A DNA stretch of 64,000 bases from Rhodopirellula sp. P2 (GTDB lineage Bacteria; Planctomycetota; Planctomycetia; Pirellulales; Pirellulaceae), in assembly GCF_028768465.1 (NCBI RefSeq), contig NZ_CP118225.1:2213001-2277000 (forward strand). The letters run 5' to 3'. A model generated the notes under the pieces. The model did not search any database and had not been told where the DNA came from. It saw only the letters and a program-made list of their open reading frames with translations. A program made the position numbers and the translations under genes. Shown piece by piece: positions 1 to 64,000 of the stretch (position 1 is its first letter; the number at the start of each line of letters is the position of its first letter).

Positions 1-1111
1 CGGCGAAACCTACCAAAAAGCCCTTCCTTCGACCGTTTGGATCATCACCGCCAACGGGGAAGACCAGACCTCGACCGGAACGGGAGTCTTCATCGACGCC
101 GACAAAAAATTGGTCCTGACGAACGCTCACGTGGTCGGTGACAGCCGCACCGCAGTGGTTTTCTTCCCAGACAAGAAGAACGGCGAAACCATGGTCAAAC
201 GCAAGCAATACCTGGATTCGGTGCTGAAATTGGCTCAGCCTGGCCGGATCGTCGCCGTCGATCGCAAGCGTGACTTGGCCCTGATCGAGTTGGCCGAGGT
301 GCCCGAGCGTGCCGAAGCGATCACGTTGGCTGAATCGAGCGTCGCCACCGGCGAATCGGTGGATTTGATTGGCAACCCAGGTGGTTCCGACGTCCTGTGG
401 GTCTACACCAGCGGCACGGTCCGGTCGGTTTATCAGAAGAAATTCAAATCGGACCACGGCGAGCACGATTTTCGTGTCGTCGAAACACAGACCCCAATCA
501 AGCCCGGCGACAGCGGCGGGCCAGTCGTCAACCAAGCCGGCGAATTGATCGCGATCGCCCAGTCATTCTCGCCGTCGCAGAATTTGGTCAGCTACTGCGT
601 GGACGTTCAGGAGATCAAGGCGTTCGTCAAAAGCCCTTGGAAATCAGCTCCTTTGGGCAGCCGAGTCGTTCTGAAGAACGCCGAGGTCGAATTCGAGTTG
701 CACTCCACCGGCCACTACGAGGTCAAGCAGAAGCTCTCATCGGGTTCCACGCAGTCCGTCTTCGTTGCCAAGGACACCGAATACTTTCAGCGTGCCGACG
801 TGCGAAAAGTCTGGTCGTTGGTTTCGGTCAGCGGTGAACAGCCCTCAGCCGAGTTGATGATGCGACTGATGCGTCAAAACTCGGCCACGAAAATTGGCGG
901 CTGGGTCGTGGAAAAGAACGGGGCAGGCGAGTTTCTGATCCTCTATGTCGCGAAATTGGATGCGACTGCTCCTGACGAAGCCGTGGCGGCTTCGATCAAC
1001 TATGTCGCCCGGATTGCCGGAGCGATGAGCAAACAACTGGAATCCAAGACGCAAGAAGAAACCAAGACCGAGACCTCGACCCAGACGCTCGCATCGTGGT
1101 TGGCCAAGTGA
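1..1111 (+). CDS. Trypsin-like serine protease (S1C/HtrA-like), 5' end outside window
   Basis: The reading frame is open from base 2, so the start lies upstream; about 369 codons are visible. All three catalytic blocks of a chymotrypsin-fold protease are present in order: the His block TNAHVV (codons near 119-136), the Asp block RDLALIEL, and the Ser block GDSGGPV near base 508. No PDZ domain follows; the C-terminal ~170 residues are a planctomycete-type tail ending in a Glu/Thr-rich stretch (KTQEETKTETSTQT). Family members degrade or process misfolded proteins outside the cytoplasm, but the export signal would be upstream and cannot be seen. An internal TTG at 110 is not the real start, because the conserved N-terminal beta-barrel (STGTGVFIDA) precedes it. 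Confidence 0.85.
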   Translation, partial: GETYQKALPSTVWIITANGEDQTSTGTGVFIDADKKLVLTNAHVVGDSRTAVVFFPDKKNGETMVKRKQYLDSVLKLAQPGRIVAVDRKRDLALIELAEVPERAEAITLAESSVATGESVDLIGNPGGSDVLWVYTSGTVRSVYQKKFKSDHGEHDFRVVETQTPIKPGDSGGPVVNQAGELIAIAQSFSPSQNLVSYCVDVQEIKAFVKSPWKSAPLGSRVVLKNAEVEFELHSTGHYEVKQKLSSGSTQSVFVAKDTEYFQRADVRKVWSLVSVSGEQPSAELMMRLMRQNSATKIGGWVVEKNGAGEFLILYVAKLDATAPDEAVAASINYVARIAGAMSKQLESKTQEETKTETSTQTLASWLAK

Positions 1112-1239
1112 AGTCGACATCGTTCGAAAAAGACGAAGTTTCTCTGTAACGCATCCTGAGGTCTGCCGCTTGGCAGTTTGTAAGGCGAAGACATCGCCGC
1201 GACGCAAATCCAAACTTTCCAAAGACCGGAGACAGAACG

Positions 1240-2247
1240 ATGAAAATTCAAGCTCAAAAATGGATCTTGGCCGCTTCCGTGATCAGCACCGTGGCAGGAC
1301 CAGCTCTCGAAGCCCAAGCCTGTGGTGGAGCCCGTCGCAGCGGAGTTTCGCGAGTCGTGTCGCAGATCCACTCGGCTCGCACGTCGAATCGCTACTCCGC
1401 CCCGACGCCTTCCTACCGTTCGATTCAACCGACTTACCGGCAAGCTCCGGTTTATCACAACGCTCCTGTCAGCGTGCCGTCTTCGCCAGTCGCTTCGCAG
1501 CCGTTTTCGAGTCAACCGATTGCTGGCCAGACCGTCTCCGGTCAATCCTTTGCACCGCAACAACCTGTTCAGCAACCATTCAATCAGCAACCTGCCCAGG
1601 GCAACTTCGCAGGCCAGCAGGTGCCAGCCCAGCAACTTCAGCAGCAAGCCGCTTCCGTACAGCAGACTGCCAGGCAACCAAGTGCTCCCGCACAACAGCC
1701 AGCATCCATTCAGCAGCAGGTACCTGTGCAACAGCAGGTATCTGTGCAACAGCCAGCTCAAGCTCAACCCGCTGTCCAATCTGCACCCGCGAATCAGCCC
1801 GCTGCATCGGCGGAAGCTTCCGCACTCGCCATGTTGGCTTCGATCAACCAACGTGCTGGCACGCCAACTCAAGCCGCGGCAGCAACTCAACCCGCGGCCC
1901 CCGCACCGACTCCTTCGCAGATTCCAACGTTTGGAGCGGCGACTTCGGCTTCCAGTGTCAGCACGCCTGCACAACCTCATGTTGGATCGTGGAACGTTTC
2001 CTTGCCTGGTGAGCAGTCGGTGTCGTTGAAGTTGGATTCCGACGGTTCGTTTGTTTGGGTGGCATCGAAGGCGGGAAGCACCAGCCAATTCTCCGGTCAG
2101 TACCGCTTGGATGGCGGCAGTTTGACTCTGGTTCGCTCGGAAGACCTGCAGAAAATGGAAGGCACATGGACGCCGAGCCAAAACGGTGGCTTCGTCTTCC
2201 GGGTTGGTGGCGGCACAAACGGTGGGCTGAGCTTCACCCGTTCGTGA
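1240..2247 (+). CDS. Secreted Gln/Pro/Ala-rich protein with C-terminal lipocalin-like domain
   Basis: 335 aa starting with a signal peptide (MKIQAQK followed by a hydrophobic stretch ending near AQACGG). Residues ~85-240 are low-complexity Gln/Pro/Ala-rich sequence with many QQP and QQV repeats, so this part is probably disordered. The last ~90 residues (from GSWNVSLPGEQ) form a compact beta-rich module with the pattern of a small lipocalin-like domain (SLKLDSDGSFVW, GQYRLDGGSLTL). I do not recognise a function; export with a flexible linker and a C-terminal binding module is the reading. The ATG has a good Shine-Dalgarno (GGAG at ~1228). A hairpin terminator candidate follows at 2264. Confidence 0.75.
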   Translation: MKIQAQKWILAASVISTVAGPALEAQACGGARRSGVSRVVSQIHSARTSNRYSAPTPSYRSIQPTYRQAPVYHNAPVSVPSSPVASQPFSSQPIAGQTVSGQSFAPQQPVQQPFNQQPAQGNFAGQQVPAQQLQQQAASVQQTARQPSAPAQQPASIQQQVPVQQQVSVQQPAQAQPAVQSAPANQPAASAEASALAMLASINQRAGTPTQAAAATQPAAPAPTPSQIPTFGAATSASSVSTPAQPHVGSWNVSLPGEQSVSLKLDSDGSFVWVASKAGSTSQFSGQYRLDGGSLTLVRSEDLQKMEGTWTPSQNGGFVFRVGGGTNGGLSFTRS

Positions 2248-2263
2248 GCCTCGCATCGACTAT

Positions 2264-2293
2264 CATGCAGCGGTCCCTTTGTCCCGCTGCATG
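2264..2293 (+). terminator. Candidate intrinsic terminator
   Basis: Perfect 10-bp inverted repeat CATGCAGCGG / CCGCTGCATG with a 10-nt loop, followed by GAGG and TTTT at 2297-2300. It lies 16 bp after the stop of the Gln-rich protein and directly before the esterase start. The T-run is short, so termination strength is uncertain. Confidence 0.5.
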
Positions 2294-2303
2294 AGGTTTT
2301 GAA

Positions 2304-3146
2304 GTGCAAAGAATTGTTGACTCGCGAATCGCACTGGTTGCGATTTTTTTCGTTGGGGGCGGCCTGGTTGCAGCCCAAGATTCAATCACGACCAAGCCCG
2401 CCACTCAAACGCACAAGGACGTGCCCTATCGGACTGGGGATGGATTGACGGACTACCAGCAGGAACGCTGCCGTCTCGACCTGATTCATCCAACCGATGA
2501 GAAAGGTTTTGCAACGGTGGTCTGGTTTCATGGTGGCGGGCTGACCGGTGGGGAAAAATCCTTTCCCAGTGGTTTGCTGCAGCCCGGGTTGGCGGTTGCG
2601 GCGGTGAACTATCGCTTGTATCCCAAGGTCAAGTCACCGGCTTACGTGGAAGACGCCGCAGCCGCCGTGGCGTGGGTGTTCCAAAACATTGAGCAATACG
2701 GTGGTGATCCCAATCGCATCTACGTCAGCGGGCATTCCGCCGGCGGTTATTTGACCAGCATGGTCGGACTGGATCAGCGTTGGCTCGCCAAGCATGACAT
2801 CGATGCCAATCAAATCGCGGGTTTGATCCCCTACAGTGGTCACACGATCACACACTTCACTGTTCGCAAGGAGCATGGCATCGATGGTCGGCAGCCGGTC
2901 ATTGATGACATGGCGCCGCTGTTCCATGTTCGCAAGGACGCTCCGCCGTTGTTATTGATCACGGGCGATCGCGAGCTGGAAATGCTGGGACGCTATGAAG
3001 AGAACGCTTACCTTTGGCGGATGATGCAAGTCGTCGGTCACAAGCAGACCAAGCTGATGGAGCTCGACGGGTACAATCACGGTCAGATGGCCGAGCCCTC
3101 GCACCCGTTGTTGCTGCGGTTCATTCAGGAACTGGAAAAGGAGTGA
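2304..3146 (+). CDS. Secreted alpha/beta hydrolase (esterase/lipase, HSL-like)
   Basis: 280 aa from a GTG start, opening with a signal peptide (hydrophobic IALVAIFFVGGGLVAA, cleavage near AAQ). The oxyanion-hole motif HGGG occurs in VVWFHGGGLTGG and the nucleophile elbow in GHSAGGY; the Asp of the triad is probably in the LLITGDRE stretch and the His near GYNHGQM. This matches the BD-FAE/hormone-sensitive lipase type carboxylesterases that hydrolyse short acyl or acetyl esters, in planctomycetes often on polysaccharides; the substrate cannot be read from sequence. The last 26 bp overlap the 3' end of convergent rsmD. Confidence 0.85.
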   Translation: MQRIVDSRIALVAIFFVGGGLVAAQDSITTKPATQTHKDVPYRTGDGLTDYQQERCRLDLIHPTDEKGFATVVWFHGGGLTGGEKSFPSGLLQPGLAVAAVNYRLYPKVKSPAYVEDAAAAVAWVFQNIEQYGGDPNRIYVSGHSAGGYLTSMVGLDQRWLAKHDIDANQIAGLIPYSGHTITHFTVRKEHGIDGRQPVIDDMAPLFHVRKDAPPLLLITGDRELEMLGRYEENAYLWRMMQVVGHKQTKLMELDGYNHGQMAEPSHPLLLRFIQELEKE

Positions 3147-3819
3147 CCAAACCGCAGACGTTGCCGGGTTCCAGAAACGCCAGGTGTGTGATGCCATAAG
3201 TGCGAATGTCCCAGTCGCCCGGTGGCAGTTGTTCCAGGTCAAACGTGTTGTCGGTCTCGACGACCAGGACGCTGCCTGGAGGGGCATATTGCTGGACTCG
3301 GATGATGATCGACTTCAGCTTGGGGTAGAACTCAGGGTCGGTCCACATGCGATACGGAGGGCTGAGGAAGACGATCCAAGCGGTGTCGTCTTCCGGCCCG
3401 GATGGCTGCAGCAATTGATCCGCCAGAGCGAAGGCGTCGCCCATCACCAAGCGGACTTTGTCTTCGATCCCCAGCCGCTCGGTCGTGTCGCGAATTTGGG
3501 CGATTGCCTTTCGCATCGGTTCGACCAGGACGGCTCGGGTGGAGCCACGGCTGATCGATTCCAGGCCCAGCACACCGGTGCCGGCGAACAAGTCGAACGC
3601 GATCGTGCCGCGACAGGCTCGGCCCAAGATGTTGAACAGATTCTCGCGGACGCTGTCACGCATCGGGCGAGTGAACTCCTCGCCGTGATACGTCACCGGA
3701 CGGCCACGCATGTCACCGCCGATGATTCTCAGCTTGGTGGGCTTGCCGTCATCGGTCCCACCTTTGAGGTTTCGTTGCTTGGGCTTGCCGCGTCGATTGT
3801 TGGGGCGTTTCGATTTCAT
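3121..3819 (-). CDS. rsmD: 16S rRNA (guanine-966-N2) methyltransferase RsmD
   Basis: 232 aa. After a basic N-terminal extension of ~25 residues come the RsmD hallmarks: LRIIGGDMRGR, TRPMRDSVRENLFNIL, and SAM-binding motif I DLFAGTGVLGLE. The enzyme methylates the exocyclic amine of G966 in 16S rRNA during 30S assembly. Motif IV, usually [D/N]PPY in N2-guanine methyltransferases, reads SPPY here (IVFLSPPYRMW), an unusual first position. The gene converges on and overlaps the esterase by 26 bp. Confidence 0.85.
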   Translation of the reverse strand: MKSKRPNNRRGKPKQRNLKGGTDDGKPTKLRIIGGDMRGRPVTYHGEEFTRPMRDSVRENLFNILGRACRGTIAFDLFAGTGVLGLESISRGSTRAVLVEPMRKAIAQIRDTTERLGIEDKVRLVMGDAFALADQLLQPSGPEDDTAWIVFLSPPYRMWTDPEFYPKLKSIIIRVQQYAPPGSVLVVETDNTFDLEQLPPGDWDIRTYGITHLAFLEPGNVCGLVTPFPVPE

Positions 3820-3893
3820 CGAGACATCGTAACCTACGATTCCGTCCTGCCACAGGTCTTAAGCTGGTCGTCAGGAATGATCGGGCACAACCA

Positions 3894-3932
3894 TGTGAGC
3901 CGTTGGGGCGTTCGCACCGGTTGTTCACGGGA
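3894..3932. repeat. Partial copy of the 63-64 bp GTGAGCC palindromic element
   Basis: About 39 bp starting GTGAGCCGTTGGGGCG and continuing through a TTCGCACCGG core matches the first half of the elements at 16721-16783 and 41743-41806, then diverges. It lies between rsmD and the ABC ATPase gene. Only one terminal arm remains, so it looks like a decayed copy. Confidence 0.6.
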
Positions 3933-4011
3933 ACAGCAAAACAGTTCAAATGCCGAAAGACTCCTGCCGACCTGTTTAGGAGTGCCGGGGACTGAGTGTG
4001 GAAGTGCAGAG

Positions 4012-5148
4012 TCAAATTGCGGGTGAATTGGAGGGCTGGGCCGAATTCGCGATGACTCGAAGATCCGAGAGGGGGACTTGGCAAATCCACCGAGTCCCTG
4101 CCTCCGCCGAAATCGAGTTTTGAAAGACGATTGCGGAGAGCGGTGGCGAGCTTTCGGAATCGGTGCGTTGCAGTCGAAGGAGAAAGCGACCGCCCAGATC
4201 GCGTCGTTCCAAGAGGGTCACAGGGAATCGCCACTGGCCCAGTTCGGTCACGGTGCAGGCCTGGTTCTGGTTGAGGTCAGGTTCCACCAGTTGAATCGCC
4301 TCCGGACGAACCGCGATCGCGTGGTCATCGCTCGATTGCCCCTCAGGCAGCTCGAGTGCTTTGCCAAGTGCGGGGCAATTTGGAAGGACTTCCGCCATCG
4401 CCAGCACATTGCATGACGGCGATCCCAGTGCGAGGGCGACTTCCGCCGAATGGGGCGATCGGTAGATCTCCGTGGGAGATCCAACCTGCAGGATGCGTCC
4501 GCCTGACATCACGACGATCTTGTCGGCCAATCGCATCGCCTCTTCGCCGTCGTGGGTGACGTGAACAAATGTGGTCGAATCGGCTTGATTGGAAACGTCG
4601 GCCAAGCGTTCCATCAACCTCTCGGACGCGAGTCGATCGATCGCAGCCATCGGTTCATCCAGCAAGCAGACGGAGGGCTCGCGAATCAATGTTTTGGCGA
4701 TCGCCACCCGCCGCCGTTGTCCGCCGCTGAGTGTCTCCGGGCGTCGAGGCAGCCAGGCGGGGTCCAGGTTCATCGTCTTCGTGATGGAATGGATTCGTTG
4801 GACCGTTTCGGCCGCAGACAGACGGCGTTTGGGATTGGCCTGGACCGCGATCTGGAGCGTTTGTTCGACGGTCAAATGCGGGTACATCGTGTCATGCTGG
4901 AACAGCAGGCCGACGTCTCGTTTGCGAGCAGCCATGCGAGTCACGTCTTGGCCATGGATCGCAATCGACCCTTCGGCTGTCTCGATGAGACCGGCGATGC
5001 CGTGCAGCAGCGTGCTCTTGCCACACCCGCTGGGCCCCAGGATGACGCAGTATTCGCCGGGAGAAAGCGACAAGCTGAATTGGTCGACGACCCTTTTTCT
5101 CCCGCGGTCCATCGCGAGCGAGGTGATCTCGAGTGACTGGGGGGGCAT
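4012..5148 (-). CDS. ABC transporter ATP-binding protein (MalK/UgpC/PotA type)
   Basis: 378 aa. The N-terminal ~240 residues are an ABC ATPase: Walker A GPSGCGKST, Q-loop LLFQHDTMYPHLTVEQ, signature LSGGQRRRVAIAKTL, Walker B VCLLDEPMAAID and H-loop HVTHDGEEAM. The C-terminal ~120 residues fit the TOBE/OB regulatory domain of the MalK-like class (IAVRPEAIQLVEPD). Such proteins energise uptake of sugars, glycerol-3-phosphate or polyamines, but no permease or binding protein gene is adjacent, so the substrate is unknown; a stand-alone ATPase may serve several importers. Confidence 0.85.
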   Translation of the reverse strand: MPPQSLEITSLAMDRGRKRVVDQFSLSLSPGEYCVILGPSGCGKSTLLHGIAGLIETAEGSIAIHGQDVTRMAARKRDVGLLFQHDTMYPHLTVEQTLQIAVQANPKRRLSAAETVQRIHSITKTMNLDPAWLPRRPETLSGGQRRRVAIAKTLIREPSVCLLDEPMAAIDRLASERLMERLADVSNQADSTTFVHVTHDGEEAMRLADKIVVMSGGRILQVGSPTEIYRSPHSAEVALALGSPSCNVLAMAEVLPNCPALGKALELPEGQSSDDHAIAVRPEAIQLVEPDLNQNQACTVTELGQWRFPVTLLERRDLGGRFLLRLQRTDSESSPPLSAIVFQNSISAEAGTRWICQVPLSDLRVIANSAQPSNSPAI

Positions 5149-5717
5149 CGGGCAGCGTCATGGCTTGGCGTGGAAAGCGTGAGCCACGCATTGTACCGAC
5201 CCGCGTCTCCAAGTTGCATCGCGGTGGTGCGAGCGGAAGGCGGTGGTGTGAACGGAGATGCGAACAGGCAATGCCGGGTCGGAAAGCGAGCGTTCAGTGA
5301 GATTTCTGGGGGAGGGCACGCGCACCCGCACCTAGCCAACATCGAACTCCTATTCCGCGACAGCTCAAGTCTTCAGTAGCGAAACTCGTCAAGAGTTTCG
5401 ACTTGCACAACGGTTCGTCGAAAGTCTTGACGACTTTCGCTACCAATCGCACCTCAAATCCAAGCAGTGTGAAAGCTGCAATCGGGGCGAACGTCTCCTA
5501 ACCCATTTCAATGACGCCATCCGATGCGAAGAGGGGGCTCGCAAGGCGTCATCAGCCCGCCATTTGGATATTGCACGAAGCATTTTCAGGCAGGGTCGAC
5601 TCGCTTGGGGCCGGGGGGCTGGCTCAGCGATTTGGCGGTCGAGACAGGTGCCGGCTCATTACAATGGAGGTGTTTCGGTGATCTTTGGGCAGCCATCTCG
5701 ATTTTGGAGACCAGACA
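5149..5717. other. 569-bp divergent intergenic region, no gene seen
   Basis: Lies between the starts of the ABC ATPase (minus) and msrB (plus). No ORF has convincing coding character. It contains the inverted REP pair at 5376-5443 and must hold promoters for both genes, though I could not identify clear -35/-10 boxes. Confidence 0.6.
5376..5443. repeat. Inverted pair of GTAG-type REP hairpins (family B)
   Basis: Left arm 5376-5402 is GTAG followed by hairpin CGAAACTC-GTCAA-GAGTTTCG. Right arm 5417-5443 is the inverted equivalent, CGAAAGTC-TTGAC-GACTTTCG ending in CTAC. The 27-nt arms are reverse complements of each other with two mismatches, and each also folds on itself (8-bp stem, 5-nt loop). 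GTAG at the 5' foot and head-to-head pairing are typical of REP/BIME elements mobilised by RAYT transposases. Confidence 0.8.
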
Positions 5718-6299
5718 ATGCATTCATTTTCATGGCATTTCAAACCTCTGCGAAGCCTGGTGGTCGGTCTGATCGGCGCCGGTGGCTTGCTGCTGGGGGG
5801 ATTGGCTCTGCACGCCGACGAATCCGATTCCCGGGGGCGATCGTCTTCGCCACTGAAGGTCACCCAGGATGGCTCGGTTGAGCCGGAGGAGGCCTCGGAG
5901 GAAGACTACGTTCCGGCCACGAAAGCCGAGTTGCAGCGACGCCTGAATCGGATTCAGTACGACGTGACCCAGAATGCAGCGACAGAGCCCGCGTTCCGAA
6001 ATGCCTATTGGAACAACAAGAAGCAGGGCGAGTATCACTGCATCGTCTGTGACAAGCCGCTGTTTGATAGCAAGACCAAGTTCAAATCAGGAACGGGGTG
6101 GCCGAGCTTCTACTTGCCGATTGCGAAAGACGCGGTCGGTTACCAGACGGACTACAAGATGCTGTACCCGCGAACCGAGGTGCACTGCAAACGTTGTCAG
6201 GCCCACTTGGGGCATTTGTTTGATGATGGTCCTGCACCGTCCGGCAAACGCTTCTGCATGAACAGTGCCGCGATGAAATTCGTCGAAGCGAAACGGTAG
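5718..6299 (+). CDS. msrB: Peptide-methionine (R)-S-oxide reductase MsrB, exported
   Basis: 193 aa from ATG 5718, chosen over an upstream TTG because a Shine-Dalgarno GGAGA sits 7 nt before it and a signal-like hydrophobic segment (LVVGLIGAGGLLLGG) follows. The MsrB domain covers the C-terminal ~130 residues: zinc ligands in CIVCD and CKRCQ, the GTGWPSFY motif, and catalytic Cys in RFCMNS. It reduces R-methionine sulfoxide, here probably in the periplasm or anchored at the membrane, repairing oxidised exported proteins. The stop codon TAG is part of the GTAG foot of the REP at 6296. Confidence 0.9.
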   Translation: MHSFSWHFKPLRSLVVGLIGAGGLLLGGLALHADESDSRGRSSSPLKVTQDGSVEPEEASEEDYVPATKAELQRRLNRIQYDVTQNAATEPAFRNAYWNNKKQGEYHCIVCDKPLFDSKTKFKSGTGWPSFYLPIAKDAVGYQTDYKMLYPRTEVHCKRCQAHLGHLFDDGPAPSGKRFCMNSAAMKFVEAKR

Positions 6300-6403
6300 C
6301 GAAAGTCGTCAAGACTTTCGGCGAATCGCGCGGCAGGCCGAAGCTAGAACGGGCTGTCGCTGAAGACGCTCACTCCATCGAAACTCTTGACGAGTTCCGC
6401 AAC
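6296..6403. repeat. Second inverted REP pair of family B, after msrB
   Basis: Left element starts GTAG at 6296 with hairpin CGAAAGTC-GTCAA-GACTTTCG (6300-6320). Right element at 6377-6403 is the inverse, CGAAACTC-TTGAC-GAGTTCCG with one stem mismatch, followed by CAAC where family members have CTAC. The pair fills the space between convergent msrB and rplK and may act as a two-way transcription stop. Confidence 0.75.
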
Positions 6404-6421
6404 CGGTGGCTGCAACGTCGA

Positions 6422-6847
6422 TCAACCGTCGACGATGATGCCCATGCTGCGAGCGGTTCCTTCGATCATGCGGGTCGCTTGATCGATGTCACGAGCGTTC
6501 AGATCTTCCATCTTCTTTTGAGCGATCTCTTCGCATTGAGCACGGGTGACCGTCGCGACTTTGTCCTTGTTGGGGACGCCGCTGCCTTTGGCGATTCCAG
6601 CCGATTGCATCAACATCGACGCTGCTGGTGGGCTCTTGGTGATGAAGTCAAAGCTGCGGTCATTGTAGACCGTCACGATCACGGGAATCGGCGTGCCGTT
6701 GTATTCCTTGGTGCGATCGTTGAACTGTTGAACAAACTGTCCCAGGTTCACGCCGTACTTACCCAGCGAAGTACCGACAGGAGGTGCAGGAGTGGCTTGA
6801 CCGCCGGGGACTTGAAACTTGGCTTGGCCGGTGACTTGTTTTGCCAT
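6422..6847 (-). CDS. rplK: Ribosomal protein L11
   Basis: 141 aa, the normal family length, with the N-terminal KFQVPGGQATPAPPVGTSLG proline-rich motif and C-terminal rRNA-binding domain ending in the typical ARSMGI. L11 forms the GTPase-associated stalk base of the 50S subunit. It is the last gene of the tRNA-tuf-secE-nusG run. rplA (L1), which follows rplK in most bacteria, is absent; the next gene downstream is convergent msrB. The 147-bp gap to nusG carries GATTA/GTTAGC-type short repeats. Confidence 0.95.
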   Translation of the reverse strand: MAKQVTGQAKFQVPGGQATPAPPVGTSLGKYGVNLGQFVQQFNDRTKEYNGTPIPVIVTVYNDRSFDFITKSPPAASMLMQSAGIAKGSGVPNKDKVATVTRAQCEEIAQKKMEDLNARDIDQATRMIEGTARSMGIIVDG

Positions 6848-6994
6848 GGGTAAACAGCTTTTAGCGATTAACGATTAGCGGTTAGCTCTTGAGGTGCAGC
6901 GTTTTGCTGAAAGGCCAACGCAATCTGAGGTGTTTGAAGTGGGATGGATGAAGATAATAACCCAAGCGGCTAATAGCTAGCAGCGAGAGGCTTT

Positions 6995-7672
6995 TTACAA
7001 AGGCTCGACTTGCCAGTGATCCAATTCCATCGGGACGCTGCGTCCAAAGATGTTGATGATCACTGTCACGCGGCCGTTGGCTTCGTCGACCACGTCGACT
7101 TCGCCTTCTTGGTTCTCGAAGTTGCCTTCTTTGACGCGAACACGGTCGCCAACCTTGAACGGAATTGCCGTTTTGATCGGTGTTTCGTCTTCGTCGCTGA
7201 CTTCGGGGCGGTTGACGAACCGTTCGACGTCTTCGGGTTCCATGGGCTGGGGCTTGCCAGCCGAGCCGGTGAAATCGCTGATCCCGCCGACTTCACGAAC
7301 CAGGAACCAGGTGTCGTCGTTGATCGACATGTACACCATGATGTAACCGGGCAACAGCTTGCGTTTGCTGACGCGGCGTTTGCCGTCACGGGTGAACGTG
7401 GCAACGTCTTCGGATGGCACCACGATGTCGCCAAAGTACTCACCCATGTCTTCCATGCGAACCTTCTTGCGAAGAGCTTCGGCGATGGAATCTTCGCGGT
7501 TGAAGGCGACTTTCAGGATGTACCAATCCATCGGGGACTCTTCGTCCACTTCTGGTTTGGGGGGCGCGTTGGGGTCAACGGGAGCCGGAGGTGGGGGCGC
7601 GGGAGCTTCCGAAGCGGCAGGAGCGACTTCGGTTTCTGGCGAGTCGACGTCTTTCACGTCATCATCACTCAC
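6995..7672 (-). CDS. nusG: Transcription antitermination factor NusG
   Basis: 225 aa. The NGN domain starts at MDWYILKVAFNRED (residue ~48) and the C-terminal KOW motif is FKVGDRVRVKEGNFENQEG. The ~47 residues before it are an acidic, Ala/Pro-rich extension (APAPPPPAPVDPN) not found in E. coli NusG. NusG binds RNA polymerase and couples it to the ribosome or Rho. The ATG overlaps the secE stop by 4 nt, implying translational coupling. Confidence 0.95.
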   Translation of the reverse strand: MSDDDVKDVDSPETEVAPAASEAPAPPPPAPVDPNAPPKPEVDEESPMDWYILKVAFNREDSIAEALRKKVRMEDMGEYFGDIVVPSEDVATFTRDGKRRVSKRKLLPGYIMVYMSINDDTWFLVREVGGISDFTGSAGKPQPMEPEDVERFVNRPEVSDEDETPIKTAIPFKVGDRVRVKEGNFENQEGEVDVVDEANGRVTVIINIFGRSVPMELDHWQVEPL

Positions 7673-8127
7673 GATGTTACCCCGATGAAGTTAAAGATGG
7701 CTTGCCAGAGAACATCGAACAAAAACAATGTGATGGCAAGGAAGAAAATGGTGAAAATCACGACCACGGAAGCACGGATCAGCTCATCCTTGCTGGGCCA
7801 AGTGACCTTGTTCATTTCCGCTTCGACAGCGATCAGGAAGTCGGCGAACCGTGGCCAGTTGACGACCCGGAACCCAAACCACAGGCCCGCGGCCAGCAAA
7901 GCGGCGGGAATCGCACGTGCAGCCAGGGAGGAATCTCCCATGGCAGTGGGGAGGAACGAATACAAACGCCAGCAACCCAACGTCACGATCACCCAAACGG
8001 CGAGAGCCGTCAGTTGGCGAACGATCCGGCCTTGGTTGGCTTTGTACACACCAGCATGAAACAATTCGCTGCTCAGCGAACTGCCTCCGGCGCCGGCCGT
8101 GCCGGATTGGGTTAGATCTTTGGACAC
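7669..8127 (-). CDS. secE: Preprotein translocase subunit SecE, extended form
   Basis: 152 aa, longer than the minimal one-helix SecE. Two extra hydrophobic segments (ALAVWVIVTLGCW and AIPAALLAAGLWFGF) precede the conserved amphipathic region EAEMNKVTWPSKDELIRAS and the final transmembrane helix. SecE clamps SecY (encoded at 21.7 kb here) in the translocon. It lies between tRNA-Trp and nusG, the common bacterial order. Confidence 0.92.
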   Translation of the reverse strand: MSKDLTQSGTAGAGGSSLSSELFHAGVYKANQGRIVRQLTALAVWVIVTLGCWRLYSFLPTAMGDSSLAARAIPAALLAAGLWFGFRVVNWPRFADFLIAVEAEMNKVTWPSKDELIRASVVVIFTIFFLAITLFLFDVLWQAIFNFIGVTS

Positions 8128-8248
8128 CCGTGGACTCCTTCGTGAATTGATTCTGGTGTTGAGCCAAATTGGCCATGGGCCAGTTTGCTCAAACCTTGTC
8201 CACGATCACATCCTGTTGATCGTCGGGGCAAACCAGAATTCTGGACAG

Positions 8249-8321
8249 CAGGGGCGGCGAGAGTCGAACTCACAACCGCTGGTTTTGGAAACCAGTGCTC
8301 TGCCAATTGAGCTACGCCCCT
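8249..8321 (-). tRNA. tRNA-Trp (CCA)
   Basis: 73-nt cloverleaf on the minus strand: 7-bp acceptor AGGGGCG/CGCCCCT with discriminator G, D arm GCTC...GAGC, anticodon stem CTGGT/ACCAG with loop TTCCAAA (anticodon CCA), T loop TTCGACT. No encoded CCA end. It lies between tuf and secE. Confidence 0.95.
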
Positions 8322-8326
8322 GAAAC

Positions 8327-8365
8327 AGCGATAAGCTACTAGCTATCAGCTACCAGCTTATCGCT
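8327..8365 (-). other. 11-bp stem hairpin between tuf and tRNA-Trp
   Basis: AGCGATAAGCT and AGCTTATCGCT form a perfect 11-bp stem around a 17-nt loop that is itself rich in AGCT words. There is no T-run, so RNA processing between the tuf mRNA and the tRNA precursor is more likely than intrinsic termination; this is inference. Confidence 0.5.
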
Positions 8366-8391
8366 TACAGACAACTTTCTGCAAACGCAGA

Positions 8392-9588
8392 TTATTCGAG
8401 GATCTTCGTCACAACGCCTGAACCAACGGTACGGCCGCCTTCGCGAATGGCGAAGCGAACTCCGTCATCCATTGCGATTGGTTTGTGCAGTTCGACTTCA
8501 ACCTTGACGTTATCGCCAGGCATGCACATGTCGGCACCGACCAAGTTGGCCGTTCCGGTGACGTCAGTCGTGCGGAAGTAGAACTGAGGACGATAACCGC
8601 TGAAGAATGGCGTGTGACGGCCACCTTCATCTTTGCTCAAGCAGTAAACTTCTGCTTCGAACTTGGTGTGAGGCGTGATGCTGCCTGGTTTGGCGAGCAC
8701 TTGACCACGTTGGATGTCTTCGCGTTTGACACCACGAAGCAAGCAACCGACGTTGTCACCCGAGCGGCCTTCGGTCATTTCCTTGCGGAACATTTCGACG
8801 CCGGTGCAGGTGGTCTTGGTCGAGTCGGGACCCAAACCAATGATTTCGACTTCTTCGCCGACTTTCACGACGCCGCGTTCGATTCGTCCGGTTGCAACCG
8901 TACCACGACCTTCAATCGAGAAGACATCTTCGATCGCCATCAGGAATGGCTTGTCGTCTTCACGGGTAGGTTCTGGAATGTTTGCATCCAGTGCATCCAT
9001 CAATTCGCTGATGCACTTGCTGGCTTCTGGGTCAGCAGGATTGTTGTAAGCGGGCAGCGAGCTACCGCGAACGACAGGAACGTCGTCGCCTGGGTAGTCG
9101 TACTTGCTCAGCAATTCGCGAACTTCGAGTTCGACGAGTTCGAGCAATTCTTCGTCATCGACCAAGTCGCACTTGTTCAAGTACACGACGATGTAAGGAA
9201 CGCCAACCTGGCGACCGAGCAACACGTGTTCTTTGGTTTGTGGCATCGGGCCGTCAGCTGCCGACACGACCAAGATCGCACCGTCCATCTGGGCGGCACC
9301 GGTGATCATGTTCTTCACAAAGTCAGCGTGGCCGGGGCAGTCGATGTGAGCGTAGTGACGATTTTCAGTCTCGTACTCAACGTGGGCAACTGCAATCGTG
9401 ACGGTCTTCGTGGCGTCACGAACCGTACCACCCTTGGCGATGTCAGAGTAACCCTTCGCTTGTGCCAAGCCCTTCGCTGCTTGAACAGCGAGGATCGCAC
9501 CCGTGGTCGTCGTTTTACCATGGTCAATGTGACCGATCGTACCTACGTTGACGTGGGGCTTGGTACGTTCAAATTTGTCCTTAGCCAT
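8392..9588 (-). CDS. tuf: Elongation factor Tu
   Basis: 398 aa, close to the usual 394-400. G1 GHIDHGKTT, switch II/G3 [13 protein letters not shown]4 NKCD, and the C-terminal barrels ([30 protein letters not shown]) are intact. It delivers aminoacyl-tRNA to the ribosome. The gene sits behind four tRNA genes and ahead of tRNA-Trp-secE-nusG, not behind fusA in the str operon at 37-40 kb; no second copy is in the window. Confidence 0.97.
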
Positions 9589-9805
9589 TCTGGTTCACCT
9601 GCATTCGCGATCCGCACCACTGTTCTCGGGGAGATACGCTCCTCGAAAACCCTTGCTGCCGTCGACCGCGTTCACACCCACGGTTACTCGCCGGCAATTC
9701 GGCCGTGTTGATCGCATTCGATCTACTTGAAAATCGAAACGAAACAAAAACGATGTTGCACTCAAAATCAGCTCCCAAAGGGGAGCCCAACTTTGAGCGA
9801 CTTGA

Positions 9806-9877
9806 AGCTGCTGATGGGATTTGAACCCATGACCTCATCCTTACCAAGGAGGCGCTCTACCCCTGAGCTACAGCAGC
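9806..9877 (-). tRNA. tRNA-Thr (GGT)
   Basis: 72-nt cloverleaf: acceptor GCTGCTG/CAGCAGC, D arm GCTC...GAGC, anticodon loop TTGGTAA (GGT), T loop TTCAAAT. The anticodon stem CCTCC/GGATG has one C-U mismatch at 28-42. The 217 bp between it and tuf hold no gene and form the tuf leader. Confidence 0.93.
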
Positions 9878-9879
9878 GA

Positions 9880-9950
9880 AGCGGGTGAAGGGAATCGAAC
9901 CCTCGTATTCAGCTTGGAAGGCTGCTGCTCTACCATTGAGCTACACCCGC
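9880..9950 (-). tRNA. tRNA-Gly (TCC)
   Basis: 71-nt cloverleaf: acceptor GCGGGTG/CACCCGC, D arm GCTC...GAGC, anticodon loop CTTCCAA (TCC), T arm AGGG-TTCGATT-CCCT. It is only 2 nt from tRNA-Thr(GGT), so both come from one precursor. Confidence 0.94.
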
Positions 9951-9973
9951 GTCTTCAGCCACTCGCAATGAGC

Positions 9974-10031
9974 CACTGGCGGCTAGCTTTCCGGATGTTC
10001 CCGCAGGCGGGCAGGAAAACTAGCAGCCAGT
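9974..10031. other. Imperfect hairpin in the tRNA-Gly/tRNA-Tyr spacer
   Basis: ACTGGCGGCTAGCTTTCC (9974-9991) pairs imperfectly with GGAAAACTAGCAGCCAGT (10014-10031). Together with following TAGCTCGTAGCTAACAGC it belongs to the AGCT-rich spacer sequences seen only in this tRNA-tuf-rplK locus. Confidence 0.4.
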
Positions 10032-10056
10032 AGCTCGTAGCTAACAGCTTCTTCCA

Positions 10057-10138
10057 TGGGGGCTACAGGATTCGAACCTGTGTAGGCATAGCCAGCGGAT
10101 TTACAGTCCGCCCCCTTTAACCACTCGGGCAAACCCCC
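10057..10138 (-). tRNA. tRNA-Tyr (GTA)
   Basis: 82-nt class II tRNA with a long variable arm: acceptor GGGGGTT/AGCCCCC with discriminator A, anticodon stem GCGGA/TCCGC with loop CTGTAAA (GTA), T loop TTCGAAT. Position between tRNA-Thr(TGT) and tRNA-Gly(TCC) matches the thrU-tyrU-glyT-thrT order known from E. coli. Confidence 0.95.
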
Positions 10139-10301
10139 AAATCTTGTTTTCGAATCAAAATTGTGGCTTTTGATTCGAAAGATTTCTTGTTGCGATGCGT
10201 TCGCACCGTGTTCTGTGTTGTTCCCTGAACTTGAACGGCAAACTGTTTCGGTTGTCTGTTGTTCGGTTCAATCGCCGTCGGCGCTGAATCGATTTTGCAA
10301 G

Positions 10302-10374
10302 AGCCAACGGAGGGATTCGAACCCACGACCGGCTGATTACAAATCAGCTGCTCTGCCAACTGAGCTACGTTGGC
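10302..10374 (-). tRNA. tRNA-Thr (TGT)
   Basis: 73-nt cloverleaf: acceptor GCCAACG/CGTTGGC, D arm GCTC...GAGC, anticodon stem GCTGA/TCAGC with loop TTTGTAA (TGT), T loop TTCGAAT. First tRNA of the tRNA-tuf transcript. Confidence 0.95.
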
Positions 10375-10432
10375 CAGCTCAAGTTCACCCCATGCGACAA
10401 CCGATCGACCGGCCTTGCGATGGGGAAGGCAG

Positions 10433-10460
10433 AGTGTACCGATCCGCGAACGGGCGACAA
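10433..10460 (-). promoter_or_regulatory. Candidate sigma-70 promoter of the tRNA-tuf operon
   Basis: On the minus strand TTGTCG (10460-10455) and TACACT (10438-10433) are separated by 16 bp and lie about 60 nt upstream of tRNA-Thr(TGT). The match is good but planctomycete consensus boxes are poorly defined. Confidence 0.45.
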
Positions 10461-10538
10461 GATGGAATTGGGCCAAAATTGGCCTCCCCACAAAATTCTT
10501 GGCCGAATTTCGTCGCAAAAAGCCAAAAGGACGGCTGG

Positions 10539-12302
10539 TCAAGGGAGTTCGTACACGGCGTAAGTCGAATTCCGCTGATTTGCCGCTGGATAAATCTGTA
10601 CCAAAGGCAGTTCCGCTCCCACGACGCGGCGGTCCACCACAATCCAATCGCATCCGTATTGAGCCCGCATGGCCCGCAGTTCGTCGTACCGAATGGTGAC
10701 TCGCATGGTCGAAAGTCGATTTGGGTAGACCTCCAGGAAACGCTTGGCCCATTCTCGCAGTGCCACCGCATCCTGGGGAGTGTCTTTCCAGTTCACCACT
10801 TCGGCCCGATGCGCGTACCACTTGAACGTTTGTTGGTGCCGCGGTGTCAATAAAATCGCGTCTTCCGGCGTGCTGGCCCGCACGAATTGGCAAACCGCGA
10901 TCCAGTCTTCCATCGTTTGACGCTGCTCGGCGTACCCCGCGTCCGCGTTCAGCCCCAGCAAGCGATTGCTGACCGAAACCGGAACTCCGGTCTGAATGCG
11001 TTCCCAGCAGGCCTGGGCGAACATCCCGATCACGACCACGGCTCCCAGCCGGCCAAGCCAAACGGTCGGCCGCCCGGTCTCTCCTGAGCTGGCGGATCTT
11101 CCCCAGGAAAAAAATTGCTTCGACAAGCAGAAATGGACCACCAGGAATGCCAATGTGAGCGGCGTGCTCGCGTCGGCCAACCGAAACCAGTAGAACCGAA
11201 GCCACTTGGCGGCTTGATCGGGGTACACCGCCGGAAGCGTTCCAATCAGCAGCCCAATCAGGCTGATTCCCATCGCTCCGACGGCAAAGCAGCCCAAAAT
11301 GCGGAAACCAATGGCTCGCTGGATATCGGTGCTGCGGGAGCTGCTTGAGGGCAAATCTCGGTTGGAAGCATCGTGGGTTGCCTGCTCGGGCCTTTGCCGC
11401 CAGGCGGTGAACAGGCCCGCCAAACAAGCCACGGTCAGCAATGCGTGACGGAGGTACCAATCCAAATGGAACGCCGCGGGCATCAGGTGGTGCGAGATCC
11501 GGAAGTAAGCGTAGATCCTCGCCGCAGAAATTTGCTCGGCTTCGGTGGCTCCCCAGGACATTGCCGCGGCGGGAACCAACCCAAATAGTGACAACGCTCC
11601 TCCGAGGAACAGGCCTCGGCTGAAAAAGAGGGGACTCGGGGAGGGGTCAGTGCTCGCTGTTTGGTCAGCCAAGGCAGAAACCCGCCAGCGTTTTGGTCCA
11701 CGTTCGGTGATCCAGAATGCAAAGGCGGCTGCAACGACTGACCAGCCTCCGGTCAGCACATGAAATCCTGCGGCGGCGCCCATCCAAACCCAGCCCCGTG
11801 ACCACCGACGCTGGACGATGTCTGCCAAGCCGAACAAGACCAATCCATAGGCGGGGACCTTCGCTTCGATCCCACCCACGACCCATTCACCGGCCAAGTT
11901 GCCATGCTGGATCCCCAAAATCCAAAGGATCAAGACCCACACGCTGCTCATCGGTGGCATCTGCATTGCGCGGGTCAGGCGAAGCAGACCGGCGGCCAAG
12001 ATCGACCAGCCGACGATTCGCCCGATCCAGGCGGTCGCGTTGAGTGAGACGAATTGAGTCGGCCACCCAAACAGCCAGTAGTAGGTCGTGTGGGCTTTGC
12101 CCGAGGACGCGAACAGATCGTTGACGCACCAATCTGGTTGCCAGAAGTTTTTGGCCTTCACCAAGTAGTGAGCTTCATTGACTCCGGGAGCAGCGTCGCC
12201 GGCGTACAAAAAACACACGCCCATCAACGCCAGCCAACTCCATCCCCATGCTGATCGTGAGAGGCGATCGGGCCTTTCCAGCCTTGGCTTTGGCGTCGTC
12301 AC
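10539..12302 (-). CDS. Polytopic membrane protein of unknown function
   Basis: 587 aa from a GTG whose GTGA overlaps the pdxA stop; an alternative TTG start lies 12 bp upstream. The sequence has about ten hydrophobic segments alternating with Trp/Arg-rich loops (for example [30 protein letters not shown]) and a soluble C-terminal ~150 residues with [22 protein letters not shown]. That architecture recalls membrane glycosyltransferase-like or DUF6798-type planctomycete proteins, but I cannot assign a function. It is the last gene of the mutL-pdxA run. Confidence 0.7.
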
Positions 12303-13396
12303 GGAATCGCCCAACGGATCGCGGCCAACATGCTATTGACGCTGGCCTTGCCTTGCCAGGCTAAATCCATGGCCGTCCCGTGGTCGACGCTGGTGCGAAT
12401 GATGGGCAGTCCCAGCGTGACGTTGACGGCATCGTCAAATGACAATGCTTTCAGCGGGATCAACCCTTGGTCGTGATACATGCAAACGTAGATGTCGATT
12501 CGCTCTCGCATCGCGGGCGTGAACGCGGTGTCGGGTGACAATGGCCCTTCGATCGTCCATCCAGCCTGCCGCGCCGTTTCAATCGCAGGCAGGATGATCT
12601 GCTCTTCTTCTTGGTGGCTGAACAGCCCGTTTTCACCGGCATGCGGGTTCAGTCCACAAACGGCGATGCGAGGTGGTAGCAAACTGCCGCGTCTTTGGTT
12701 GCGACGCTGGACTGTTTCGCCGGCGAGGTGAATCGTGCGAACCAGCGATTCGGTGTTCAGTTGCGAGGCCACATCGGCCAGCGGAATGTGAATGGTTTCT
12801 AAGACGCAGGCGATCGTGTCGCTGGCCAGCATCATGCGGACATCCGCGGGTTTGCCCTGCACTGCCCTGCCCGCTCGATCGGCCAGCAGTTCCGTGTGCC
12901 CCGGGAAATCGATCCCCGCCTGATGCCAGGCTTCCTTTTGGATGGGGCCCGTCACGATGGCATCGACGTGGCCCGAGACCGCCGCGTCGATGGCGTCGGT
13001 GACAGATCGATAGGAGGCTCGTCCGGTCGCGGCGCTGAATTTCCCGGGGGTGAAGCCCGCGAGTTCTTCCGCGGTGAGCTTCCCACAATCGACAATCCTT
13101 CCCTGCGGTGCGTCACTGGGTGCCGCGAGCGTTGGTGCGGCCAGGAAATCAGCCAGCGAAATCACGTCCGGGCAATCGCAGCCGAGTTGATCCGCAGCAC
13201 GCTGGTAGATCGCTGCGTCACCAAACAGCAGTGGGATACCGGACGATTGGACCTCCGGTGAATCCCAGACTCGAAGGGCGACTTCTGGGCCGATGCCAGC
13301 GGCGTCTCCGATCGTGATCGCGAGCTGAGGCGTTGAACGATTCGCTTGGGGAGGTGGGGTGGAATGCATGGTGTTGGGGGTGGGGGCGTCCGTCAT
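12299..13396 (-). CDS. pdxA: 4-hydroxythreonine-4-phosphate dehydrogenase PdxA
   Basis: 365 aa (family ~330) with a short Pro/Thr-rich N-terminal extension before [17 protein letters not shown]. Metal and substrate motifs are visible: [11 protein letters not shown] (metal His), [11 protein letters not shown], and [13 protein letters not shown] with its conserved His-Asp. It oxidises 4-phosphohydroxy-L-threonine in DXP-dependent pyridoxal phosphate synthesis. ATGA overlap with mutL upstream and GTGA overlap downstream indicate translational coupling in one operon. Confidence 0.93.
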
Positions 13397-15507
13397 GGCG
13401 ACACCGAGGCTCGACCTCGCGGTCCCAGACGACCGAACATCCGGTCCAGTTCATCCCGGCTGAAGAACAACGCTGTCGGCCGACCATGTGGGCAGTGGTG
13501 TGTCTCTTGGTACAGATCCTTTTGTTCCAGCAGGCTGGTGATCTCTTCGGGGGAGAGGGGATCGCCCGCTTTCACGGCGGCTTTGCAAGCGACGGTGCTG
13601 AGCAAATGATTCAGCAGATCCTTGGGGTTGGGATCGCGGCCAGCACCCATCACGGATTCCAGCACTGTTCGCAGCATTTCAGCGGGCGGTTTGTTCGGCA
13701 GCATCGCCGGGTAGGACTGGATCAAAATCGTTTCGCCGCCGAAGTCTTCGATTTCCAAACCGATGCGGCGGAGCGTGTCTTTGGCCTCCAGAGCGGCGGC
13801 GCGTTCGGCAGGTGTCAGCGACACGGGTTCCGGAACCAGTAACTGCTGGGCTTCCAACGAAGCGTTCTCCTGCAGCACTTTTTGGCAGACACGTTCGTAC
13901 AGCACTCGTTCGTGCAACGCGTGTTGGTCGATCACGACCATGCCTTTCTCGTCTTGCGTGACGAGATAACGCTGGTGCACTTGGAACCCGAGGTGGCTCA
14001 CGCTGGGAGTCGGCACGCCGGATGTCTGGGACGCGTTTGCGTGGGAACTGTTTTCGAGGGAACCGACTTGGCCGGAATCATTTGTGGAGGCGTCCCCATC
14101 CCAGGGTGTCATCTCGATGCCTTCGGCCGCGGTCGATGGCCGCTGAGAATCGACGCCACCGCCCGGTGACCACGTGTTCGGGGAAGCGAGCGGCGGGGAA
14201 TGCCCGGTCGCACCCAGGGAGGATTGAGCGGCGTGGCCCAGTGAATTGGATTCGCCAAAGGGGCGGAAGTTGGGCGTGCCGCTCGCGCCGCCCAGCAGTT
14301 GAGTGTTTGAGTTGGCGGAAGGTCCGGCAGGAGGCCCGCCGGTTCGAGCCCATTCGATCACGGACTGACGCTGCTGGTCGACTTCGTTGGGGCGCATGCC
14401 CATGACCGATTCAGGAACCGTCTGGCGCTGTTCCTCTTCGCTCATTGGGGCGGGGACAGGATTGGAGCCCACGCGATGGGTCATGTCGGTGGAAAGAAAT
14501 CGCTGACGAAGCGTTTGCAACAACCGACTGTACACACGTCCGCTGTCGGTGAAGCGAACTTCTAATTTCGCGGGGTGCACGTTGACATCAATCATGTCCG
14601 CTGGCATCCGCATTCGCAGGAAGCAAACCGGATGACGACCGACCATCAGCATGCCGCGGTAAGCTTCTCCCAACGCATGTTGCAGGGCTCGGTCGCGGAT
14701 ATGCCGTCCGTTGAGGAACAGGTACTGCATGCGGTTGTTGCCGCGGCTGACCGATGGGTCGCAGGCGTAACCGGATATTTGAACGGTTTCGTCTTGGTTT
14801 TCGATCGGGATCAACGCTTCTGAGATTTCGGTCCCGAAGAACGATTCGATCCGGTCCGCCCAACGCGTCGTCGGCAACAGGTCAAACATCTCTTTGTCGC
14901 CGTTGCGCAGGACAAAGTGAACCTTTGGGTTGGCAAGCGCCAGACGTGTGAAGGCTTCGACGATGTGGCCGCGTTCGGTTTGCGGGGTCTTCAGGAATTT
15001 TCGACGAACCGGGGTGTTGAAAAACAGGTTCCGGACTTCGATCACGGTCCCGACAGGGCAGCCGCAGGGGCCCGGTGTTTCGATCACTCCGCCCCGAATG
15101 TCGATTTGGCAGCCGCCGTCTTGTCCTTCGGCGCGGCTGCGAATGGTCATTTGGGAGACACTGGCGATCGATGCCAGGGCTTCGCCGCGGAAACCGAGGG
15201 TGCCGACGTGGAACAGGGATTCGTCGTCGGGCAGTTTGCTGGTCGCGTGGCTGGTCACGGCCAGCGGCAATTGCTCCGCTGTCATTCCGCAACCGTCGTC
15301 GCTGATCCGGATCAGCTCCACGCCGCCCCCTTCCAGACTCAGTTCAATCCGAGTGGAGCCAGCGTCGATGCTGTTTTCGAGCAATTCTTTGACCACCGAG
15401 GCGGGCCGTTCAATCACCTCGCCAGCGGCGATTTGATTGACCAAGTGGGCCGGCAATTGGCGGATGATGCGAGGTGGCTGGGCGGTCGTGGCGGTGGGCG
15501 TGCTCAT
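13393..15507 (-). CDS. mutL: DNA mismatch repair protein MutL with endonuclease motif
   Basis: 704 aa. N-terminal GHKL ATPase: [27 protein letters not shown], and [11 protein letters not shown] Pro/Ser/Gly-rich linker (~residues 360-490) joins the dimerisation domain, which carries the metal endonuclease motif [12 protein letters not shown] and the downstream CPHGRP zinc motif. This is the nicking type of MutL used in bacteria without MutH. It acts with MutS on replication errors. Confidence 0.95.
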
Positions 15508-15817
15508 AGCCCCAACTTACCGCGCGAGGCCTGCATCGCACCAGGATCATCGTTGGGCGAAGCGGCAGATTGATTGGTTCTGGCGTGAGAGGAAACGATT
15601 CGCCGGGACGGCCGGGAAATTCTTCGCAATCGGCAAGGTTGCCCGAATCGTGGAGGTTTTGTTCGCCGTTTGTGGCATAGCAGCTCGTTGATTTCGTCAG
15701 CCGAAACGCGATAGCGTCCGGTTCGTCTCCCGAAACCGAGGGCCATCGCCCATCGGCTGATCGCTCAATCGACGAATCGGTTTCAATCATCAACCATGCC
15801 ACTGGTGAGGAGAGGCT
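15508..15817. other. 310-bp intergenic region, no gene seen
   Basis: Upstream of mutL and downstream of the truncated sulfatase, both on the minus strand. ORFs here are short and shadow-like. It should contain the mutL operon promoter; I see no convincing boxes and no repeats. Confidence 0.5.
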
Positions 15818-16783
15818 TCACTCTTTTGACGGCACCCATCCTGGTCGGCCTCGGCGGTTGTTTCTCACCGCTTGTTCCCAGGCCAGGTACTTGCCTCTCA
15901 GGCGGTCCAGCTCACCAGGGTTTTGCGGGGCCAAATCATTCTGTTCGCCAATGTCATCGGCCAGATTGAAGAGCCATTCCTGGATCGTTGTTCGGCCGTC
16001 GGTGGTGGCTTTTTCTTGACGGACATACTTCAGGTTCCCGTCACGCATGCCGCTCCAGACTTGAGGGTCGCGAGGCTTTCGCCAGTGCAGCGTGCGGGGG
16101 TGAGGCGGTTCGTCGGTCGCGGCGAGTGAAAGCACATCAATTCCCTCCATCGCGTCTTCTTGAGTGGGCATGATCCCAGCGGCGACCAGCATCGACGCGG
16201 TCAGATCGAAGGTGATCGTGACTTGGTCGCTGACCACGCCCTCGGGCAAATGTCCGGGCCAACGAGCGATCAAGGGAACACGGATTCCTCCCTCAAACGC
16301 CTGCCCTTTGAATCCTCGCAGTGGTTCGTTGCGACTCGCCGAGGTGCCGCCGTTGTCGCTGGCGAAAATCACCAGCGTGCGATCGGTCATTTCCGATTCC
16401 TCGATTGCTTGCAGTACCTTTCCGATGCCTTCGTCCATGTGACGAACCATGGCTCGGTAAACACCCGGCGGATCGGCGTTCTGTTTCCAAAGCGGTGAAT
16501 CCAGCGGCAGTGGATCGACGGGAGACTCGCCGGGCGGCTGATAAGGAGTGTGCGGCGCAGTGTAAGGCAAGTACAGAAAGAATGGTTTGTCGTTGACGCT
16601 TCGGTCGCCGATATATCGCACCGCTTGATCTGTGATCGTGTCAGTGAAGTAACCTTTGCCGCTGATCGGTCGGCCGTTGTGGAACAGGTTGTAAGCAGGT
16701 ACGCAGGTATCATCGGGTATGTGAGCCGTTGGCGTTAGCCACGGTTTCCACGCACAACCGGGGCGAACGCCCAAGCGGCTCAC
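15818..16783 (-). pseudogene. 5'-truncated sulfatase remnant
   Basis: The 321-codon ORF encodes only the C-terminal part of a formylglycine-dependent sulfatase: VKFI-type helix region (AVRYIGDRSVNDKPFFLYL), the metal/substrate block FASDNGG, GGIRVPLIARWPG and the C-terminal subdomain (LKYVRQEKA, LFNLADD). The N-terminal ~150 residues with the metal-binding DD motif and the CxPSR modification site are missing. The first ~26 codons, including the GTG start, lie in or next to the 63-bp palindromic element at 16721-16783, which marks the truncation point. It cannot be an active sulfatase. Confidence 0.8.
16721..16783. repeat. 63-bp palindromic element with GTGAGCC ends
   Basis: Starts GTGAGCCGTT on the plus strand and ends AGCGGCTCAC, giving ~10-bp terminal inverted repeats. 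The interior has short palindromes (GGGCG-TT-CGCCC) and CGTGGCTAACGCC. It is closely similar over its length to the copy at 41743-41806, and similarity continues a few bases outside (ATACCCGATGA). It sits at the 5' break of the sulfatase remnant. Confidence 0.8.
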
Positions 16784-16808
16784 GAGATGGAACCCGAGTC
16801 GTTCGAGA

Positions 16809-18287
16809 TCACGAACCCGGTTGGCTTGATTTGCTCGGCGGAGTTTCCAAACGTCGAGGCGAAACGTCCGTGGATCTGCCGATTGGGCGTTGGCCTTGGC
16901 CAGGCTGATCTTTATCCCCCAAATCCTGACGAGCTTGCTCCGCCAAAACGGTCAATTGAGCAATGATCTCAGGATGCGTCTCGGCAACGTTGTGCTGGCA
17001 GGCAATGTCGTCGACCACGTTGAACAGAAGCGTCGTTGGTTTTTGCGAAGCGTTGAAGTGTGGGTGTCCGGGCGATGCGTCGATGGGCAGGAACATCTTC
17101 CAGGGACCGGAACGGACGGCTTGCAGTTGATCTTGATGGTAGTAGTAAAACGCGTGATAAGGCGTCTTGGCGTTTGATTCACCAAACAGCAGTGGTGCAA
17201 TGTCATGGCCGTCAAATTGCCGATCCGGCGGCAGTTCGCAGCCGGCAAGCTTCGCAAACGTGGGCAATAAATCCATCGTGGTTGCCAGTTCGTCACATTG
17301 GGTTCCAGCGGGCACTTTGCCGGGTTGCCAGACGATCGTGGGGACGCGAAAAGCACCTTCGCTGGTCGTGTACCCGCGACCGTGGAGCGGCAGGTTGGAA
17401 CCTCGGCTCAAGTCATCCGGATCGCGGTTGATCGGGGCGCCGTTGTCGGAGGTCCAGATCACGAAGGTGTTTTCTGCGATGCCGAGTTCAACGAGCTGGT
17501 CCAGCATCTCACCGATCGACCAATCCAGTTCCTCGATTGCATCACCCCAGGGGCCGTTCCGGCTTTTGCCGCGAAATGCGTCACTGGAAAACGGCGTCTT
17601 GGTGCTGCCGGGCATGGCTTGTGGGAAATACAGAAAGAACGGTTCCTCCTTGTGTTCGGCAATCCACCGCATCGCCTGCTCGGTGTACCGCTTGGTCAAT
17701 CCGTCTCGGTTGCAGGGGGCTTCGATGACGGTTTCGTTTTCCATCAAGGGCAACGGTGGCCAATGCGATCCGTCTTGTTTCCAAACTCTCTCGGTCATGT
17801 CGTCGGAGTAAGGCACCCCGAAGAACCAATCGAACCCCTGACGGGTTGGCAGGAATTCCGGTTGGTCCCCTAAATGCCATTTTCCGACCAAGGCCGTGGC
17901 GTAGTCCTGTTGCTGGAGAACTTCCGCGATCGTGATCTCATCCGGATGCAAACCATAGGGAGAGACAGGTCGCAGAACCGCACCGTCTCGATCGTTCAAG
18001 TGCATTCCTACCCGCTGTGCATAGCAACCCGTCATGATGCTGGCACGTGAGGGGGTGCAGACTCCGGCCGTGACACAGAAATGAGTGAACGTTCGCCCTT
18101 CCCTGGCCATGCGGTTCAGGTTGGGCGTTCGATGCAACGTCGATCCGAAAGGTTCAATGTCCCCGTATCCAAGGTTGTCGCAGTAGACAAGGATGAAATT
18201 CGGTTTCGTCGCGGCATTGGCCTGGCCACTGGCAATCACCGGAGCGATTGCGAGCATCGTCATGGCCAAGTGAGCAATCAAACGCAT
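16809..18287 (-). CDS. Arylsulfatase family protein, exported
   Basis: 492 aa with a signal peptide (MRLIAHLAMTMLAIAPVIASGQANA). Catalytic features are complete: N-terminal NFILVYCDNLGYGD, modification site CTPSR, ALVGKWHLGD with its Lys/His, and WTSDNGAP. The Cys must be converted to formylglycine by a sulfatase-modifying enzyme. It hydrolyses sulfate esters, probably of marine polysaccharides or glycolipids. The ATG shares one base with the stop of the ceramidase-like gene (TGATG), so the two are co-translated; the C-terminal ~40 residues are polar and low in complexity. Confidence 0.9.
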   Translation of the reverse strand: MRLIAHLAMTMLAIAPVIASGQANAATKPNFILVYCDNLGYGDIEPFGSTLHRTPNLNRMAREGRTFTHFCVTAGVCTPSRASIMTGCYAQRVGMHLNDRDGAVLRPVSPYGLHPDEITIAEVLQQQDYATALVGKWHLGDQPEFLPTRQGFDWFFGVPYSDDMTERVWKQDGSHWPPLPLMENETVIEAPCNRDGLTKRYTEQAMRWIAEHKEEPFFLYFPQAMPGSTKTPFSSDAFRGKSRNGPWGDAIEELDWSIGEMLDQLVELGIAENTFVIWTSDNGAPINRDPDDLSRGSNLPLHGRGYTTSEGAFRVPTIVWQPGKVPAGTQCDELATTMDLLPTFAKLAGCELPPDRQFDGHDIAPLLFGESNAKTPYHAFYYYHQDQLQAVRSGPWKMFLPIDASPGHPHFNASQKPTTLLFNVVDDIACQHNVAETHPEIIAQLTVLAEQARQDLGDKDQPGQGQRPIGRSTDVSPRRLETPPSKSSQPGS

Positions 18288-19753
18288 CAGTCGTCCTCTT
18301 GCAAGTTTTGAAACATCTCAAGCAACGCGGCAACGATCTTGGTGGTTGCTTCCTTCTCGACGTAGTTGCTCCCCAGCCAAGTTTCGTATCCGCCCAAGCG
18401 ATGTTGCTGTGGAGTCGGCAGGTACCCGAACGATCCATTGGCGAGCTCAATCGTGAATGTGTCTGGGAATGGGCTGCGGTCTTTCAGTTCCAGCCCCGTT
18501 TCAGTGAACGTTTCAAACGGGATCGCCGCGATTCCCAACTCGCCGATGCGAAGAGCCTGCAGCTGGATTTGAACTTCCTTGGGACCGGCTTGGATCTTAG
18601 CGATTCGATCGGCATAAATCGCTTCGCGGCGATGACCGCCTCTTGGGTTGTCGTCGTTGCCGTCCTGGGTTTGTTCAAAGTACGCGATCATCTCCGGTGT
18701 GGGCTGCCTCGCTTTGAGCGTCAGGGTCACGTGTTCGGCCGCGAGTGGAACCCAGTCATGAAACTCGATCTGCTGATGGGCTTCGAAGACGCGGTTGGCG
18801 ACCTTCCCGGCAACCTCCTGCATCTTTTCGTAGGGGCCGTACTTGGGGGGCGACTTGGCAGAGAAGTTGATGTTGTTCACATCGCCACTGGTGCCGTTGG
18901 AGAGGATGCCGACGAATGGTGGCGACTGTTCGCTTGCCCCAAGTTTTTCCTCGATGAACTTGGCAAAGTAGCCAAAGTAATCCGCTGAGACTTCTCCGGA
19001 TCGAACGCCGCCAACGTAGTGCAAGGAATAGTTGGCCAGCAGAGCGATTGGGCGACCGTCAGGGCTTTGCACCGAGACGAAGCTGATTTCGGGATCGGTC
19101 GGACCTGCGGGACGGTCCAGTTTGGAACTGCCGCGAGGTGGATTCATCCGGACTTGATCGATGCCGCCGAACGGATTGCTCAACAAGCTCGCGTCGGTCA
19201 CGAACCAACGACGGTTGAAGACTTCGGATGGTTCATCCATTTTTCCCCAACCAATTCGGGCCGGTTCCAGATTCGCCATCGCTCGGCGGATTCCGTCTGA
19301 GATCCGATGGGCAACGAAGGCTTGGTAGTCTGTCAACTCGGTTTCGGTGGCCGTCTTCAAGCCTCCGCGAGCGGTGGTTGCCGAGTGAGTGTGGGTGGAT
19401 GCCAGCAGCATGTTCGAGGCCGGCAATCCGGTCGCGTCTGACGCCTGTTGCTTGGCCAGATCGAAGACTTCCACTGGGATGCCGACGTTGTCACAGAGGA
19501 CGATGGCCAATTGGACTTTGCCGTCATCCAGCACCAGGCAGCGAGCGTGAAGTTCGTCATGAACGTTGGTCGCCGGAATCGGTTTCCAGCCGCCGACAAT
19601 CATCTCGCCCAGAGGCGGTGTGATGTTGCTGGTTGCTGCGCCGGCTCGGAATACCGGGCTGGCATCCTCGGCAGCAAGAACAGGTCCGCGACCCAAAAGA
19701 AAAACGATGGCAAGCAGGGGAGAAATGGCTCTCAGGGAGGCAGGCTGGAGCAT
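18287..19753 (-). CDS. Neutral/alkaline ceramidase-like hydrolase, exported
   Basis: 488 aa from ATG 19753, chosen because GAGG lies 8 nt upstream and a signal peptide follows (SLRAISPLLAIVFLLGRGPVLAAED); the longer open frame upstream is antisense to the SGNH remnant. The sequence fits the neutral ceramidase N-terminal domain family: FRAGAATSNITPPLGE, ARCLVLDDG, LLASTHTHSA (zinc His pair) and LSNGTSGDVNNINF. Family members cleave N-acyl bonds in ceramide or act on other amide/ester lipids; the substrate here is unknown. It is directly coupled to the downstream sulfatase, suggesting a sulfated lipid or glycan target. Confidence 0.85.
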   Translation of the reverse strand: MLQPASLRAISPLLAIVFLLGRGPVLAAEDASPVFRAGAATSNITPPLGEMIVGGWKPIPATNVHDELHARCLVLDDGKVQLAIVLCDNVGIPVEVFDLAKQQASDATGLPASNMLLASTHTHSATTARGGLKTATETELTDYQAFVAHRISDGIRRAMANLEPARIGWGKMDEPSEVFNRRWFVTDASLLSNPFGGIDQVRMNPPRGSSKLDRPAGPTDPEISFVSVQSPDGRPIALLANYSLHYVGGVRSGEVSADYFGYFAKFIEEKLGASEQSPPFVGILSNGTSGDVNNINFSAKSPPKYGPYEKMQEVAGKVANRVFEAHQQIEFHDWVPLAAEHVTLTLKARQPTPEMIAYFEQTQDGNDDNPRGGHRREAIYADRIAKIQAGPKEVQIQLQALRIGELGIAAIPFETFTETGLELKDRSPFPDTFTIELANGSFGYLPTPQQHRLGGYETWLGSNYVEKEATTKIVAALLEMFQNLQEDD

Positions 19754-19799
19754 GTTTTGATCCTCGGTGTTCAGGGGATGATTGGGGAGGGAAGGATCG

Positions 19800-20404
19800 A
19801 TGAGCAAGGCAGCAATCGATGTCGTTATAATCGAGCCGACACCAGAAAGAAACAAAATCATGGCGGCGGCAAGCTTGAGTGACTTCGAAAGCTCGGTTCT
19901 GAGCGGCGAGACAAATCCAGGAACAACCAGGCGATCCAAGACGTCGTTCACGGGCATGCTGATCAAGGTCTCGGTCAGATGCAGCGAGTTTTTTCTCATG
20001 ATCCACAACTCGTGATCGTTGAGCTGGGCGGTCATGACTTTTTGCAAGGAAAGAGTCGCGATCAGACCAAGGCAAATCTTCTGCAAATCATCCAGCAATG
20101 CCGTTTGCACGATGCAGAGGTGGTGTTGATGGAGATTCCACGGGGATTCATGTTCGATCCTTTCTGGGCCTTGGAAAGAGAGGTCGCTTATGAAACCGAT
20201 GTCCAATTGGTTTCAGACACATGGTTGCGGGAAATCGTCCTGATGAGTCCCTACGCTCCGCCTGGTCGATGGATGCCGGGCTCTCGACTCAGCGATGACG
20301 GGATCCACAGCAACGCTCGCGGTAGCACGGCGATCGCACAACACGTCGCAAATGCGATTCGCCAGATGTACGGTGATTCCATCTTCCAACCTGGCTACCA
20401 GTGA
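19800..20404 (+). pseudogene. SGNH/GDSL hydrolase remnant with frameshift
   Basis: The second part (from ~19979) has SGNH block III-like ELGGHDF and block V DGIHSN with the catalytic Asp/His, but no block I nucleophile. In the preceding frame an ORF from ATG 19800 (Shine-Dalgarno GGAGG at 19786) contains SGETNPGTTRR, resembling block II, and ends in frame 3 just past a run of six T at 19989-19994. One extra T there would join the frames into a continuous product (SEFFSHDPQLVIVELGG). Block I is still missing even then, so the gene looks decayed. If the second frame alone is used it would give a 141-aa product without the nucleophile. Confidence 0.55.
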
Positions 20405-20463
20405 AGGTGGGTCAGCTAAACTCATTGATAGTTGGTGTCTTCGCCTCGTCCGAGAGAGTCTCG

Positions 20464-21102
20464 ATGAAATTTAATTGCTGCGTTCTGGTCGGTCTCCTGA
20501 CGACTTGTTGCTGGATCCATTTGGCTGACCAAGCTATTGCGGGAGAGTTCAATACTGTGCTGGACATTGGCGATCCGGCGCCCGAATGGAACGAGTTGCC
20601 CAGCACAGAGGGCAAGAAGTCATCACTGACGCAATGGTCCGATTCGAAGGTCGTGGTTCTGGCGTTTACATGCAACAGTTGCCCTTACGCGATCGACGCG
20701 GAAGAACGCTTGATCGCACTGACCAAGGATTACGCTGAGAGATCGGTCTCGGTGATCGCGGTCAACGTCAACACGATCGAAGAGGACGCGATGCCGGCGA
20801 TGAAGGAGAAAGCGAAGGAAAAGCAGTTCCCGTTCGCTTACCTCTACGACGAATCGCAGCAGATCGCCGGCGATTACGGCGCCAAGTACACACCGCAGTT
20901 CTTTGTGCTGGATGCCGATCGGAAGATTGCCTACATGGGCGCGATGGACGACAGTCCGGATGGTCGCAACGTGACTCAGCCCCACCTCCGCAATGCGATC
21001 GACCAGGTTCTGGCTGGCAAACCAGTGACGGTTTCTGAAACGGTTCCAGTGGGATGCCGAATTCGAATGGAACGACAACGCCGTTCACGTCGCGAACGCT
21101 AA
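20464..21102 (+). CDS. Exported thioredoxin-fold (AhpC/TSA-like) protein
   Basis: 212 aa from ATG 20464 (GAGAG upstream), chosen because a signal peptide follows (MKFNCCVLVGLLTTCCWIHLA). The redoxin fold is clear: GDPAPEWNELPSTEGK, VVVLAFTCNSCPYA with a CNSC dithiol, and the cis-Pro region YTPQFFVLD. Planctomycetes have many such proteins, thought to act in extracytoplasmic thiol redox or peroxide reduction; no partner is adjacent. The basic C-terminus (RMERQRRSRRER) may be a frameshift product, because the +1 frame there reads a more protein-like EWNDNAVHVANA. Confidence 0.8.
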   Translation: MKFNCCVLVGLLTTCCWIHLADQAIAGEFNTVLDIGDPAPEWNELPSTEGKKSSLTQWSDSKVVVLAFTCNSCPYAIDAEERLIALTKDYAERSVSVIAVNVNTIEEDAMPAMKEKAKEKQFPFAYLYDESQQIAGDYGAKYTPQFFVLDADRKIAYMGAMDDSPDGRNVTQPHLRNAIDQVLAGKPVTVSETVPVGCRIRMERQRRSRRER

Positions 21103-21145
21103 GGAAGCGGCACTCAATTTTCGCTGGGCCGAGGTGTGGGCCAGG

Positions 21146-21733
21146 TCAATCCTTGGCAGCAGGATCGTTTGCGAGTGCGTCTGGTTGCAAGCGTTCCCAG
21201 ATCGAAGCGTGGACCCGTGGTTCCGAAACCGATGCATCAATATCACGCACCAGTCCCTGCTGCCGATAGTGATCGAGCAGCGGTTCTGTCCGGGCCTCGT
21301 AGATCCGAAACCGCTCTCGGATGCATTCTTCGGCATCGTCTGCCCGTTTTTCTTGTTCGCCCCGTTTTCGGAGACGTTTGATCAGCACATCGGCGGACAC
21401 CTGAAGGTGCAGCACATGATCGAGCTTGACTGAGTCAGCCATCAGTTGCTGGTCAAAGGCACTGGCCTGGACCTGAGTCCGCGGGAAACCGTCCAGCAGG
21501 TAACCACTTCGGCTGTCAGGTTCCGCCAATCGCTTGGCGACCATCTGCAAGACGAACTCATCGGGAGCAAAGTGCCCCCGATCGATTCGGAGATGGATCT
21601 GCTCCCCACGCTCGGGTTCCAAAGCTCTCAGCATTCCGCCCGTGCCGATGTGCGGCACGCGGAGCGCTTTGCTCAGCAGTTGGCATTGAGTGCCCTTGCC
21701 CGCACCTGGCGGACCGATGAAGACAATTCGCAC
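21146..21733 (-). CDS. adk: Adenylate kinase, short-LID form
   Basis: 195 aa from GTG 21733, placed 13 nt after the secY stop and right before the P-loop IVFIGPPGAGKGTQ; a start at 21778 would overlap secY. NMP-binding and core motifs follow (GTGGMLRA, GYLLDGFPRT). Between KRLRKRGEQEKR and ERFRIYEART the LID is very short with no zinc Cys, as in short-type adenylate kinases. It interconverts ATP+AMP and 2 ADP. Last gene of the S10/spc run; infA, rpsM, rpsK, rpoA and rplQ do not follow. Confidence 0.92.
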   Translation of the reverse strand: MRIVFIGPPGAGKGTQCQLLSKALRVPHIGTGGMLRALEPERGEQIHLRIDRGHFAPDEFVLQMVAKRLAEPDSRSGYLLDGFPRTQVQASAFDQQLMADSVKLDHVLHLQVSADVLIKRLRKRGEQEKRADDAEECIRERFRIYEARTEPLLDHYRQQGLVRDIDASVSEPRVHASIWERLQPDALANDPAAKD

Positions 21734-21746
21734 AACACCACCTGGG

Positions 21747-23141
21747 TCAAACGACCGGTGAAGTGCCGCCGCCGGCACCTTCCAGCAGTCCGCGATAGTT
21801 TCGCATCACCAGGTGACTGTCGATCTTTTGGACCAAGTCAAACGCCACGCTGACGGCGATCAACAAACCGGTGCCGCCGTAAAAGCCAGCGATGGAGTAG
21901 GGAACGCCAAGCGATCCGTAAACGATCGTCGGAACAATCGCGATCAGACCCAAGAAGGCGGCACCGACATAGGTGATACGGACCATCACCTTTTCAAGGT
22001 AATCCGTTGTCCGACGACCAGGCCGATAACCAGGGATGAAGGTCCCCGAGTCACGCAGGTTGTCGCTCATTTCCTTCGGGTTGAACGTGATCGCCGTCCA
22101 GAAGTAGCAGAAGAAGAAGATCAGACCGACGTACAGCAGGTTGAAGAAGTACGACGTTTGATCGCTCATCGTCAAGCTGATCAGGTTGAATCCACGGAAC
22201 AAGCTTCCGTCGGAGGCAAATTGACCGGCCAAGAAACCAAACAGAACGCCAGGGATCATCAGCAGCGAACTGGCGAAAATGATCGGCATCACGCCGGCTT
22301 GGTTGATTCGAAGTGGCAAGTGTTGACGGGTGCCACCGTAAACGCGACGACCGCGGGTGAACTTGGCGGATTGGGTTGGGATCTTGCGTTGACCCAGGGT
22401 GATGAACACCACACCAAAGACAACCACCACGAAGAGAACCACCAAGATGATCAGTGTTTCAATCCCGACCTGACCCTTTGCCAAACCGGTGAGTTCAGTC
22501 TTCATGCCCAGCACCAATTCGTAGAGTGCTTTTGGCATCTGAGCCAAGATCCCAGCCATGATCAACAAACTGATCCCGTTGCCGATCCCGTACTCATCGA
22601 TCTGTTCACCGAGCCACATCAGGAACACGGTTCCCGTGGTCATGACCAAAACGGCAACGATCTGCCAGCCAAAGAACAGTTGCTCGTTGGCATTCATGAA
22701 GTTCGGGTTGATGCTGCTTTGGCCATTGGCACCCGCCATCAGCATGAACTTCAGGTACATGTAACTCTGAACCAGGCAGATCACCACGGTCAGGTAACGA
22801 GTGTATTCGTTGAGCTTTTTGCGGCCTGCTTCGCCTTCTTTCTTCAGCTCTTCCAGCGGTTTGTAAACGCTTCCGAGCAACTGGAAGATAATCGAAGCCG
22901 AGATGTACGGCATGATTCCGAGACCGAAGATGGTCGCTTGACGCAGATCGCTGGCCGCGAAAACACTGACCTTTTCGAAGAAGTCAGCAGCACCACCGCC
23001 GGCGCCACTGTCCAAGTTCGTCGCGATCATCGGCAACGGGATGTGGAACCCGATCCGGTAAATGGCAAGCAACCCGATCGTCAGCATGACCTTCTTGCGA
23101 AGCTCAGGGATCGAGAAAATGATTCGCAGCTTTTCAAACAT
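21747..23141 (-). CDS. secY: Preprotein translocase subunit SecY
   Basis: 464 aa from ATG 23141 (MFEKLRIIFSIPELRKK), preferred over an upstream start giving 22 non-conserved residues. Ten transmembrane segments are visible, with the typical GLGIMPYISASIIFQLL, FTRGRRVYGGTRQHLPLRIN and NLRDSGTFIPGYRPG loop motifs. It forms the protein-conducting channel with SecE. A 276-bp gap without a gene separates it from rplO. Confidence 0.96.
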   Translation of the reverse strand: MFEKLRIIFSIPELRKKVMLTIGLLAIYRIGFHIPLPMIATNLDSGAGGGAADFFEKVSVFAASDLRQATIFGLGIMPYISASIIFQLLGSVYKPLEELKKEGEAGRKKLNEYTRYLTVVICLVQSYMYLKFMLMAGANGQSSINPNFMNANEQLFFGWQIVAVLVMTTGTVFLMWLGEQIDEYGIGNGISLLIMAGILAQMPKALYELVLGMKTELTGLAKGQVGIETLIILVVLFVVVVFGVVFITLGQRKIPTQSAKFTRGRRVYGGTRQHLPLRINQAGVMPIIFASSLLMIPGVLFGFLAGQFASDGSLFRGFNLISLTMSDQTSYFFNLLYVGLIFFFCYFWTAITFNPKEMSDNLRDSGTFIPGYRPGRRTTDYLEKVMVRITYVGAAFLGLIAIVPTIVYGSLGVPYSIAGFYGGTGLLIAVSVAFDLVQKIDSHLVMRNYRGLLEGAGGGTSPVV

Positions 23142-23417
23142 CGATCCGTCCGTCGTCGATCGTGCAGGGTGAATTCGTCGCGTCTCACCAAGAGAAATGG
23201 CAAGCACGCACAGTGTGTTTCAGGCAGAGCGAAGGGAAATTCCGATCGCCAAGACAGTCAAACTAGCAACCTAAGACCAATCGCGGAAGAACGATTGCCA
23301 GGAAGCCTGGGGTCGGTTGCAAATTCTATGAAAACAGGCCCGACGAGATCGCCAAGGCCTGTTGTTGATTCAGTTGGATGGAACACCGCGATGCAAAACG
23401 ATCGCTGATGGAGCCAA

Positions 23418-23912
23418 TTACTTTTCGCTCTTCAAGGCAGCAACACGTTCGTCTGGCGTGCGTTTGGGAGCCAGCTTGTCAACCGTTCCGCCCGCAGCCG
23501 AGATCTTTTCTTCGGCCGACTTGCTGAATCGGTGAGCTTGAATGGTGAGCTTCTTGGTGATCTCGCCGTCGCCGAGAACCTTCAGTTCGTCGAAGTTGCC
23601 TTTGGCCAGGTTCTTCGCCGCGAGGGCTTCGAGTGTCACGGTTTCGCCGTCATTGAAAGCTTCGTTCAGCTTGCCAACGTTGACGGCAAAAATGGTCAAT
23701 GCCCAACGGTTGTTGAAACCACGTTTGGGAACGCGGCGGAACATTGGCATCGCTCCACCCTGGAAGTTGGGCTTGCGACTGTAACCGCTGCGGCTCTTGT
23801 GTCCCTTGTGCCCACGACCCGACGTTTTGCCGGTGCCGCTACCAGGACCACGACCGATGCGTTTTCGAGAGCGGTGTTTGGTAATACCGCGATGAACGTC
23901 GTTGAGTTGCAT
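23418..23912 (-). CDS. rplO: Ribosomal protein L15
   Basis: 164 aa, slightly longer than E. coli L15. The N-terminal basic, Gly-rich motif ([19 protein letters not shown]) that threads into 23S rRNA is intact, and the C-terminal globular part ([24 protein letters not shown]) follows. The normal neighbour rpmD (L30) is absent: the 163 bp between rpsE and rplO cannot hold it. Confidence 0.95.
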
Positions 23913-24075
23913 AGTAGTGATGGAAAGGCTGGGGGCGGGATACTGAACGGAAGGCGTCAGTCATGCTGCCCGAGTGTTTGAATGAGTGTCTGTGCCAATG
24001 GCGTCCAAGATCTGTCGCTGCAATGCGAAGTGAACTGATTCAGCCGGTGTCGACGGGAGCAAACTGCCCTCGTGA

Positions 24076-24609
24076 TTAGGCTTCGATCAGGTCGTCTGGG
24101 TTCAGACCACGCAAGGCGGCAATTTGTTCGCGAGTCCGCAACTTGCTCATCGCGTCGAGGGTGGCTTTGACCAAGGTCACTGGATTGTTGGTCCCATACG
24201 ACTTTGTCAAAATGTCGTGGATCCCGCACGCTTCGCAAACCGCACGAACCGCTTGGCCAGCGATGATACCCGTACCAGCACCAGCAGGAATCAAAAGCAC
24301 ACGAGCGGCACCATAACGGCCCCAGATTTGGTGAGGAATGCTGCCCTCGACCAAAGGAACGTGAATCATGCTGCGGGAAGCTTGCTTTTGCGCCTTTTGA
24401 ACGCTCGGCGGAACTTCGTTGGCCTTGCCGTAGCCCCAGCCAACTTGACCGCTGCCGTTGCCGACAACCACCATCGCAGCGAAGCTGAAACGACGACCAC
24501 CTTTAACGACAGCCGCACAACGTTTGATCTTGACCACACGGTCCATCAGACCTGCGTCCAGACCTTGCTCTTCGTTCTTGTTGTTGCGTTTGTTTCGTGC
24601 GTTGCTCAT
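24076..24609 (-). CDS. rpsE: Ribosomal protein S5
   Basis: 177 aa. The dsRNA-binding domain (DRVVKIKRCAAVVKGGRRFSF) and C-terminal domain (GIIAGQAVRAVCEACGIHDILTKSYG) are typical. S5 lines the mRNA entry and takes part in decoding fidelity. The ~20-residue Asn/Lys-rich N-terminus is longer than usual. Confidence 0.96.
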   Translation of the reverse strand: MSNARNKRNNKNEEQGLDAGLMDRVVKIKRCAAVVKGGRRFSFAAMVVVGNGSGQVGWGYGKANEVPPSVQKAQKQASRSMIHVPLVEGSIPHQIWGRYGAARVLLIPAGAGTGIIAGQAVRAVCEACGIHDILTKSYGTNNPVTLVKATLDAMSKLRTREQIAALRGLNPDDLIEA

Positions 24610-24656
24610 GGCGGACTATGTTGATTCGTTGCGATGAATGTCGCGGGATGGGAAAA

Positions 24657-25025
24657 TTAAAACTGCAAGCCAGCTTCGCGAGCGGCATCTGCGAATGCTT
24701 TGACTCGGCCGTGGTATTTGTTGTGACCACGATCCAACTTGACGGCTTTGACACCCGCCTCAGCAGCTTTCTCTGCGACCAGCTTACCAATCAATGCCGC
24801 GGCGTCACAGTTGCCACCCGCGTTGACCTGTTCACGGACCGATTTGTCACGTGTGCTCGCACTGAAAATGGTCTTGCCCGCTTGGTCATCCACGACCTGG
24901 CAAGCAAAGTGCTTCAGCGTGCGCTGAATGCACAAACGTGGCTGGTCGGCGTTGCCTCGCAACTTGTTGCGAACATGGCGCCGGCGACGCAGGCGTTTGC
25001 TTTGGAGTTTTTTATTCTTGTCCAT
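24657..25025 (-). CDS. rplR: Ribosomal protein L18
   Basis: 122 aa from ATG 25025 (MDKNKKLQSKRLRRRRHVR); an upstream start would add 27 non-conserved residues. It binds 5S rRNA together with L5. Conserved RLCIQRTLKHFACQVVDD and C-terminal HGRVKAFADAAREAGLQF are present. Confidence 0.95.
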   Translation of the reverse strand: MDKNKKLQSKRLRRRRHVRNKLRGNADQPRLCIQRTLKHFACQVVDDQAGKTIFSASTRDKSVREQVNAGGNCDAAALIGKLVAEKAAEAGVKAVKLDRGHNKYHGRVKAFADAAREAGLQF

Positions 25026-25108
25026 AGTGACGACCCACGATGATCGTTGTGAACGGATGAAATGAATGGGAACAGCGGAGCAACGCCCCGCCAAATGCGA
25101 CGGCAAAC

Positions 25109-25654
25109 CTACTTGGTGGCCGACTTACCTGGTTTGATCTTGACTTGTTCGCCTTGATAGCGAATTCCCTTGCCCTTGTAAGGCTCAGGCTTCCGAAGTG
25201 AACGAATCTCGGCGGCAAATTGGCCGACGCTTTGTTTGTCGCAACCTTGAATCACAACGTGAGTCTGGTCGGGGCAGCTGACCGTCAGGTCGGCAGGGAT
25301 CTTGCGATGCAATTCGTTGGCATAACCAACGCGAAGTTGCAACGTGTCACCGCTGATCGATGCCAGGTAACCGACACCGACGATTTCGAGCTTCTTTTCG
25401 TAACCCTCTTTCACGCCGACCATCATGTTCGCGACGATCGCACGGGTCAGGCCATGAAATTCTCGCGATGGACGATCGTCAACATCACGCGAAACAATGA
25501 CTTGGTTCGTTTCGCTATCGACCGCAACCGTCACTTCAGGACGGTGTTTGAACGACAGTTTGCCCTTGGGACCTTCCACATCAATGTTGCGGTCAGCAAT
25601 GCTGATCGTCACACCGGCGGGGATCGCGACTGGCTTGTTACCAATGCGGCTCAT
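25109..25654 (-). CDS. rplF: Ribosomal protein L6
   Basis: 181 aa, standard length, with the duplicated RNA-binding fold: MSRIGNKPVAIPAGV at the N-terminus and the signature KPEPYKGKGIRYQGE near the C-terminus. It lies near the GTPase centre of the 50S subunit. Confidence 0.96.
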   Translation of the reverse strand: MSRIGNKPVAIPAGVTISIADRNIDVEGPKGKLSFKHRPEVTVAVDSETNQVIVSRDVDDRPSREFHGLTRAIVANMMVGVKEGYEKKLEIVGVGYLASISGDTLQLRVGYANELHRKIPADLTVSCPDQTHVVIQGCDKQSVGQFAAEIRSLRKPEPYKGKGIRYQGEQVKIKPGKSATK

Positions 25655-25719
25655 GGCTGATTACAAATGTACGGGGAGAATATGAATGGTTTGGCAAGTT
25701 CGAAGTCAACGAGTGTCGA

Positions 25720-26121
25720 TCAAGACACTTCGCAGAGGACTTCGCCGCCGATCTTTTCGCGGCGTGCTTCGCGATCGCTGATCACACCTTTGCTGGTGCT
25801 GATGATTCGGATTCCCAAACCACCCAACACGGGCTTGAGTTCTTTGCTGCGGCTGTACAAGCGACGGCCGGGCTTACTGATTCGGCGGATGGTCTGAATC
25901 ACGCGTTCTCCGTTGGGACCGTATTTCAGTTCCAAACGAAGAAAGCCAACTGGCTCTTCTTCCAGTTTTTCTTCTTTCCAGTCCCAGATGAATCCCTCGC
26001 GTTTGAGAACATCGGCCACACCACGCTTCACGCGGCTGGCGGGGATGTCCACGAACGGTCGTTCAACGCGTACAGCGTTGCGGATTCGGGTGAGCATGTC
26101 GGCAATGGGGTCGGTCATCAT
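25720..26121 (-). CDS. rpsH: Ribosomal protein S8
   Basis: 133 aa beginning with two adjacent Met codons (MMTDPIADMLTRIRNA); either could be the start. The C-terminal ISTSKGVISDREAR signature is intact. S8 is a primary 16S rRNA binder and in E. coli regulates its operon; no regulatory mimic site was identified. Confidence 0.95.
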   Translation of the reverse strand: MMTDPIADMLTRIRNAVRVERPFVDIPASRVKRGVADVLKREGFIWDWKEEKLEEEPVGFLRLELKYGPNGERVIQTIRRISKPGRRLYSRSKELKPVLGGLGIRIISTSKGVISDREARREKIGGEVLCEVS

Positions 26122-26150
26122 GGCTGTGGTTTCCCTTTAAATATCCAAGC

Positions 26151-26336
26151 TCACCAGCTGCTCTTGCGAACGCCAGGGATCAATCCCGCATTGGCATTCT
26201 CACGGAAACAAATTCGGCACAAACCGAATTTGCGGTACACCGAACGTGGACGACCGCAAAACTTGCATCGGTTCTCTTTTCGAGATGAAAATTTAGGCGT
26301 GCGAAGCGCCTTGGCGACCTTGGATTTGCTTGCCAC
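26151..26336 (-). CDS. rpsN: Ribosomal protein S14, zinc-binding type (type Z)
   Basis: 61 aa with two CxxC pairs (CKFCGRP and CRICF) forming a zinc site and the typical end [11 protein letters not shown]. The short zinc form replaces the ~100-aa zinc-independent S14 of E. coli. Confidence 0.95.
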
Positions 26337-26434
26337 GAAAGGACCTGCGGTGTACGAATCGGGGAGCGTCTCAAGCGAGAGACGTGCGACGAATTGAAAT
26401 AAAACGATGGGGTGGTTCCGGGGGGGGAACCGGA

Positions 26435-27016
26435 TCAGGCCGCGCCGGCCTGTTCTTTTTCTTTGGGTTGTTTGAACGGCATGCCGAACAAACGCAACAG
26501 TTCTCGGGCTTCGTCATCGGTGTTAGCCGAGGTGACAAAGCTGACATTCATCCCTTGTGGACGAATGAATTTGTCTGGGTTCAGCTCTGGGAACACGAGT
26601 TGTTCGTTGAGTCCCAGGGTGTAGTTGCCGTTTCCATCGAACGCCTTGCGGCTGATCCCGCGAAAGTCACGAACACGAGGAAGGACAATCGACACCATGC
26701 GATCGAGGAATTCGTACATGCGTTGGCGACGGATCGTCACCATGCATCCGATTGGCATTCCTTCACGCAGACGGAAGCCTGCAATGGATTTTCGAGCGAT
26801 GGTGGTGACGGGCTTTTGGCCTGAGATCTGAGTCATCGAATCGATGGCCAAATCAAGGACTTTCTTGTCGCCGACTGCGGCACCAACACCCATGTTCATA
26901 CTGATCTTCAGCAGACGTGGCACTTGGTGCACGTTTTTGTAGCCGTACGTTTCTGTCATCGCGGCACGAACGGAATCGTCGTATCGCTGTTGCATTCGTG
27001 GAATGTAGCTGGACAT
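26435..27016 (-). CDS. rplE: Ribosomal protein L5
   Basis: 193 aa from ATG 27016; a GTG three codons upstream is possible. Motifs [14 protein letters not shown], the [14 protein letters not shown]-like region ([16 protein letters not shown]) and FPELNPDK are conserved. It binds 5S rRNA. The C-terminus has a Lys/Glu-rich tail ([12 protein letters not shown]) beyond the normal end. Confidence 0.96.
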
Positions 27017-27083
27017 GTTAGGCACTGCGCCGCCGAGGAAGAAACGGCCAATAGGGTAAGGTGTGTGTGGTGGAAGTCGTCAA

Positions 27084-27431
27084 TCAGCTGGATGCTTTGG
27101 AAGCTTTGGCTGGCGCGATCTGCCCGAGGCTGTCGCCGCTGGCTTTCGCGAAACGCTCTTTGCTTCCGTCGTCCAGGAAACGGACTCCGATGCGGGTCGG
27201 TTTGCCGGTCGAGGGGTCGACCAACATGACGTTGCTCGCACTCATGGGCATCTCTTTGTTCAAGCGACCACCCTGAGGGTTCTTTTGGCTTTGCCGAACG
27301 TGTTTCCACACGCGGGCAGCACCTTCGACAACGACCTTTTCTTTGTCGCGATCGACTTTCAAGATTTTGCCGCGATGACCTTTGTCAGCTCCGGCAATCA
27401 CAATGACTTCATCGTCAACGCGAAATTTCAT
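27084..27431 (-). CDS. rplX: Ribosomal protein L24
   Basis: 115 aa from ATG 27431 (MKFRVDDEVIVIAGADKG), preferred over an upstream start adding 20 unrelated residues. The KOW motif (VIVIAGADKGHRGKIL) is present. L24 initiates 50S assembly. Confidence 0.95.
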   Translation of the reverse strand: MKFRVDDEVIVIAGADKGHRGKILKVDRDKEKVVVEGAARVWKHVRQSQKNPQGGRLNKEMPMSASNVMLVDPSTGKPTRIGVRFLDDGSKERFAKASGDSLGQIAPAKASKASS

Positions 27432-27511
27432 GGTAGTAACTTTGAGCGATAATTTGTTTACGAATGGTGGTGGTTTCGACCGCTGACTCAACGGAGGGTT
27501 GAGCCGTCGGG

Positions 27512-27880
27512 TCAGACCACCTCGTTGGCGAGGCTGACGATTTTCATGAAGTTGCTTTCCCGCAACTCACGAGCGACGGCACCAAAGATGCGAGTGCCCC
27601 GAGGGTTGCGGTCTTTGTCGACCAACACCACGGCGTTGGAGTCAAAACGAATGTAGCTTCCGTCAGGACGGCGGGTGGGCTGCTTCACGCGAACGATCAC
27701 GGCACGCACAACGGCCTTCTTCTTCACTTCGCTGCCCGGAATCACACTCTTGACGCTGCATACGATCACGTCGCCAACGGTGGCGAAACGACGCCGACTG
27801 CCGCCGAGCACCTTGATGCACATGACTTCTCGAGCACCAGTGTTGTCGGCGACATCGAGGCGGGATTCTTGTTGGATCAT
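27512..27880 (-). CDS. rplN: Ribosomal protein L14
   Basis: 122 aa, exact family length: [19 protein letters not shown] at the N-terminus and [24 protein letters not shown] at the end are nearly invariant. It contacts 16S rRNA across the subunit interface. Confidence 0.97.
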
Positions 27881-27934
27881 ATCTGTTTACTTCAACGACA
27901 AAAACGTTGGACGATTGTGTGGAGGAGGTTGCGA

Positions 27935-28288
27935 TTAAGCGTCCGTGGCGGTCGATTCTGCTTCGGGTTCACCAGCGTGAGCTGCGGCCAAGCCTTCGGC
28001 TTCCGCATTCTTACGAGCAGCACGCAAAGCGACAACGTCCACGGCGGTGCTTTTCTCAAGCACACGAACCAAACGCCAGCGTTTGAGTTTGCTCAACGGT
28101 TCCGATTCAATGATCTCGACCTTGTCGCCAACACCCGAATCATTGTTCTCGTCGTGAACGTGACACACCGTGCGGCGGCGAATGTACTTCTTGTATTTTG
28201 GATGCTTGACCAAACGAGCGATCTCGACGCGACGCGTCTTGCTCATTTTGTCGCTGGTCACAATTCCGGCTACGACGCGTTTGGGCAT
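27935..28288 (-). CDS. rpsQ: Ribosomal protein S17
   Basis: 117 aa, about 30 longer than E. coli S17. The core ([38 protein letters not shown]) is conserved; the extra C-terminal part is Ala/Glu-rich ([20 protein letters not shown]) and probably disordered. Confidence 0.95.
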
Positions 28289-28337
28289 GGTGCTAGGTGG
28301 ACGTGCAGTGAATGGATGGGTGAGTTTGAGTCGTCAG

Positions 28338-28556
28338 TTAAGCTTGCGGTTGAGCAAGTTGACGTTCAGTTTGGATCGTCTTAACACGAGCGATCGTTCT
28401 TCGGTTCTTCTTGATTTCGCTGGGCGTGTTCAAACGCTCGGATTGTGACTGGAAACGCAAGCGAAACAAAGTTTCGGCGGCTTCTTTCGCAGTCGCATCG
28501 AGCTGTTCGTCGCTCATTTCGCGAAGTTCGGTCAGTTTGGTCATCGAATTAGACAA
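28338..28556 (-). CDS. rpmC: Ribosomal protein L29
   Basis: 72 aa; an internal Met (MTKLTELREM) four codons in may be the true start. Helical L29 pattern with LFRLRFQSQSERLNTPSEIKK and RRTIARVKTI. A 177-bp gap without a gene separates it from rplP, unusual in this operon. Confidence 0.93.
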   Translation of the reverse strand: MSNSMTKLTELREMSDEQLDATAKEAAETLFRLRFQSQSERLNTPSEIKKNRRTIARVKTIQTERQLAQPQA

Positions 28557-28733
28557 AGGTCAAAGGGGATGAATCGTTCAAAGGCCAGAATCGTCTGGGT
28601 TGCAAACCGTTTGACTCCGTAACCCCGATCAACGGAACAATCGATGTTTCGATCATCCACGTTGTTCATGTAGAGTGAAGTCTCTCGGGCGAACCCTGTC
28701 ATCAACCCGCCGATCTACCGGATCGCCATGCGA

Positions 28734-29150
28734 TCAAGCAGAGCGACGTTCGACAAATCGGACTTTGACCGGCATCTTACTCGCCAGACGTGCAAAGCAC
28801 ACCTTGGCTTGTTGTTCGGTCACGCCACTGAGTTCGTATAAAATGGTTCCCGGCTTCACAACCGCGGCCCAAAAGTCAGGCTCCCCTTTACCTTTCCCCA
28901 TCCGTGTTTCCAGCGGTGTGCTGGTCACAGACTTGTCGGGAAAGATTCGGATGTAGAGCTTGCCTTGGCCGCGAACGTATTGCTGGGCAGCGATTCGTCC
29001 GGCCTCGATTGTCGTAGCTTTGATCCAGCCGGCATCCAATGATTGGATACCATAGTCACCAAAGACGACCGTATTGCCGCGAGTCGCGTTACCTTTTATA
29101 CGACCTCTTTGGCTTTTTCGATGCTTGACCCGTTTGGGCATCAGCGCCAT
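28734..29150 (-). CDS. rplP: Ribosomal protein L16
   Basis: 138 aa. The conserved start MPKRVKHRKSQRGRIKG begins at the fourth codon, so ATG 29141 is an alternative. GDYGIQSLDAGWIKATTIEA and RMGKGKGEPDFW motifs are present. The first 53-62 nt overlap the 3' end of rpsC in another frame, so this DNA encodes both proteins. Confidence 0.95.
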   Translation of the reverse strand: MALMPKRVKHRKSQRGRIKGNATRGNTVVFGDYGIQSLDAGWIKATTIEAGRIAAQQYVRGQGKLYIRIFPDKSVTSTPLETRMGKGKGEPDFWAAVVKPGTILYELSGVTEQQAKVCFARLASKMPVKVRFVERRSA

Positions 29151-29799
29151 CGTTGTCGTCTCCGTAAGTACCTTGGTTAATCCACACTTGAATCCCGATG
29201 TGCCCCTGTGGCGTCATCGCTTCGGTGAATCCGTAATCAATCTTGGCTTGTAGCGTGCTCAATGGAATTGAGCCAGCACTTTGCTTTTCGCGACGGGCCA
29301 TTTCGGCACCGCCCAGTCGACCTGCCATTTGGATTTTGATGCCTTTCGCACCAGCGTCCATCGTCTGTTCGAGCATTCGTTTCATGGTGCGTCGGAAGCT
29401 GGATCGCTTTGCCAATTGCTGAGCGATGTCCTCGGCGACCAACTGACCTTGCAGTTCAGGGCGGCCCACTTCTTCGACCTTCAGGTTGATGCGGCGGCCC
29501 ACCAGGTTCTGCAGTTCGGCTTGCAGGATCTCAATTTCCTGCCCCTTCTTGCCGATGATCAAACCTGGGCGAGCTACGAACAGCATCACCCGTACTTCAT
29601 CGCGGGTCCGTTCGATCTCAATCCGATCGATCCCCGCACTTTTGTATTGTGACTTCTTCGGGTGCTTGGTGATGAACTCGCGAATCTTGCGATCTTCCAC
29701 CAGCAGGTCCGCAAAATCCTGCTTCGAGGCATACCAACGACTTCCCCAACCACGGGTGACGCCGGTACGAAACGCAATCGGATTGACTTTTTGACCCAT
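29089..29799 (-). CDS. rpsC: Ribosomal protein S3
   Basis: 236 aa. KH domain (PGLIIGKKGQEIEILQAEL) and C-terminal domain (GRLGGAEMARREKQSAGSIPLSTL, DYGFTEAMTPQGHIGIQVWI) are intact. The polar tail (DDNDGADAQTGQASKKPKR) is encoded by DNA that also encodes the start of L16. S3 helps unwind mRNA at the 30S entry. Confidence 0.96.
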   Translation of the reverse strand: MGQKVNPIAFRTGVTRGWGSRWYASKQDFADLLVEDRKIREFITKHPKKSQYKSAGIDRIEIERTRDEVRVMLFVARPGLIIGKKGQEIEILQAELQNLVGRRINLKVEEVGRPELQGQLVAEDIAQQLAKRSSFRRTMKRMLEQTMDAGAKGIKIQMAGRLGGAEMARREKQSAGSIPLSTLQAKIDYGFTEAMTPQGHIGIQVWINQGTYGDDNDGADAQTGQASKKPKRSYKR

Positions 29800-29895
29800 G
29801 GGAGAGTGCTGAGTGCTTAAGGCAGGGAGTTAGATAAACAGTGTTGTATCAGGTGTCGGAGTGAATCGCAGAGCCTGTCGCTCGTGCGAATCGTT

Positions 29896-30258
29896 TCACT
29901 CGACGCTTTCGATGTGTGTCAGGCCCACACTAATGTGGCTGGAGCGTTTCTTGATCATGAACGCCATCCCGCGAGCACGCGGTTGAATACGTTTGAACAT
30001 CGGTCCGCCATCAACGCGGACGTCGGTGATGACCAACTCCTCGATGCGATGACTTCGGCCGCTGTTTTGATCTGGGTCTTGAGCATTCCCGACGGCACTC
30101 TTGATCACCTTTTCAAGCATGCGAGCTCCGCGTTGGGGCTGATACTTCAAGGTGTCCAAGGCTTCGTCGGCAAACATGCCTCGAACCAAGTCGGCAACCA
30201 GGCGCACCTTTTGTGCGCTGATGCGGGCGTTCTTATGATATGCGTTGAATTGAGACAT
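29896..30258 (-). CDS. rplV: Ribosomal protein L22
   Basis: 120 aa with the usual helix KNARISAQKVRLVADLVRG and the exit-tunnel hairpin ending in PRARGMAFMIKKRSSHI. It lines the peptide exit tunnel. Confidence 0.95.
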   Translation of the reverse strand: MSQFNAYHKNARISAQKVRLVADLVRGMFADEALDTLKYQPQRGARMLEKVIKSAVGNAQDPDQNSGRSHRIEELVITDVRVDGGPMFKRIQPRARGMAFMIKKRSSHISVGLTHIESVE

Positions 30259-30318
30259 GTCTGTCGCTAGATCGTTTGACTCGTGAATTTCACCAACCGG
30301 ATGAAGGGCCGCTTGGAA

Positions 30319-30588
30319 TTAGCGTTTACCCTTGCCGCCGTGACCTTTGAAGGTCCGTGTGGGAGCAAACTCGCCGAGCTTGTGACCCACCATGTCTTCG
30401 GTCACCAACACTTTGATGTGCTGGCGTCCGTTGTGAACCATGAACGTGACGTTCACGAATTCTGGAACGATCGTGCAAGATCGCGCCCATGTCTTGATCG
30501 GTTCTTTGGAGCCAGTTTCGGCTGCTTTCTGAACTTTGAAAAAGACTTTCGGGTCAACAAAAGGACCCTTCTTACTGCTTCGACTCAT
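30319..30588 (-). CDS. rpsS: Ribosomal protein S19
   Basis: 89 aa: [14 protein letters not shown] start, [19 protein letters not shown] and [15 protein letters not shown] signatures. It binds the 16S 3' domain near the A site with S13. Confidence 0.96.
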
Positions 30589-30622
30589 GATTTTTTACCG
30601 GAGTTGCCGCTGAAAGGGTGGC

Positions 30623-31483
30623 CTACTTGTGGAGTTTCAATTGACCGTAGCGACGACTCTTGCGTCGGCGAACGATCGACGAATTGCTTGGTTTGCGTTT
30701 CTGACGTGTGCGTCCGCCCTTGGCACTCTTGCCCGATGGGCTGACCGGATGACGTCCACCCTTGGTTCGGCCTTCACCACCACCGTGCGGGTGATCGACC
30801 GGGTTCATGGCGGTACCACGAACGTGAGGTCGGCGACCGAGCCAGCGTGAGCGACCCGCTTTACCGAGGACCACGTTCATGTGATCGCTGTTGCCAACTT
30901 GGCCAATGGTTGCCCGGCATGCACTGGGCACTCGGCGAACTTCGCCAGAGGGCAACAGCAATTGAGCCCAATCGGCTTCGCGAGCTTGGAGGGTGGCTTG
31001 TGTTCCAGCTGAGCGGCACATCACTGCTCCGCGGCCGGCACGCATTTCAATGCAGCAGACCGAGGTGCCCAGGGGGATGTTTTTCAGAGGCAGGCAATTG
31101 CCGACCACGGGAGGAGCATCAGGTCCGTTTTGCAGTTTGTCGCCAGCAGCAACGCCCGTGGGGGCGATCACGTAAAGCTTGGCACCATCAGGGTACTTCA
31201 GCAATGCGATTCGAGCCGTGCGGTTCGGGTCGTACTGAACGGAGTCAACCGTTGCCACGACGCCGTCTTTGACACGACGGAAATCGATGACACGGTACTT
31301 TTGCTTGTGTCCACCACCACGGTGACGTGAGGTGATCTTGCCCTGGTTGTTCCGTCCGCCGGTTTTGCTTTTTGGACGCAGCAAGGAACGTTCTGGCTTG
31401 TAGCCAGGCGTCAGTTCCTTGAAGTCGCTGACCGACGCGTTGCGTCGGCCGGCGCTGGTCGGCTTGTAGATTCGGATGCCCAT
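30623..31483 (-). CDS. rplB: Ribosomal protein L2
   Basis: 286 aa from ATG 31483 ([15 protein letters not shown]); an upstream start would add 27 residues not found in L2. The near-universal [20 protein letters not shown] stretch near the peptidyl transferase centre is intact. Confidence 0.97.
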
Positions 31484-31580
31484 GAGTATCGCTTTTTCGT
31501 GCGAGCTGTTTCTGTGCGGGGAAGTGTTTTGTGGTGATTGGTGTCGAAGCTGTGGTGAACCCAAAGCTCGTCACTGTGTC

Positions 31581-31904
31581 CTAGAAGAAGTCGATTCGGT
31601 GATCTTCGTGGAGTGACACGATCGCCTTTTTCCAGTCGCTGGTCCGGCCAATCTTGTGGCGGAACCGGCGGGCTTTCCCTTTGCGGGTTTGGGTGCGGAC
31701 CTTGACGACTTTGACGTCGAACAGATGTTCCACCGCCTTTTTGACGTCGAGTTTGGTTGCGTCGCGGTGGATCTGGAACGCGTATTGGTTGTTCCGGGTC
31801 GCGCGGTGCACGCCTTTTTCGGTCACGAGCGGCTTGAGCAAGACCTGGTGGGGTTCCAGTTCGATCTTGCGTTCAACGGGTTTGGGTGGTTGGATCGCAG
31901 ACAT
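31581..31904 (-). CDS. rplW: Ribosomal protein L23
   Basis: 107 aa from ATG 31904, one base after the rplD stop; the longer frame overlaps rplD. LLKPLVTEKGVHRATRNNQY and VVKVRTQTRKGKARR are typical. It sits at the tunnel exit where trigger factor and SRP dock. Confidence 0.95.
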   Translation of the reverse strand: MSAIQPPKPVERKIELEPHQVLLKPLVTEKGVHRATRNNQYAFQIHRDATKLDVKKAVEHLFDVKVVKVRTQTRKGKARRFRHKIGRTSDWKKAIVSLHEDHRIDFF

Positions 31905-31905
31905 G

Positions 31906-32574
31906 TTAGGCCGCTGCCTCCGCTTCGTTGGTGTTCTGGGTGGAACCGGCGAATGTGCCGTCTTTGACTCGGTCAAGTGCTTCTTGAGTGAAGAGCACTC
32001 GCTTGGGAGTCAGCAGAGTCAGTGCGTTCAGCTGGCGAACGGGTTCAACCGTCACGCCACTGATGTTGCGGCCACTCTTGTAGATGAGCTGGTCATCGTT
32101 GGCAGTGGCGATCAGTGTGGTGGTCTTGTCCAGGCCCAGGTTCTTGAGGATCTGAACGATCTGGCTGGTCTTGGGTGCGTCCAGCTTGATTTCGTTGATG
32201 ACCACGATTTCGCCGTCGTCAATGCGAGAGCGGATGGCCATGCGTGTGGCGATCTTGATCGCCTTCTTGGGCAGACGGTAGCTGTAATCGCGAGGTTTAA
32301 CGGTGCGTGCCACGCCACCACCACGGCGAACATTGGTTCGCTTGGAGCCGGCACGTGCGTTGCCCGTTCCTTTTTGGCGGTACATCTTTTTGTTGGTGCC
32401 GCTGACTTGGCCACGGGTTCGCGTGTTGTGCGAGCCTTGGCGTTTGTTGGCTTGGTACATGACCACCACGTCGTGCAGCAATTGTTTGCTGACTCGGTTG
32501 GCGATTTGTTCGGTGTCGATCTCGTACTGCCCGACTTCTTTGCCGGATGCGTCGAGGATAGGTAGGTTTGCCAT
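31906..32574 (-). CDS. rplD: Ribosomal protein L4
   Basis: 222 aa. The extended tunnel loop (TRGQVSGTNKKMYRQKGTGNARAG) is conserved. In E. coli L4 autoregulates the S10 operon; the leader before rpsJ here was not recognisable as an equivalent target. Confidence 0.96.
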   Translation of the reverse strand: MANLPILDASGKEVGQYEIDTEQIANRVSKQLLHDVVVMYQANKRQGSHNTRTRGQVSGTNKKMYRQKGTGNARAGSKRTNVRRGGGVARTVKPRDYSYRLPKKAIKIATRMAIRSRIDDGEIVVINEIKLDAPKTSQIVQILKNLGLDKTTTLIATANDDQLIYKSGRNISGVTVEPVRQLNALTLLTPKRVLFTQEALDRVKDGTFAGSTQNTNEAEAAA

Positions 32575-32585
32575 GTGTGTATTCC

Positions 32586-33272
32586 TCAGCCGACTTTGTT
32601 GGTTTGACGAATCGAGACAAAGCCGCCGTTGGGTCCGGGAACCGCACCGCGAATCATGAGCAGATTGTTTTCTGCGTCGACGCGGACGACTTCCAGGTTA
32701 CGGGTGGTGACGTTGGCGTTGCCGTACTGGCCAGCCATTCGCTTGCCTTTGAATGTTCGGCTCGGTGACGCACTCATGCCTGTACCACCAGCGTGGCGGT
32801 GACATTTCTTGACGCCGTGCGTGGCACGTTGGCCAGCAAAGTTGTGGCGTTTCATGACGCCGGCGAAGCCGCGTCCTTTGCTGGTGCCGGTGACATCCAC
32901 CTTCTTGACTTCGTTGAATTGCTCAACGGTCAGGGTGTCGCCGACAGTGGCGTCTGCGGATCCGCGGAACTCGCGAATGAAACGCTGTGGTTCACAGTCT
33001 GGCTTGGCAGGGGCTTCGATACCAGCGGCGGAACGCTTCTTGGAGCGTTTGCTTTCGATGGTAGCGACTTGGCCACGCTCGCTGCGTTTTGCCAAGCGGC
33101 GAGGTTTGTCTTCGAAACCCAATTGAACAGCTTCGTAGCCGTCGCGATCTTTGCTGCGAACTTGCAGCACGTGGCAAGGGCCAGCTTGCACGACCGTGAC
33201 GGGAACAGCGGTTCCGTCTTCCAGGAAGATCTGAGTCATCCCGATTTTGCGGCCAAGGATAGATGGTGACAT
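32586..33272 (-). CDS. rplC: Ribosomal protein L3
   Basis: 228 aa: ILGRKIGMTQIFLEDGTAVPVTVV at the start and HKKCHRHAGGTGMSASPSR-type central loop near the peptidyl transferase centre. A 332-bp gap separates it from rpsJ, much wider than normal for this operon. Confidence 0.96.
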   Translation of the reverse strand: MSPSILGRKIGMTQIFLEDGTAVPVTVVQAGPCHVLQVRSKDRDGYEAVQLGFEDKPRRLAKRSERGQVATIESKRSKKRSAAGIEAPAKPDCEPQRFIREFRGSADATVGDTLTVEQFNEVKKVDVTGTSKGRGFAGVMKRHNFAGQRATHGVKKCHRHAGGTGMSASPSRTFKGKRMAGQYGNANVTTRNLEVVRVDAENNLLMIRGAVPGPNGGFVSIRQTNKVG

Positions 33273-33604
33273 AACAGTTCCTGCCCGCGGTTAGCGAGCG
33301 ATGTGCGATTCGTTAGGAGTTCCGAGACTTTCGTGACGATCGGCTCAGTTGGTCGGCAGGTGCCGGGGCTGAGTGATTTCGTCTCGACTTCCGTCCATGC
33401 GGAAAACCGTGACCAATTCGTGTGTGTGATGGGTAACTTGAGTCGGTCCCCGGTGAAGTGGCTGGATGCCGTGGGGTCCGATCTTGTCCTGACGGGGAGG
33501 CCAGTGGAGAGCTGATCTTGCTCACAGGGTTTCTGCGAGTGCGGGATCAGTGTTGGCTCTTTGTCAGTTGAATGCCGGGGTTGCGAAGTGCGATTGTCGA
33601 CCAA
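33273..33604. other. 332-bp gap between rpsJ and rplC, no gene seen
   Basis: In most bacteria rpsJ and rplC are almost adjacent. The only long ORF here (minus strand, 122 codons) is polar, Ser/Thr-rich and overlaps the rplC start, so I reject it. The gap may hold a second promoter or a leader for rplC; no boxes were clear. Confidence 0.5.
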
Positions 33605-33931
33605 TCAGCGGGCGGACGCCTTGATTTTGATATCGACACCAGCCGGCAGGCTTAGTTTGTTGAGTGCTTCGATCGTCTTGGCGGATGCCTGAACGATGTC
33701 TACCAAACGCTTGTGCGTTCGGATTTCATATTGTTGGCGAGCCTTCTTGTTGACGAAGGGGCTCGACAGGACGGTGTATTTTTCGATCCGAGTTGGCAAA
33801 GGGATTGGGCCATGCACAATGCTGGCGGTCGCTTTGACGGTGTCGACAATGTCGCGGGCACTCTGGTCCAGCACGGCATGGTCGTACGCTTCCATTCGAA
33901 TGCGGATGACTTCGCTGGGGCCGGTTGACAC
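33605..33931 (-). CDS. rpsJ: Ribosomal protein S10 (NusE)
   Basis: 108 aa from a GTG start at 33931. [33 protein letters not shown] and the end GVDIKIKA are conserved. It also acts as NusE with NusG in transcription-translation coupling. First gene of the S10 run, with a good candidate promoter at 34001-34029. Confidence 0.96.
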
Positions 33932-34340
33932 TGCTTACTTCCAAGTCGTGAACGAGAAATGAGTCACTTCCTCACTGCAACTTTGCTGTGGGGAGGCGAG
34001 AATGTACGGTTGACGTCATTGAGCGTCAACGGCTTTTGAACAATTGATGAAAAAAAGCCGTTGAATTTGCCAGGATTGAACTTGGCAGCGGGGGTGTTTG
34101 GCCTTAATCGACGCTGGGAGGCGTGTTTGGTGCTTCGCGAAGCCCGCGGTTGTTGACGTTAAGATCAACCGAGGCAATGGTCATCGACGCGTTTCCTGCG
34201 GTTCCTTGAGTCGGTGTTGTGGGACTTGTCGTGAATCAGGAAAGCGGGTTGGGTTGAGGCGGCTTTCCGGGTGTGCTCGGAGGGGTCGGGGGCCGTTTTT
34301 GGCTTGCTGCTTTGAGCCCTGGTTGGGCGGGCTGCGTTGA
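33932..34340. other. 409-bp region upstream of rpsJ, no gene seen
   Basis: Divergent region between rpsJ (minus) and the DUF2752 gene (plus). It holds the candidate rpsJ promoter, a GTTGACG/CGTCAAC palindrome and a 10-bp inverted repeat AACGGCTTTT/AAAAGCCGTT at 34028-34062. The part from ~34060 to 34340 is G/T-rich without recognisable coding. Confidence 0.5.
34001..34029 (-). promoter_or_regulatory. Candidate sigma-70 promoter of the S10 operon
   Basis: Minus strand TTGACG (34029-34024), 17-bp spacer, TACATT (34006-34001), about 70 nt upstream of the rpsJ GTG. AT-rich sequence lies just upstream of the -35, like an UP element. The -35 is one arm of a perfect 7-bp palindrome (34010-34030) that could be an operator. 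Confidence 0.6.
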
Positions 34341-34811
34341 TTGGTGTGTTTGGGTTGGAGTGCTTCTTTGGGGTTTCTGGTGTTTGGATTGTCGGCGAAT
34401 CGTTGTGGTTGGGGCTTTCGGGCCTTGATGGTCGTCGGTGGCTTGATGGGCGGCGGGTTGTTGGTTGTGTCGCGTTGTTTGTCGCCTGCTTCGGCAGGTT
34501 TGGGGACTCATCAGCAGTTGGGTTTGCCGCCGTGTTCCATGCGGTTGCTGTTCGGGATGCGGTGTCCTGCCTGTGGGATGACGACGTCGTGGAGTTGGTT
34601 GACGCGGGGTGAGCTGGTCGCTTCGGCGCAGGCGAATCTTTCAGGGATGTTGCTTGGTTTGTTCGTGCTTTTGTTGTTGGTGGTGGCGGTGCGGGTTGCC
34701 TGGAGCGGGCGTCGTCCGTCGGTTGGGGCGAACTGGTGGATGGGGTTTGGTGTCGTGTTGATCGGTGTTCTCAGTGCGGTTGAATGGCTTGTTCGGTTGC
34801 AGTTGGATTGA
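34341..34811 (+). CDS. DUF2752 family small membrane protein
   Basis: 156 aa at most; TTG 34341 directly follows a stop codon, and GTG 34344 or ATG 34428 are alternative starts. The family signature CPACGMTTSW is present after a hydrophobic segment, with a second transmembrane segment (MLLGLFVLLLLVVAVRVAW) and a third near the end. Function of DUF2752 is unknown; the CxxC suggests a metal or redox site at the membrane. Confidence 0.7.
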   Translation: MVCLGWSASLGFLVFGLSANRCGWGFRALMVVGGLMGGGLLVVSRCLSPASAGLGTHQQLGLPPCSMRLLFGMRCPACGMTTSWSWLTRGELVASAQANLSGMLLGLFVLLLLVVAVRVAWSGRRPSVGANWWMGFGVVLIGVLSAVEWLVRLQLD

Positions 34812-34940
34812 ATTTTCGAGTCAAAAGTTTGATTCCCCCTACACGAAAGTGGCGAAGGCGTGAGAGAATGCCGCCCGTGTCAGTCGCTTTGTGGCTGATC
34901 AGTCTTGTTTTTTCCTGGCAATTTCCTTCTTGGCGTCAAA

Positions 34941-36245
34941 ATGAGTGACACCTTCAATCCCGACACGCCCAACATCGACGCTCCTGCAATCGATTCGCCC
35001 ACGACGGATCCAGAGCCAGCGGAATTTGAAGTGAAGTTGGCCTCGCGAGTCGATCGCTTGCCGCCCTACATGTTTGGTCGCATCAACAATTTGCTGTATC
35101 AAAAGCGTTGTGCGGGAGACGATGTGATCGATCTTGGGATGGGGAATCCTTCGGATCCGCCGGACCCTGTTGTGATCCAGAAGCTCACCGACGCGGCGTC
35201 GGATGTTGGCAATCACGGTTACAGTAAGTCCAACGGGATCACGAATTTACGTCGTGAGGTGGCCAGTAAGTATCATCGAAAATACGGTGTGCGGTTGGAC
35301 CCAGAGGGCGAGATCATCGCCTGTTTGGGGAGCAAGGAGGGGTTCTCGCACATGTGCTTGGCGCTCATGGGGCCTGGTGACACGGCGATCATTCCCTCGC
35401 CCTATTTTCCGGTTCACATGTACGGCGTGATCTTGGCCTCTGGGAACGTTGTGGCGCTGGACGTCGCGGATCCGAATAAGTTTCTGAGCAATGTGGCGTA
35501 CACCTGCGAGAATTTGACCCCTCGCCCGAAGGTTTTGATTGTCAATTATCCTCACAACCCTTCGTCGGCTGTGATCGAAGCGGACTTCTTTGTTGAGGTC
35601 GTTCGGTTGGCGAAGAAGTACGGCCTGATGGTCATTCATGACTTCGCGTACGCCGATGTTGCCTTCGACGGTTATGTGCCGCCGAGTTTCCTTTCGGCTC
35701 CTGGGGCCAAGGATGTGGGCGTTGAGTTCACGACGATGAGCAAGGGGTACAACATGGCCGGTTGGCGTGTTGGGTTCTGTGCCGGGAACGCGGACATGGT
35801 CCGTGGGTTGGGGACCATCAAAGGTTATTACGATTACGGCATGTTCCAGGCCATTCAGATCGCCGCGATTGTGGCTCTCCGCGAAACCGAGGCGACCGTG
35901 TTGCAGCAGTCGCAGGTCTATCAAGGCCGGCGTGATGTGCTGGTCAGCGGTTTGCGTCGATTGGGGTGGAGTGTCAATCCGCCAAAGGCAGGCATGTTCG
36001 TTTGGGCGGAGGTGCCGGAGCCTTGGAGGAGTCAAATGAGCACGATGGATTTCGCGATGAAGTTGCTGGAGGAAGGCAACGTTGCCGTCAGTCCAGGCAG
36101 CGGCTTTGGTGCGGCAGGGGAAGGCTATCTGCGGATGTCATTGGTTGAGAATGAGCATCGGTTGCGGCAGGCGGTCCGGCAAATTGGGAAGTGTTTGTCG
36201 CCCGGTAAAAAGGGTGCTGATTCGGTCGCCTCGTCGGCTTCGTAG
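34941..36245 (+). CDS. PLP-dependent aminotransferase (class I/II, AlaC/DAP aminotransferase-like)
   Basis: 434 aa from ATG 34941. Fold type I features: [13 protein letters not shown] substrate loop, [24 protein letters not shown] and the Schiff-base Lys in [13 protein letters not shown] followed by RVGF. Related enzymes transaminate alanine/glutamate or LL-diaminopimelate. The acidic N-terminal ~30 residues are extra. It lies with two unrelated-looking genes between the str and S10 operons on the opposite strand. Confidence 0.88.
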
Positions 36246-36336
36246 TCGGTTTTTGTTCGTGCTTGGGTTCGCCGGGTGCGTTGATTTGTGTTGGTCGGCC
36301 AGTTCGGTCGTGGTTGGTTCTTGAGGTGACATCGAG

Positions 36337-36885
36337 ATGCGTTTGGGTTTGGCTCTGAGAGCTTTTTGGAAAGCGATGTTTGACCGTCAGGTCGCCGAGC
36401 GCGTCGCGTTGGCTCTGGATGGCGTCGATTTGGCGTCGCAGTCAGCGGCGGAATCCACGCCGGCAGTCGTTGAGCAAAAGCCGCTGGGAGACGCCCTGCG
36501 GGAGTCGGGGCAAAGCGACGCGATCACGTTGTTGGCAGCGCTTCAGCGCGACGCTCGTTTAGTTGATTTGATCCATGAGAATCTGGATCAGTACGGCGAC
36601 GATCAGGTTGGTGCAGCGGCTCGTCCGTGTTTGAAGCAATGCCGCCAAACCCTGGATCGGTTGTTGGGGATTGTTCCGCTCGTGGAAGTGAGTGACGGGC
36701 AGGTGCTTCCGGTGGATGTGTCCACTTCCTCTGCTCGTTTGCGCTGGGTGGGTGAGTCCAGCGGTGCCTCGCAGGGCAAGGTGGTTCATCATGGTTGGGT
36801 TGCCACTCAGGTTCAGTTGCCCGCTTGGTCAGGCAGTGCCGATGACGCGTTGGTGATTGCTCCGGCGCAGGTTCAGGCTCCCTAG
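36337..36885 (+). CDS. DUF2760 family protein
   Basis: 182 aa. The pattern SDAITLLAALQRDARLVDLI, helix DDQVGAAARPCLKQCRQTLDRL and C-terminal GKVVHHGWVATQVQLPAW match DUF2760, a family I know from bacteria near chaperone (Hsp70-like) genes; no such gene is adjacent here. No signal peptide or membrane segment. Confidence 0.75.
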   Translation: MRLGLALRAFWKAMFDRQVAERVALALDGVDLASQSAAESTPAVVEQKPLGDALRESGQSDAITLLAALQRDARLVDLIHENLDQYGDDQVGAAARPCLKQCRQTLDRLLGIVPLVEVSDGQVLPVDVSTSSARLRWVGESSGASQGKVVHHGWVATQVQLPAWSGSADDALVIAPAQVQAP

Positions 36886-37084
36886 TTCATTGCGTGTTGC
36901 CTTCCCCTGGAAAGCTCGCTGAACGCTCGTTTTCCGATCCCTCCCAACTTCGGCGGGCGGGGTTCTTAGGGCGATACTGGCGCAGTGCTTCAAAACTGCA
37001 CGACCTCGCGTGGGCAAGGTGCTGCAAGTCATTGCTGGGTCGGCACTGAAGCGCTGCGCGGCCTCGGTTAGGTGGGGGCGGTCG

Positions 37085-39178
37085 CTAGTACTGGAAGCTG
37101 TCCGCGTCTTCTTGAGGGGCTGCTTGGTAGCCGTAGGGTTCCATGCTGCTTCCTGCTCGGCCTTGGCTGAGGCTTCGCACGGCACCGGAGTAGCCAAACA
37201 TTTCTTTGAGTGGTGCATGGGCCGTGATCACGGTCATTGCTCCACGGCTTTCGGTCGAGGCGATGATGGCGCGGCGTTGCTGCAGGTCGCCCACGATCTC
37301 ACCCATGTAGTCTTCTGGTGTGGTGACTTCGACTCGCATGACGGGTTCGAGTAACACGGGGCCAGCCGCTTGCAGGCCGCTTTCGAAGGCGTCGCCGGCG
37401 GCGATTCGGAAAGCAACTTCGTCACTGCCCTCTTCGGCCATCTCGGCGTCCAGCACGTCGATTCGGACGCCCGAGAGCGGGAAGCCAGCGATCATGCCGC
37501 CGCCTTCGGCTCGGTCGCGAAGTTCGTCGATGGCGGCACTGCGGACGGCGTTGGGGAGGCCGACGTCAGGCGGGAGTCGGTCGAACACAACGACAGGGTC
37601 AGAGGGGGTTTCTGTGGGGCTGATCTTCACTTTCAGGCGAGCAAACATCTGTGTGGCTCCAACCACTCGGTTGCATTGGCCTACGATTTCGGCTTTGCCA
37701 CCGATGGTTTCGCGGTAGTTCACGCGAGGTTTGTAGAACTTGACGTTCAGCCCGAAGTCGCGTGTCAGGCGGTGTTGGATGACCTCGAGGTGAAGTTCGC
37801 CCATTCCGCTGATGATCGTTTGGCCGATCTCTTCGTTGTCGACCGCTCGGAAGGTTGGGTCTTGTCGGCGGAGCATGTCGAGTGTTTCTTCGAGTTTCTT
37901 TCGGTCGGCGGTGCTCTCGGGTTCGATCGCCATCGAAAGGACTGTTTCGGCGAACTTGATGCTCGGCAGTTCGATCGGTTCTTTGGTGTCGCAAACCGTG
38001 TCGCCTGTGATGGCGAATCGTGGTCCGATCACGCAGCAGATGTCGCCCGCGCCCACGGAGTCGACTTGTCCGTCGCGGCCTTTCTTGGTGGCATGGATCT
38101 GCCAGATCTGGGCGATGTTTTCTTTTTTGTCTCGGTTGGGGCATTGCACCCGCGAGTTCTGTTTGAGCTCTCCGCTGTAGATTCGGATCCAGTAGTTGTC
38201 GCCCGTTTTGGCGGGCAAGATCTTGAAAACGAGCCCGCAGAAGGGCTCCTTGGGATCGGGGGTTCGCGAGAGCGTTTGGTTGGGCTTTTTGGGGTCGTGG
38301 CCTTCGACTGGCGGGCGGTCCAGTGGGCTGGGGAGGAAGTTGCCCACGCCTGTCATCAGGGGCTGAACGCCGATGCCGTGCAGTGCTGAGCCGCAGAAGA
38401 CGGGTTGGATGGTTCGGTCCAGGCATCCTTGTCGGAGTGCCGCCAGGATGACTTCTCGAGGGATGGGTTTTTCTTCCATCGCGAGTGCCATCGCTTCTTC
38501 GCTGGTCTCGTAAACGGCCTCCATCATCTGTTCTCGCCAGATTGCAGCGTCGTCGGCGAGTTCAGCGGGCAGTTCGGTCTCGGTGATTTGTTTGCCTTCG
38601 GTTTCCGGGTCGAACTGCAGCAGTTTCATGTCGACCAGGTCGATCACACCGCGGAACGGGTTGTCGACGTGTGCGGGGCCTTCGCCGACGGGAAGTTCCA
38701 CTGCGACCGGTCGGCCGCCGAGTCGTGGTCCGATGTCGTTGAAGACGGTTTCGAAGCTGGCGCCTTCGCGGTCCATCTTGTTGATGAAGACGATCCGTGG
38801 GACTTCGTAGCGATCGGCCTGTCGCCAGACGGTCTCACTTTGGGCTTCCACGCCTTCGCGCGCGGAAAAGACCACCACGGCCCCGTCGAGGACTCGGAGG
38901 CAGCGTTCCACTTCGGCGGTGAAGTCAACGTGTCCGGGCGTGTCGAGGAGGTTGATGTTGTAGTCGCCCCAGGCGTACTTCACGCAGGCGCTAAAGATCG
39001 TGATGCCGCGTTCTTGTTCTTCGGGGTCGTCATCGGTGTCGGTGGTGCCGTGGTCCACTCGCCCGACCCGGTGTTTCGCGCCGCTGAGGTAGAGCATTCG
39101 CTCCGTGACGGTGGTTTTACCCGCGTCGATGTGGGCGATGATACCGATGTTGCGAATCTTGGATATGTCGGCGGCCAT
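37085..39178 (-). CDS. fusA: Elongation factor G, divergent (spd-type)
   Basis: 697 aa from ATG 39178 (MAADISKIRNIGIIAHIDAGKTT), preferred over an upstream start. G motifs AHIDAGKT, DTPGHVDF and NKMD are intact, and domains II-V follow. Switch I differs from classic EF-G: after GRVDHGTTDTDDDPEEQERGITI the usual TDWMEQE-type motif is replaced, as in the EF-G forms of spirochaetes, planctomycetes and deltaproteobacteria and in mitochondrial EF-G. It catalyses translocation. Follows rpsL-rpsG; tuf is not behind it. Confidence 0.92.
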   Translation of the reverse strand: MAADISKIRNIGIIAHIDAGKTTVTERMLYLSGAKHRVGRVDHGTTDTDDDPEEQERGITIFSACVKYAWGDYNINLLDTPGHVDFTAEVERCLRVLDGAVVVFSAREGVEAQSETVWRQADRYEVPRIVFINKMDREGASFETVFNDIGPRLGGRPVAVELPVGEGPAHVDNPFRGVIDLVDMKLLQFDPETEGKQITETELPAELADDAAIWREQMMEAVYETSEEAMALAMEEKPIPREVILAALRQGCLDRTIQPVFCGSALHGIGVQPLMTGVGNFLPSPLDRPPVEGHDPKKPNQTLSRTPDPKEPFCGLVFKILPAKTGDNYWIRIYSGELKQNSRVQCPNRDKKENIAQIWQIHATKKGRDGQVDSVGAGDICCVIGPRFAITGDTVCDTKEPIELPSIKFAETVLSMAIEPESTADRKKLEETLDMLRRQDPTFRAVDNEEIGQTIISGMGELHLEVIQHRLTRDFGLNVKFYKPRVNYRETIGGKAEIVGQCNRVVGATQMFARLKVKISPTETPSDPVVVFDRLPPDVGLPNAVRSAAIDELRDRAEGGGMIAGFPLSGVRIDVLDAEMAEEGSDEVAFRIAAGDAFESGLQAAGPVLLEPVMRVEVTTPEDYMGEIVGDLQQRRAIIASTESRGAMTVITAHAPLKEMFGYSGAVRSLSQGRAGSSMEPYGYQAAPQEDADSFQY

Positions 39179-39321
39179 GGCGAGTCGGTGCGGTGGGAAG
39201 CGGTTTGGAGCGGGTGCGCAAAGAAAAATCGCGATCCGGCAGAACCGAATCGCGACCAATTGTGAACGTTAGAGGGCGTTGCGCGTAGCGGCTGAAAGTG
39301 AATTCAGACGTTCGCGGCAGA

Positions 39322-39795
39322 TCACCAAGCGAAGTGAGCGAATGCCTTGTTGGCGTCAGCCATGCGGTGCGTGTTTTCGCGTTTGGTGTAGGCGGCGCCT
39401 TCTTTCTTGAATCCGGCCAACAGTTCGTCGGCTAGTTTCAAGGCCATTGGGCGGCCCTTTTTGTCGCGAACAGCGGACAGGATCCAGCGAATCGCGAGGC
39501 TCTGTTGGCGAGCCTTGTTGACTTGCATTGGGACCTGGTAGCTGGCACCACCGACTCGCTTGCTGCGAACTTCGATGTAAGGCTTGATGTTTTCCAGGGC
39601 TGCTTCGAAGACTTCGATTGGAGTCTCTTCGCCTTCGTGGCGTTTGGCAATCTCATCCAGGGCATCGTAGAAGACTCGCTGAGCGGTGGTCTTCTTTCCG
39701 TCCAGCATCAAGCAATTGATGAATTTGCTAGCCAGCAACGAGTGGTGCCGCGGGTCGCCTTTGAGTTGCGAGCGGCTGGAAGTGATGCGTCCCAT
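39322..39795 (-). CDS. rpsG: Ribosomal protein S7
   Basis: 157 aa. [40 protein letters not shown] and the C-terminal [13 protein letters not shown] are typical. S7 nucleates the 30S head and lines the E site. Confidence 0.96.
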
Positions 39796-39869
39796 GAATG
39801 TCAGATCGAGCTACGAAGGGAATTGATGAGTTGGAAACGACGGGGGCCGAGAAGATTGAAGCCGAAGCT

Positions 39870-40235
39870 TTACTTCTTGGCTCCGTAACGGCTGCGGGAT
39901 TGCTTGCGACCTTCGACACCCAGTGCATCGCGTGAACCGCGGACGACTTGGTAACGAACACCGGGCAAATCGCGAACACGACCACCGCGAACGAGCACAA
40001 TCGAGTGCTCTTGCAGGTTGTGGCCTTCGCCGGGGATGTAAACCGTGACTTCTTTGCCGTTGCTCAATCGAACCCGGGTGATCTTCCGCAGAGCCGAGTT
40101 TGGCTTCTTGGGGGTCATGGTCCGAACTTGCAGGCAAACACCCTGTTTTTGAGGGCATTTCTCAAGAACCGGCGACTTGCTCTGGCTCTTTTTCTGCTTC
40201 CGGTTTTTACGGACGAGTTGATTGATGGTTGGCAT
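39870..40235 (-). CDS. rpsL: Ribosomal protein S12 with Arg88
   Basis: 121 aa, normal length. [13 protein letters not shown] keeps Lys43, but the second decoding-centre loop reads [13 protein letters not shown], so residue 88 is Arg instead of the usual Lys. Lys88-to-Arg is a classic streptomycin-resistance change in other bacteria. First gene of the str operon, with a candidate promoter at 40305-40332. Confidence 0.96.
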
Positions 40236-40877
40236 GAAAACAATGCAATTGAACGGTGATGTGTCGCGGCACGCAACTTGGGCCGAGATTTTTGCAAGCG
40301 GCGAAGTATGGCGGCTGTGCCATTTCTGTCAAGGCCGAAATGCGGTTGAAACGCATTCTGGTGGCATTCTGGGGCGTTTGCAAGGACTCCCCTTCCCGAT
40401 GCCGGTGACAAAGCTTCGCGAATCGCGTGGCTTCGAATGAATCTCTTTTCGTCTGGGCGTGGTTTGTTCCCCAGTTTTCTTCGCTCTGGGAGGATGATTT
40501 GGCAAGGAAACCGGTCTGGTTGGCGAGCGAATGTGCTTGCTCGTTGCGACCCGACATTCTTTTTACTTTTTGCTCATTTGGACCGCGTGAAACCCCGTCG
40601 CGGAACACTTGCCTCTTGCAGTTGGCCGAATTTGAACGTTTGGTTGGACGTGGGGCGACGGAGAATCGTGTTCACGTCCTTCCGATCCGGGTTTGACGTC
40701 TCCATGTGCTGGGTGGCTGCTTGGTAAATTGGCAAGCGCGATGTCGGGTGTGGACTCCACCCGGCCCTCCACAAGCCCAACCCGGCCCTCCACAATCTGC
40801 CTCGCGATTGTCGCTGCTGGATTGAGCCAATCTCTCGCGACGCATACCCAACCGGCTTCTCTTTTCAGGTTTTTCCC
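40236..40877. other. 642-bp divergent region upstream of rpsL, no gene seen
   Basis: Between rpsL (minus) and the crotonase gene (plus). No ORF looks coding. It holds the candidate str promoter and, near the crotonase side, two copies of ACCCGGCCCTCCACAA at 40759-40774 and 40780-40795 (period 21). Confidence 0.5.
40305..40332 (-). promoter_or_regulatory. Candidate sigma-70 promoter of the str operon
   Basis: Minus strand TTGACA (40332-40327, perfect -35), 16-bp spacer, CATACT (40310-40305). It would give a ~63-nt leader before rpsL. Confidence 0.5.
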
Positions 40878-41666
40878 ATGCAACATCTGGATGTTCGAAT
40901 TCACAACAACGTGGCAACCGTGTTGATGGATCGGCCGGAAAAGCACGGCGCTCTCAGCCCCGGGTTGCTGTTTGATCTCAATGAAGCTCTTGGCGATGTG
41001 CATCAAGAAAAGCGTGTTCGTGCGGTCGTGCTGTCCTCGCGAGGCGATCACTTTTGCTCCGGAGTTGACCTGCAAGTGTTCCAGCAGATTGCGGATTTGC
41101 CCGAATCCGAGCGGATGCAGCAATGGTTTGAATACTGGCGCGCGGTTTCCGAGACCTGCGAGAAGATGCTGCGATTTCCCAAGCCGATCATCGCAGCGGT
41201 GGACGGCGCCGCGATTGGGGCTGGTTTCGCCCTGATGCTGGCGTCGGACCTGTGCGTGGCCAGCAAGCGAGCGACCTTCGCTGCCGACGCGGCTCGCCGT
41301 GGCTTGGTCGGTGGCGTGACGACCGCGTTGTTGTCGTTTCGAGTGGGCGCGGCCGCCGCTGCCAGGCTGACTTTGGCCGGAGAAACGATCGATGCCAACG
41401 AAGCTCAACGTTTGAACTTGTTGTGCCAATCGCCGGTGGCGTCGGACCAGGTTTGGGTGGTGGCCAGCGAGTGGGCGGCTCGCTGCAGCGAAGGTCCCTC
41501 GGAAGCCGTTCAGGCGTCCAAGCGATTGCTCAATGAAAGCGTTGGCGAAGCGTTGCTGACTCAGATCTCGGCCGCGGCCGCGGACAGTGCGTCCGCTTGC
41601 ACGACAGAATCCGCCGCCGAAGGTGTCGCCGCGTTCCTGGAAAAACGCAAGCCAAGCTGGCCATAG
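40878..41666 (+). CDS. Enoyl-CoA hydratase/isomerase family protein
   Basis: 262 aa crotonase fold. The oxyanion-hole segments HFCSGVDLQ and GAAIGAGFALMLASDLCVAS are clear. The two catalytic Glu of true hydratases are not at their usual places: the first stretch reads ATFAADAARRGLVGG, so the activity may be isomerase or another crotonase reaction. Acts on acyl-CoA; the pathway is not shown by neighbours. The gene ends 17 bp before the repeat cluster at 41683. Confidence 0.85.
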   Translation: MQHLDVRIHNNVATVLMDRPEKHGALSPGLLFDLNEALGDVHQEKRVRAVVLSSRGDHFCSGVDLQVFQQIADLPESERMQQWFEYWRAVSETCEKMLRFPKPIIAAVDGAAIGAGFALMLASDLCVASKRATFAADAARRGLVGGVTTALLSFRVGAAAAARLTLAGETIDANEAQRLNLLCQSPVASDQVWVVASEWAARCSEGPSEAVQASKRLLNESVGEALLTQISAAAADSASACTTESAAEGVAAFLEKRKPSWP

Positions 41667-41682
41667 CGGATGTCTTTCGAAG

Positions 41683-41864
41683 CGTACGCTGGGCTTCCAA
41701 GCCCGGCGAAACCATCGAAGCAGGAATGGTTGAGTTGAATCGGTGAGCCGTTTGGGTATTCGCCCTGGTCAAGCGCGGGAACCGTGGCTAACGCCGAATG
41801 GCTCACATACCCGATGACGCTTGCGAAACCATCTATCTCGTCGGGCTTGGAAGCCCAACGTACG
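41683..41864. repeat. Composite repeat: inverted GGGCTTCCAAGCCC pair around a 64-bp element
   Basis: Outer arms 41683-41708 and 41839-41864 are 26-bp inverted copies with two mismatches, each itself a hairpin around GGGCTT-CC-AAGCCC and starting CGTACG. Between them lies a 64-bp GTGAGCC element (41743-41806) closely similar to 16721-16783. An 11-bp direct repeat GCGAAACCATC occurs at 41706-41716 and 41823-41833, on both sides of the inner element. The cluster fills the gap between convergent crotonase and trmB. Confidence 0.8.
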
Positions 41865-41888
41865 TGGTCGTCGAGCCCGATCGACAAT

Positions 41889-42551
41889 TCACGAACGCTT
41901 GCGGTAGCAGACTCGGTAGACCGGGATCCCCATCTTGCGACTGCGACGTTCGAAGTGGGTGTGGAAGTCCAGGTCGTGCGTCGATTCTCGCTGAGTTTCC
42001 GGCAGCGGCACGCCCAGTTCGGGGGCAATTTCGGCGATCAATTCCACGGTCAGCTCAAAGTAATCCAGCACGTCGGTCCAGAAGTGCAGTCGGCCGCCGA
42101 CGCGGAGGCAGCGGCTGAAGTTGAGAATGTTGTCGTGGCTGAGGACGCGACGTTTGCGATGCCGTTTTTTCCACCAGGGATCGGGGAAGTAAACATGAAC
42201 GGCTTCCAGCGATCCGTCTTCGATTCGCTTGCCCTCGTCCGTCACCGCGAACAGCGGGGTGGCGTCGCCGGCCAGCATTTTCGCGTTGGCTCGCTCTCGT
42301 TTAGCCAGTCTGGCGGCAGCGTGTGCGGCGTATTTTCGAGCGATTTCAATCCCGAAGTAATTGTGTTCGGGCCGCCGATCTGATTCCGTCTGGATGAACA
42401 GGCCTTTCCCGCTGCCAACCTCGATTTCCAGTGGTTGATCGTTGCCGAACAGCGTTTGGCTGTTGATCACCGCCGGCAAATCCTCGGGCGTTTTCAGCCA
42501 GAAATCCAGGTCCAAGGCGGGGTTGGGTTTTCGGAGGGCGGCGCGAGGCAT
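41889..42551 (-). CDS. trmB: tRNA (guanine-46-N7) methyltransferase TrmB
   Basis: 220 aa. SAM motif LEIEVGSGKGLF, FGIEIARKYA, and the diagnostic VYFPDPWWKKRHRKRR are present. It forms m7G46 in the tRNA variable loop. Its stop faces the crotonase stop across the repeat cluster. Confidence 0.94.
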   Translation of the reverse strand: MPRAALRKPNPALDLDFWLKTPEDLPAVINSQTLFGNDQPLEIEVGSGKGLFIQTESDRRPEHNYFGIEIARKYAAHAAARLAKRERANAKMLAGDATPLFAVTDEGKRIEDGSLEAVHVYFPDPWWKKRHRKRRVLSHDNILNFSRCLRVGGRLHFWTDVLDYFELTVELIAEIAPELGVPLPETQRESTHDLDFHTHFERRSRKMGIPVYRVCYRKRS

Positions 42552-42685
42552 GCTAACGAAGCTGTTGAGGGAAAGGCGAAAGACGGTCTGCCGTCATCGT
42601 AACGCGACGCAAAATCTCTACAATCTTGCCTTCCTCGCTTTCTTCCCGGCTCGATTTGCCTCCCCCTAACGGATCCAGCACCTGC

Positions 42686-44707
42686 ATGGCTGCGACGACA
42701 AACAATTTCGATGGACTTCGCGTGGCCGCTTTGGAGAGCCGACGTGCCGACGACATGACCCGCCTGATCTGTAAATTCGGCGGTGAAGCGTTTGTCAGCC
42801 CTTCGATGCGCGAAGTCCCGATCGAGCCCAATCGGGCAGCAATTGACTTTGCCTATCGGATCATCACTGGCGATATCAGCATTGTGATCGTGATGACCGG
42901 CGTGGGGTTTCGGTACCTGCTCAAAGCCACCGAAAAACACGTCGAGCAACAGCGGCTGATCGATGCTCTCAGCGATATCACGACGATCTGTCGAGGCCCG
43001 AAACCCGTGGCGGTGATGCGCGAGTTTGGGCTGAAGCCGACTCACCGCGTGCCCGAACCGAACACCTGGCGGGAACTGTTGCAAACGATCGACGCGGGGA
43101 TCCCAATCGCCAATCAGACCATCGGGATCCAAGAGTACGGGGTCAGCAACACGCAGTTGATCGCCGGCCTGGAAGCTCGCGGTGCGATCGCCGAATCGGT
43201 CAAAGTTTACGGCTGGGAATTCCCGGAAGACACACAGCCTCTGAAGGCCAACACACTGGCTCTGGCCGAGGGCGAACGAGACATCTTGCTGGTCACCAGT
43301 GCTCATCAAGTTGTCAACTTGCTTCGGATGGGCGAAGAACTGGGCGTCACCGATACGCTACGCGACGGGTTGTCCAAGACTGCCATCGTGTCGATTGGGC
43401 CCACGACCAGCGACATGTTGCGGGAGCATGATTTGACCGTTGCCATGGAACCTTCGCATCCCAAAATGGGCCACCTCGTCAGCGAGTCGGCTCGCGAAGC
43501 CAAACGTTTGGTCGACGAAGTTCGTTCGCAATCGTCCGCCACTCGAACGTCCACCTCTCAAACGTCTGTCTCTCTGCGGGCAGATGATTCCAGTCTCATT
43601 TCTGCTAGCAAGACGCCCATGCCCGCCATCGATGATCACCCGTCCCAGTCCAGTTTGTTCATGCGTGCCTGTCGCGGTGAGCCCACACCCCGCACGCCAG
43701 TTTGGATGATGCGGCAAGCCGGTCGCTACATGCAGGAGTACCGGGCTGTTCGATCGCAGCAATCGTTCTTGGAACTCTGCGCGAATCCCAAGTTGTGCAG
43801 CGAAGTGATGTGCACGGCGGTCGAAAAACTGAACGTCGATGCGGCGATCATTTTCTCGGACTTGTTGCCGATTCTGGTCCCGATGGGATTCGACTTGGAG
43901 TTCGTCAAAGGCGACGGTCCCGTGATCCACAACCCGGTTCGTTCAGCGTCGGATGTCGACCGAGTCAAAGGCCTCGACAACCCGCAGGATCTTGGGTTCG
44001 TTTACGAAACCGTCAAGCAAACGCGAGCGGACCTGCCCGAAGGGATTCCGTTGATCGGATTCGCTGGGGCTCCGTTCACGCTGGCCAGTTACGCTATCGA
44101 AGGCGGCGGCAGTCGCCAATACAGCAGCACCAAAGCTTTGATGCGGGCCGGCGATGGTGGCTGGGCCGCGCTGATGGATCGATTGACCGATGCGATCATC
44201 GTCTATCTGAATGAGCAGGTCTCCGCGGGAGCCCAGTGTGTGCAATTGTTTGACAGTTGGGCCGGTTGTTTGTCGCCAGGTGACTACCGCGAATTTGTGC
44301 TGCCGTGGATGAAACGGATCTTGGAAGGCGTGACCCCTGGCGTGCCATTGATCAACTTCGCAACCGGCAATCCTGAATTGTTGCCTTTGCTGCGTGGCGA
44401 TCGTCGGACGGTGGTGGGTGTCGATTGGCGGATCGAACTGGACGTGGCCTGGAAACGCGTCGGGCATGACATCTCGGTCCAAGGCAACCTGGACCCGTCG
44501 GTGTTGTTGACCGATGCCAAGACCATTCGCGCGGCCGTGCAAGATGTTTTAAACAAGGCGGGCGGTCGTCCCGGACACATTTTCAATCTCGGGCACGGCG
44601 TGTTGCAACAAACCCCGGTTGAAAATGCGATCGAATTGGTCAAAGCCGTGCAAGAACTTTCGGTGCGAGACGATTTCTCAGCCGAGGATGGCGGAACGGA
44701 TTCGTGA
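42686..44707 (+). CDS. Fused uroporphyrinogen-III synthase (HemD) and uroporphyrinogen decarboxylase (HemE)
   Basis: 673 aa from ATG 42686. Residues ~1-280 have the HemD two-lobe pattern (LRVAALESRRADDMTRLI, MTGVGFRYLL, GVSNTQLIAGLEARGA, VSIGPTTSDML, EPSHPKMGHLV). After a Ser/Thr-rich linker, residues ~320-665 are HemE: TPVWMMRQAGRYMQEYR, FSDLLPI, GFAGAPFTLASYA and HIFNLGHGV. The fusion would convert hydroxymethylbilane to coproporphyrinogen III by two consecutive haem-pathway steps without releasing uroporphyrinogen III. The stop overlaps the start of the FhcB-like gene by 4 nt. Confidence 0.92.
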   Translation: MAATTNNFDGLRVAALESRRADDMTRLICKFGGEAFVSPSMREVPIEPNRAAIDFAYRIITGDISIVIVMTGVGFRYLLKATEKHVEQQRLIDALSDITTICRGPKPVAVMREFGLKPTHRVPEPNTWRELLQTIDAGIPIANQTIGIQEYGVSNTQLIAGLEARGAIAESVKVYGWEFPEDTQPLKANTLALAEGERDILLVTSAHQVVNLLRMGEELGVTDTLRDGLSKTAIVSIGPTTSDMLREHDLTVAMEPSHPKMGHLVSESAREAKRLVDEVRSQSSATRTSTSQTSVSLRADDSSLISASKTPMPAIDDHPSQSSLFMRACRGEPTPRTPVWMMRQAGRYMQEYRAVRSQQSFLELCANPKLCSEVMCTAVEKLNVDAAIIFSDLLPILVPMGFDLEFVKGDGPVIHNPVRSASDVDRVKGLDNPQDLGFVYETVKQTRADLPEGIPLIGFAGAPFTLASYAIEGGGSRQYSSTKALMRAGDGGWAALMDRLTDAIIVYLNEQVSAGAQCVQLFDSWAGCLSPGDYREFVLPWMKRILEGVTPGVPLINFATGNPELLPLLRGDRRTVVGVDWRIELDVAWKRVGHDISVQGNLDPSVLLTDAKTIRAAVQDVLNKAGGRPGHIFNLGHGVLQQTPVENAIELVKAVQELSVRDDFSAEDGGTDS

Positions 44708-45786
44708 GCGAACCGTCTGGCGTTGTTTGTCCGCTCTGTCCACTGCACTGCGATGATGTGATGGTGAACTCGGATGGATCGGTTCAGGCAAACGGATGTG
44801 AGATCGCTGAGTCGGCTGGTTCGTTGGTGACCCAAGTGGCTCGCACGGACGAGGCGATGTTGGCCCGGATCGCTGCCCGCAAGCAACCCATTCGCGTGAT
44901 CACTTCAGGTGTGGATCTGGTGGCGGCTCGGCAGTTGGTCCAGTGGCAATCCGACGGGGTGATCGAAGTTGAAATTGAATCGGATCCTTCGATCCAGGCC
45001 ATTGGAACGGTCACGCGTCGTGACGGGATCGTTGCCGCAACGCTCTCTGAAGTTGTCACGCACGCCGATTTGGTTTGGTTGATCGGTGAAGTCGATCCGG
45101 CTTGGCCGCGTTTGGAAGAAAAACTGCGTTTCGAATCCGCTCGCTCCGGGGCAACGATTGACAAGCGACAGGTGAAGCGTTGGGAGCGATGGACCGCCGA
45201 TTTCGCGGGCCGGATGCATCATGCGATCGAGCACCCGGATGAGACCGAGGCAGGATTGGAGTTCCAGACTTGGTCCCAATGTTTTCGAGACAGTTCGTAC
45301 GCCGCGATCGTGATTGGTCCGGGAGCGTTTGACGCGGAGGAAGCGGAGATGACCGCGGCGATGGTGGCGCGAATCACTCGCCGTCGCAACGAGTCGGCTC
45401 GCTGTGTGTGCGTGACCTTGGATCCCGCGGCGACGCTGCGAAGCGTGCACGCTTGGCAAACCAATGAATCTCTCAACGCGGTCTCAGTTGACGATGAGAT
45501 CGATTCCGCTCCCGTGATTCGATTGGTAGGGATCGGCCATCAAACGTCCGTCGATCGTTCGGTCGATCTGCAAATCGGTGGACGTGATCCTGGTGTGGAA
45601 AATGCGAAAGCGTTCATGCCCGCGAGTCCTTGGATGAACTCGATGGTCATCCGCGGCGACGGATCCGTGACCCTGCCGCTTCACACGCCGACGGCACTGT
45701 CAAGCGATTTCCCCACCGCCATCGAGCAACTCCAAAAGGTGCTGCCAGAGAGTAGAACAGTTGTCCCCAACTGTTCCGTCTCATAA
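44704..45786 (+). CDS. fhcB: FhcB-like subunit of formyltransferase/hydrolase complex (FwdB family)
   Basis: 360 aa. N-terminal Cys cluster CPLCPLHC (Cys9, 12, 16) and ANGCEIAE (Cys32) match the [4Fe-4S] domain of formylmethanofuran dehydrogenase subunit B/FhcB. The remainder has molybdopterin-enzyme-like alpha/beta pattern (LVWLIGEVDP, AAIVIGPGAFD). In planctomycetes and methylotrophs the Fhc complex takes formyl from the H4MPT carrier in formaldehyde oxidation. Here it stands alone after hemDE (ATGA overlap), without fhcA/C/D. The last 9 codons, SRTVVPNCSVS minus its first two, are read from the repeat at 45752. Confidence 0.75.
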   Translation: MSEPSGVVCPLCPLHCDDVMVNSDGSVQANGCEIAESAGSLVTQVARTDEAMLARIAARKQPIRVITSGVDLVAARQLVQWQSDGVIEVEIESDPSIQAIGTVTRRDGIVAATLSEVVTHADLVWLIGEVDPAWPRLEEKLRFESARSGATIDKRQVKRWERWTADFAGRMHHAIEHPDETEAGLEFQTWSQCFRDSSYAAIVIGPGAFDAEEAEMTAAMVARITRRRNESARCVCVTLDPAATLRSVHAWQTNESLNAVSVDDEIDSAPVIRLVGIGHQTSVDRSVDLQIGGRDPGVENAKAFMPASPWMNSMVIRGDGSVTLPLHTPTALSSDFPTAIEQLQKVLPESRTVVPNCSVS

Positions 45787-46492
45787 CGAACTTAGCGAGG
45801 GATGGTTCAAACTGTTTGCGTTTGGATTGGGTGGGTCGGGCGCTGGAATGTTGTGCCCCGCACACTGAACATTTGGGGACAAATGTTCTACTCTGGTTTA
45901 GTAGAACAGTTGTCCCCAACTGTTCCGTCTCACAACGATCTTGGCGGGGGAGGATTCAAACTGTTTGCGTTTGGATTGGGTGGGTCGGGCGCTGGAATGT
46001 TGGGCCTCGCACACGGAACATTTGGGGACAAATGTTCTACTCTGGTTTAGTAGAACAGTTGTCCCCAACTGTTCCGTCTCATAACGAACTTAGCGAGGGA
46101 GGATTCAAACTGTTTTCGTTTGGATTGGGTGGGTCGGGCGCTGGAATGTTGTGCCTCGCACACGGAACATTTGGGGACAAATGTTCTACTCTGGTTTAGT
46201 AGAACAGTTGTCCCCAACTGTTCCGTCTCATAACGAACTTAGCGAGGGAGGATTCAAACTGTTTTCGTTTGGATTGGGTGGGTCGGGCGCTGGAATGTTG
46301 TGCCTCGCACACGGAACATTTGGGGATAAATGTTCTACTCTGGTTTAGTAGAACAGTTGTCCTCAACTGTTTCGTCTCACAACGATCTTGGCGGGGGAGG
46401 ATTTAAACTGTTTTCGTTTGGATTGGGTGGGTCGGGCGCTGGAATGTTGTGCCCCGCACACGGAACATTTGGGGACAAATGTTCTACTCTGG
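45752..46492. repeat. Tandem array of five 149-bp REP/BIME units
   Basis: Units start at 45752, 45901, 46050, 46199 and 46348, exactly 149 bp apart; the last is 145 bp. Each begins GTAG followed by hairpin GAACAGTTG-TCCC-CAACTGTTC and ends with the inverted equivalent GAACATTTG-GGGA-CAAATGTTC followed by CTAC. The ~95-bp interior includes a G-rich GGGTGGGTCGGGCG stretch. Units 3 and 4 differ by about one base, which shows recent amplification; units 1, 2 and 5 differ more. Confidence 0.92.
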
Positions 46493-47200
46493 GGGATTCG
46501 AAACCGCACGTTCCCAATACAAGAATTCGCCCGGACGCAATTTGGCTTTGGCTGGGTTGTCCAGGATGTATTGCTGCAAATAGTGAAACTGTTCTGGGCT
46601 GCGGATGATGTGATCGAAGGGTTCCGGTTGCCAAAATGGACCGGAGGTCCCCAAGGCTTGGTTGATTTGGCGAGCTGTGTATCGCATCCAGCTTTGGCTG
46701 GCGACACTGAGGTCTGATTCTGGATAGAACTGCACGATGGCATGGACATGATTTGGCATCACCACCAATCGATCCAGTTCATACTTGGTTCCCATGTGGA
46801 ACAGCAACGCGTCGCCCACAATCTTGGCGATTTCTGGGGCGCGAAAGACGCAGGCTCCATGGCAGGCGTCGAGTGATCGATGGAATATTTGGTCGGATCG
46901 TTTTTGGAATTCGCTGCGTTGACTGGGGGCAAGCCTCGCAATCATGTCTTCGTGATTCATCAGATGACGAGTGACGGTTGATTGGGCAAGGCCGATCGGC
47001 AGTCCACGTGTCCGCAACCAGTCTTCGAGTTCACGCTGCCAACGTTGAACCACTTCGGCTGGCATCGAATCCGCAGTTCGAAACGTGACGAAAATTGCCG
47101 CTCCTGGTTGGAACCAATGAGGGAGGTTCCGCTCGCTCACGAGCAACTTCGCGCGGGGATCAAAGCTATGGAAAACCGGCGGTGGCTTGTCCTCGTTCAT
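46484..47200 (-). CDS. REP-associated tyrosine transposase (RAYT, Y1 family)
   Basis: 238 aa from ATG 47200 (a TTG one codon upstream is possible). The single-strand HUH nuclease core is visible: beta strand GAAIFVTFRT, HUH motif MPNHVHAIV (His151, His153), and the C-terminal helix with the likely catalytic Tyr211 in YILDNPAKAKL. This is the Y1 transposase_REP class that cuts and joins GTAG hairpins as single strands. The protein ends NPPE and its stop TAG is the TAG of the GTAG of repeat unit 5. A sixth unit lies on its other side, so the gene is framed by its presumed substrates. Confidence 0.9.
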   Translation of the reverse strand: MNEDKPPPVFHSFDPRAKLLVSERNLPHWFQPGAAIFVTFRTADSMPAEVVQRWQRELEDWLRTRGLPIGLAQSTVTRHLMNHEDMIARLAPSQRSEFQKRSDQIFHRSLDACHGACVFRAPEIAKIVGDALLFHMGTKYELDRLVVMPNHVHAIVQFYPESDLSVASQSWMRYTARQINQALGTSGPFWQPEPFDHIIRSPEQFHYLQQYILDNPAKAKLRPGEFLYWERAVSNPPE

Positions 47201-47271
47201 CAATGCAGTGTAGCGAACCAGGCGTTCGCAGGCATGGATTCTGAAACGTATGTTCGGAAAAACGTGTGCTC

Positions 47272-47421
47272 AGAGTGGAACCGTTGTCCTCAACTGTTTC
47301 GCTTCGCAACGATCTTCGCGAAGGGTGGTTCGAACTGTTTTCGTTTGGATTGGGTGGGTGCGGGCGCTGGAATGTCGGACCTCGCACACGGAACATTTGG
47401 GGACAAATGTTCTACTCTGGT
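47272..47421. repeat. Sixth, solitary 149-bp REP/BIME unit
   Basis: Same layout as the tandem units (GTGG in place of the first GTAG, hairpins around CCGTTG-TCCTC and GAACATTTG-GGGA-CAAATGTTC, ending CTAC) but more diverged. It lies between the RAYT start and the kinase stop. The kinase stop TAG at 47412-47414 is part of the terminal CTAC (minus strand GTAG). Confidence 0.88.
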
Positions 47422-50204
47422 GCAGCGTCGCTTTCGGATCGCTGTTTGAGGTCGTCCAGCATGGAGAGCCAGAAGGTTTTGTCGTCGTCGGTTGATTGTT
47501 GGTACATTGACTGTTTGGGCAGTGAATTGACCAGGCGTTCGAGTCGATCGTGGGCCTGTTTGGGGTGATCGACGTGAGTGGTGTAGACGGATGCCAAGCC
47601 TTCGTTGAGACGCTGCTGGAAATAGGTCAGCTGGCGAAGCCATTCGGCGTTCTGGCTGGCTTGGTATTGCCGATCCATTTCTTGGAAGCTTCGATCGAGA
47701 TGAAATGCGATCAGGGAAGGAGTTTTTGGATCGATTTCTGTCAACGTTTGGAGCACGCCGTTGAGCGTCGATCCTCTTTGCGAAAACCAGTTGAAATGCG
47801 TGAAATGCGGATGGGTCAGGGTTTCCGCGGCGAACGGAATGGGCAACTTGAGTCGACCTTCCTTTCGCATTTCGATTGCTGCGAGGAGCAGATCGTTCGA
47901 CAATAGCCATTCGGGAGGATTTGGGGTGGTGATCATTTGAGATTCGAATCCCATTCCTTCGAATTCAGCATTAGGATTGGTGTAGTCCCATTTGGTCTGT
48001 TTTGTCTCGGGATCGATCTTTCTTCGTTTGTACTTGGTAACCGCTTCATCGACCTGCTCTTCGACGTAGTCGGCGATCCATGCTGGAGGGGATATCTGTG
48101 GGCCCGATTCCTGGACGATTCGAACAGCAATTGCCCAGGCCGTTTCACGAGCGATATTAGCTTCCTCTGATAGGCTTCGCGGGTGAGGGGTGGATGTGGC
48201 TGTTGCTTCCATGGCAACAGATTTTAAGCCAGCGGACGCTGATCCAATCTGCTGAAGGAGAGTTTTGGTTTCATTTCTTCCTTCAGAGGTTCTGCTTCTT
48301 GATGCGAAAAATGCTTCAGCCGACATCCGTCTGGGTGACGAGCTCTTGTCAAAGTTCAAATCCATCACAAAGTTTCTGAGTTGCAGGAGGCTCGCGATCC
48401 TAGCTTTCTCGTTGACTTCGGCCAGCTTCAGGCCGATCGTTTGTAGTCCGGGAATCGGGAAATAGTGCGGGTACGACTCCTGGAGATGTCCCATGAATTG
48501 TCGGTCAATTGGAGGGGAGCTACTGAAGCCGCCACCCATGAATCCGCCGTGTGCGACCGGAGCGGCGACGTGCCACGTTCCGTATTCATCGGTGAGATCG
48601 AGTGTTGCTTTTGCCGCTTCAGCACGTCTTGATGTGCCACGAGAAAGTCGTTCCACGGCTCGCATGGCTCGACCGATCGCTCCTATTTCTTTTTCGCTTG
48701 CAAGTGTCTCAAGCCATGCGTCGAGATTCTTTCCTTCGTAAACGATGTCGCGGTTCGTATTTGCCAAGTCCAATTTAGAATCCTCGCGGAATCTATTTTG
48801 AAGCGTCGCAGTGGGGAGTGGGCCGTCGTCCTCCTCCACCGCAATCTGGGTGTCTTTGCCGTCGGTGGTCACCGTCACCAAACCCTTGTCGGTTTTGATC
48901 TGAATCACGACCGTTGCGAGCAAGAGGGCTGCTGCGAACCAACCCAGTGGGCCCAGCCACGCGGTCCAGTTGTGCTTGCCGCCACCCGGTGGTGGTGAAG
49001 CGGGATTCGTTGCCAGTGGGAGCGATGGTGTGATCGGTGCGTCGGACACCGGGGTCGCTTCTGCTCGCTGGAGCAAGGCTTTTAGGTTGGCATCGCTGGA
49101 CCAGGTCGCCAGTCGCTCGGCGACGATCGATCCGCTGGGACGCTGGTCGGGTTGCCGGTGCATCATCTGACCGACGAACGTTTGCAGTTCCGATTCGACC
49201 GACGGTTCCAAACTGCTCAGCGGAGGCGGAGTCGATCGATTGGACTCGCTCGTGATCGCCAACACGCGTGCCGCCAGACCGCCTTCGTTGGCATGCGGCC
49301 AACGACCTGAAATGAGTCGGTACAGGGTTGCGCCGAGCGAATAGATGTCCGACGCCGGTTGGACTTTTCGGCTGTCGATCAACTGTTCGGGCGACATCGC
49401 GGGCAAGGTGCCCATCAGGTGTCCCACGGTGGTCAGTCGGTCGTCCGTGGCCAGCGGATCGTCGCCCGCCAGGACCAAACCCAGGTCCAACAGTTTGACA
49501 GTCCCGTCTCGCGTGAGCATCAAGTTCGATGGCTTCACGTCACGGTGGATCAATCCCGTTTCATGCACATGCATCAGTGCCACGGCGGACTGGCGAGCGA
49601 TCTCGCAGGCGTCCGCGACCGGCAGTGATCCCAGTCGATGGGCGACCTTGCCGACATCCATTCCGTCCAAGTGTTCCATCACCAAGTAGTGCCATCCGGA
49701 ATGAGTGCCCGCATCGGTGGCACGTACAATTCCCGGATGTTCGAGTGCCGCGATGGTTGTCATTTCTCGGTCGAAGCGATCCAGCCAACCGGGTTCCATC
49801 ACTCGGTGAGGCGGCAGCAACTTGATCGCGCACTGCCGTTTCAGTCGATTGTGGCGAGCCAAGCACACCATCCCCATGCCGCCTTGCCCGAGTTGCCCCA
49901 AAATCTCGTAGGGACCGATTTGGTCGATGGGCAGATCGGCGGAGGCTTGCGGGGCGGCGATGTGGGCGGCCATCAAACGCGCGACCGCGAATTGGCAGGC
50001 GGATTCCGCCAGCACGGAGTCTTCCTCCGTTCCAGCTTTGGCAACCGAAGACAACGCGTCCCATTTGTCTGGGATGCGTGACTGGCATTGTTCGCACTCA
50101 TCGACGTGCTTGGATGCGGAATCGAACTCGTCAGTGGACAGTTGTCCGTCGATCAAGCGGCTCAAGTCTTCGAGGGTCAGGCAATCGGTGCTGGTGGCAA
50201 TCAT
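47412..50204 (-). CDS. Ser/Thr protein kinase with N-terminal anti-sigma-like zinc finger
   Basis: 930 aa from ATG 50204. Residues 30-41 have His33-x3-Cys37-x2-Cys40, as in zf-HC2 anti-sigma domains. The PknB-type kinase domain (~99-370) has the Gly loop GQLGQGGMG, Lys128 in AIKLL, HRDVKPSN and DLG in place of DFG. One transmembrane helix (WFAAALLLATVVIQI, ~435-450) precedes a ~480-residue extracytoplasmic part that is not recognised. The gene follows an ECF sigma factor by 69 bp, so it probably senses an outside signal and controls that sigma factor through its zinc finger or by phosphorylation. Confidence 0.88.
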   Translation of the reverse strand: MIATSTDCLTLEDLSRLIDGQLSTDEFDSASKHVDECEQCQSRIPDKWDALSSVAKAGTEEDSVLAESACQFAVARLMAAHIAAPQASADLPIDQIGPYEILGQLGQGGMGMVCLARHNRLKRQCAIKLLPPHRVMEPGWLDRFDREMTTIAALEHPGIVRATDAGTHSGWHYLVMEHLDGMDVGKVAHRLGSLPVADACEIARQSAVALMHVHETGLIHRDVKPSNLMLTRDGTVKLLDLGLVLAGDDPLATDDRLTTVGHLMGTLPAMSPEQLIDSRKVQPASDIYSLGATLYRLISGRWPHANEGGLAARVLAITSESNRSTPPPLSSLEPSVESELQTFVGQMMHRQPDQRPSGSIVAERLATWSSDANLKALLQRAEATPVSDAPITPSLPLATNPASPPPGGGKHNWTAWLGPLGWFAAALLLATVVIQIKTDKGLVTVTTDGKDTQIAVEEDDGPLPTATLQNRFREDSKLDLANTNRDIVYEGKNLDAWLETLASEKEIGAIGRAMRAVERLSRGTSRRAEAAKATLDLTDEYGTWHVAAPVAHGGFMGGGFSSSPPIDRQFMGHLQESYPHYFPIPGLQTIGLKLAEVNEKARIASLLQLRNFVMDLNFDKSSSPRRMSAEAFFASRSRTSEGRNETKTLLQQIGSASAGLKSVAMEATATSTPHPRSLSEEANIARETAWAIAVRIVQESGPQISPPAWIADYVEEQVDEAVTKYKRRKIDPETKQTKWDYTNPNAEFEGMGFESQMITTPNPPEWLLSNDLLLAAIEMRKEGRLKLPIPFAAETLTHPHFTHFNWFSQRGSTLNGVLQTLTEIDPKTPSLIAFHLDRSFQEMDRQYQASQNAEWLRQLTYFQQRLNEGLASVYTTHVDHPKQAHDRLERLVNSLPKQSMYQQSTDDDKTFWLSMLDDLKQRSESDAAPE

Positions 50205-50273
50205 GGCGGACTTTCGGTGCGAGGGATCGTTGGTTGACCACACAACGCTTGGATGGGGCGGCGATTGGACACC

Positions 50274-50861
50274 TCAGCGATGAAAATCTTCCAATTCTTT
50301 TCTCAGGCGTTGCAGCACCCGAGCGCGAGCCTTGTAGACCGTCCACCGGCTGACATTCAGTTCGCCTGCCACCGTCGCGGGATCGCAGCCTTCCACGGCG
50401 GTCCGCCAGAACATCTGCCAGGTCTTGGGATCGGTTGATTGCCTCAGGACTTGCAGCATGCGGTTCTGAATCGACTGCACATCGTCAGCCAGTTCGCTGG
50501 GCGGATCAGAGCTTTCTTGTTCCGCCCACTGCAGCGCTTCGCCATCGAGCACGATCGGAGACCGTTGGTCGGCACGTTGGCGATCGCGAAGTTTGTTGCG
50601 AGCGATCGTCCACAGCCATCCGCGAAAAGTGGCGCCCGTTTGGTCCAGATCAAACCGAGGGAGAGCCTTGGCAACCGCGAGAAATGTTTCTTGCATCACA
50701 TCCGCGGCGTCGGCCGACTGAGCCCCGCATCGGCGGATCCATCGATAGACGATCGGCCCGTAGACCTGGACCAGCATTTGCCAGCCTTCGTCGTCGCCGT
50801 AGCGGGCTCGTTCGAGCAACGAGGGATGAGTCGATGGTTCCTCGATGGTGCCGGGGTTCAT
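50274..50861 (-). CDS. ECF-type RNA polymerase sigma factor
   Basis: 195 aa. Region 2 (LVQVYGPIVYRWIRRCG, ADAADVMQETFLAVAKALPRF, FRGWLWTIARNKLRD) and region 4 (CDPATVAGELNVSRWTVYKARARVLQRLR) are clear; regions 1.1 and 3 are missing, as in ECF sigmas. No separate anti-sigma gene is nearby; the next gene is the zinc-finger kinase, as in planctomycete ECF-kinase pairs. Confidence 0.9.
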   Translation of the reverse strand: MNPGTIEEPSTHPSLLERARYGDDEGWQMLVQVYGPIVYRWIRRCGAQSADAADVMQETFLAVAKALPRFDLDQTGATFRGWLWTIARNKLRDRQRADQRSPIVLDGEALQWAEQESSDPPSELADDVQSIQNRMLQVLRQSTDPKTWQMFWRTAVEGCDPATVAGELNVSRWTVYKARARVLQRLRKELEDFHR

Positions 50862-50971
50862 GGGGTGGCCTGGTGCATGGGACGAACGAGTTTGCGAGAG
50901 CCGATCTGGATTCCCGCAAGCGTTCCTCCCAAGATAGCAGCCTGGTCACGCGGCAAGTGGTGAAGGCCTTC

Positions 50972-52549
50972 TCACCCTCCGCAGCCACCACAGCCTCCGC
51001 ACCCACCTCCACAACCCGCGTCGCCACCACCGCTACTGAAGTCGAAGCTGCTAACCCCGTCACTACTGCTCCCGTCACTGCTGCTCCAGTCAATCCATCC
51101 CGTTGAGCTGGACGCTTTTTGGGCAGCCTGGATTTCTTCCCCGTACAACATGTCATTGGTGAAAAGCTCGGAGGGATCGGTGAGCACATACGCGGCCACC
51201 GCGGGCCCCCAACAAGCCAAGCAAGGCAACTCATCCAAGTCGCCGCCGTCGGTTTGGTGAGCGGACTTCAACCCCGTTTCAGGATAGCTCCGCTGTGATC
51301 GTTCTTGGACCGATTGACCGAGAGATGTCAAACGCTCACGACCCGCCATGCGAAACGCGACCGCCAACCCAACCGTCGCGAGAATCATTTCCAAAACGAG
51401 AAACCCAATCGGACGGTCGTTTTGGATTCCCTGCAGGCACCGGAGTCCACCGACGGCCAATAAGATGCCAGCAACGCCGAACGCGCCCACTCGAAAGCGA
51501 TTGCGTTGTTCGGTCGATCTCAGCAATCCCGATTCTCGCATTTGCGATTCGGAATTGGTCGCGGTGGAATGGATCGCCACCAGCAAGCGTTGGAAGGATT
51601 GCGGCGCGTTGCTGGAGGCGAGGTAGTCAGTGGTCACCTTCATGGCGCTGACAGCAACGGGATCGTCGTCGTGTTGGGCCTGCAATGCCCCGCGGTCAAG
51701 GATGGTGAATCCGTGTTGATCGCACTGGACGATGCCTCGCTTTTGCAACGCTACCAAGGTGGTTTGCAGCAATAGCTTTTTGCCCCCTGCCAGGATCGAC
51801 AGTTGTCCCCAGCCCAGTTTGGGAGGCGACGACGGATTGGATGACCAACCGTTGCTGATGTGAAACCAAACCAACAGGTAGACAAGCCCGATCACGATTG
51901 CCGCACCATACAACGCCAAGAAAGTTGGTCCGTCCAAGTTGAACGGGAACAGCGCCGCGAAAGGTGTCGCTGCCAATCCGGCGATCGCGAGGTGCGACCC
52001 TGGCAATGACTTGCCAGTCAGGTTTGGCTTGGGGATCAGCCAGAATTTGCGTCGGTCAATCCGAAGCGATGCGATCGATTGAGCGAAGCGTTCTTCGGTC
52101 GGCGGCCAAATCGCAATGGGAACGCTACCGAATGCCCGCTCATAAGATGCAAGCGTCTGTTCGTATTGGTCTTGATATCGCACGCGTTCTTGGGAGCCAC
52201 CTTTGGTCGGTCCGTGATGCAGCGGTGATGGCAAGACTTCTCGGCAAAGATCCACCCAGTAGTTCTCGGTGTAGACCAAGTGTTGATGCCAAACCTGATC
52301 GACCGCATCCGACGGGGTCACGCTGTGACCCGCGGTGGCGGCCAGATACAGAAACCTTCGGTACTCGTCGATGCAGCGACGGGCGTGTTGGATGCTCCAA
52401 TCGTTTTCTCGGGCCAATCGTTGTGAAAACGAGAGGCCTTGAGTGAGCGGAGTCGCGGTCCAATCCGCTGATTCGCCTCCAATCGGAAAATGAAGAATTT
52501 TCTGCCACAACGCGTCATTCGTGACGTTTTCATGTGTTGTTTTCATCAT
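50972..52549 (-). CDS. TIGR04222-type membrane protein with Gly/Cys-rich tail
   Basis: 525 aa from the second Met of the upstream frame, chosen for the Shine-Dalgarno GGAGG 6 nt before it. The N-terminal ~170 residues contain the glycine-rich-protein-like motif VDQVWHQHLVYTENYW. Several hydrophobic segments follow (FLALYGAAIVIGLVYLLVWF, GAFGVAGILLAVGGL). The C-terminus is DAGCGGGCGGCGGCGG after a Ser/Asp-rich stretch, a tail typical of the TIGR04222 family. The role is unknown; metal binding or surface anchoring by the Gly/Cys tail is conjecture. Confidence 0.75.
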   Translation of the reverse strand: MMKTTHENVTNDALWQKILHFPIGGESADWTATPLTQGLSFSQRLARENDWSIQHARRCIDEYRRFLYLAATAGHSVTPSDAVDQVWHQHLVYTENYWVDLCREVLPSPLHHGPTKGGSQERVRYQDQYEQTLASYERAFGSVPIAIWPPTEERFAQSIASLRIDRRKFWLIPKPNLTGKSLPGSHLAIAGLAATPFAALFPFNLDGPTFLALYGAAIVIGLVYLLVWFHISNGWSSNPSSPPKLGWGQLSILAGGKKLLLQTTLVALQKRGIVQCDQHGFTILDRGALQAQHDDDPVAVSAMKVTTDYLASSNAPQSFQRLLVAIHSTATNSESQMRESGLLRSTEQRNRFRVGAFGVAGILLAVGGLRCLQGIQNDRPIGFLVLEMILATVGLAVAFRMAGRERLTSLGQSVQERSQRSYPETGLKSAHQTDGGDLDELPCLACWGPAVAAYVLTDPSELFTNDMLYGEEIQAAQKASSSTGWIDWSSSDGSSSDGVSSFDFSSGGGDAGCGGGCGGCGGCGG

Positions 52550-52673
52550 TGAGTTCCTCCAACACAGAAAGGCACGGATCCAACCCAAACGAGGCGCTCG
52601 CGAAAAGGATTTTGCTGATGCGGAATGGCCGCTGAATGCTCACCGATTTGGGGGCTTGGGTGTCGACGGATGT

Positions 52674-52694
52674 CCTTGGGTTGAAAGCCCAAGG
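52674..52694. repeat. Short palindrome CCTTGGG-TTGAAAG-CCCAAGG
   Basis: Perfect 7-bp stem with a 7-nt loop in the gap between the TolB-like gene and the TIGR04222-type gene (both minus). It is followed by CTTTCGGCTGCCGTCG. It resembles the hairpin repeats elsewhere in the window but has no GTAG foot. Confidence 0.4.
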
Positions 52695-52785
52695 CTTTCG
52701 GCTGCCGTCGCTCCGCGACTGGTTGTGCGTGTTGGGGTCGGAGCCGACAACCGCGGAGCAGAGTACCCGGAACGGTCCTCTTGGG

Positions 52786-53829
52786 TTACGGCCGCGCACC
52801 GAACGATGCGATCAAATGCTTCCCGTCGGGCGAGTATGCCGGATCGCGTACGTTGACTGAGTCCGGAATGCCAGGGAACGTGATCTCGGAAGCCGTGCCA
52901 TCCGTCGACAACCCGACAGGAACAAATCGGTTGCCCACCATGCCCGTACTGAGAATGGACTTCCCGTCAGGATGCCAATCGAGTGACAAACCATCGAATA
53001 CGCGAGCCCCATTGGCGGGCGGCAGCATGATGATCACGGAATCAGGGCCTTGATCAGCATTCATGATCACCGTCACGGTACTCGGCACACCGTCACCGAG
53101 TCCAGCGATGAGCCGACCTCCGATTGCCAACCGACGGTCACTCTTGCTCCAGGCAAAGTGATAGCTAATCTCCTGAAACGGTGACCCTTCCGGCGGGAAC
53201 AGTAGAGATGGCTTTTCCGCAGCCACGTCGTACACGCTCAAGCAAGACTTGGGCACTGGGTCACCATTGTCATCCACGCCACCTTGGAAAAGAATCGTTG
53301 CACCATCGGCGGACCAACGCCCACCCCAGGCACCTTGATCCGCGATTAATTTTTTCTCTTTGGTATCGCAGTTCACAATCCAGATGGATTGGCCTTTCGC
53401 GCCGTCTGCTTCGGCATACTTGGCTGGCCGACTTACAACCAAACGTTTGTTGTCGGGCGCGAAGGAAGGCATGTAGCCGTCAATCACGTCGATGAAGTTC
53501 TTGCCGTCCAAATCACAAACACACACCCGGGGGCCGCGATCTGGATCTGTCGGAGTCGTGGACCAAGCGTCGTAAGCCACCCGCTTTCCATCGGGTGAAA
53601 CGTTGGGTGTTCCCTGGCGATCAAGATCATGCCGGATTGCCTTGTCAGCGACGAGCGGTCGTATTGGCGTCCCGTCCATTTTGCAAACATGCAGAATCAA
53701 TCGATTGGGTTTGGTGGGATCCACATCAACCTCGTCATCCGACCAACTGAACGATCCTGACGCGCAGATCACGGCGGTGATGCCCATCCAGAACGCCACT
53801 GAGTTCGACCATCGACTGAAGCACAACAT
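52786..53829 (-). CDS. Exported TolB-like/PD40 beta-propeller protein
   Basis: 347 aa with a signal peptide (hydrophobic VAFWMGITAVICASGSFSW). PD40/WD40-like repeats are visible: NVSPDGKRVAYDAW, SFAPDNKRLVV, RWSADGATILFQGG, WHPDGKSILSTG and YSPDGKHLIASFG, about six blades. Such propellers bind peptides, envelope proteins or ligands; no Tol-Pal genes are adjacent, so the role is open. Confidence 0.8.
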   Translation of the reverse strand: MLCFSRWSNSVAFWMGITAVICASGSFSWSDDEVDVDPTKPNRLILHVCKMDGTPIRPLVADKAIRHDLDRQGTPNVSPDGKRVAYDAWSTTPTDPDRGPRVCVCDLDGKNFIDVIDGYMPSFAPDNKRLVVSRPAKYAEADGAKGQSIWIVNCDTKEKKLIADQGAWGGRWSADGATILFQGGVDDNGDPVPKSCLSVYDVAAEKPSLLFPPEGSPFQEISYHFAWSKSDRRLAIGGRLIAGLGDGVPSTVTVIMNADQGPDSVIIMLPPANGARVFDGLSLDWHPDGKSILSTGMVGNRFVPVGLSTDGTASEITFPGIPDSVNVRDPAYSPDGKHLIASFGARP

Positions 53830-54075
53830 GGCAGACCTTGAAGAAAGACGAGTTCAAAGAACGCGTGACAATCACGCCTTTCGAATAACAACAAACACAG
53901 TCAAAAACAAACACAGTCAAAGCGGGAGGCAAAAGCAATGCCTTGCCGCGGCAGAAGTGCCCTTCCGACTGGACACCGATTCACTGCTCATCGCTAAGAT
54001 GTTAGCAGAGAATTGCGATTGACAGGTGTTTTGGGTGCCGGTCGCAACTTGCCCTTGCCGAATCGAGAAAGCTTC

Positions 54076-55242
54076 ATGTTTGCCTGGAAAGATTCATTCT
54101 TTCGCCAATTGTTCTCCACTTTGCTGCTTGGTTCGGTCATGACAGTGCCAGCGTGGACGCAGTCGCCAAACGGGAATCAGTCCGTTGAACTGGACTCAAA
54201 CGCCACCATTCGATTGACGTCGGAAATGGCGGATCAATGGGCAGAGTTGGTGCTGCATGGTGTCGACACAGAGTTTCCAAACAAACTGTCGTTGGTCTAT
54301 TCCAATCCTGATCAAATCGGCACGCCCCAAGAACACTTCCCGGCGTTTTATGGTTGCTTTGATTGGCACAGCAGTGTGCACGGTCACTGGGTGTTGGTGC
54401 GTCTGCTGAAGACACATCCTGAGATGCCTGCGGCCACCAAAATTCGCGAAACGTTGTCTCGGCATTTGACGGCTGAGAACTTGAAGCACGAAGCGAAATT
54501 CTTTGCTCGCGATGAGAACAAGTCCTTCGAACGTATGTATGGCTGGGCCTGGTTTCTGCGTTTAGCGATGGAGTTGGATTCGTTCGACAATGACGATGCC
54601 GTTCAGTGGCGTGGGGCTCTTGAGCCACTCGAGAAATTGTTGGTTGAACGGATCACGGCTTACCTGCCGCTGCTGACGTTTCCAATTCGAACGGGCCAGC
54701 ATCCGGACACGGGGTTTGCGCTGGGGCAAGTGTTGGATTACGCGAGGGCTCGTGGTCTCAACGAGTTGGAACAGTTGGTGATCACACGGGCTCATGATTT
54801 CTATCTGGCCGACACTGATTACCCGGTCCAGTACGAACCGTCCGGACACGATTTCTTCTCGTCGGCGTGGAACGAAGCTGACTTGATGCGGCGGGTGCTT
54901 TCGCCGGAAGATTTCGCAAGCTGGCTGGATGCGTTTGTGCCGAATCTGCAGCAGCAACTCACCGACGGGACGATCTCGCCCGTCAGTGTCAGCGATCTCA
55001 CCGACGGCAAACTGGTTCACCTCGCCGGGCTGAACCTCAATCGAGCCTGGTGTCTGCAATCGGTTGCGAATCACTTGCCGGGGCAGCATCCGCTGGTCGC
55101 CGCCATTCGAACGAATGCGAGAGAACATTTGGTCGCGGGTTTGGCCTACATCAACAGCGGTCATTACGAAGGCGACCATTGGTTGGCCACGTTTGGTTTG
55201 TATGCGATCAGCGAAGTCGGCCAATTGGGACCGAACCAATGA
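54076..55242 (+). CDS. DUF2891 family protein, exported
   Basis: 388 aa from ATG 54076 (GAGAAAG upstream), with a signal peptide (LFSTLLLGSVMTVPAWTQS). The HFPAFYGCFDWHSSVHGHW motif and FERMYGWAWFLRLAMEL match DUF2891, alpha/alpha-toroid-like proteins of unknown activity. The stop overlaps the start of the adenylate cyclase (ATGA), so the two are coupled. Confidence 0.82.
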   Translation: MFAWKDSFFRQLFSTLLLGSVMTVPAWTQSPNGNQSVELDSNATIRLTSEMADQWAELVLHGVDTEFPNKLSLVYSNPDQIGTPQEHFPAFYGCFDWHSSVHGHWVLVRLLKTHPEMPAATKIRETLSRHLTAENLKHEAKFFARDENKSFERMYGWAWFLRLAMELDSFDNDDAVQWRGALEPLEKLLVERITAYLPLLTFPIRTGQHPDTGFALGQVLDYARARGLNELEQLVITRAHDFYLADTDYPVQYEPSGHDFFSSAWNEADLMRRVLSPEDFASWLDAFVPNLQQQLTDGTISPVSVSDLTDGKLVHLAGLNLNRAWCLQSVANHLPGQHPLVAAIRTNAREHLVAGLAYINSGHYEGDHWLATFGLYAISEVGQLGPNQ

Positions 55243-57209
55243 AGTCGGTCTCCAAGTCCAATCGTCGTTGGTGGCGACCGCTGGTTTCAATCGGCTGCGG
55301 TTTGCTGTGCTCGCTGTTCTTTCTGGCGGCGATGATGTGGGGAGGCCAGACCGCATTCGAATTTTCTCGGGTGGTCAGCGATGCGGTGATGCTGCGTGAG
55401 GGTGGCCCGCGTCTGGGGGCACGGGAACTTTCAGGCGACGTGGTGCTGGTGTCCTTCGGGACATCGAGTGCGGAGCGATTGGGGAAGAAGCCCGACCTTG
55501 AGACCGACCGGAAACTTTACGAGAACTTGATGAACGCCGATGCGAAGGTGGTGGCGGATTTGCGAAATTTGGTCTGCACCGATCCGGATGATTTCGAAGC
55601 GAGTGTGCGGCCGACATTGGAATTGATTCAACAGGTTGCTCCAAAACGTAACTTGGTTCGCGATGTCTATCTGACGTTGGATGTCGACTACAAAGTTGTG
55701 GAGAGCTACCACGATTGCATCGTGCATCACGGGATGAGCTTCAAGTCACCAACGATGGTCAATCGCCATTCGCGAATCTTTCCGATCGCGATGCATGACT
55801 ACTTTGCACTTCGCGAAACAACTCCGTTTTGGGTGGTGCAGCGATTAACGGACCAGCCCAACGGTGGCCAGACGGGTTTCTACGAGCGACTCGATCAGGC
55901 GGGATTGATTCATCATTGGTTGGAGGTCTTTCCCCAAATGATCAACCTGCTGCAATCACCCAGCGGAGAGGAAACGATCGCACCCAATCCGAAATTGGCC
56001 GACTATCAAGTTGGCCACAACGAGGTCAATTGGATCGGTTTTGGAAGCGAATTTCCGACGGTTTCACCGGCTGGTATTTGGGTCGACTACGGGTTCAATC
56101 CAAGCGACTTGACTCGGTTGGAATACGGCGATCTGGTTGAAGGCGATTTCGATCCGGAATGGGTTCACGGCAAGGCGGTGCTGATCGATTTAGAAATGTC
56201 TTTTGTGCCTTCATCGGATCGATACGACATTCCCATCCGCGATCGGCAGGCGGACGCATTGGATGTCACCGGCGTCGCGATTGAAACGCTGCTCAATGGC
56301 ATCACCATGCAGATGGCTGCATGGTACGTCACTCCCGCCCTGCTGATCGGATTCAGCGTTTTAGCTTGCGTGATCGCGGCCATTTTTCGGGCTCGTTGGG
56401 CGTTGCTGTGCGTGGCGATGTTGTTACTCGCATATCTTGCAATCTGCACGTTCGCCTTTCGCGGCGGATGGTTTCTCGACATGGCCTTCACGCCAGTTTC
56501 GATTTTGGTGGCGGGAGTGCTGGGGGTCGGCATTCGGTACTTCGAAGAGATTCGATGGCGACAGCGGATCACGGATTTGTTCGGCCGCTATGTGCCGCGG
56601 GCGGTGGTCAATCAATTGGTGCAACAGTCCGAACGCCAGGCCATTGTGGTCGGCGGGGTGACTCGCGAAGTGACCGTCATGTTCGCTGACATTCGGGGGT
56701 TCACTCAGTTTTCTGAACGCCTGCAACCGGAAGACGTTCTGGACGAGCTCAATGGCTTGCTGGAGGTCATGGTTCGGTGCACGTTCGAGGAAGAAGGCAC
56801 GGTCGACAAGTTCATTGGGGACGCGATTTTGGTTTTGTTCAACGCGCCGCTGGACCAGGCCGATCACGCGGAACGAGCGTCGCGTGTCGCTTGGCGGATT
56901 CAGAAAGCGCTGCGGTCGCACAAGAGTGGATTGTCGATCGGCATCGGGATCCACACCGGGAAGGCCGTCGTTGGCAACGTCGGCACGCCACAGCGGATGG
57001 AGTACACCGCGATCGGAAACACCGTGAACGTTGCGTCGCGATTGTGTGATCGAGCCGCGGCGGGCGAAATTGTGGTGTCGGGCGAAGTCACTCAGCAACT
57101 CAGCAATTTGTTTGAGTTGGAAGCCAACGAGCCAATGCAGGTCAAAGGAATCGCGGAGTCACTGGCAACCTCGCGATTGGTCGGTTTTAAAAGCGTGGCT
57201 AGCGAGTGA
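55239..57209 (+). CDS. CHASE2-domain class III adenylate/guanylate cyclase
   Basis: 656 aa from ATG 55239. After one transmembrane helix (~15-35) a CHASE2-type extracytoplasmic sensor (~45-345) follows, then three transmembrane helices (~353-430) and a cyclase domain (~465-640): metal Asp in FADIRGF, TVDKFIGDAIL with the base-contacting Lys, GIGIHTGKAVVGN and YTAIGNTVNVASRL. The Thr in YTAIG fits class IIIb adenylate cyclases. It would make cAMP in response to an extracellular signal. The 3' end overlaps the convergent NosR-like gene by 11 bp. Confidence 0.9.
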   Translation: MKSVSKSNRRWWRPLVSIGCGLLCSLFFLAAMMWGGQTAFEFSRVVSDAVMLREGGPRLGARELSGDVVLVSFGTSSAERLGKKPDLETDRKLYENLMNADAKVVADLRNLVCTDPDDFEASVRPTLELIQQVAPKRNLVRDVYLTLDVDYKVVESYHDCIVHHGMSFKSPTMVNRHSRIFPIAMHDYFALRETTPFWVVQRLTDQPNGGQTGFYERLDQAGLIHHWLEVFPQMINLLQSPSGEETIAPNPKLADYQVGHNEVNWIGFGSEFPTVSPAGIWVDYGFNPSDLTRLEYGDLVEGDFDPEWVHGKAVLIDLEMSFVPSSDRYDIPIRDRQADALDVTGVAIETLLNGITMQMAAWYVTPALLIGFSVLACVIAAIFRARWALLCVAMLLLAYLAICTFAFRGGWFLDMAFTPVSILVAGVLGVGIRYFEEIRWRQRITDLFGRYVPRAVVNQLVQQSERQAIVVGGVTREVTVMFADIRGFTQFSERLQPEDVLDELNGLLEVMVRCTFEEEGTVDKFIGDAILVLFNAPLDQADHAERASRVAWRIQKALRSHKSGLSIGIGIHTGKAVVGNVGTPQRMEYTAIGNTVNVASRLCDRAAAGEIVVSGEVTQQLSNLFELEANEPMQVKGIAESLATSRLVGFKSVASE

Positions 57210-58998
57210 GGAAACGATAGCCGCAGGCGAAGATCAGCAGGCCCACAACGGCGAGGTCCATTCGCGAAATTTGGTGGCTGGTTCCTTTCAGTCGCAACCA
57301 GTCGAGCAGACGACCGGTCGGGCATCCCAGTCGGCAGTAGGCCATGGGAACGAAGAAGGCGATCGCAAGAGTGCTGATCGTCCAAGCGATCGCGGATCCA
57401 GACGCCAAGTGCCAAAGGTAACCGTGGAAGGGTTCCACCAACGAAACATCGGTGGCCGGACGGACGAGCAACGCGAGGTAGACCAACAACAACGTCACCG
57501 CGGGCAAGAATCCCAAGGGCAGGGAAAGCCAAACTGGGAGTTTCCACTTCCGGCTTGAACCGCTGCTTGGGCGGATCAGTTGTTGGGCGGCACCGTGAGG
57601 GCAGAGATGGTTGCAGTACGGATTGCCTCGCCGAGTTGGCGGGATCACCACCGAGATGACGCCCAACGTGACCAATCCCAAAGCGAGTTGCCAGGTGACG
57701 CCGGAGGTGGCCCATCCGGCCAACAGTGCCAGCGATAGCAAATTGCCTGCGTGGAGCCCCAGCACAATCCAAACAGTGAGGAGCCAAAGCCGCCGCAGCC
57801 ACGTTTGTCGCATCGCTCCGAAATGAATCAGCAGTGGCAACAGGACCAGCGTCACAAGCGTGGCGATGTCAGCGAAGGACAGTCGAATTCGTTGAATCGA
57901 TTCCCGCCAGGCATCCAGGCGATTTTGAAATGGCGTTTGTCCGAGTGATTGCCACTCCGGATCGGCCAGTAGCGCCGTCGCGAATCTTGGCAGCGTGTAA
58001 GCGATGGCCATGCTGGTCATCGTGGCTCCGGAGACCCCTTCGACTTTCTCGGCGGGAGGATCAAAGGCCGCGAGCTGCTCCAGAGTCAGGCCTTCGAATC
58101 GTTTCCAGAAGGATCGTTCTTGGCGGACGTAGCCGACGTAAGGTTCGTTGTCGAAGGAATGTCGGATCTTGGGCCGCAGAAGACGGTGTTCCCGATCCAA
58201 TCCAATCAGAGCGCTGGTTGGACCTTGGTAGCCGATCTCGTCATCGACAAACGCTCCTGTTCGAATCAGATACCCGAGTTGGGTTTCGTTGTCCGCCAGA
58301 ACCACCGCGATGCGCTCGCCGCGAATTTGGGAGGCGGTCGGGAAGAAGGTTTGAGCTTCGTCCAAGGTCAGTGGCTGGGGAAAGATGAGCGAGCCCGGTG
58401 CGGTTCCCAGACGCTTGAGGATGCCACCCGCCATCGCCAAACTGGTCAACGTTGCGCCAGAGACACCGTCGATCTTGGGGGAGCTCCCGTCCGCGAATGT
58501 TCCACCCCAGGTCAGTCCGCTGAATTGCTTCAAGAACTCGGGGGAGTTTTGGACGGCGTCGATGTGCTCATCGGTGTCGTGGCTTTGCAGGACCGAGACT
58601 GAGCGAACGATGTTCTGCTGATCGAACAACAAGAGGGCTTCGGTTGGCCCACGGTAGCCGACGAACGCATTGGCTTCGGGCAGTGTTCTGGCCACGGAAC
58701 CGAGTGGGACTCGATTGGTGTCTGAAATCGTCCAGCAACCGTTGTTGTCGGGAATGTCGGCGACCGCATCGGCAGCGGGGGCCAGTCGCTGGATTGGTTC
58801 CAGCGTTGGTTGAGTCGCCACATCGCTGCGTTGATGTGGCGACGGCAAACAGGCCAACAATCCGATCAGCAATGCGATTCGGATCGCGTGCACCACGCGT
58901 CCTCGCCAAGCGGTAGCTTGACGGGACGCGGTGGGATGAGGGGAACTGTCTGCGAGAGGCAGGCTTGGGCCGGATTGGCTCAAGGTTGTTTGACCCAT
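57199..58998 (-). CDS. NosR/RnfG-like flavoprotein with two FMN-binding domains
   Basis: 599 aa. Two FMN_bind domains carry the covalent-FMN sites VSGATLTS and VSGATMTS, where the Thr would be flavinylated by an ApbE-type transferase. A membrane region of about five helices follows, with two Cys clusters (CNHLCPHG, CRLGCPTG) recalling the NosR/NapH 4Fe-4S modules but with fewer Cys than a standard 2x[4Fe-4S]. The protein probably passes electrons across the membrane to an unknown acceptor. The start overlaps the FAD oxidoreductase stop by 19 bp. Confidence 0.85.
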   Translation of the reverse strand: MGQTTLSQSGPSLPLADSSPHPTASRQATAWRGRVVHAIRIALLIGLLACLPSPHQRSDVATQPTLEPIQRLAPAADAVADIPDNNGCWTISDTNRVPLGSVARTLPEANAFVGYRGPTEALLLFDQQNIVRSVSVLQSHDTDEHIDAVQNSPEFLKQFSGLTWGGTFADGSSPKIDGVSGATLTSLAMAGGILKRLGTAPGSLIFPQPLTLDEAQTFFPTASQIRGERIAVVLADNETQLGYLIRTGAFVDDEIGYQGPTSALIGLDREHRLLRPKIRHSFDNEPYVGYVRQERSFWKRFEGLTLEQLAAFDPPAEKVEGVSGATMTSMAIAYTLPRFATALLADPEWQSLGQTPFQNRLDAWRESIQRIRLSFADIATLVTLVLLPLLIHFGAMRQTWLRRLWLLTVWIVLGLHAGNLLSLALLAGWATSGVTWQLALGLVTLGVISVVIPPTRRGNPYCNHLCPHGAAQQLIRPSSGSSRKWKLPVWLSLPLGFLPAVTLLLVYLALLVRPATDVSLVEPFHGYLWHLASGSAIAWTISTLAIAFFVPMAYCRLGCPTGRLLDWLRLKGTSHQISRMDLAVVGLLIFACGYRFLTR

Positions 58999-61307
58999 CC
59001 AATCGCATCAAGGTGCACCGTGCCGCCTGCGTCTTTGGCGGAGAAGTCAACGGTCACTTCGGCGCCCGCGGGCAAGAAATACTTGCCAGCCGGAATCGCA
59101 CCGCCTTGGGTGTCACGTTGGTTGATCCGAACGGTTTGGGGGTCTTGGCCGGGCGCGGTCACCGTGATTGCTAGTTTCGTGGCGCGGTTCTCATGAGGGG
59201 CACTGTAAATCTGCAACTCGTACTGACCGGCTTCCTTCAGCTTGGTTTTGAAAGTGGCTGTGGCGTCGGAGTTGGCCGATGCGTAGCGGTATTCCCAGCC
59301 GACGTAACCCTTGAGCCCCTGCCCCTTGGCCCACTTGCCCGTCGTCTTGGCTTGGCGATCGTCGATCACGATGCCGGGCAATTTCTCGGGGTCCAGTCCT
59401 GACATGGGGCCGAAGGGACCGGCTTTTTCCATCGCGTCCTCTGGGATCACGATCGACGCGGAAGGCGTGCTGCGACGAGCCTTGCCAGGCAATTCGAGCA
59501 GTTCCAACAGATCGTCCAGGTGGTCTTCGTAGATGTCGCGAGGCGTGCAATCGTTCAGCGTGCAGAGTGAGGCGGCTTTGCCAACGACCTCGCCCATCAT
59601 GCCGCAGGTTTTCATCACGCGAACGGTGCCGAGGGCTTCGTGAGTGACGCTGATGCAGCGACCGGCCATGAACAAGTTGTCGACATTGCGGCTGTAGAAG
59701 CAGCGATACGGAACGGGATAACCATACGAACGGTCCACGCGACGGTCGTGCACCGCGATGCTGATGAACGGGTTCTCAGGGAACTTGGTGGCGTATTCCT
59801 GCTTGGGGTAGTGCAAGTCGATGGACCACGTGCTGGGAACGCAGCCGTCCGGGAAGTCGCGTTTGCTGACGACGTCTTCCTGATTCAAAACCACATCCCC
59901 GAGCAGACGACGGCTCTCTCGAGGGCCGCCGATGTATGCCACCCAGGTCAGTTGAGCGTTTGCATGGTCGGCGGCACCGTCGCCATTTTTCATGGCATTG
60001 AAGGCACCATAAACGGCGCGCAGGTTCCAGTCACGAATCGCTTCGGCATCCCCGAGCGGATCGATGTCGAAACCGCTTTCCCAGAACCATTGGCCGTGGT
60101 GATCACGTGGGTACGGAAAGTCGTCCATGCTCAGCGGCAATGCCCACGGTGTCGCGGGGAATTCAGGAGCCTGTTCGACTTCGTCCCACCGCCACATGTT
60201 GCTCATGCCCATGCGGCCCTTGTCGGTGATGTCCAAGTCGGCGTTGGCCCATTCGCCGATCCAGCCGTGGCCGGTGCAATCGACAAATCGGTCGCCGGAA
60301 ACTCGGAGGTCTTCCCCGGTCTTTGTATTCAAGGCCAGCACGTGTTCGATCTGCTTGGTTTCGCTGTCTGGTTTCATCTTCACCGCGTAAGCGTGGTGAT
60401 TGAGCAGCAAATCGATGTTGGGCTCGGCCGTGACGATCTCTTCTTTTTGCTCGTCACCAAACTCTTCGTAGGTGCCGGGTGACTTGGTGGCTTGGTCGGA
60501 GAACTCTTCCACGATCTCGCCGATGCGAGGGAATTTGCCGCGACGGATGTTGCCCATCGCCCACACTCGCACTTCGCTGGAACCGTTCCCGCCGAGCACG
60601 CCACGGTCTTGAATCAAGGCCACGCGGCATCCCATTCGGGCAGCCGAGATCGCCGATGCCATTCCGGCGTAACCACCACCCACGACGACCAAGTCGTAGG
60701 GGCCTTTGGTGACAGGCTGCTCTGGCAATCCCAGCTTCGTTCGACGCCATGGTGACAACACGTCGTCCACCGCGGGCGGCGTTTCATCGAGTTCGGTGGT
60801 CAGGTAAACGCAATCACAACGACCATCGAATCCGGTCAAGTCTTTCAATGACAGCGAGTGTTCGCCCTCGTCCAGCGAGACCACGCCGCCATCTTGCCAA
60901 TCCCAAGTTGCGTGCTGCGTGCCAAAGGTGGTGTCCAGTTTCTTGCCATTCACATGGACTTCAAACTTGCCGGGGGAAGGAGAGGCATCCCAGCGACGAA
61001 CCCAATCGATCGTGCGAACCCAGACGCGATACTTGCCCGATTCTGGAATCGTCACTGTGGTGGTGGCATCGTCGACGGGGTGTCCCAATCCGTGCGCGAT
61101 CAGGTAGGGCGAGCCCATTTGCTGAATGAACTGGGTGTCCAGTTCCCAGCCACCGTGAGTCTCAAAGCTTTCCGCTTCGACGAACACGTCGGCCGCTTTC
61201 GTGGATGTGGTCGCCATCGTCGCCGAGGCCATCAACGCAAGGCAAAGCCAAACAGGGACAGATGGGCGGTTTGAATCCGATGATCGGGAGCTCTGGTGGT
61301 ACTGCAT
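58980..61307 (-). CDS. Exported FAD-dependent oxidoreductase with carbohydrate-binding-like domain
   Basis: 775 aa from ATG 61307, chosen because a signal peptide follows (VPVWLCLALMASATMATTSTKA); the longer frame adds 45 residues. Residues ~45-190 are a jelly-roll module (FVEAESFETHGGWELD, GKYRVWVRTIDWV), then the Rossmann motif VVVGGGYAGMASAISAARMG and RGVLGGNGSSEVRVW of the FAD_oxidored family. The end (~640-775) is another beta-sandwich-like part. The substrate is unknown; neighbours (NosR-like carrier and a sulfatase) suggest oxidation of a sulfated sugar with electrons passed to the NosR-like protein. Confidence 0.85.
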   Translation of the reverse strand: MQYHQSSRSSDSNRPSVPVWLCLALMASATMATTSTKAADVFVEAESFETHGGWELDTQFIQQMGSPYLIAHGLGHPVDDATTTVTIPESGKYRVWVRTIDWVRRWDASPSPGKFEVHVNGKKLDTTFGTQHATWDWQDGGVVSLDEGEHSLSLKDLTGFDGRCDCVYLTTELDETPPAVDDVLSPWRRTKLGLPEQPVTKGPYDLVVVGGGYAGMASAISAARMGCRVALIQDRGVLGGNGSSEVRVWAMGNIRRGKFPRIGEIVEEFSDQATKSPGTYEEFGDEQKEEIVTAEPNIDLLLNHHAYAVKMKPDSETKQIEHVLALNTKTGEDLRVSGDRFVDCTGHGWIGEWANADLDITDKGRMGMSNMWRWDEVEQAPEFPATPWALPLSMDDFPYPRDHHGQWFWESGFDIDPLGDAEAIRDWNLRAVYGAFNAMKNGDGAADHANAQLTWVAYIGGPRESRRLLGDVVLNQEDVVSKRDFPDGCVPSTWSIDLHYPKQEYATKFPENPFISIAVHDRRVDRSYGYPVPYRCFYSRNVDNLFMAGRCISVTHEALGTVRVMKTCGMMGEVVGKAASLCTLNDCTPRDIYEDHLDDLLELLELPGKARRSTPSASIVIPEDAMEKAGPFGPMSGLDPEKLPGIVIDDRQAKTTGKWAKGQGLKGYVGWEYRYASANSDATATFKTKLKEAGQYELQIYSAPHENRATKLAITVTAPGQDPQTVRINQRDTQGGAIPAGKYFLPAGAEVTVDFSAKDAGGTVHLDAIGWVKQP

Positions 61308-61438
61308 TCCAGGGATCGCTTCTCGTTGTGGGGTGGGTTTGCAAGGTGGGATGGGGAACCCAATAGCATAGCCAAAGGTGGCTTTTTGTTCGCCCATCTC
61401 ACGGGCTGAAGGCAAGAAATTTCCCGTCCGAGTGAGAC

Positions 61439-63544
61439 TCACTTCAGAACCTTGATCTTCGCGATTGGCCAGCGAATGACCGGTTCATTTTGGGATGACA
61501 GCAGTTTTAGCCCGCGGATTTGAGCCAGTCCTTTTCCTTCGCTGACGTCCAAACGCAGTCGATAGATTTGGGGGGCCTCACCAAGAGCGATCGTGTGCGA
61601 ATGCCATTGTCCATCGGATTCGATTTCGATCGGGATGCGTTGGCCCTTGGGAAGGGACTGATCGAGCGTGGTTGTGTAGAACACTTCGCCGTTGCCTTCG
61701 GCTTCGCTCAGCAGATCGAACGCCAGTCGATACGGCCCCGGCGGAAGGTCCGCTGGCAGATGATCGATGGCGATTCCTGGATCTTCGCCGGTGAAGGTCA
61801 GATGCAATTCCGATTCGCGTCGTTGAAGCTGCGTGTTCTTGCGGGCTCGGATGGAACCACGTGCCTTCGGTGGGGTGTTGGAAATGGACTTCGGATTTTT
61901 CTTTCGCCCCATGCTGCCTCGGACCCCCATGCTGCCTCGGACATTGTTCATCGGATCGACCGAAAAATCCGTCCACTCAGGATGCGTGGCTGTCATCGAG
62001 ACCGGTTCATCGGATGGAATGCCGTACTTGGGGTCGAAGGTTTGGGTGTGCAGGACTTCCTTCGCCATTTCGTTCCACTTCCGGGCCATGCGAGTCAGGC
62101 GGTCACGATGTTGGTGAGCGAGGTTGTGCTGCTCGATTCGGTCGGTCGCGATGTTGTAGAGTTCCCACGGTTCCTTGCGGAAGCTCACGATTTTCCAGTC
62201 GCCATCGCGAAGGCCTCGGTCGGATGAAAACAGCAAGTGAATCGGTTGCTCACGCTCGATGGTTTCACCTTGGAAGATCGGCAGCAACGATTGGCCCGAG
62301 ACGGGGCGTAAATCACGATCGGCGAACTCGGTTGGGATCGTGCTTCCGGCCGCATCAGCGATGGTTGGCAAAATGTCGATCAAGTGAGCCGGGCTGCGCT
62401 GGATGCTGCCGGCTTGGGTTTTCAGACCCGCTGGCCAATGAACGATCGCCGGCGTGCTGATACCACCTTCGGTTTGATTTTGTTTGTACAGCCGGAACGG
62501 TGAGTTGCGAGCCCAGGCCCATCCGGTTGAATCGCTCCAGGAGACATCGCCACGGGTGGGTTCTGCTTCAATCTTTTGGCTGATTCGATCGTACGGGCAA
62601 GCACCGTTGTCCGAAACGAACCAGATCAATGTGTTGTCGAGTTCACCGGTTTCTTCAAGATGTTCGATCAACCGGCCGACCTCTTGGTCCACGCGATCGA
62701 TCATGCCCGCCAAAGCGGTCATGCGTTTGTTCTCAAACGTTTGACGTTTCTCGGACAAAGTGTCCCAGGCGGGAATGTGCGCAGGTCGCTCGCTGGGTTC
62801 GGACGTCTTCGGCAGAAGACCGAGTTCGTGTTGACGCTGGACACGTCGCTCGCGAATTTTGTCCCAACCTTCGTCGTAGCGACCTTTGTATTTGGCGTAG
62901 TCCTCGGGCAAGGCTTGCAGCGGTGCGTGCGGAGCATTGAAAGCGAGGTAGAGGAACCAAGGGGTGGTGGTTTGTTGTGCTTCGTTCAAAAACTGCATTG
63001 CATAGTCAACATCCGCGACCGTGGTGTAAAAGTCCTGCTCAGGAACCGACCAGGGTTCGCCGTTCAAGCGGAACGTGTCGTCGCCGCGAAAGTAGTTGCA
63101 GGCGCCACTGAGGTGACCAAAGTAACGCTGGAAACCGAAATCGGTGGGCTGTTTGTCGAGGTGCCATTTTCCGGACATGGCGGTGAAGTACCCGTCCGCT
63201 GCGAGCACTTCGGCGCTGGTGACGGCCTGCGACAGCGAGGTATCGCCGGCGGCAATGCAGTACTGCCCGGTCAGCAGCGACACTCGTGAGGAGTGGCATT
63301 TGGCGGTGTTGTAGAACTGCGAGAAACGCAATCCGTTGTCCGCCAACGCGTCCAGGTTGGGTGTCTCAATTTCACTGCCGTAGCACCCCAGATCGGAATA
63401 CCCAAGGTCGTCGACCAGGATCAACAAGACATTGGGACGCGGCGGTTGTTTGCCGTCGGGTTCCGTCGCGAGTGCCGCGGACGTGAGGCTGAGGCACAGT
63501 GCGAACAGGAGAGGTGTGAAGGGCGGTCGCCGGCGGTTCATCAT
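61439..63544 (-). CDS. Arylsulfatase A-family sulfatase, exported
   Basis: 701 aa, with a signal peptide (TPLLFALCLSLTSAALA). NVLLILVDDLGYSD, the modification site CHSSR (Cys-x-Ser-x-Arg), MSGKWHLDKQ, and WFVSDNGACPY make the active site complete. The C-terminal ~150 residues add a beta-rich module (LHLTFTGEDPGIAIDHLP). Residues RGSMGVRGSMG come from an exact 18-bp tandem duplication (61907-61942), as at an unstable linker. Probably acts on sulfated polysaccharide. Confidence 0.93.
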   Translation of the reverse strand: MMNRRRPPFTPLLFALCLSLTSAALATEPDGKQPPRPNVLLILVDDLGYSDLGCYGSEIETPNLDALADNGLRFSQFYNTAKCHSSRVSLLTGQYCIAAGDTSLSQAVTSAEVLAADGYFTAMSGKWHLDKQPTDFGFQRYFGHLSGACNYFRGDDTFRLNGEPWSVPEQDFYTTVADVDYAMQFLNEAQQTTTPWFLYLAFNAPHAPLQALPEDYAKYKGRYDEGWDKIRERRVQRQHELGLLPKTSEPSERPAHIPAWDTLSEKRQTFENKRMTALAGMIDRVDQEVGRLIEHLEETGELDNTLIWFVSDNGACPYDRISQKIEAEPTRGDVSWSDSTGWAWARNSPFRLYKQNQTEGGISTPAIVHWPAGLKTQAGSIQRSPAHLIDILPTIADAAGSTIPTEFADRDLRPVSGQSLLPIFQGETIEREQPIHLLFSSDRGLRDGDWKIVSFRKEPWELYNIATDRIEQHNLAHQHRDRLTRMARKWNEMAKEVLHTQTFDPKYGIPSDEPVSMTATHPEWTDFSVDPMNNVRGSMGVRGSMGRKKNPKSISNTPPKARGSIRARKNTQLQRRESELHLTFTGEDPGIAIDHLPADLPPGPYRLAFDLLSEAEGNGEVFYTTTLDQSLPKGQRIPIEIESDGQWHSHTIALGEAPQIYRLRLDVSEGKGLAQIRGLKLLSSQNEPVIRWPIAKIKVLK

Positions 63545-63666
63545 TTGTTTCCCTTGATCGTTGTTCAGCGGGCACGCCGTTTCTCACGTGACTCGGCATG
63601 TTAATCTACGCAGGGGCGTGACTTCCCTGCCCAACCGAATGGATGACTCAGCATTAGAACCGAAAT

Positions 63667-64000
63667 ATGAATCTTGCAACGATTTTCCCAGCACAACGAA
63701 CATTTCAGGCCACGCGTTTGCTTGGGCGAACCGGCGGGCTGATTGTCTGGATTGCGATGGTCTGCCTGTTCGCATCCGCGGAGGAACCCACCCTGGCGGA
63801 TGCTCCTGCGAGCAGTGAGCCACCACGTCCCAACATCATCTATGTGATGGCGGATGACCTTGGTTACGGTGACCTGGGGTGTTACGGCCAAACTCGGATC
63901 CAGACACCCCATTTGGATCAAATGGCGGCGGAGGGCATTCGGTTCACGGACCACTACGCCGGACACACGGTGTGTCGACCGTCGCGGTTGACACTATGGA
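63667..64000 (+). CDS. Sulfatase, 5' end only (cut by window end)
   Basis: ATG 63667 opens a frame of at least 111 codons running off the window. A signal-like segment ([15 protein letters not shown]) precedes [19 protein letters not shown] and the modification site CRPSR near the window end, which identifies a formylglycine-dependent sulfatase. Diverges from the sulfatase at 61439 across 122 bp, a shared promoter region. The minus-strand ORF opposite (63601-63966) is its shadow. Confidence 0.88.

Follow-up and report, generated by a model that had tools for sequence, protein, structure and literature searches.

A single-copy RAYT (TnpA-REP) gene, a "domesticated" transposase gene, stands in Rhodopirellula sp. 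P2 among tandem REPINs that its product most likely recognises, and the locus as a whole is very probably a REPtron. It lies in a 64,000-nucleotide stretch of DNA (the window) from a 7.29-Mb single-contig genome (G000). REPIN-RAYT repeat systems are known mainly from proteobacteria; this locus is of that known kind, a well-formed planctomycete example, and REPIN-RAYT system or REPtron is a better name for it than the RAYT/BIME label of the initial annotation. By the mechanism proposed here, the RAYT would act as an HUH endonuclease on single strands: it most likely binds the GTAG-footed hairpins of REPIN DNA in its single-stranded state, and would cut and rejoin near the hairpin foot. Over evolutionary time such cutting and rejoining would have seeded REP pairs round the genome by transposition, with whatever benefit to the host there might be.

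Anatomy of the locus and its RAYT

From left to right the locus holds an fhcB-like gene, five tandem 149-bp units, the RAYT gene on the minus strand, a sixth unit and a kinase gene (Table 1), with the five-unit array (45752-46487) on the 3′ side of the RAYT gene. Each unit consists of a 140-bp element (141 bp in unit 6), with an inverted hairpin at each end and GTAG outermost, plus a 9-bp linker. Spacings in the array are 149, 149, 149 and 149 bp, exactly as the initial annotation had described them, and the same holds for its account of a diverged sixth unit past the transposase gene (47272-47421 in the spacing comparison), of near-identical units 3 and 4, and of two inverted hairpins per unit with 9-bp stems and TCCC/GGGA loops. 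Decay of these features is small, touching the right stem of unit 4, a loop of unit 5 and the left foot of unit 6, which reads GTGG. The window contains 12 such arms, against 0 in any of 100 shuffles of it. In predicted single-stranded folding, unit 3 reaches z-scores of -7.15 (plus strand) and -7.00 (minus strand) and one unit of the congener G151 reaches -6.47; by these predictions the unit folds on itself as single-stranded DNA, which is the defining form of a REPIN.

Table 1. Coordinates of the REPtron and its neighbouring genes in the window
Feature	Position	Strand	Remarks
fhcB-like gene, neighbour	44704..45786	+	3′ end inside REPtron
REPIN unit 1	45752..45891	+	left arm 45752-45775 (+), right arm 45868-45891 (-)
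REPIN unit 2	45901..46040	+	
REPIN unit 3	46050..46189	+	predicted to fold as a single long ssDNA hairpin
REPIN unit 4	46199..46338	+	99% identity to unit 3
REPIN unit 5	46348..46487	+	right-arm GTAG (46484-46487, - strand) contains RAYT stop codon
RAYT (TnpA-REP) gene	46484..47203	-	239 aa
REPIN unit 6	47275..47415	+	upstream of RAYT gene; 82-84% identity to units 1-5 over aligned length
Serine/threonine kinase gene, neighbour	47412..50243	-	3′ end at REPtron edge

REP arms provide the TAG stops of the RAYT gene (46484-46487) and of the kinase gene (47412-47415), and the last codons of the fhcB-like gene come from the left arm of unit 1. The array does border this gene, as had been noted, while the name given to it is weak: the similarity to formylmethanofuran dehydrogenase subunit B amounts to 25.7 bits against TIGR03129, whose cut-off is 327.8. 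Among the other genes nearby, an ECF sigma factor gene (50274-50861) lies directly upstream of the kinase gene on the same strand, and positions 42626-44707 hold one 693-aa ORF combining uroporphyrinogen-III synthase (residues 23-293) with uroporphyrinogen decarboxylase HemE (345-677), apparently a fusion of HemD and HemE.

Profile searches agree with the first reading of the gene as a Y1 tyrosine transposase of RAYT type. Pfam Y1_Tnp matches it at 23.0 bits, exactly at the cut-off of 23, and PDB 4er8 (TnpA-REP) at E=2.4e-6; the best NCBIfam match is REP_Tyr_transpos (NF047646) at 60.9 bits, below a cut-off of 80 that is the curator's threshold and denotes no biological trait. Across 27 aligned sequences, 23 of which match Y1_Tnp at E<=0.01, H152-x-H154 and Y212 are invariant (27/27), and the HUH motif aligns to that of 4er8. 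The protein carries HVH at 152-154, WQ at 191-192, DH at 197-198, R201, Y212 and N216. From its position, Y212 would be the catalytic tyrosine, the counterpart of the catalytic Y115 of E. coli TnpA-REP; the offset between the two numberings is a constant 97 (W94, Q95, E100 changed to D, H101, R104, N119). The E. coli GTAG guide is read by W94, Q95, E100, H101 and R104, according to the available text of PMC6006769, and in the alignment the RAYT keeps all of these positions as W191, Q192, D197, H198 and R201, the E to D change being one that published descriptions, as far as covered, report for subclasses 2.5/2.7. The listed start codon is TTG, though translation more likely begins at the ATG that follows one codon later.

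Of the 13 Y1_Tnp matches in the genome, the 12 other than this RAYT have no hairpin of the window's family within 1.5 kb. The RAYT itself is single-copy: at E<=1e-10 the sole other match in its own genome is 30% identical. This second RAYT-like gene (L009, G000:C1:6311165-6314377) lies between two same-orientation copies of another GTAG hairpin, of GTAGGTTGGGC type. Separately, three Y1_Tnp (IS200-like) genes with identical profile scores stand about 1 kb apart at G000:C1:6437942-6440280 (L002-L004).

Hairpins, REPINs and their interiors across the genome

A pattern scan allowing up to 3 mismatches found 128 hairpins in the genome (62+66), and its reversed-pattern control found 0. The expectation that the unit would recur elsewhere is thus borne out for the hairpins, which are dispersed, while widespread units are rejected: the complete 149-bp unit has six copies, all at this locus, and the rest of the 89 BLAST matches are two decayed partial copies elsewhere (77-78%) and single arms of 27-36 nt. 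Around the matches listed we gathered 56 clusters with 133 arms in total; half of the clusters (28) consist of one arm. These include 36 inverted pairs with GTAG outward (72 of the 133 arms), whose arms start 115-121 bp apart in 30 cases, 161 bp in 5 and 211 bp in 1, as is characteristic of REPINs, in which two inverted REPs at a fixed distance form one hairpin. A conserved CA four bases before GTAG, present in 56 of 74 representative arms of this genome, is a possible candidate for the cut site.

These figures bear on whether the locus might instead be an IS200/IS605-family insertion sequence that is autonomous and ends in hairpins. A Y1/HUH domain is present, and outward GTAG hairpins bound a locus that four relatives lack at this junction; the IS200 model NF033573 nevertheless gives 18.7 bits (cut-off 55) where the REP model gives 60.9, and the gene is single-copy while its hairpins are dispersed without it. 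With one whole copy in the genome and so low a score, we reject the IS200/IS605 assignment, which is extremely unlikely.

BLAST sorts the interiors of the 36 pairs into groups of 19, 6 (this locus), 5 and 2 and four singles, so that by sequence similarity the REPINs are one chassis with several interiors, and the interior of the window type is not the commonest among the dispersed ones. As expected of REPINs, the ends are more conserved than the spacer. Between this species and G151, units of the window type have arms 94% and 99% identical and interiors 77% identical (means over unit pairs). For the dispersed type, majority fractions over 15 elements are 0.98 and 0.94 for the arms and 0.80 for the interior. 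Identity of the neighbouring DNA to G151 is 85% for fhcB, 87% for the RAYT gene and 80% for the kinase end (502 bp).

The initial annotation had suggested that the interior, with its G-rich stretch, might have a function of its own. On this account the hairpins would be secondary to an interior that works as an RNA or DNA element, as might be read from its 91% identity within the genome and from the GGGTGGG that all nine units of both species share. A special function is unsupported, however, because the interior is less conserved between the species than either the arms or the neighbouring genes. REPIN groups of equal length also have interiors without BLAST similarity to one another, and Rfam returns no family at gathering score, its 8 sub-threshold microRNA matches sitting on the hairpins. 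With an interior that diverges faster than its surroundings and varies between REPIN groups, we reject the proposal as very unlikely.

The junction, the RAYT and the age of the REP population

The fhcB-kinase junction is common to five congeners (G151, G130, G150, G152, G153), which the junction comparison covered; the other seven genomes of the genus all have fhcB. G151 has an orthologous REPtron there of 2 units, RAYT and 1 unit, against 5+1 here, so the proposed comparison of array lengths does reveal a difference between species. The junction sequences retrieved from G130, G150, G152 and G153 contain neither a REPtron nor hairpins of the family: the fhcB and kinase genes are neighbours there, separated by a homologous stretch with another ORF. 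In G130 this ORF matches Pfam PDDEXK_3 (134.8 bits), a family also named GxxExxY. At the junctions of these four relatives (L193, L218, L220, L378) the ORF is followed by a repeated palindromic element with ends GAACACTAAT / ATTAGTGTTC. Homology to the window stops on the left at 45749-45754 in G130, G150 and G153 and at 45743 in the more distant G152, and restarts at 47428 in all four; in these alignments, homology between the junctions ends at the REP edges. Because G152, the most distant of the four by fhcB (64%), is arranged like the other three, presence of the REPtron would most simply be the derived state. In the common ancestor of this species and G151, the REPtron would then have taken the place of an older PDDEXK_3-type gene lying between the fhcB and kinase genes. 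Bounded by outward REPs, it may have come in as one unit, by movement or by exchange, or else through recombination; REPtrons are reported, in the literature covered, not to appear to move as units. Afterwards the array would have gained or lost units (2 versus 5), whichever the direction, as its repeats recombined in the ordinary way or slipped, perhaps with some help from RAYT nicks.

Across a sample of 149 Pirellulaceae genomes, a RAYT match at E<=1e-10 occurs in 68 and the hairpin in 36, the reversed control giving one match in all (G056). At least 5 hairpins are found in 7 of 12 genomes with a close RAYT (at least 250 bits) versus 10 of 137 without (Fisher p=4e-5). Hairpin-rich genomes without a close RAYT therefore make up 10 of 17, and three of them (G059, G061, G117) have none even at E<=1e-10. 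At the best 30 RAYT loci, our own included, at least 2 GTAG hairpins were found at 12, 9 of these among the 10 closest, and 15 loci had no GTAG hairpin by that scan; the stems differ between loci and stay self-complementary. One further RAYT (L099, G096:C180:21864-25541) lies in a run of seven near-identical GTAGACCAATT hairpins, several about 250 bp apart.

Of 13 genomes sampled in the genus, 12 contain hairpins and 11 a RAYT at E<=1e-30, while RAYTs of at least 60% identity are confined to G000, G151 (87%) and G149 (62%), the last of which has only 4 hairpins. G130, G150 and G152 have 46, 35 and 43 hairpins, and the identity of their RAYTs along most of the query does not exceed 47%. In G153, a draft assembly in about 60 contigs that is 99% complete, 140 hairpins were counted, and a RAYT search at E<=0.01 found nothing (0 of 13 candidates passing). 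The finding in G153 comes close to what had been named at the outset as evidence against the system, units widespread in genomes lacking such a RAYT, though it does so for the hairpins and not for the 149-bp unit. What survives of the RAYT/BIME reading is a RAYT with dispersed GTAG hairpins; that the system is self-contained and its repeats RAYT-maintained is unsupported, given the confinement of the 149-bp unit to this locus, the hairpins kept by G153 and the arm counts that follow.

A match of at least 250 bp of common flank to a REP-bearing cluster in G151, G130 or G153 was found for 36 of the 56 clusters here, on both flanks for 27; the other 9 match on one flank. A single G130 locus (L331) is matched to several clusters, so some of the one-sided matches are perhaps repeats. 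These comparisons rest on listed matches (59 loci in G153, 30 in G130 and 27 in G151). The 20 clusters without a counterpart may be gains or may have been missed, since the comparison was with REP-bearing clusters. Where both flanks match, arm number differs at 9 of 19 loci in G153, 7 of 9 in G130 and 6 of 9 in G151, as counted from listed matches and partial regions. For example, clusters here have 12 arms versus 3, or 5 versus 8, in RAYT-less G153, and equal numbers at 10 of the 19. Because of the RAYT-less G153, the common clusters and the differing arm counts, the REP population looks old, with many REPs older than these species themselves, and the size of an array is not necessarily a sign of current RAYT activity.

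One possible hypothesis is that unequal recombination or replication slippage alone produced the array, the RAYT having no part in its present size. We lean slightly towards it, as the 149-bp unit is local to the site, interiors are more alike within the genome than between the two species, and arm number varies even against G153. The array nevertheless adjoins the RAYT, as in other REPtrons, and the loss of the RAYT from G153 may be recent, with past action possible and the arm counts drawn from partial lists and regions.

Hairpin feet, stop codons and known systems

In 37 of 102 RAYTs with enough sequence, the stop codon coincides with a hairpin start or lies no more than 8 nt from one, against a background of 442 of 4310 windows (10%) in which other REPs are included. 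TAG is the stop in 31 of these 37 versus 22 of the remaining 65, and GTAG stands at the stop in 39 of 102. Stops inside a REP foot are seen in the window (46484-47203) and at L075-L077, L081-L083, L086, L198, L199 and others (GTAG; GTAA in L082). A REP in this place could possibly affect RAYT translation, coupling it to the gene's own REP. REPs at RAYT stops, and stops supplied by REPs, are already in print (parts of PMC2817692 and PMC3733652).

Tree and foot counts were based on 103 non-redundant RAYTs of the 128 located (140-300 aa, duplicates removed), and a quick tree drawn with midpoint root holds the 50 of the 103 with a foot assigned. The sister group to the group of the window's RAYT comprises 19 RAYTs (SH-aLRT 90), and GTCG-footed hairpins flank 16 of the 19 as called and 18 after correction of L087 and L122, which the foot rule had called GTGG and which both read GTCGTGG. 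The GTCG loci are L087, L089, L091-L098, L102, L103, L107, L111, L122, L200, L213 and L215, with samples L379-L418. In 400-kb samples of two GTCG-group genomes, TCC-loop hairpins that combine a GTCG foot with the stem end seen at the RAYT number 5 of 8 in G006 and 6 of 9 in G028, and a GTAG foot was found in 0; GTCG hairpins are dispersed in the two genomes sampled. The GTCG register was set by analogy with GTAG: in G006, GCCT and CGCC recur in 6 of 8 hairpins and GTCG in 5, and in the G028 sample TCGT and GGTC are as frequent as GTCG.

From this association we infer that sister-group RAYTs recognise GTCG hairpins. By the published guide-pairing rule, the GTCG group might cut at CG instead of CT. 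A conserved 3′ CG occurs at 8 of 18 GTCG loci, but also at 4 of 24 GTAG loci and 1 of 7 GTGG loci, and GTAG loci show a conserved 3′ CT in 0 of 24 and a conserved 5′ CT in 2 of 24. A broader reading, offered tentatively and with some doubt, is that in Pirellulaceae the guide tetranucleotide is evolvable (GTAG here, GTCG in the sister group, GTGG/GTTG in further members) and that the REPtron moved or was swapped as a unit. Feet described in the published text covered are GTAG and GTGG, with CnGA in class 3; GTCG has no text match in the portions of PMC8266576 or PMC2817692 available, and the matches listed by a literature search for RAYT and GTCG were off-subject. New here is therefore the sister RAYT group with GTCG-footed, dispersed hairpins, absent from the published descriptions covered.

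The setting offers a graded natural experiment in a planctomycete genus: two species with the RAYT at the locus; G130, G150, G152 and G153 without it there and with many REPs; and relatives with other stems and feet. Two questions become testable, namely what maintains REP populations after loss of the RAYT, and whether the site of cutting is set by the 5′ tetranucleotide.

The locus is less exceptional than the initial annotation had stated, as Di Nocera (2013, PMC3733652) reports GTAG REPs and tyrosine transposases from Rhodopirellula baltica, and Bertels and Rainey (2011, PMC3116915) describe less conserved REPIN spacers and tandem clusters in Pseudomonas fluorescens SBW25. Like the REPtrons in the available text of PMC3733652, it has the GTAG foot, GTAG-outside dimers, tandem dimers with flanks, a REP-supplied TAG stop and a tyrosine transposase flanked by REPs; the likeness to the R. 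baltica REPs rests on these descriptions rather than on hairpin sequences. With the SBW25 system, as far as PMC3116915 was available, it shares REPs paired in inverted orientation at a constant distance, a spacer less conserved than the ends, the long single-stranded hairpin, tandem clusters of near-identical REPINs and the link to a RAYT. It differs in the distance between arm starts (115-121 bp in 30 of 36 pairs, against SBW25 peaks of 71 and 110 bp), in its 9-bp stems of other sequence, in its planctomycete host, and in that the REPINs beside the RAYT differ in interior from the commonest dispersed ones. E. coli TnpA-REP (PDB 4er8; PMC8266576 and PMC6006769, in part) has the same HUH, WQ, H, R, Y and N positions and a gene flanked by inverted GTAG REPs, whereas the RAYT here has about 90 extra residues before the matched region and D in place of E100, and its hairpins have perfect 9-bp stems without the E. 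coli bulge. The nearest motif set in the published descriptions covered is that of subclass 2.7 ([ND]HVH, WQ, YI[LR][NQ]NP), where the RAYT here reads YILDNP.
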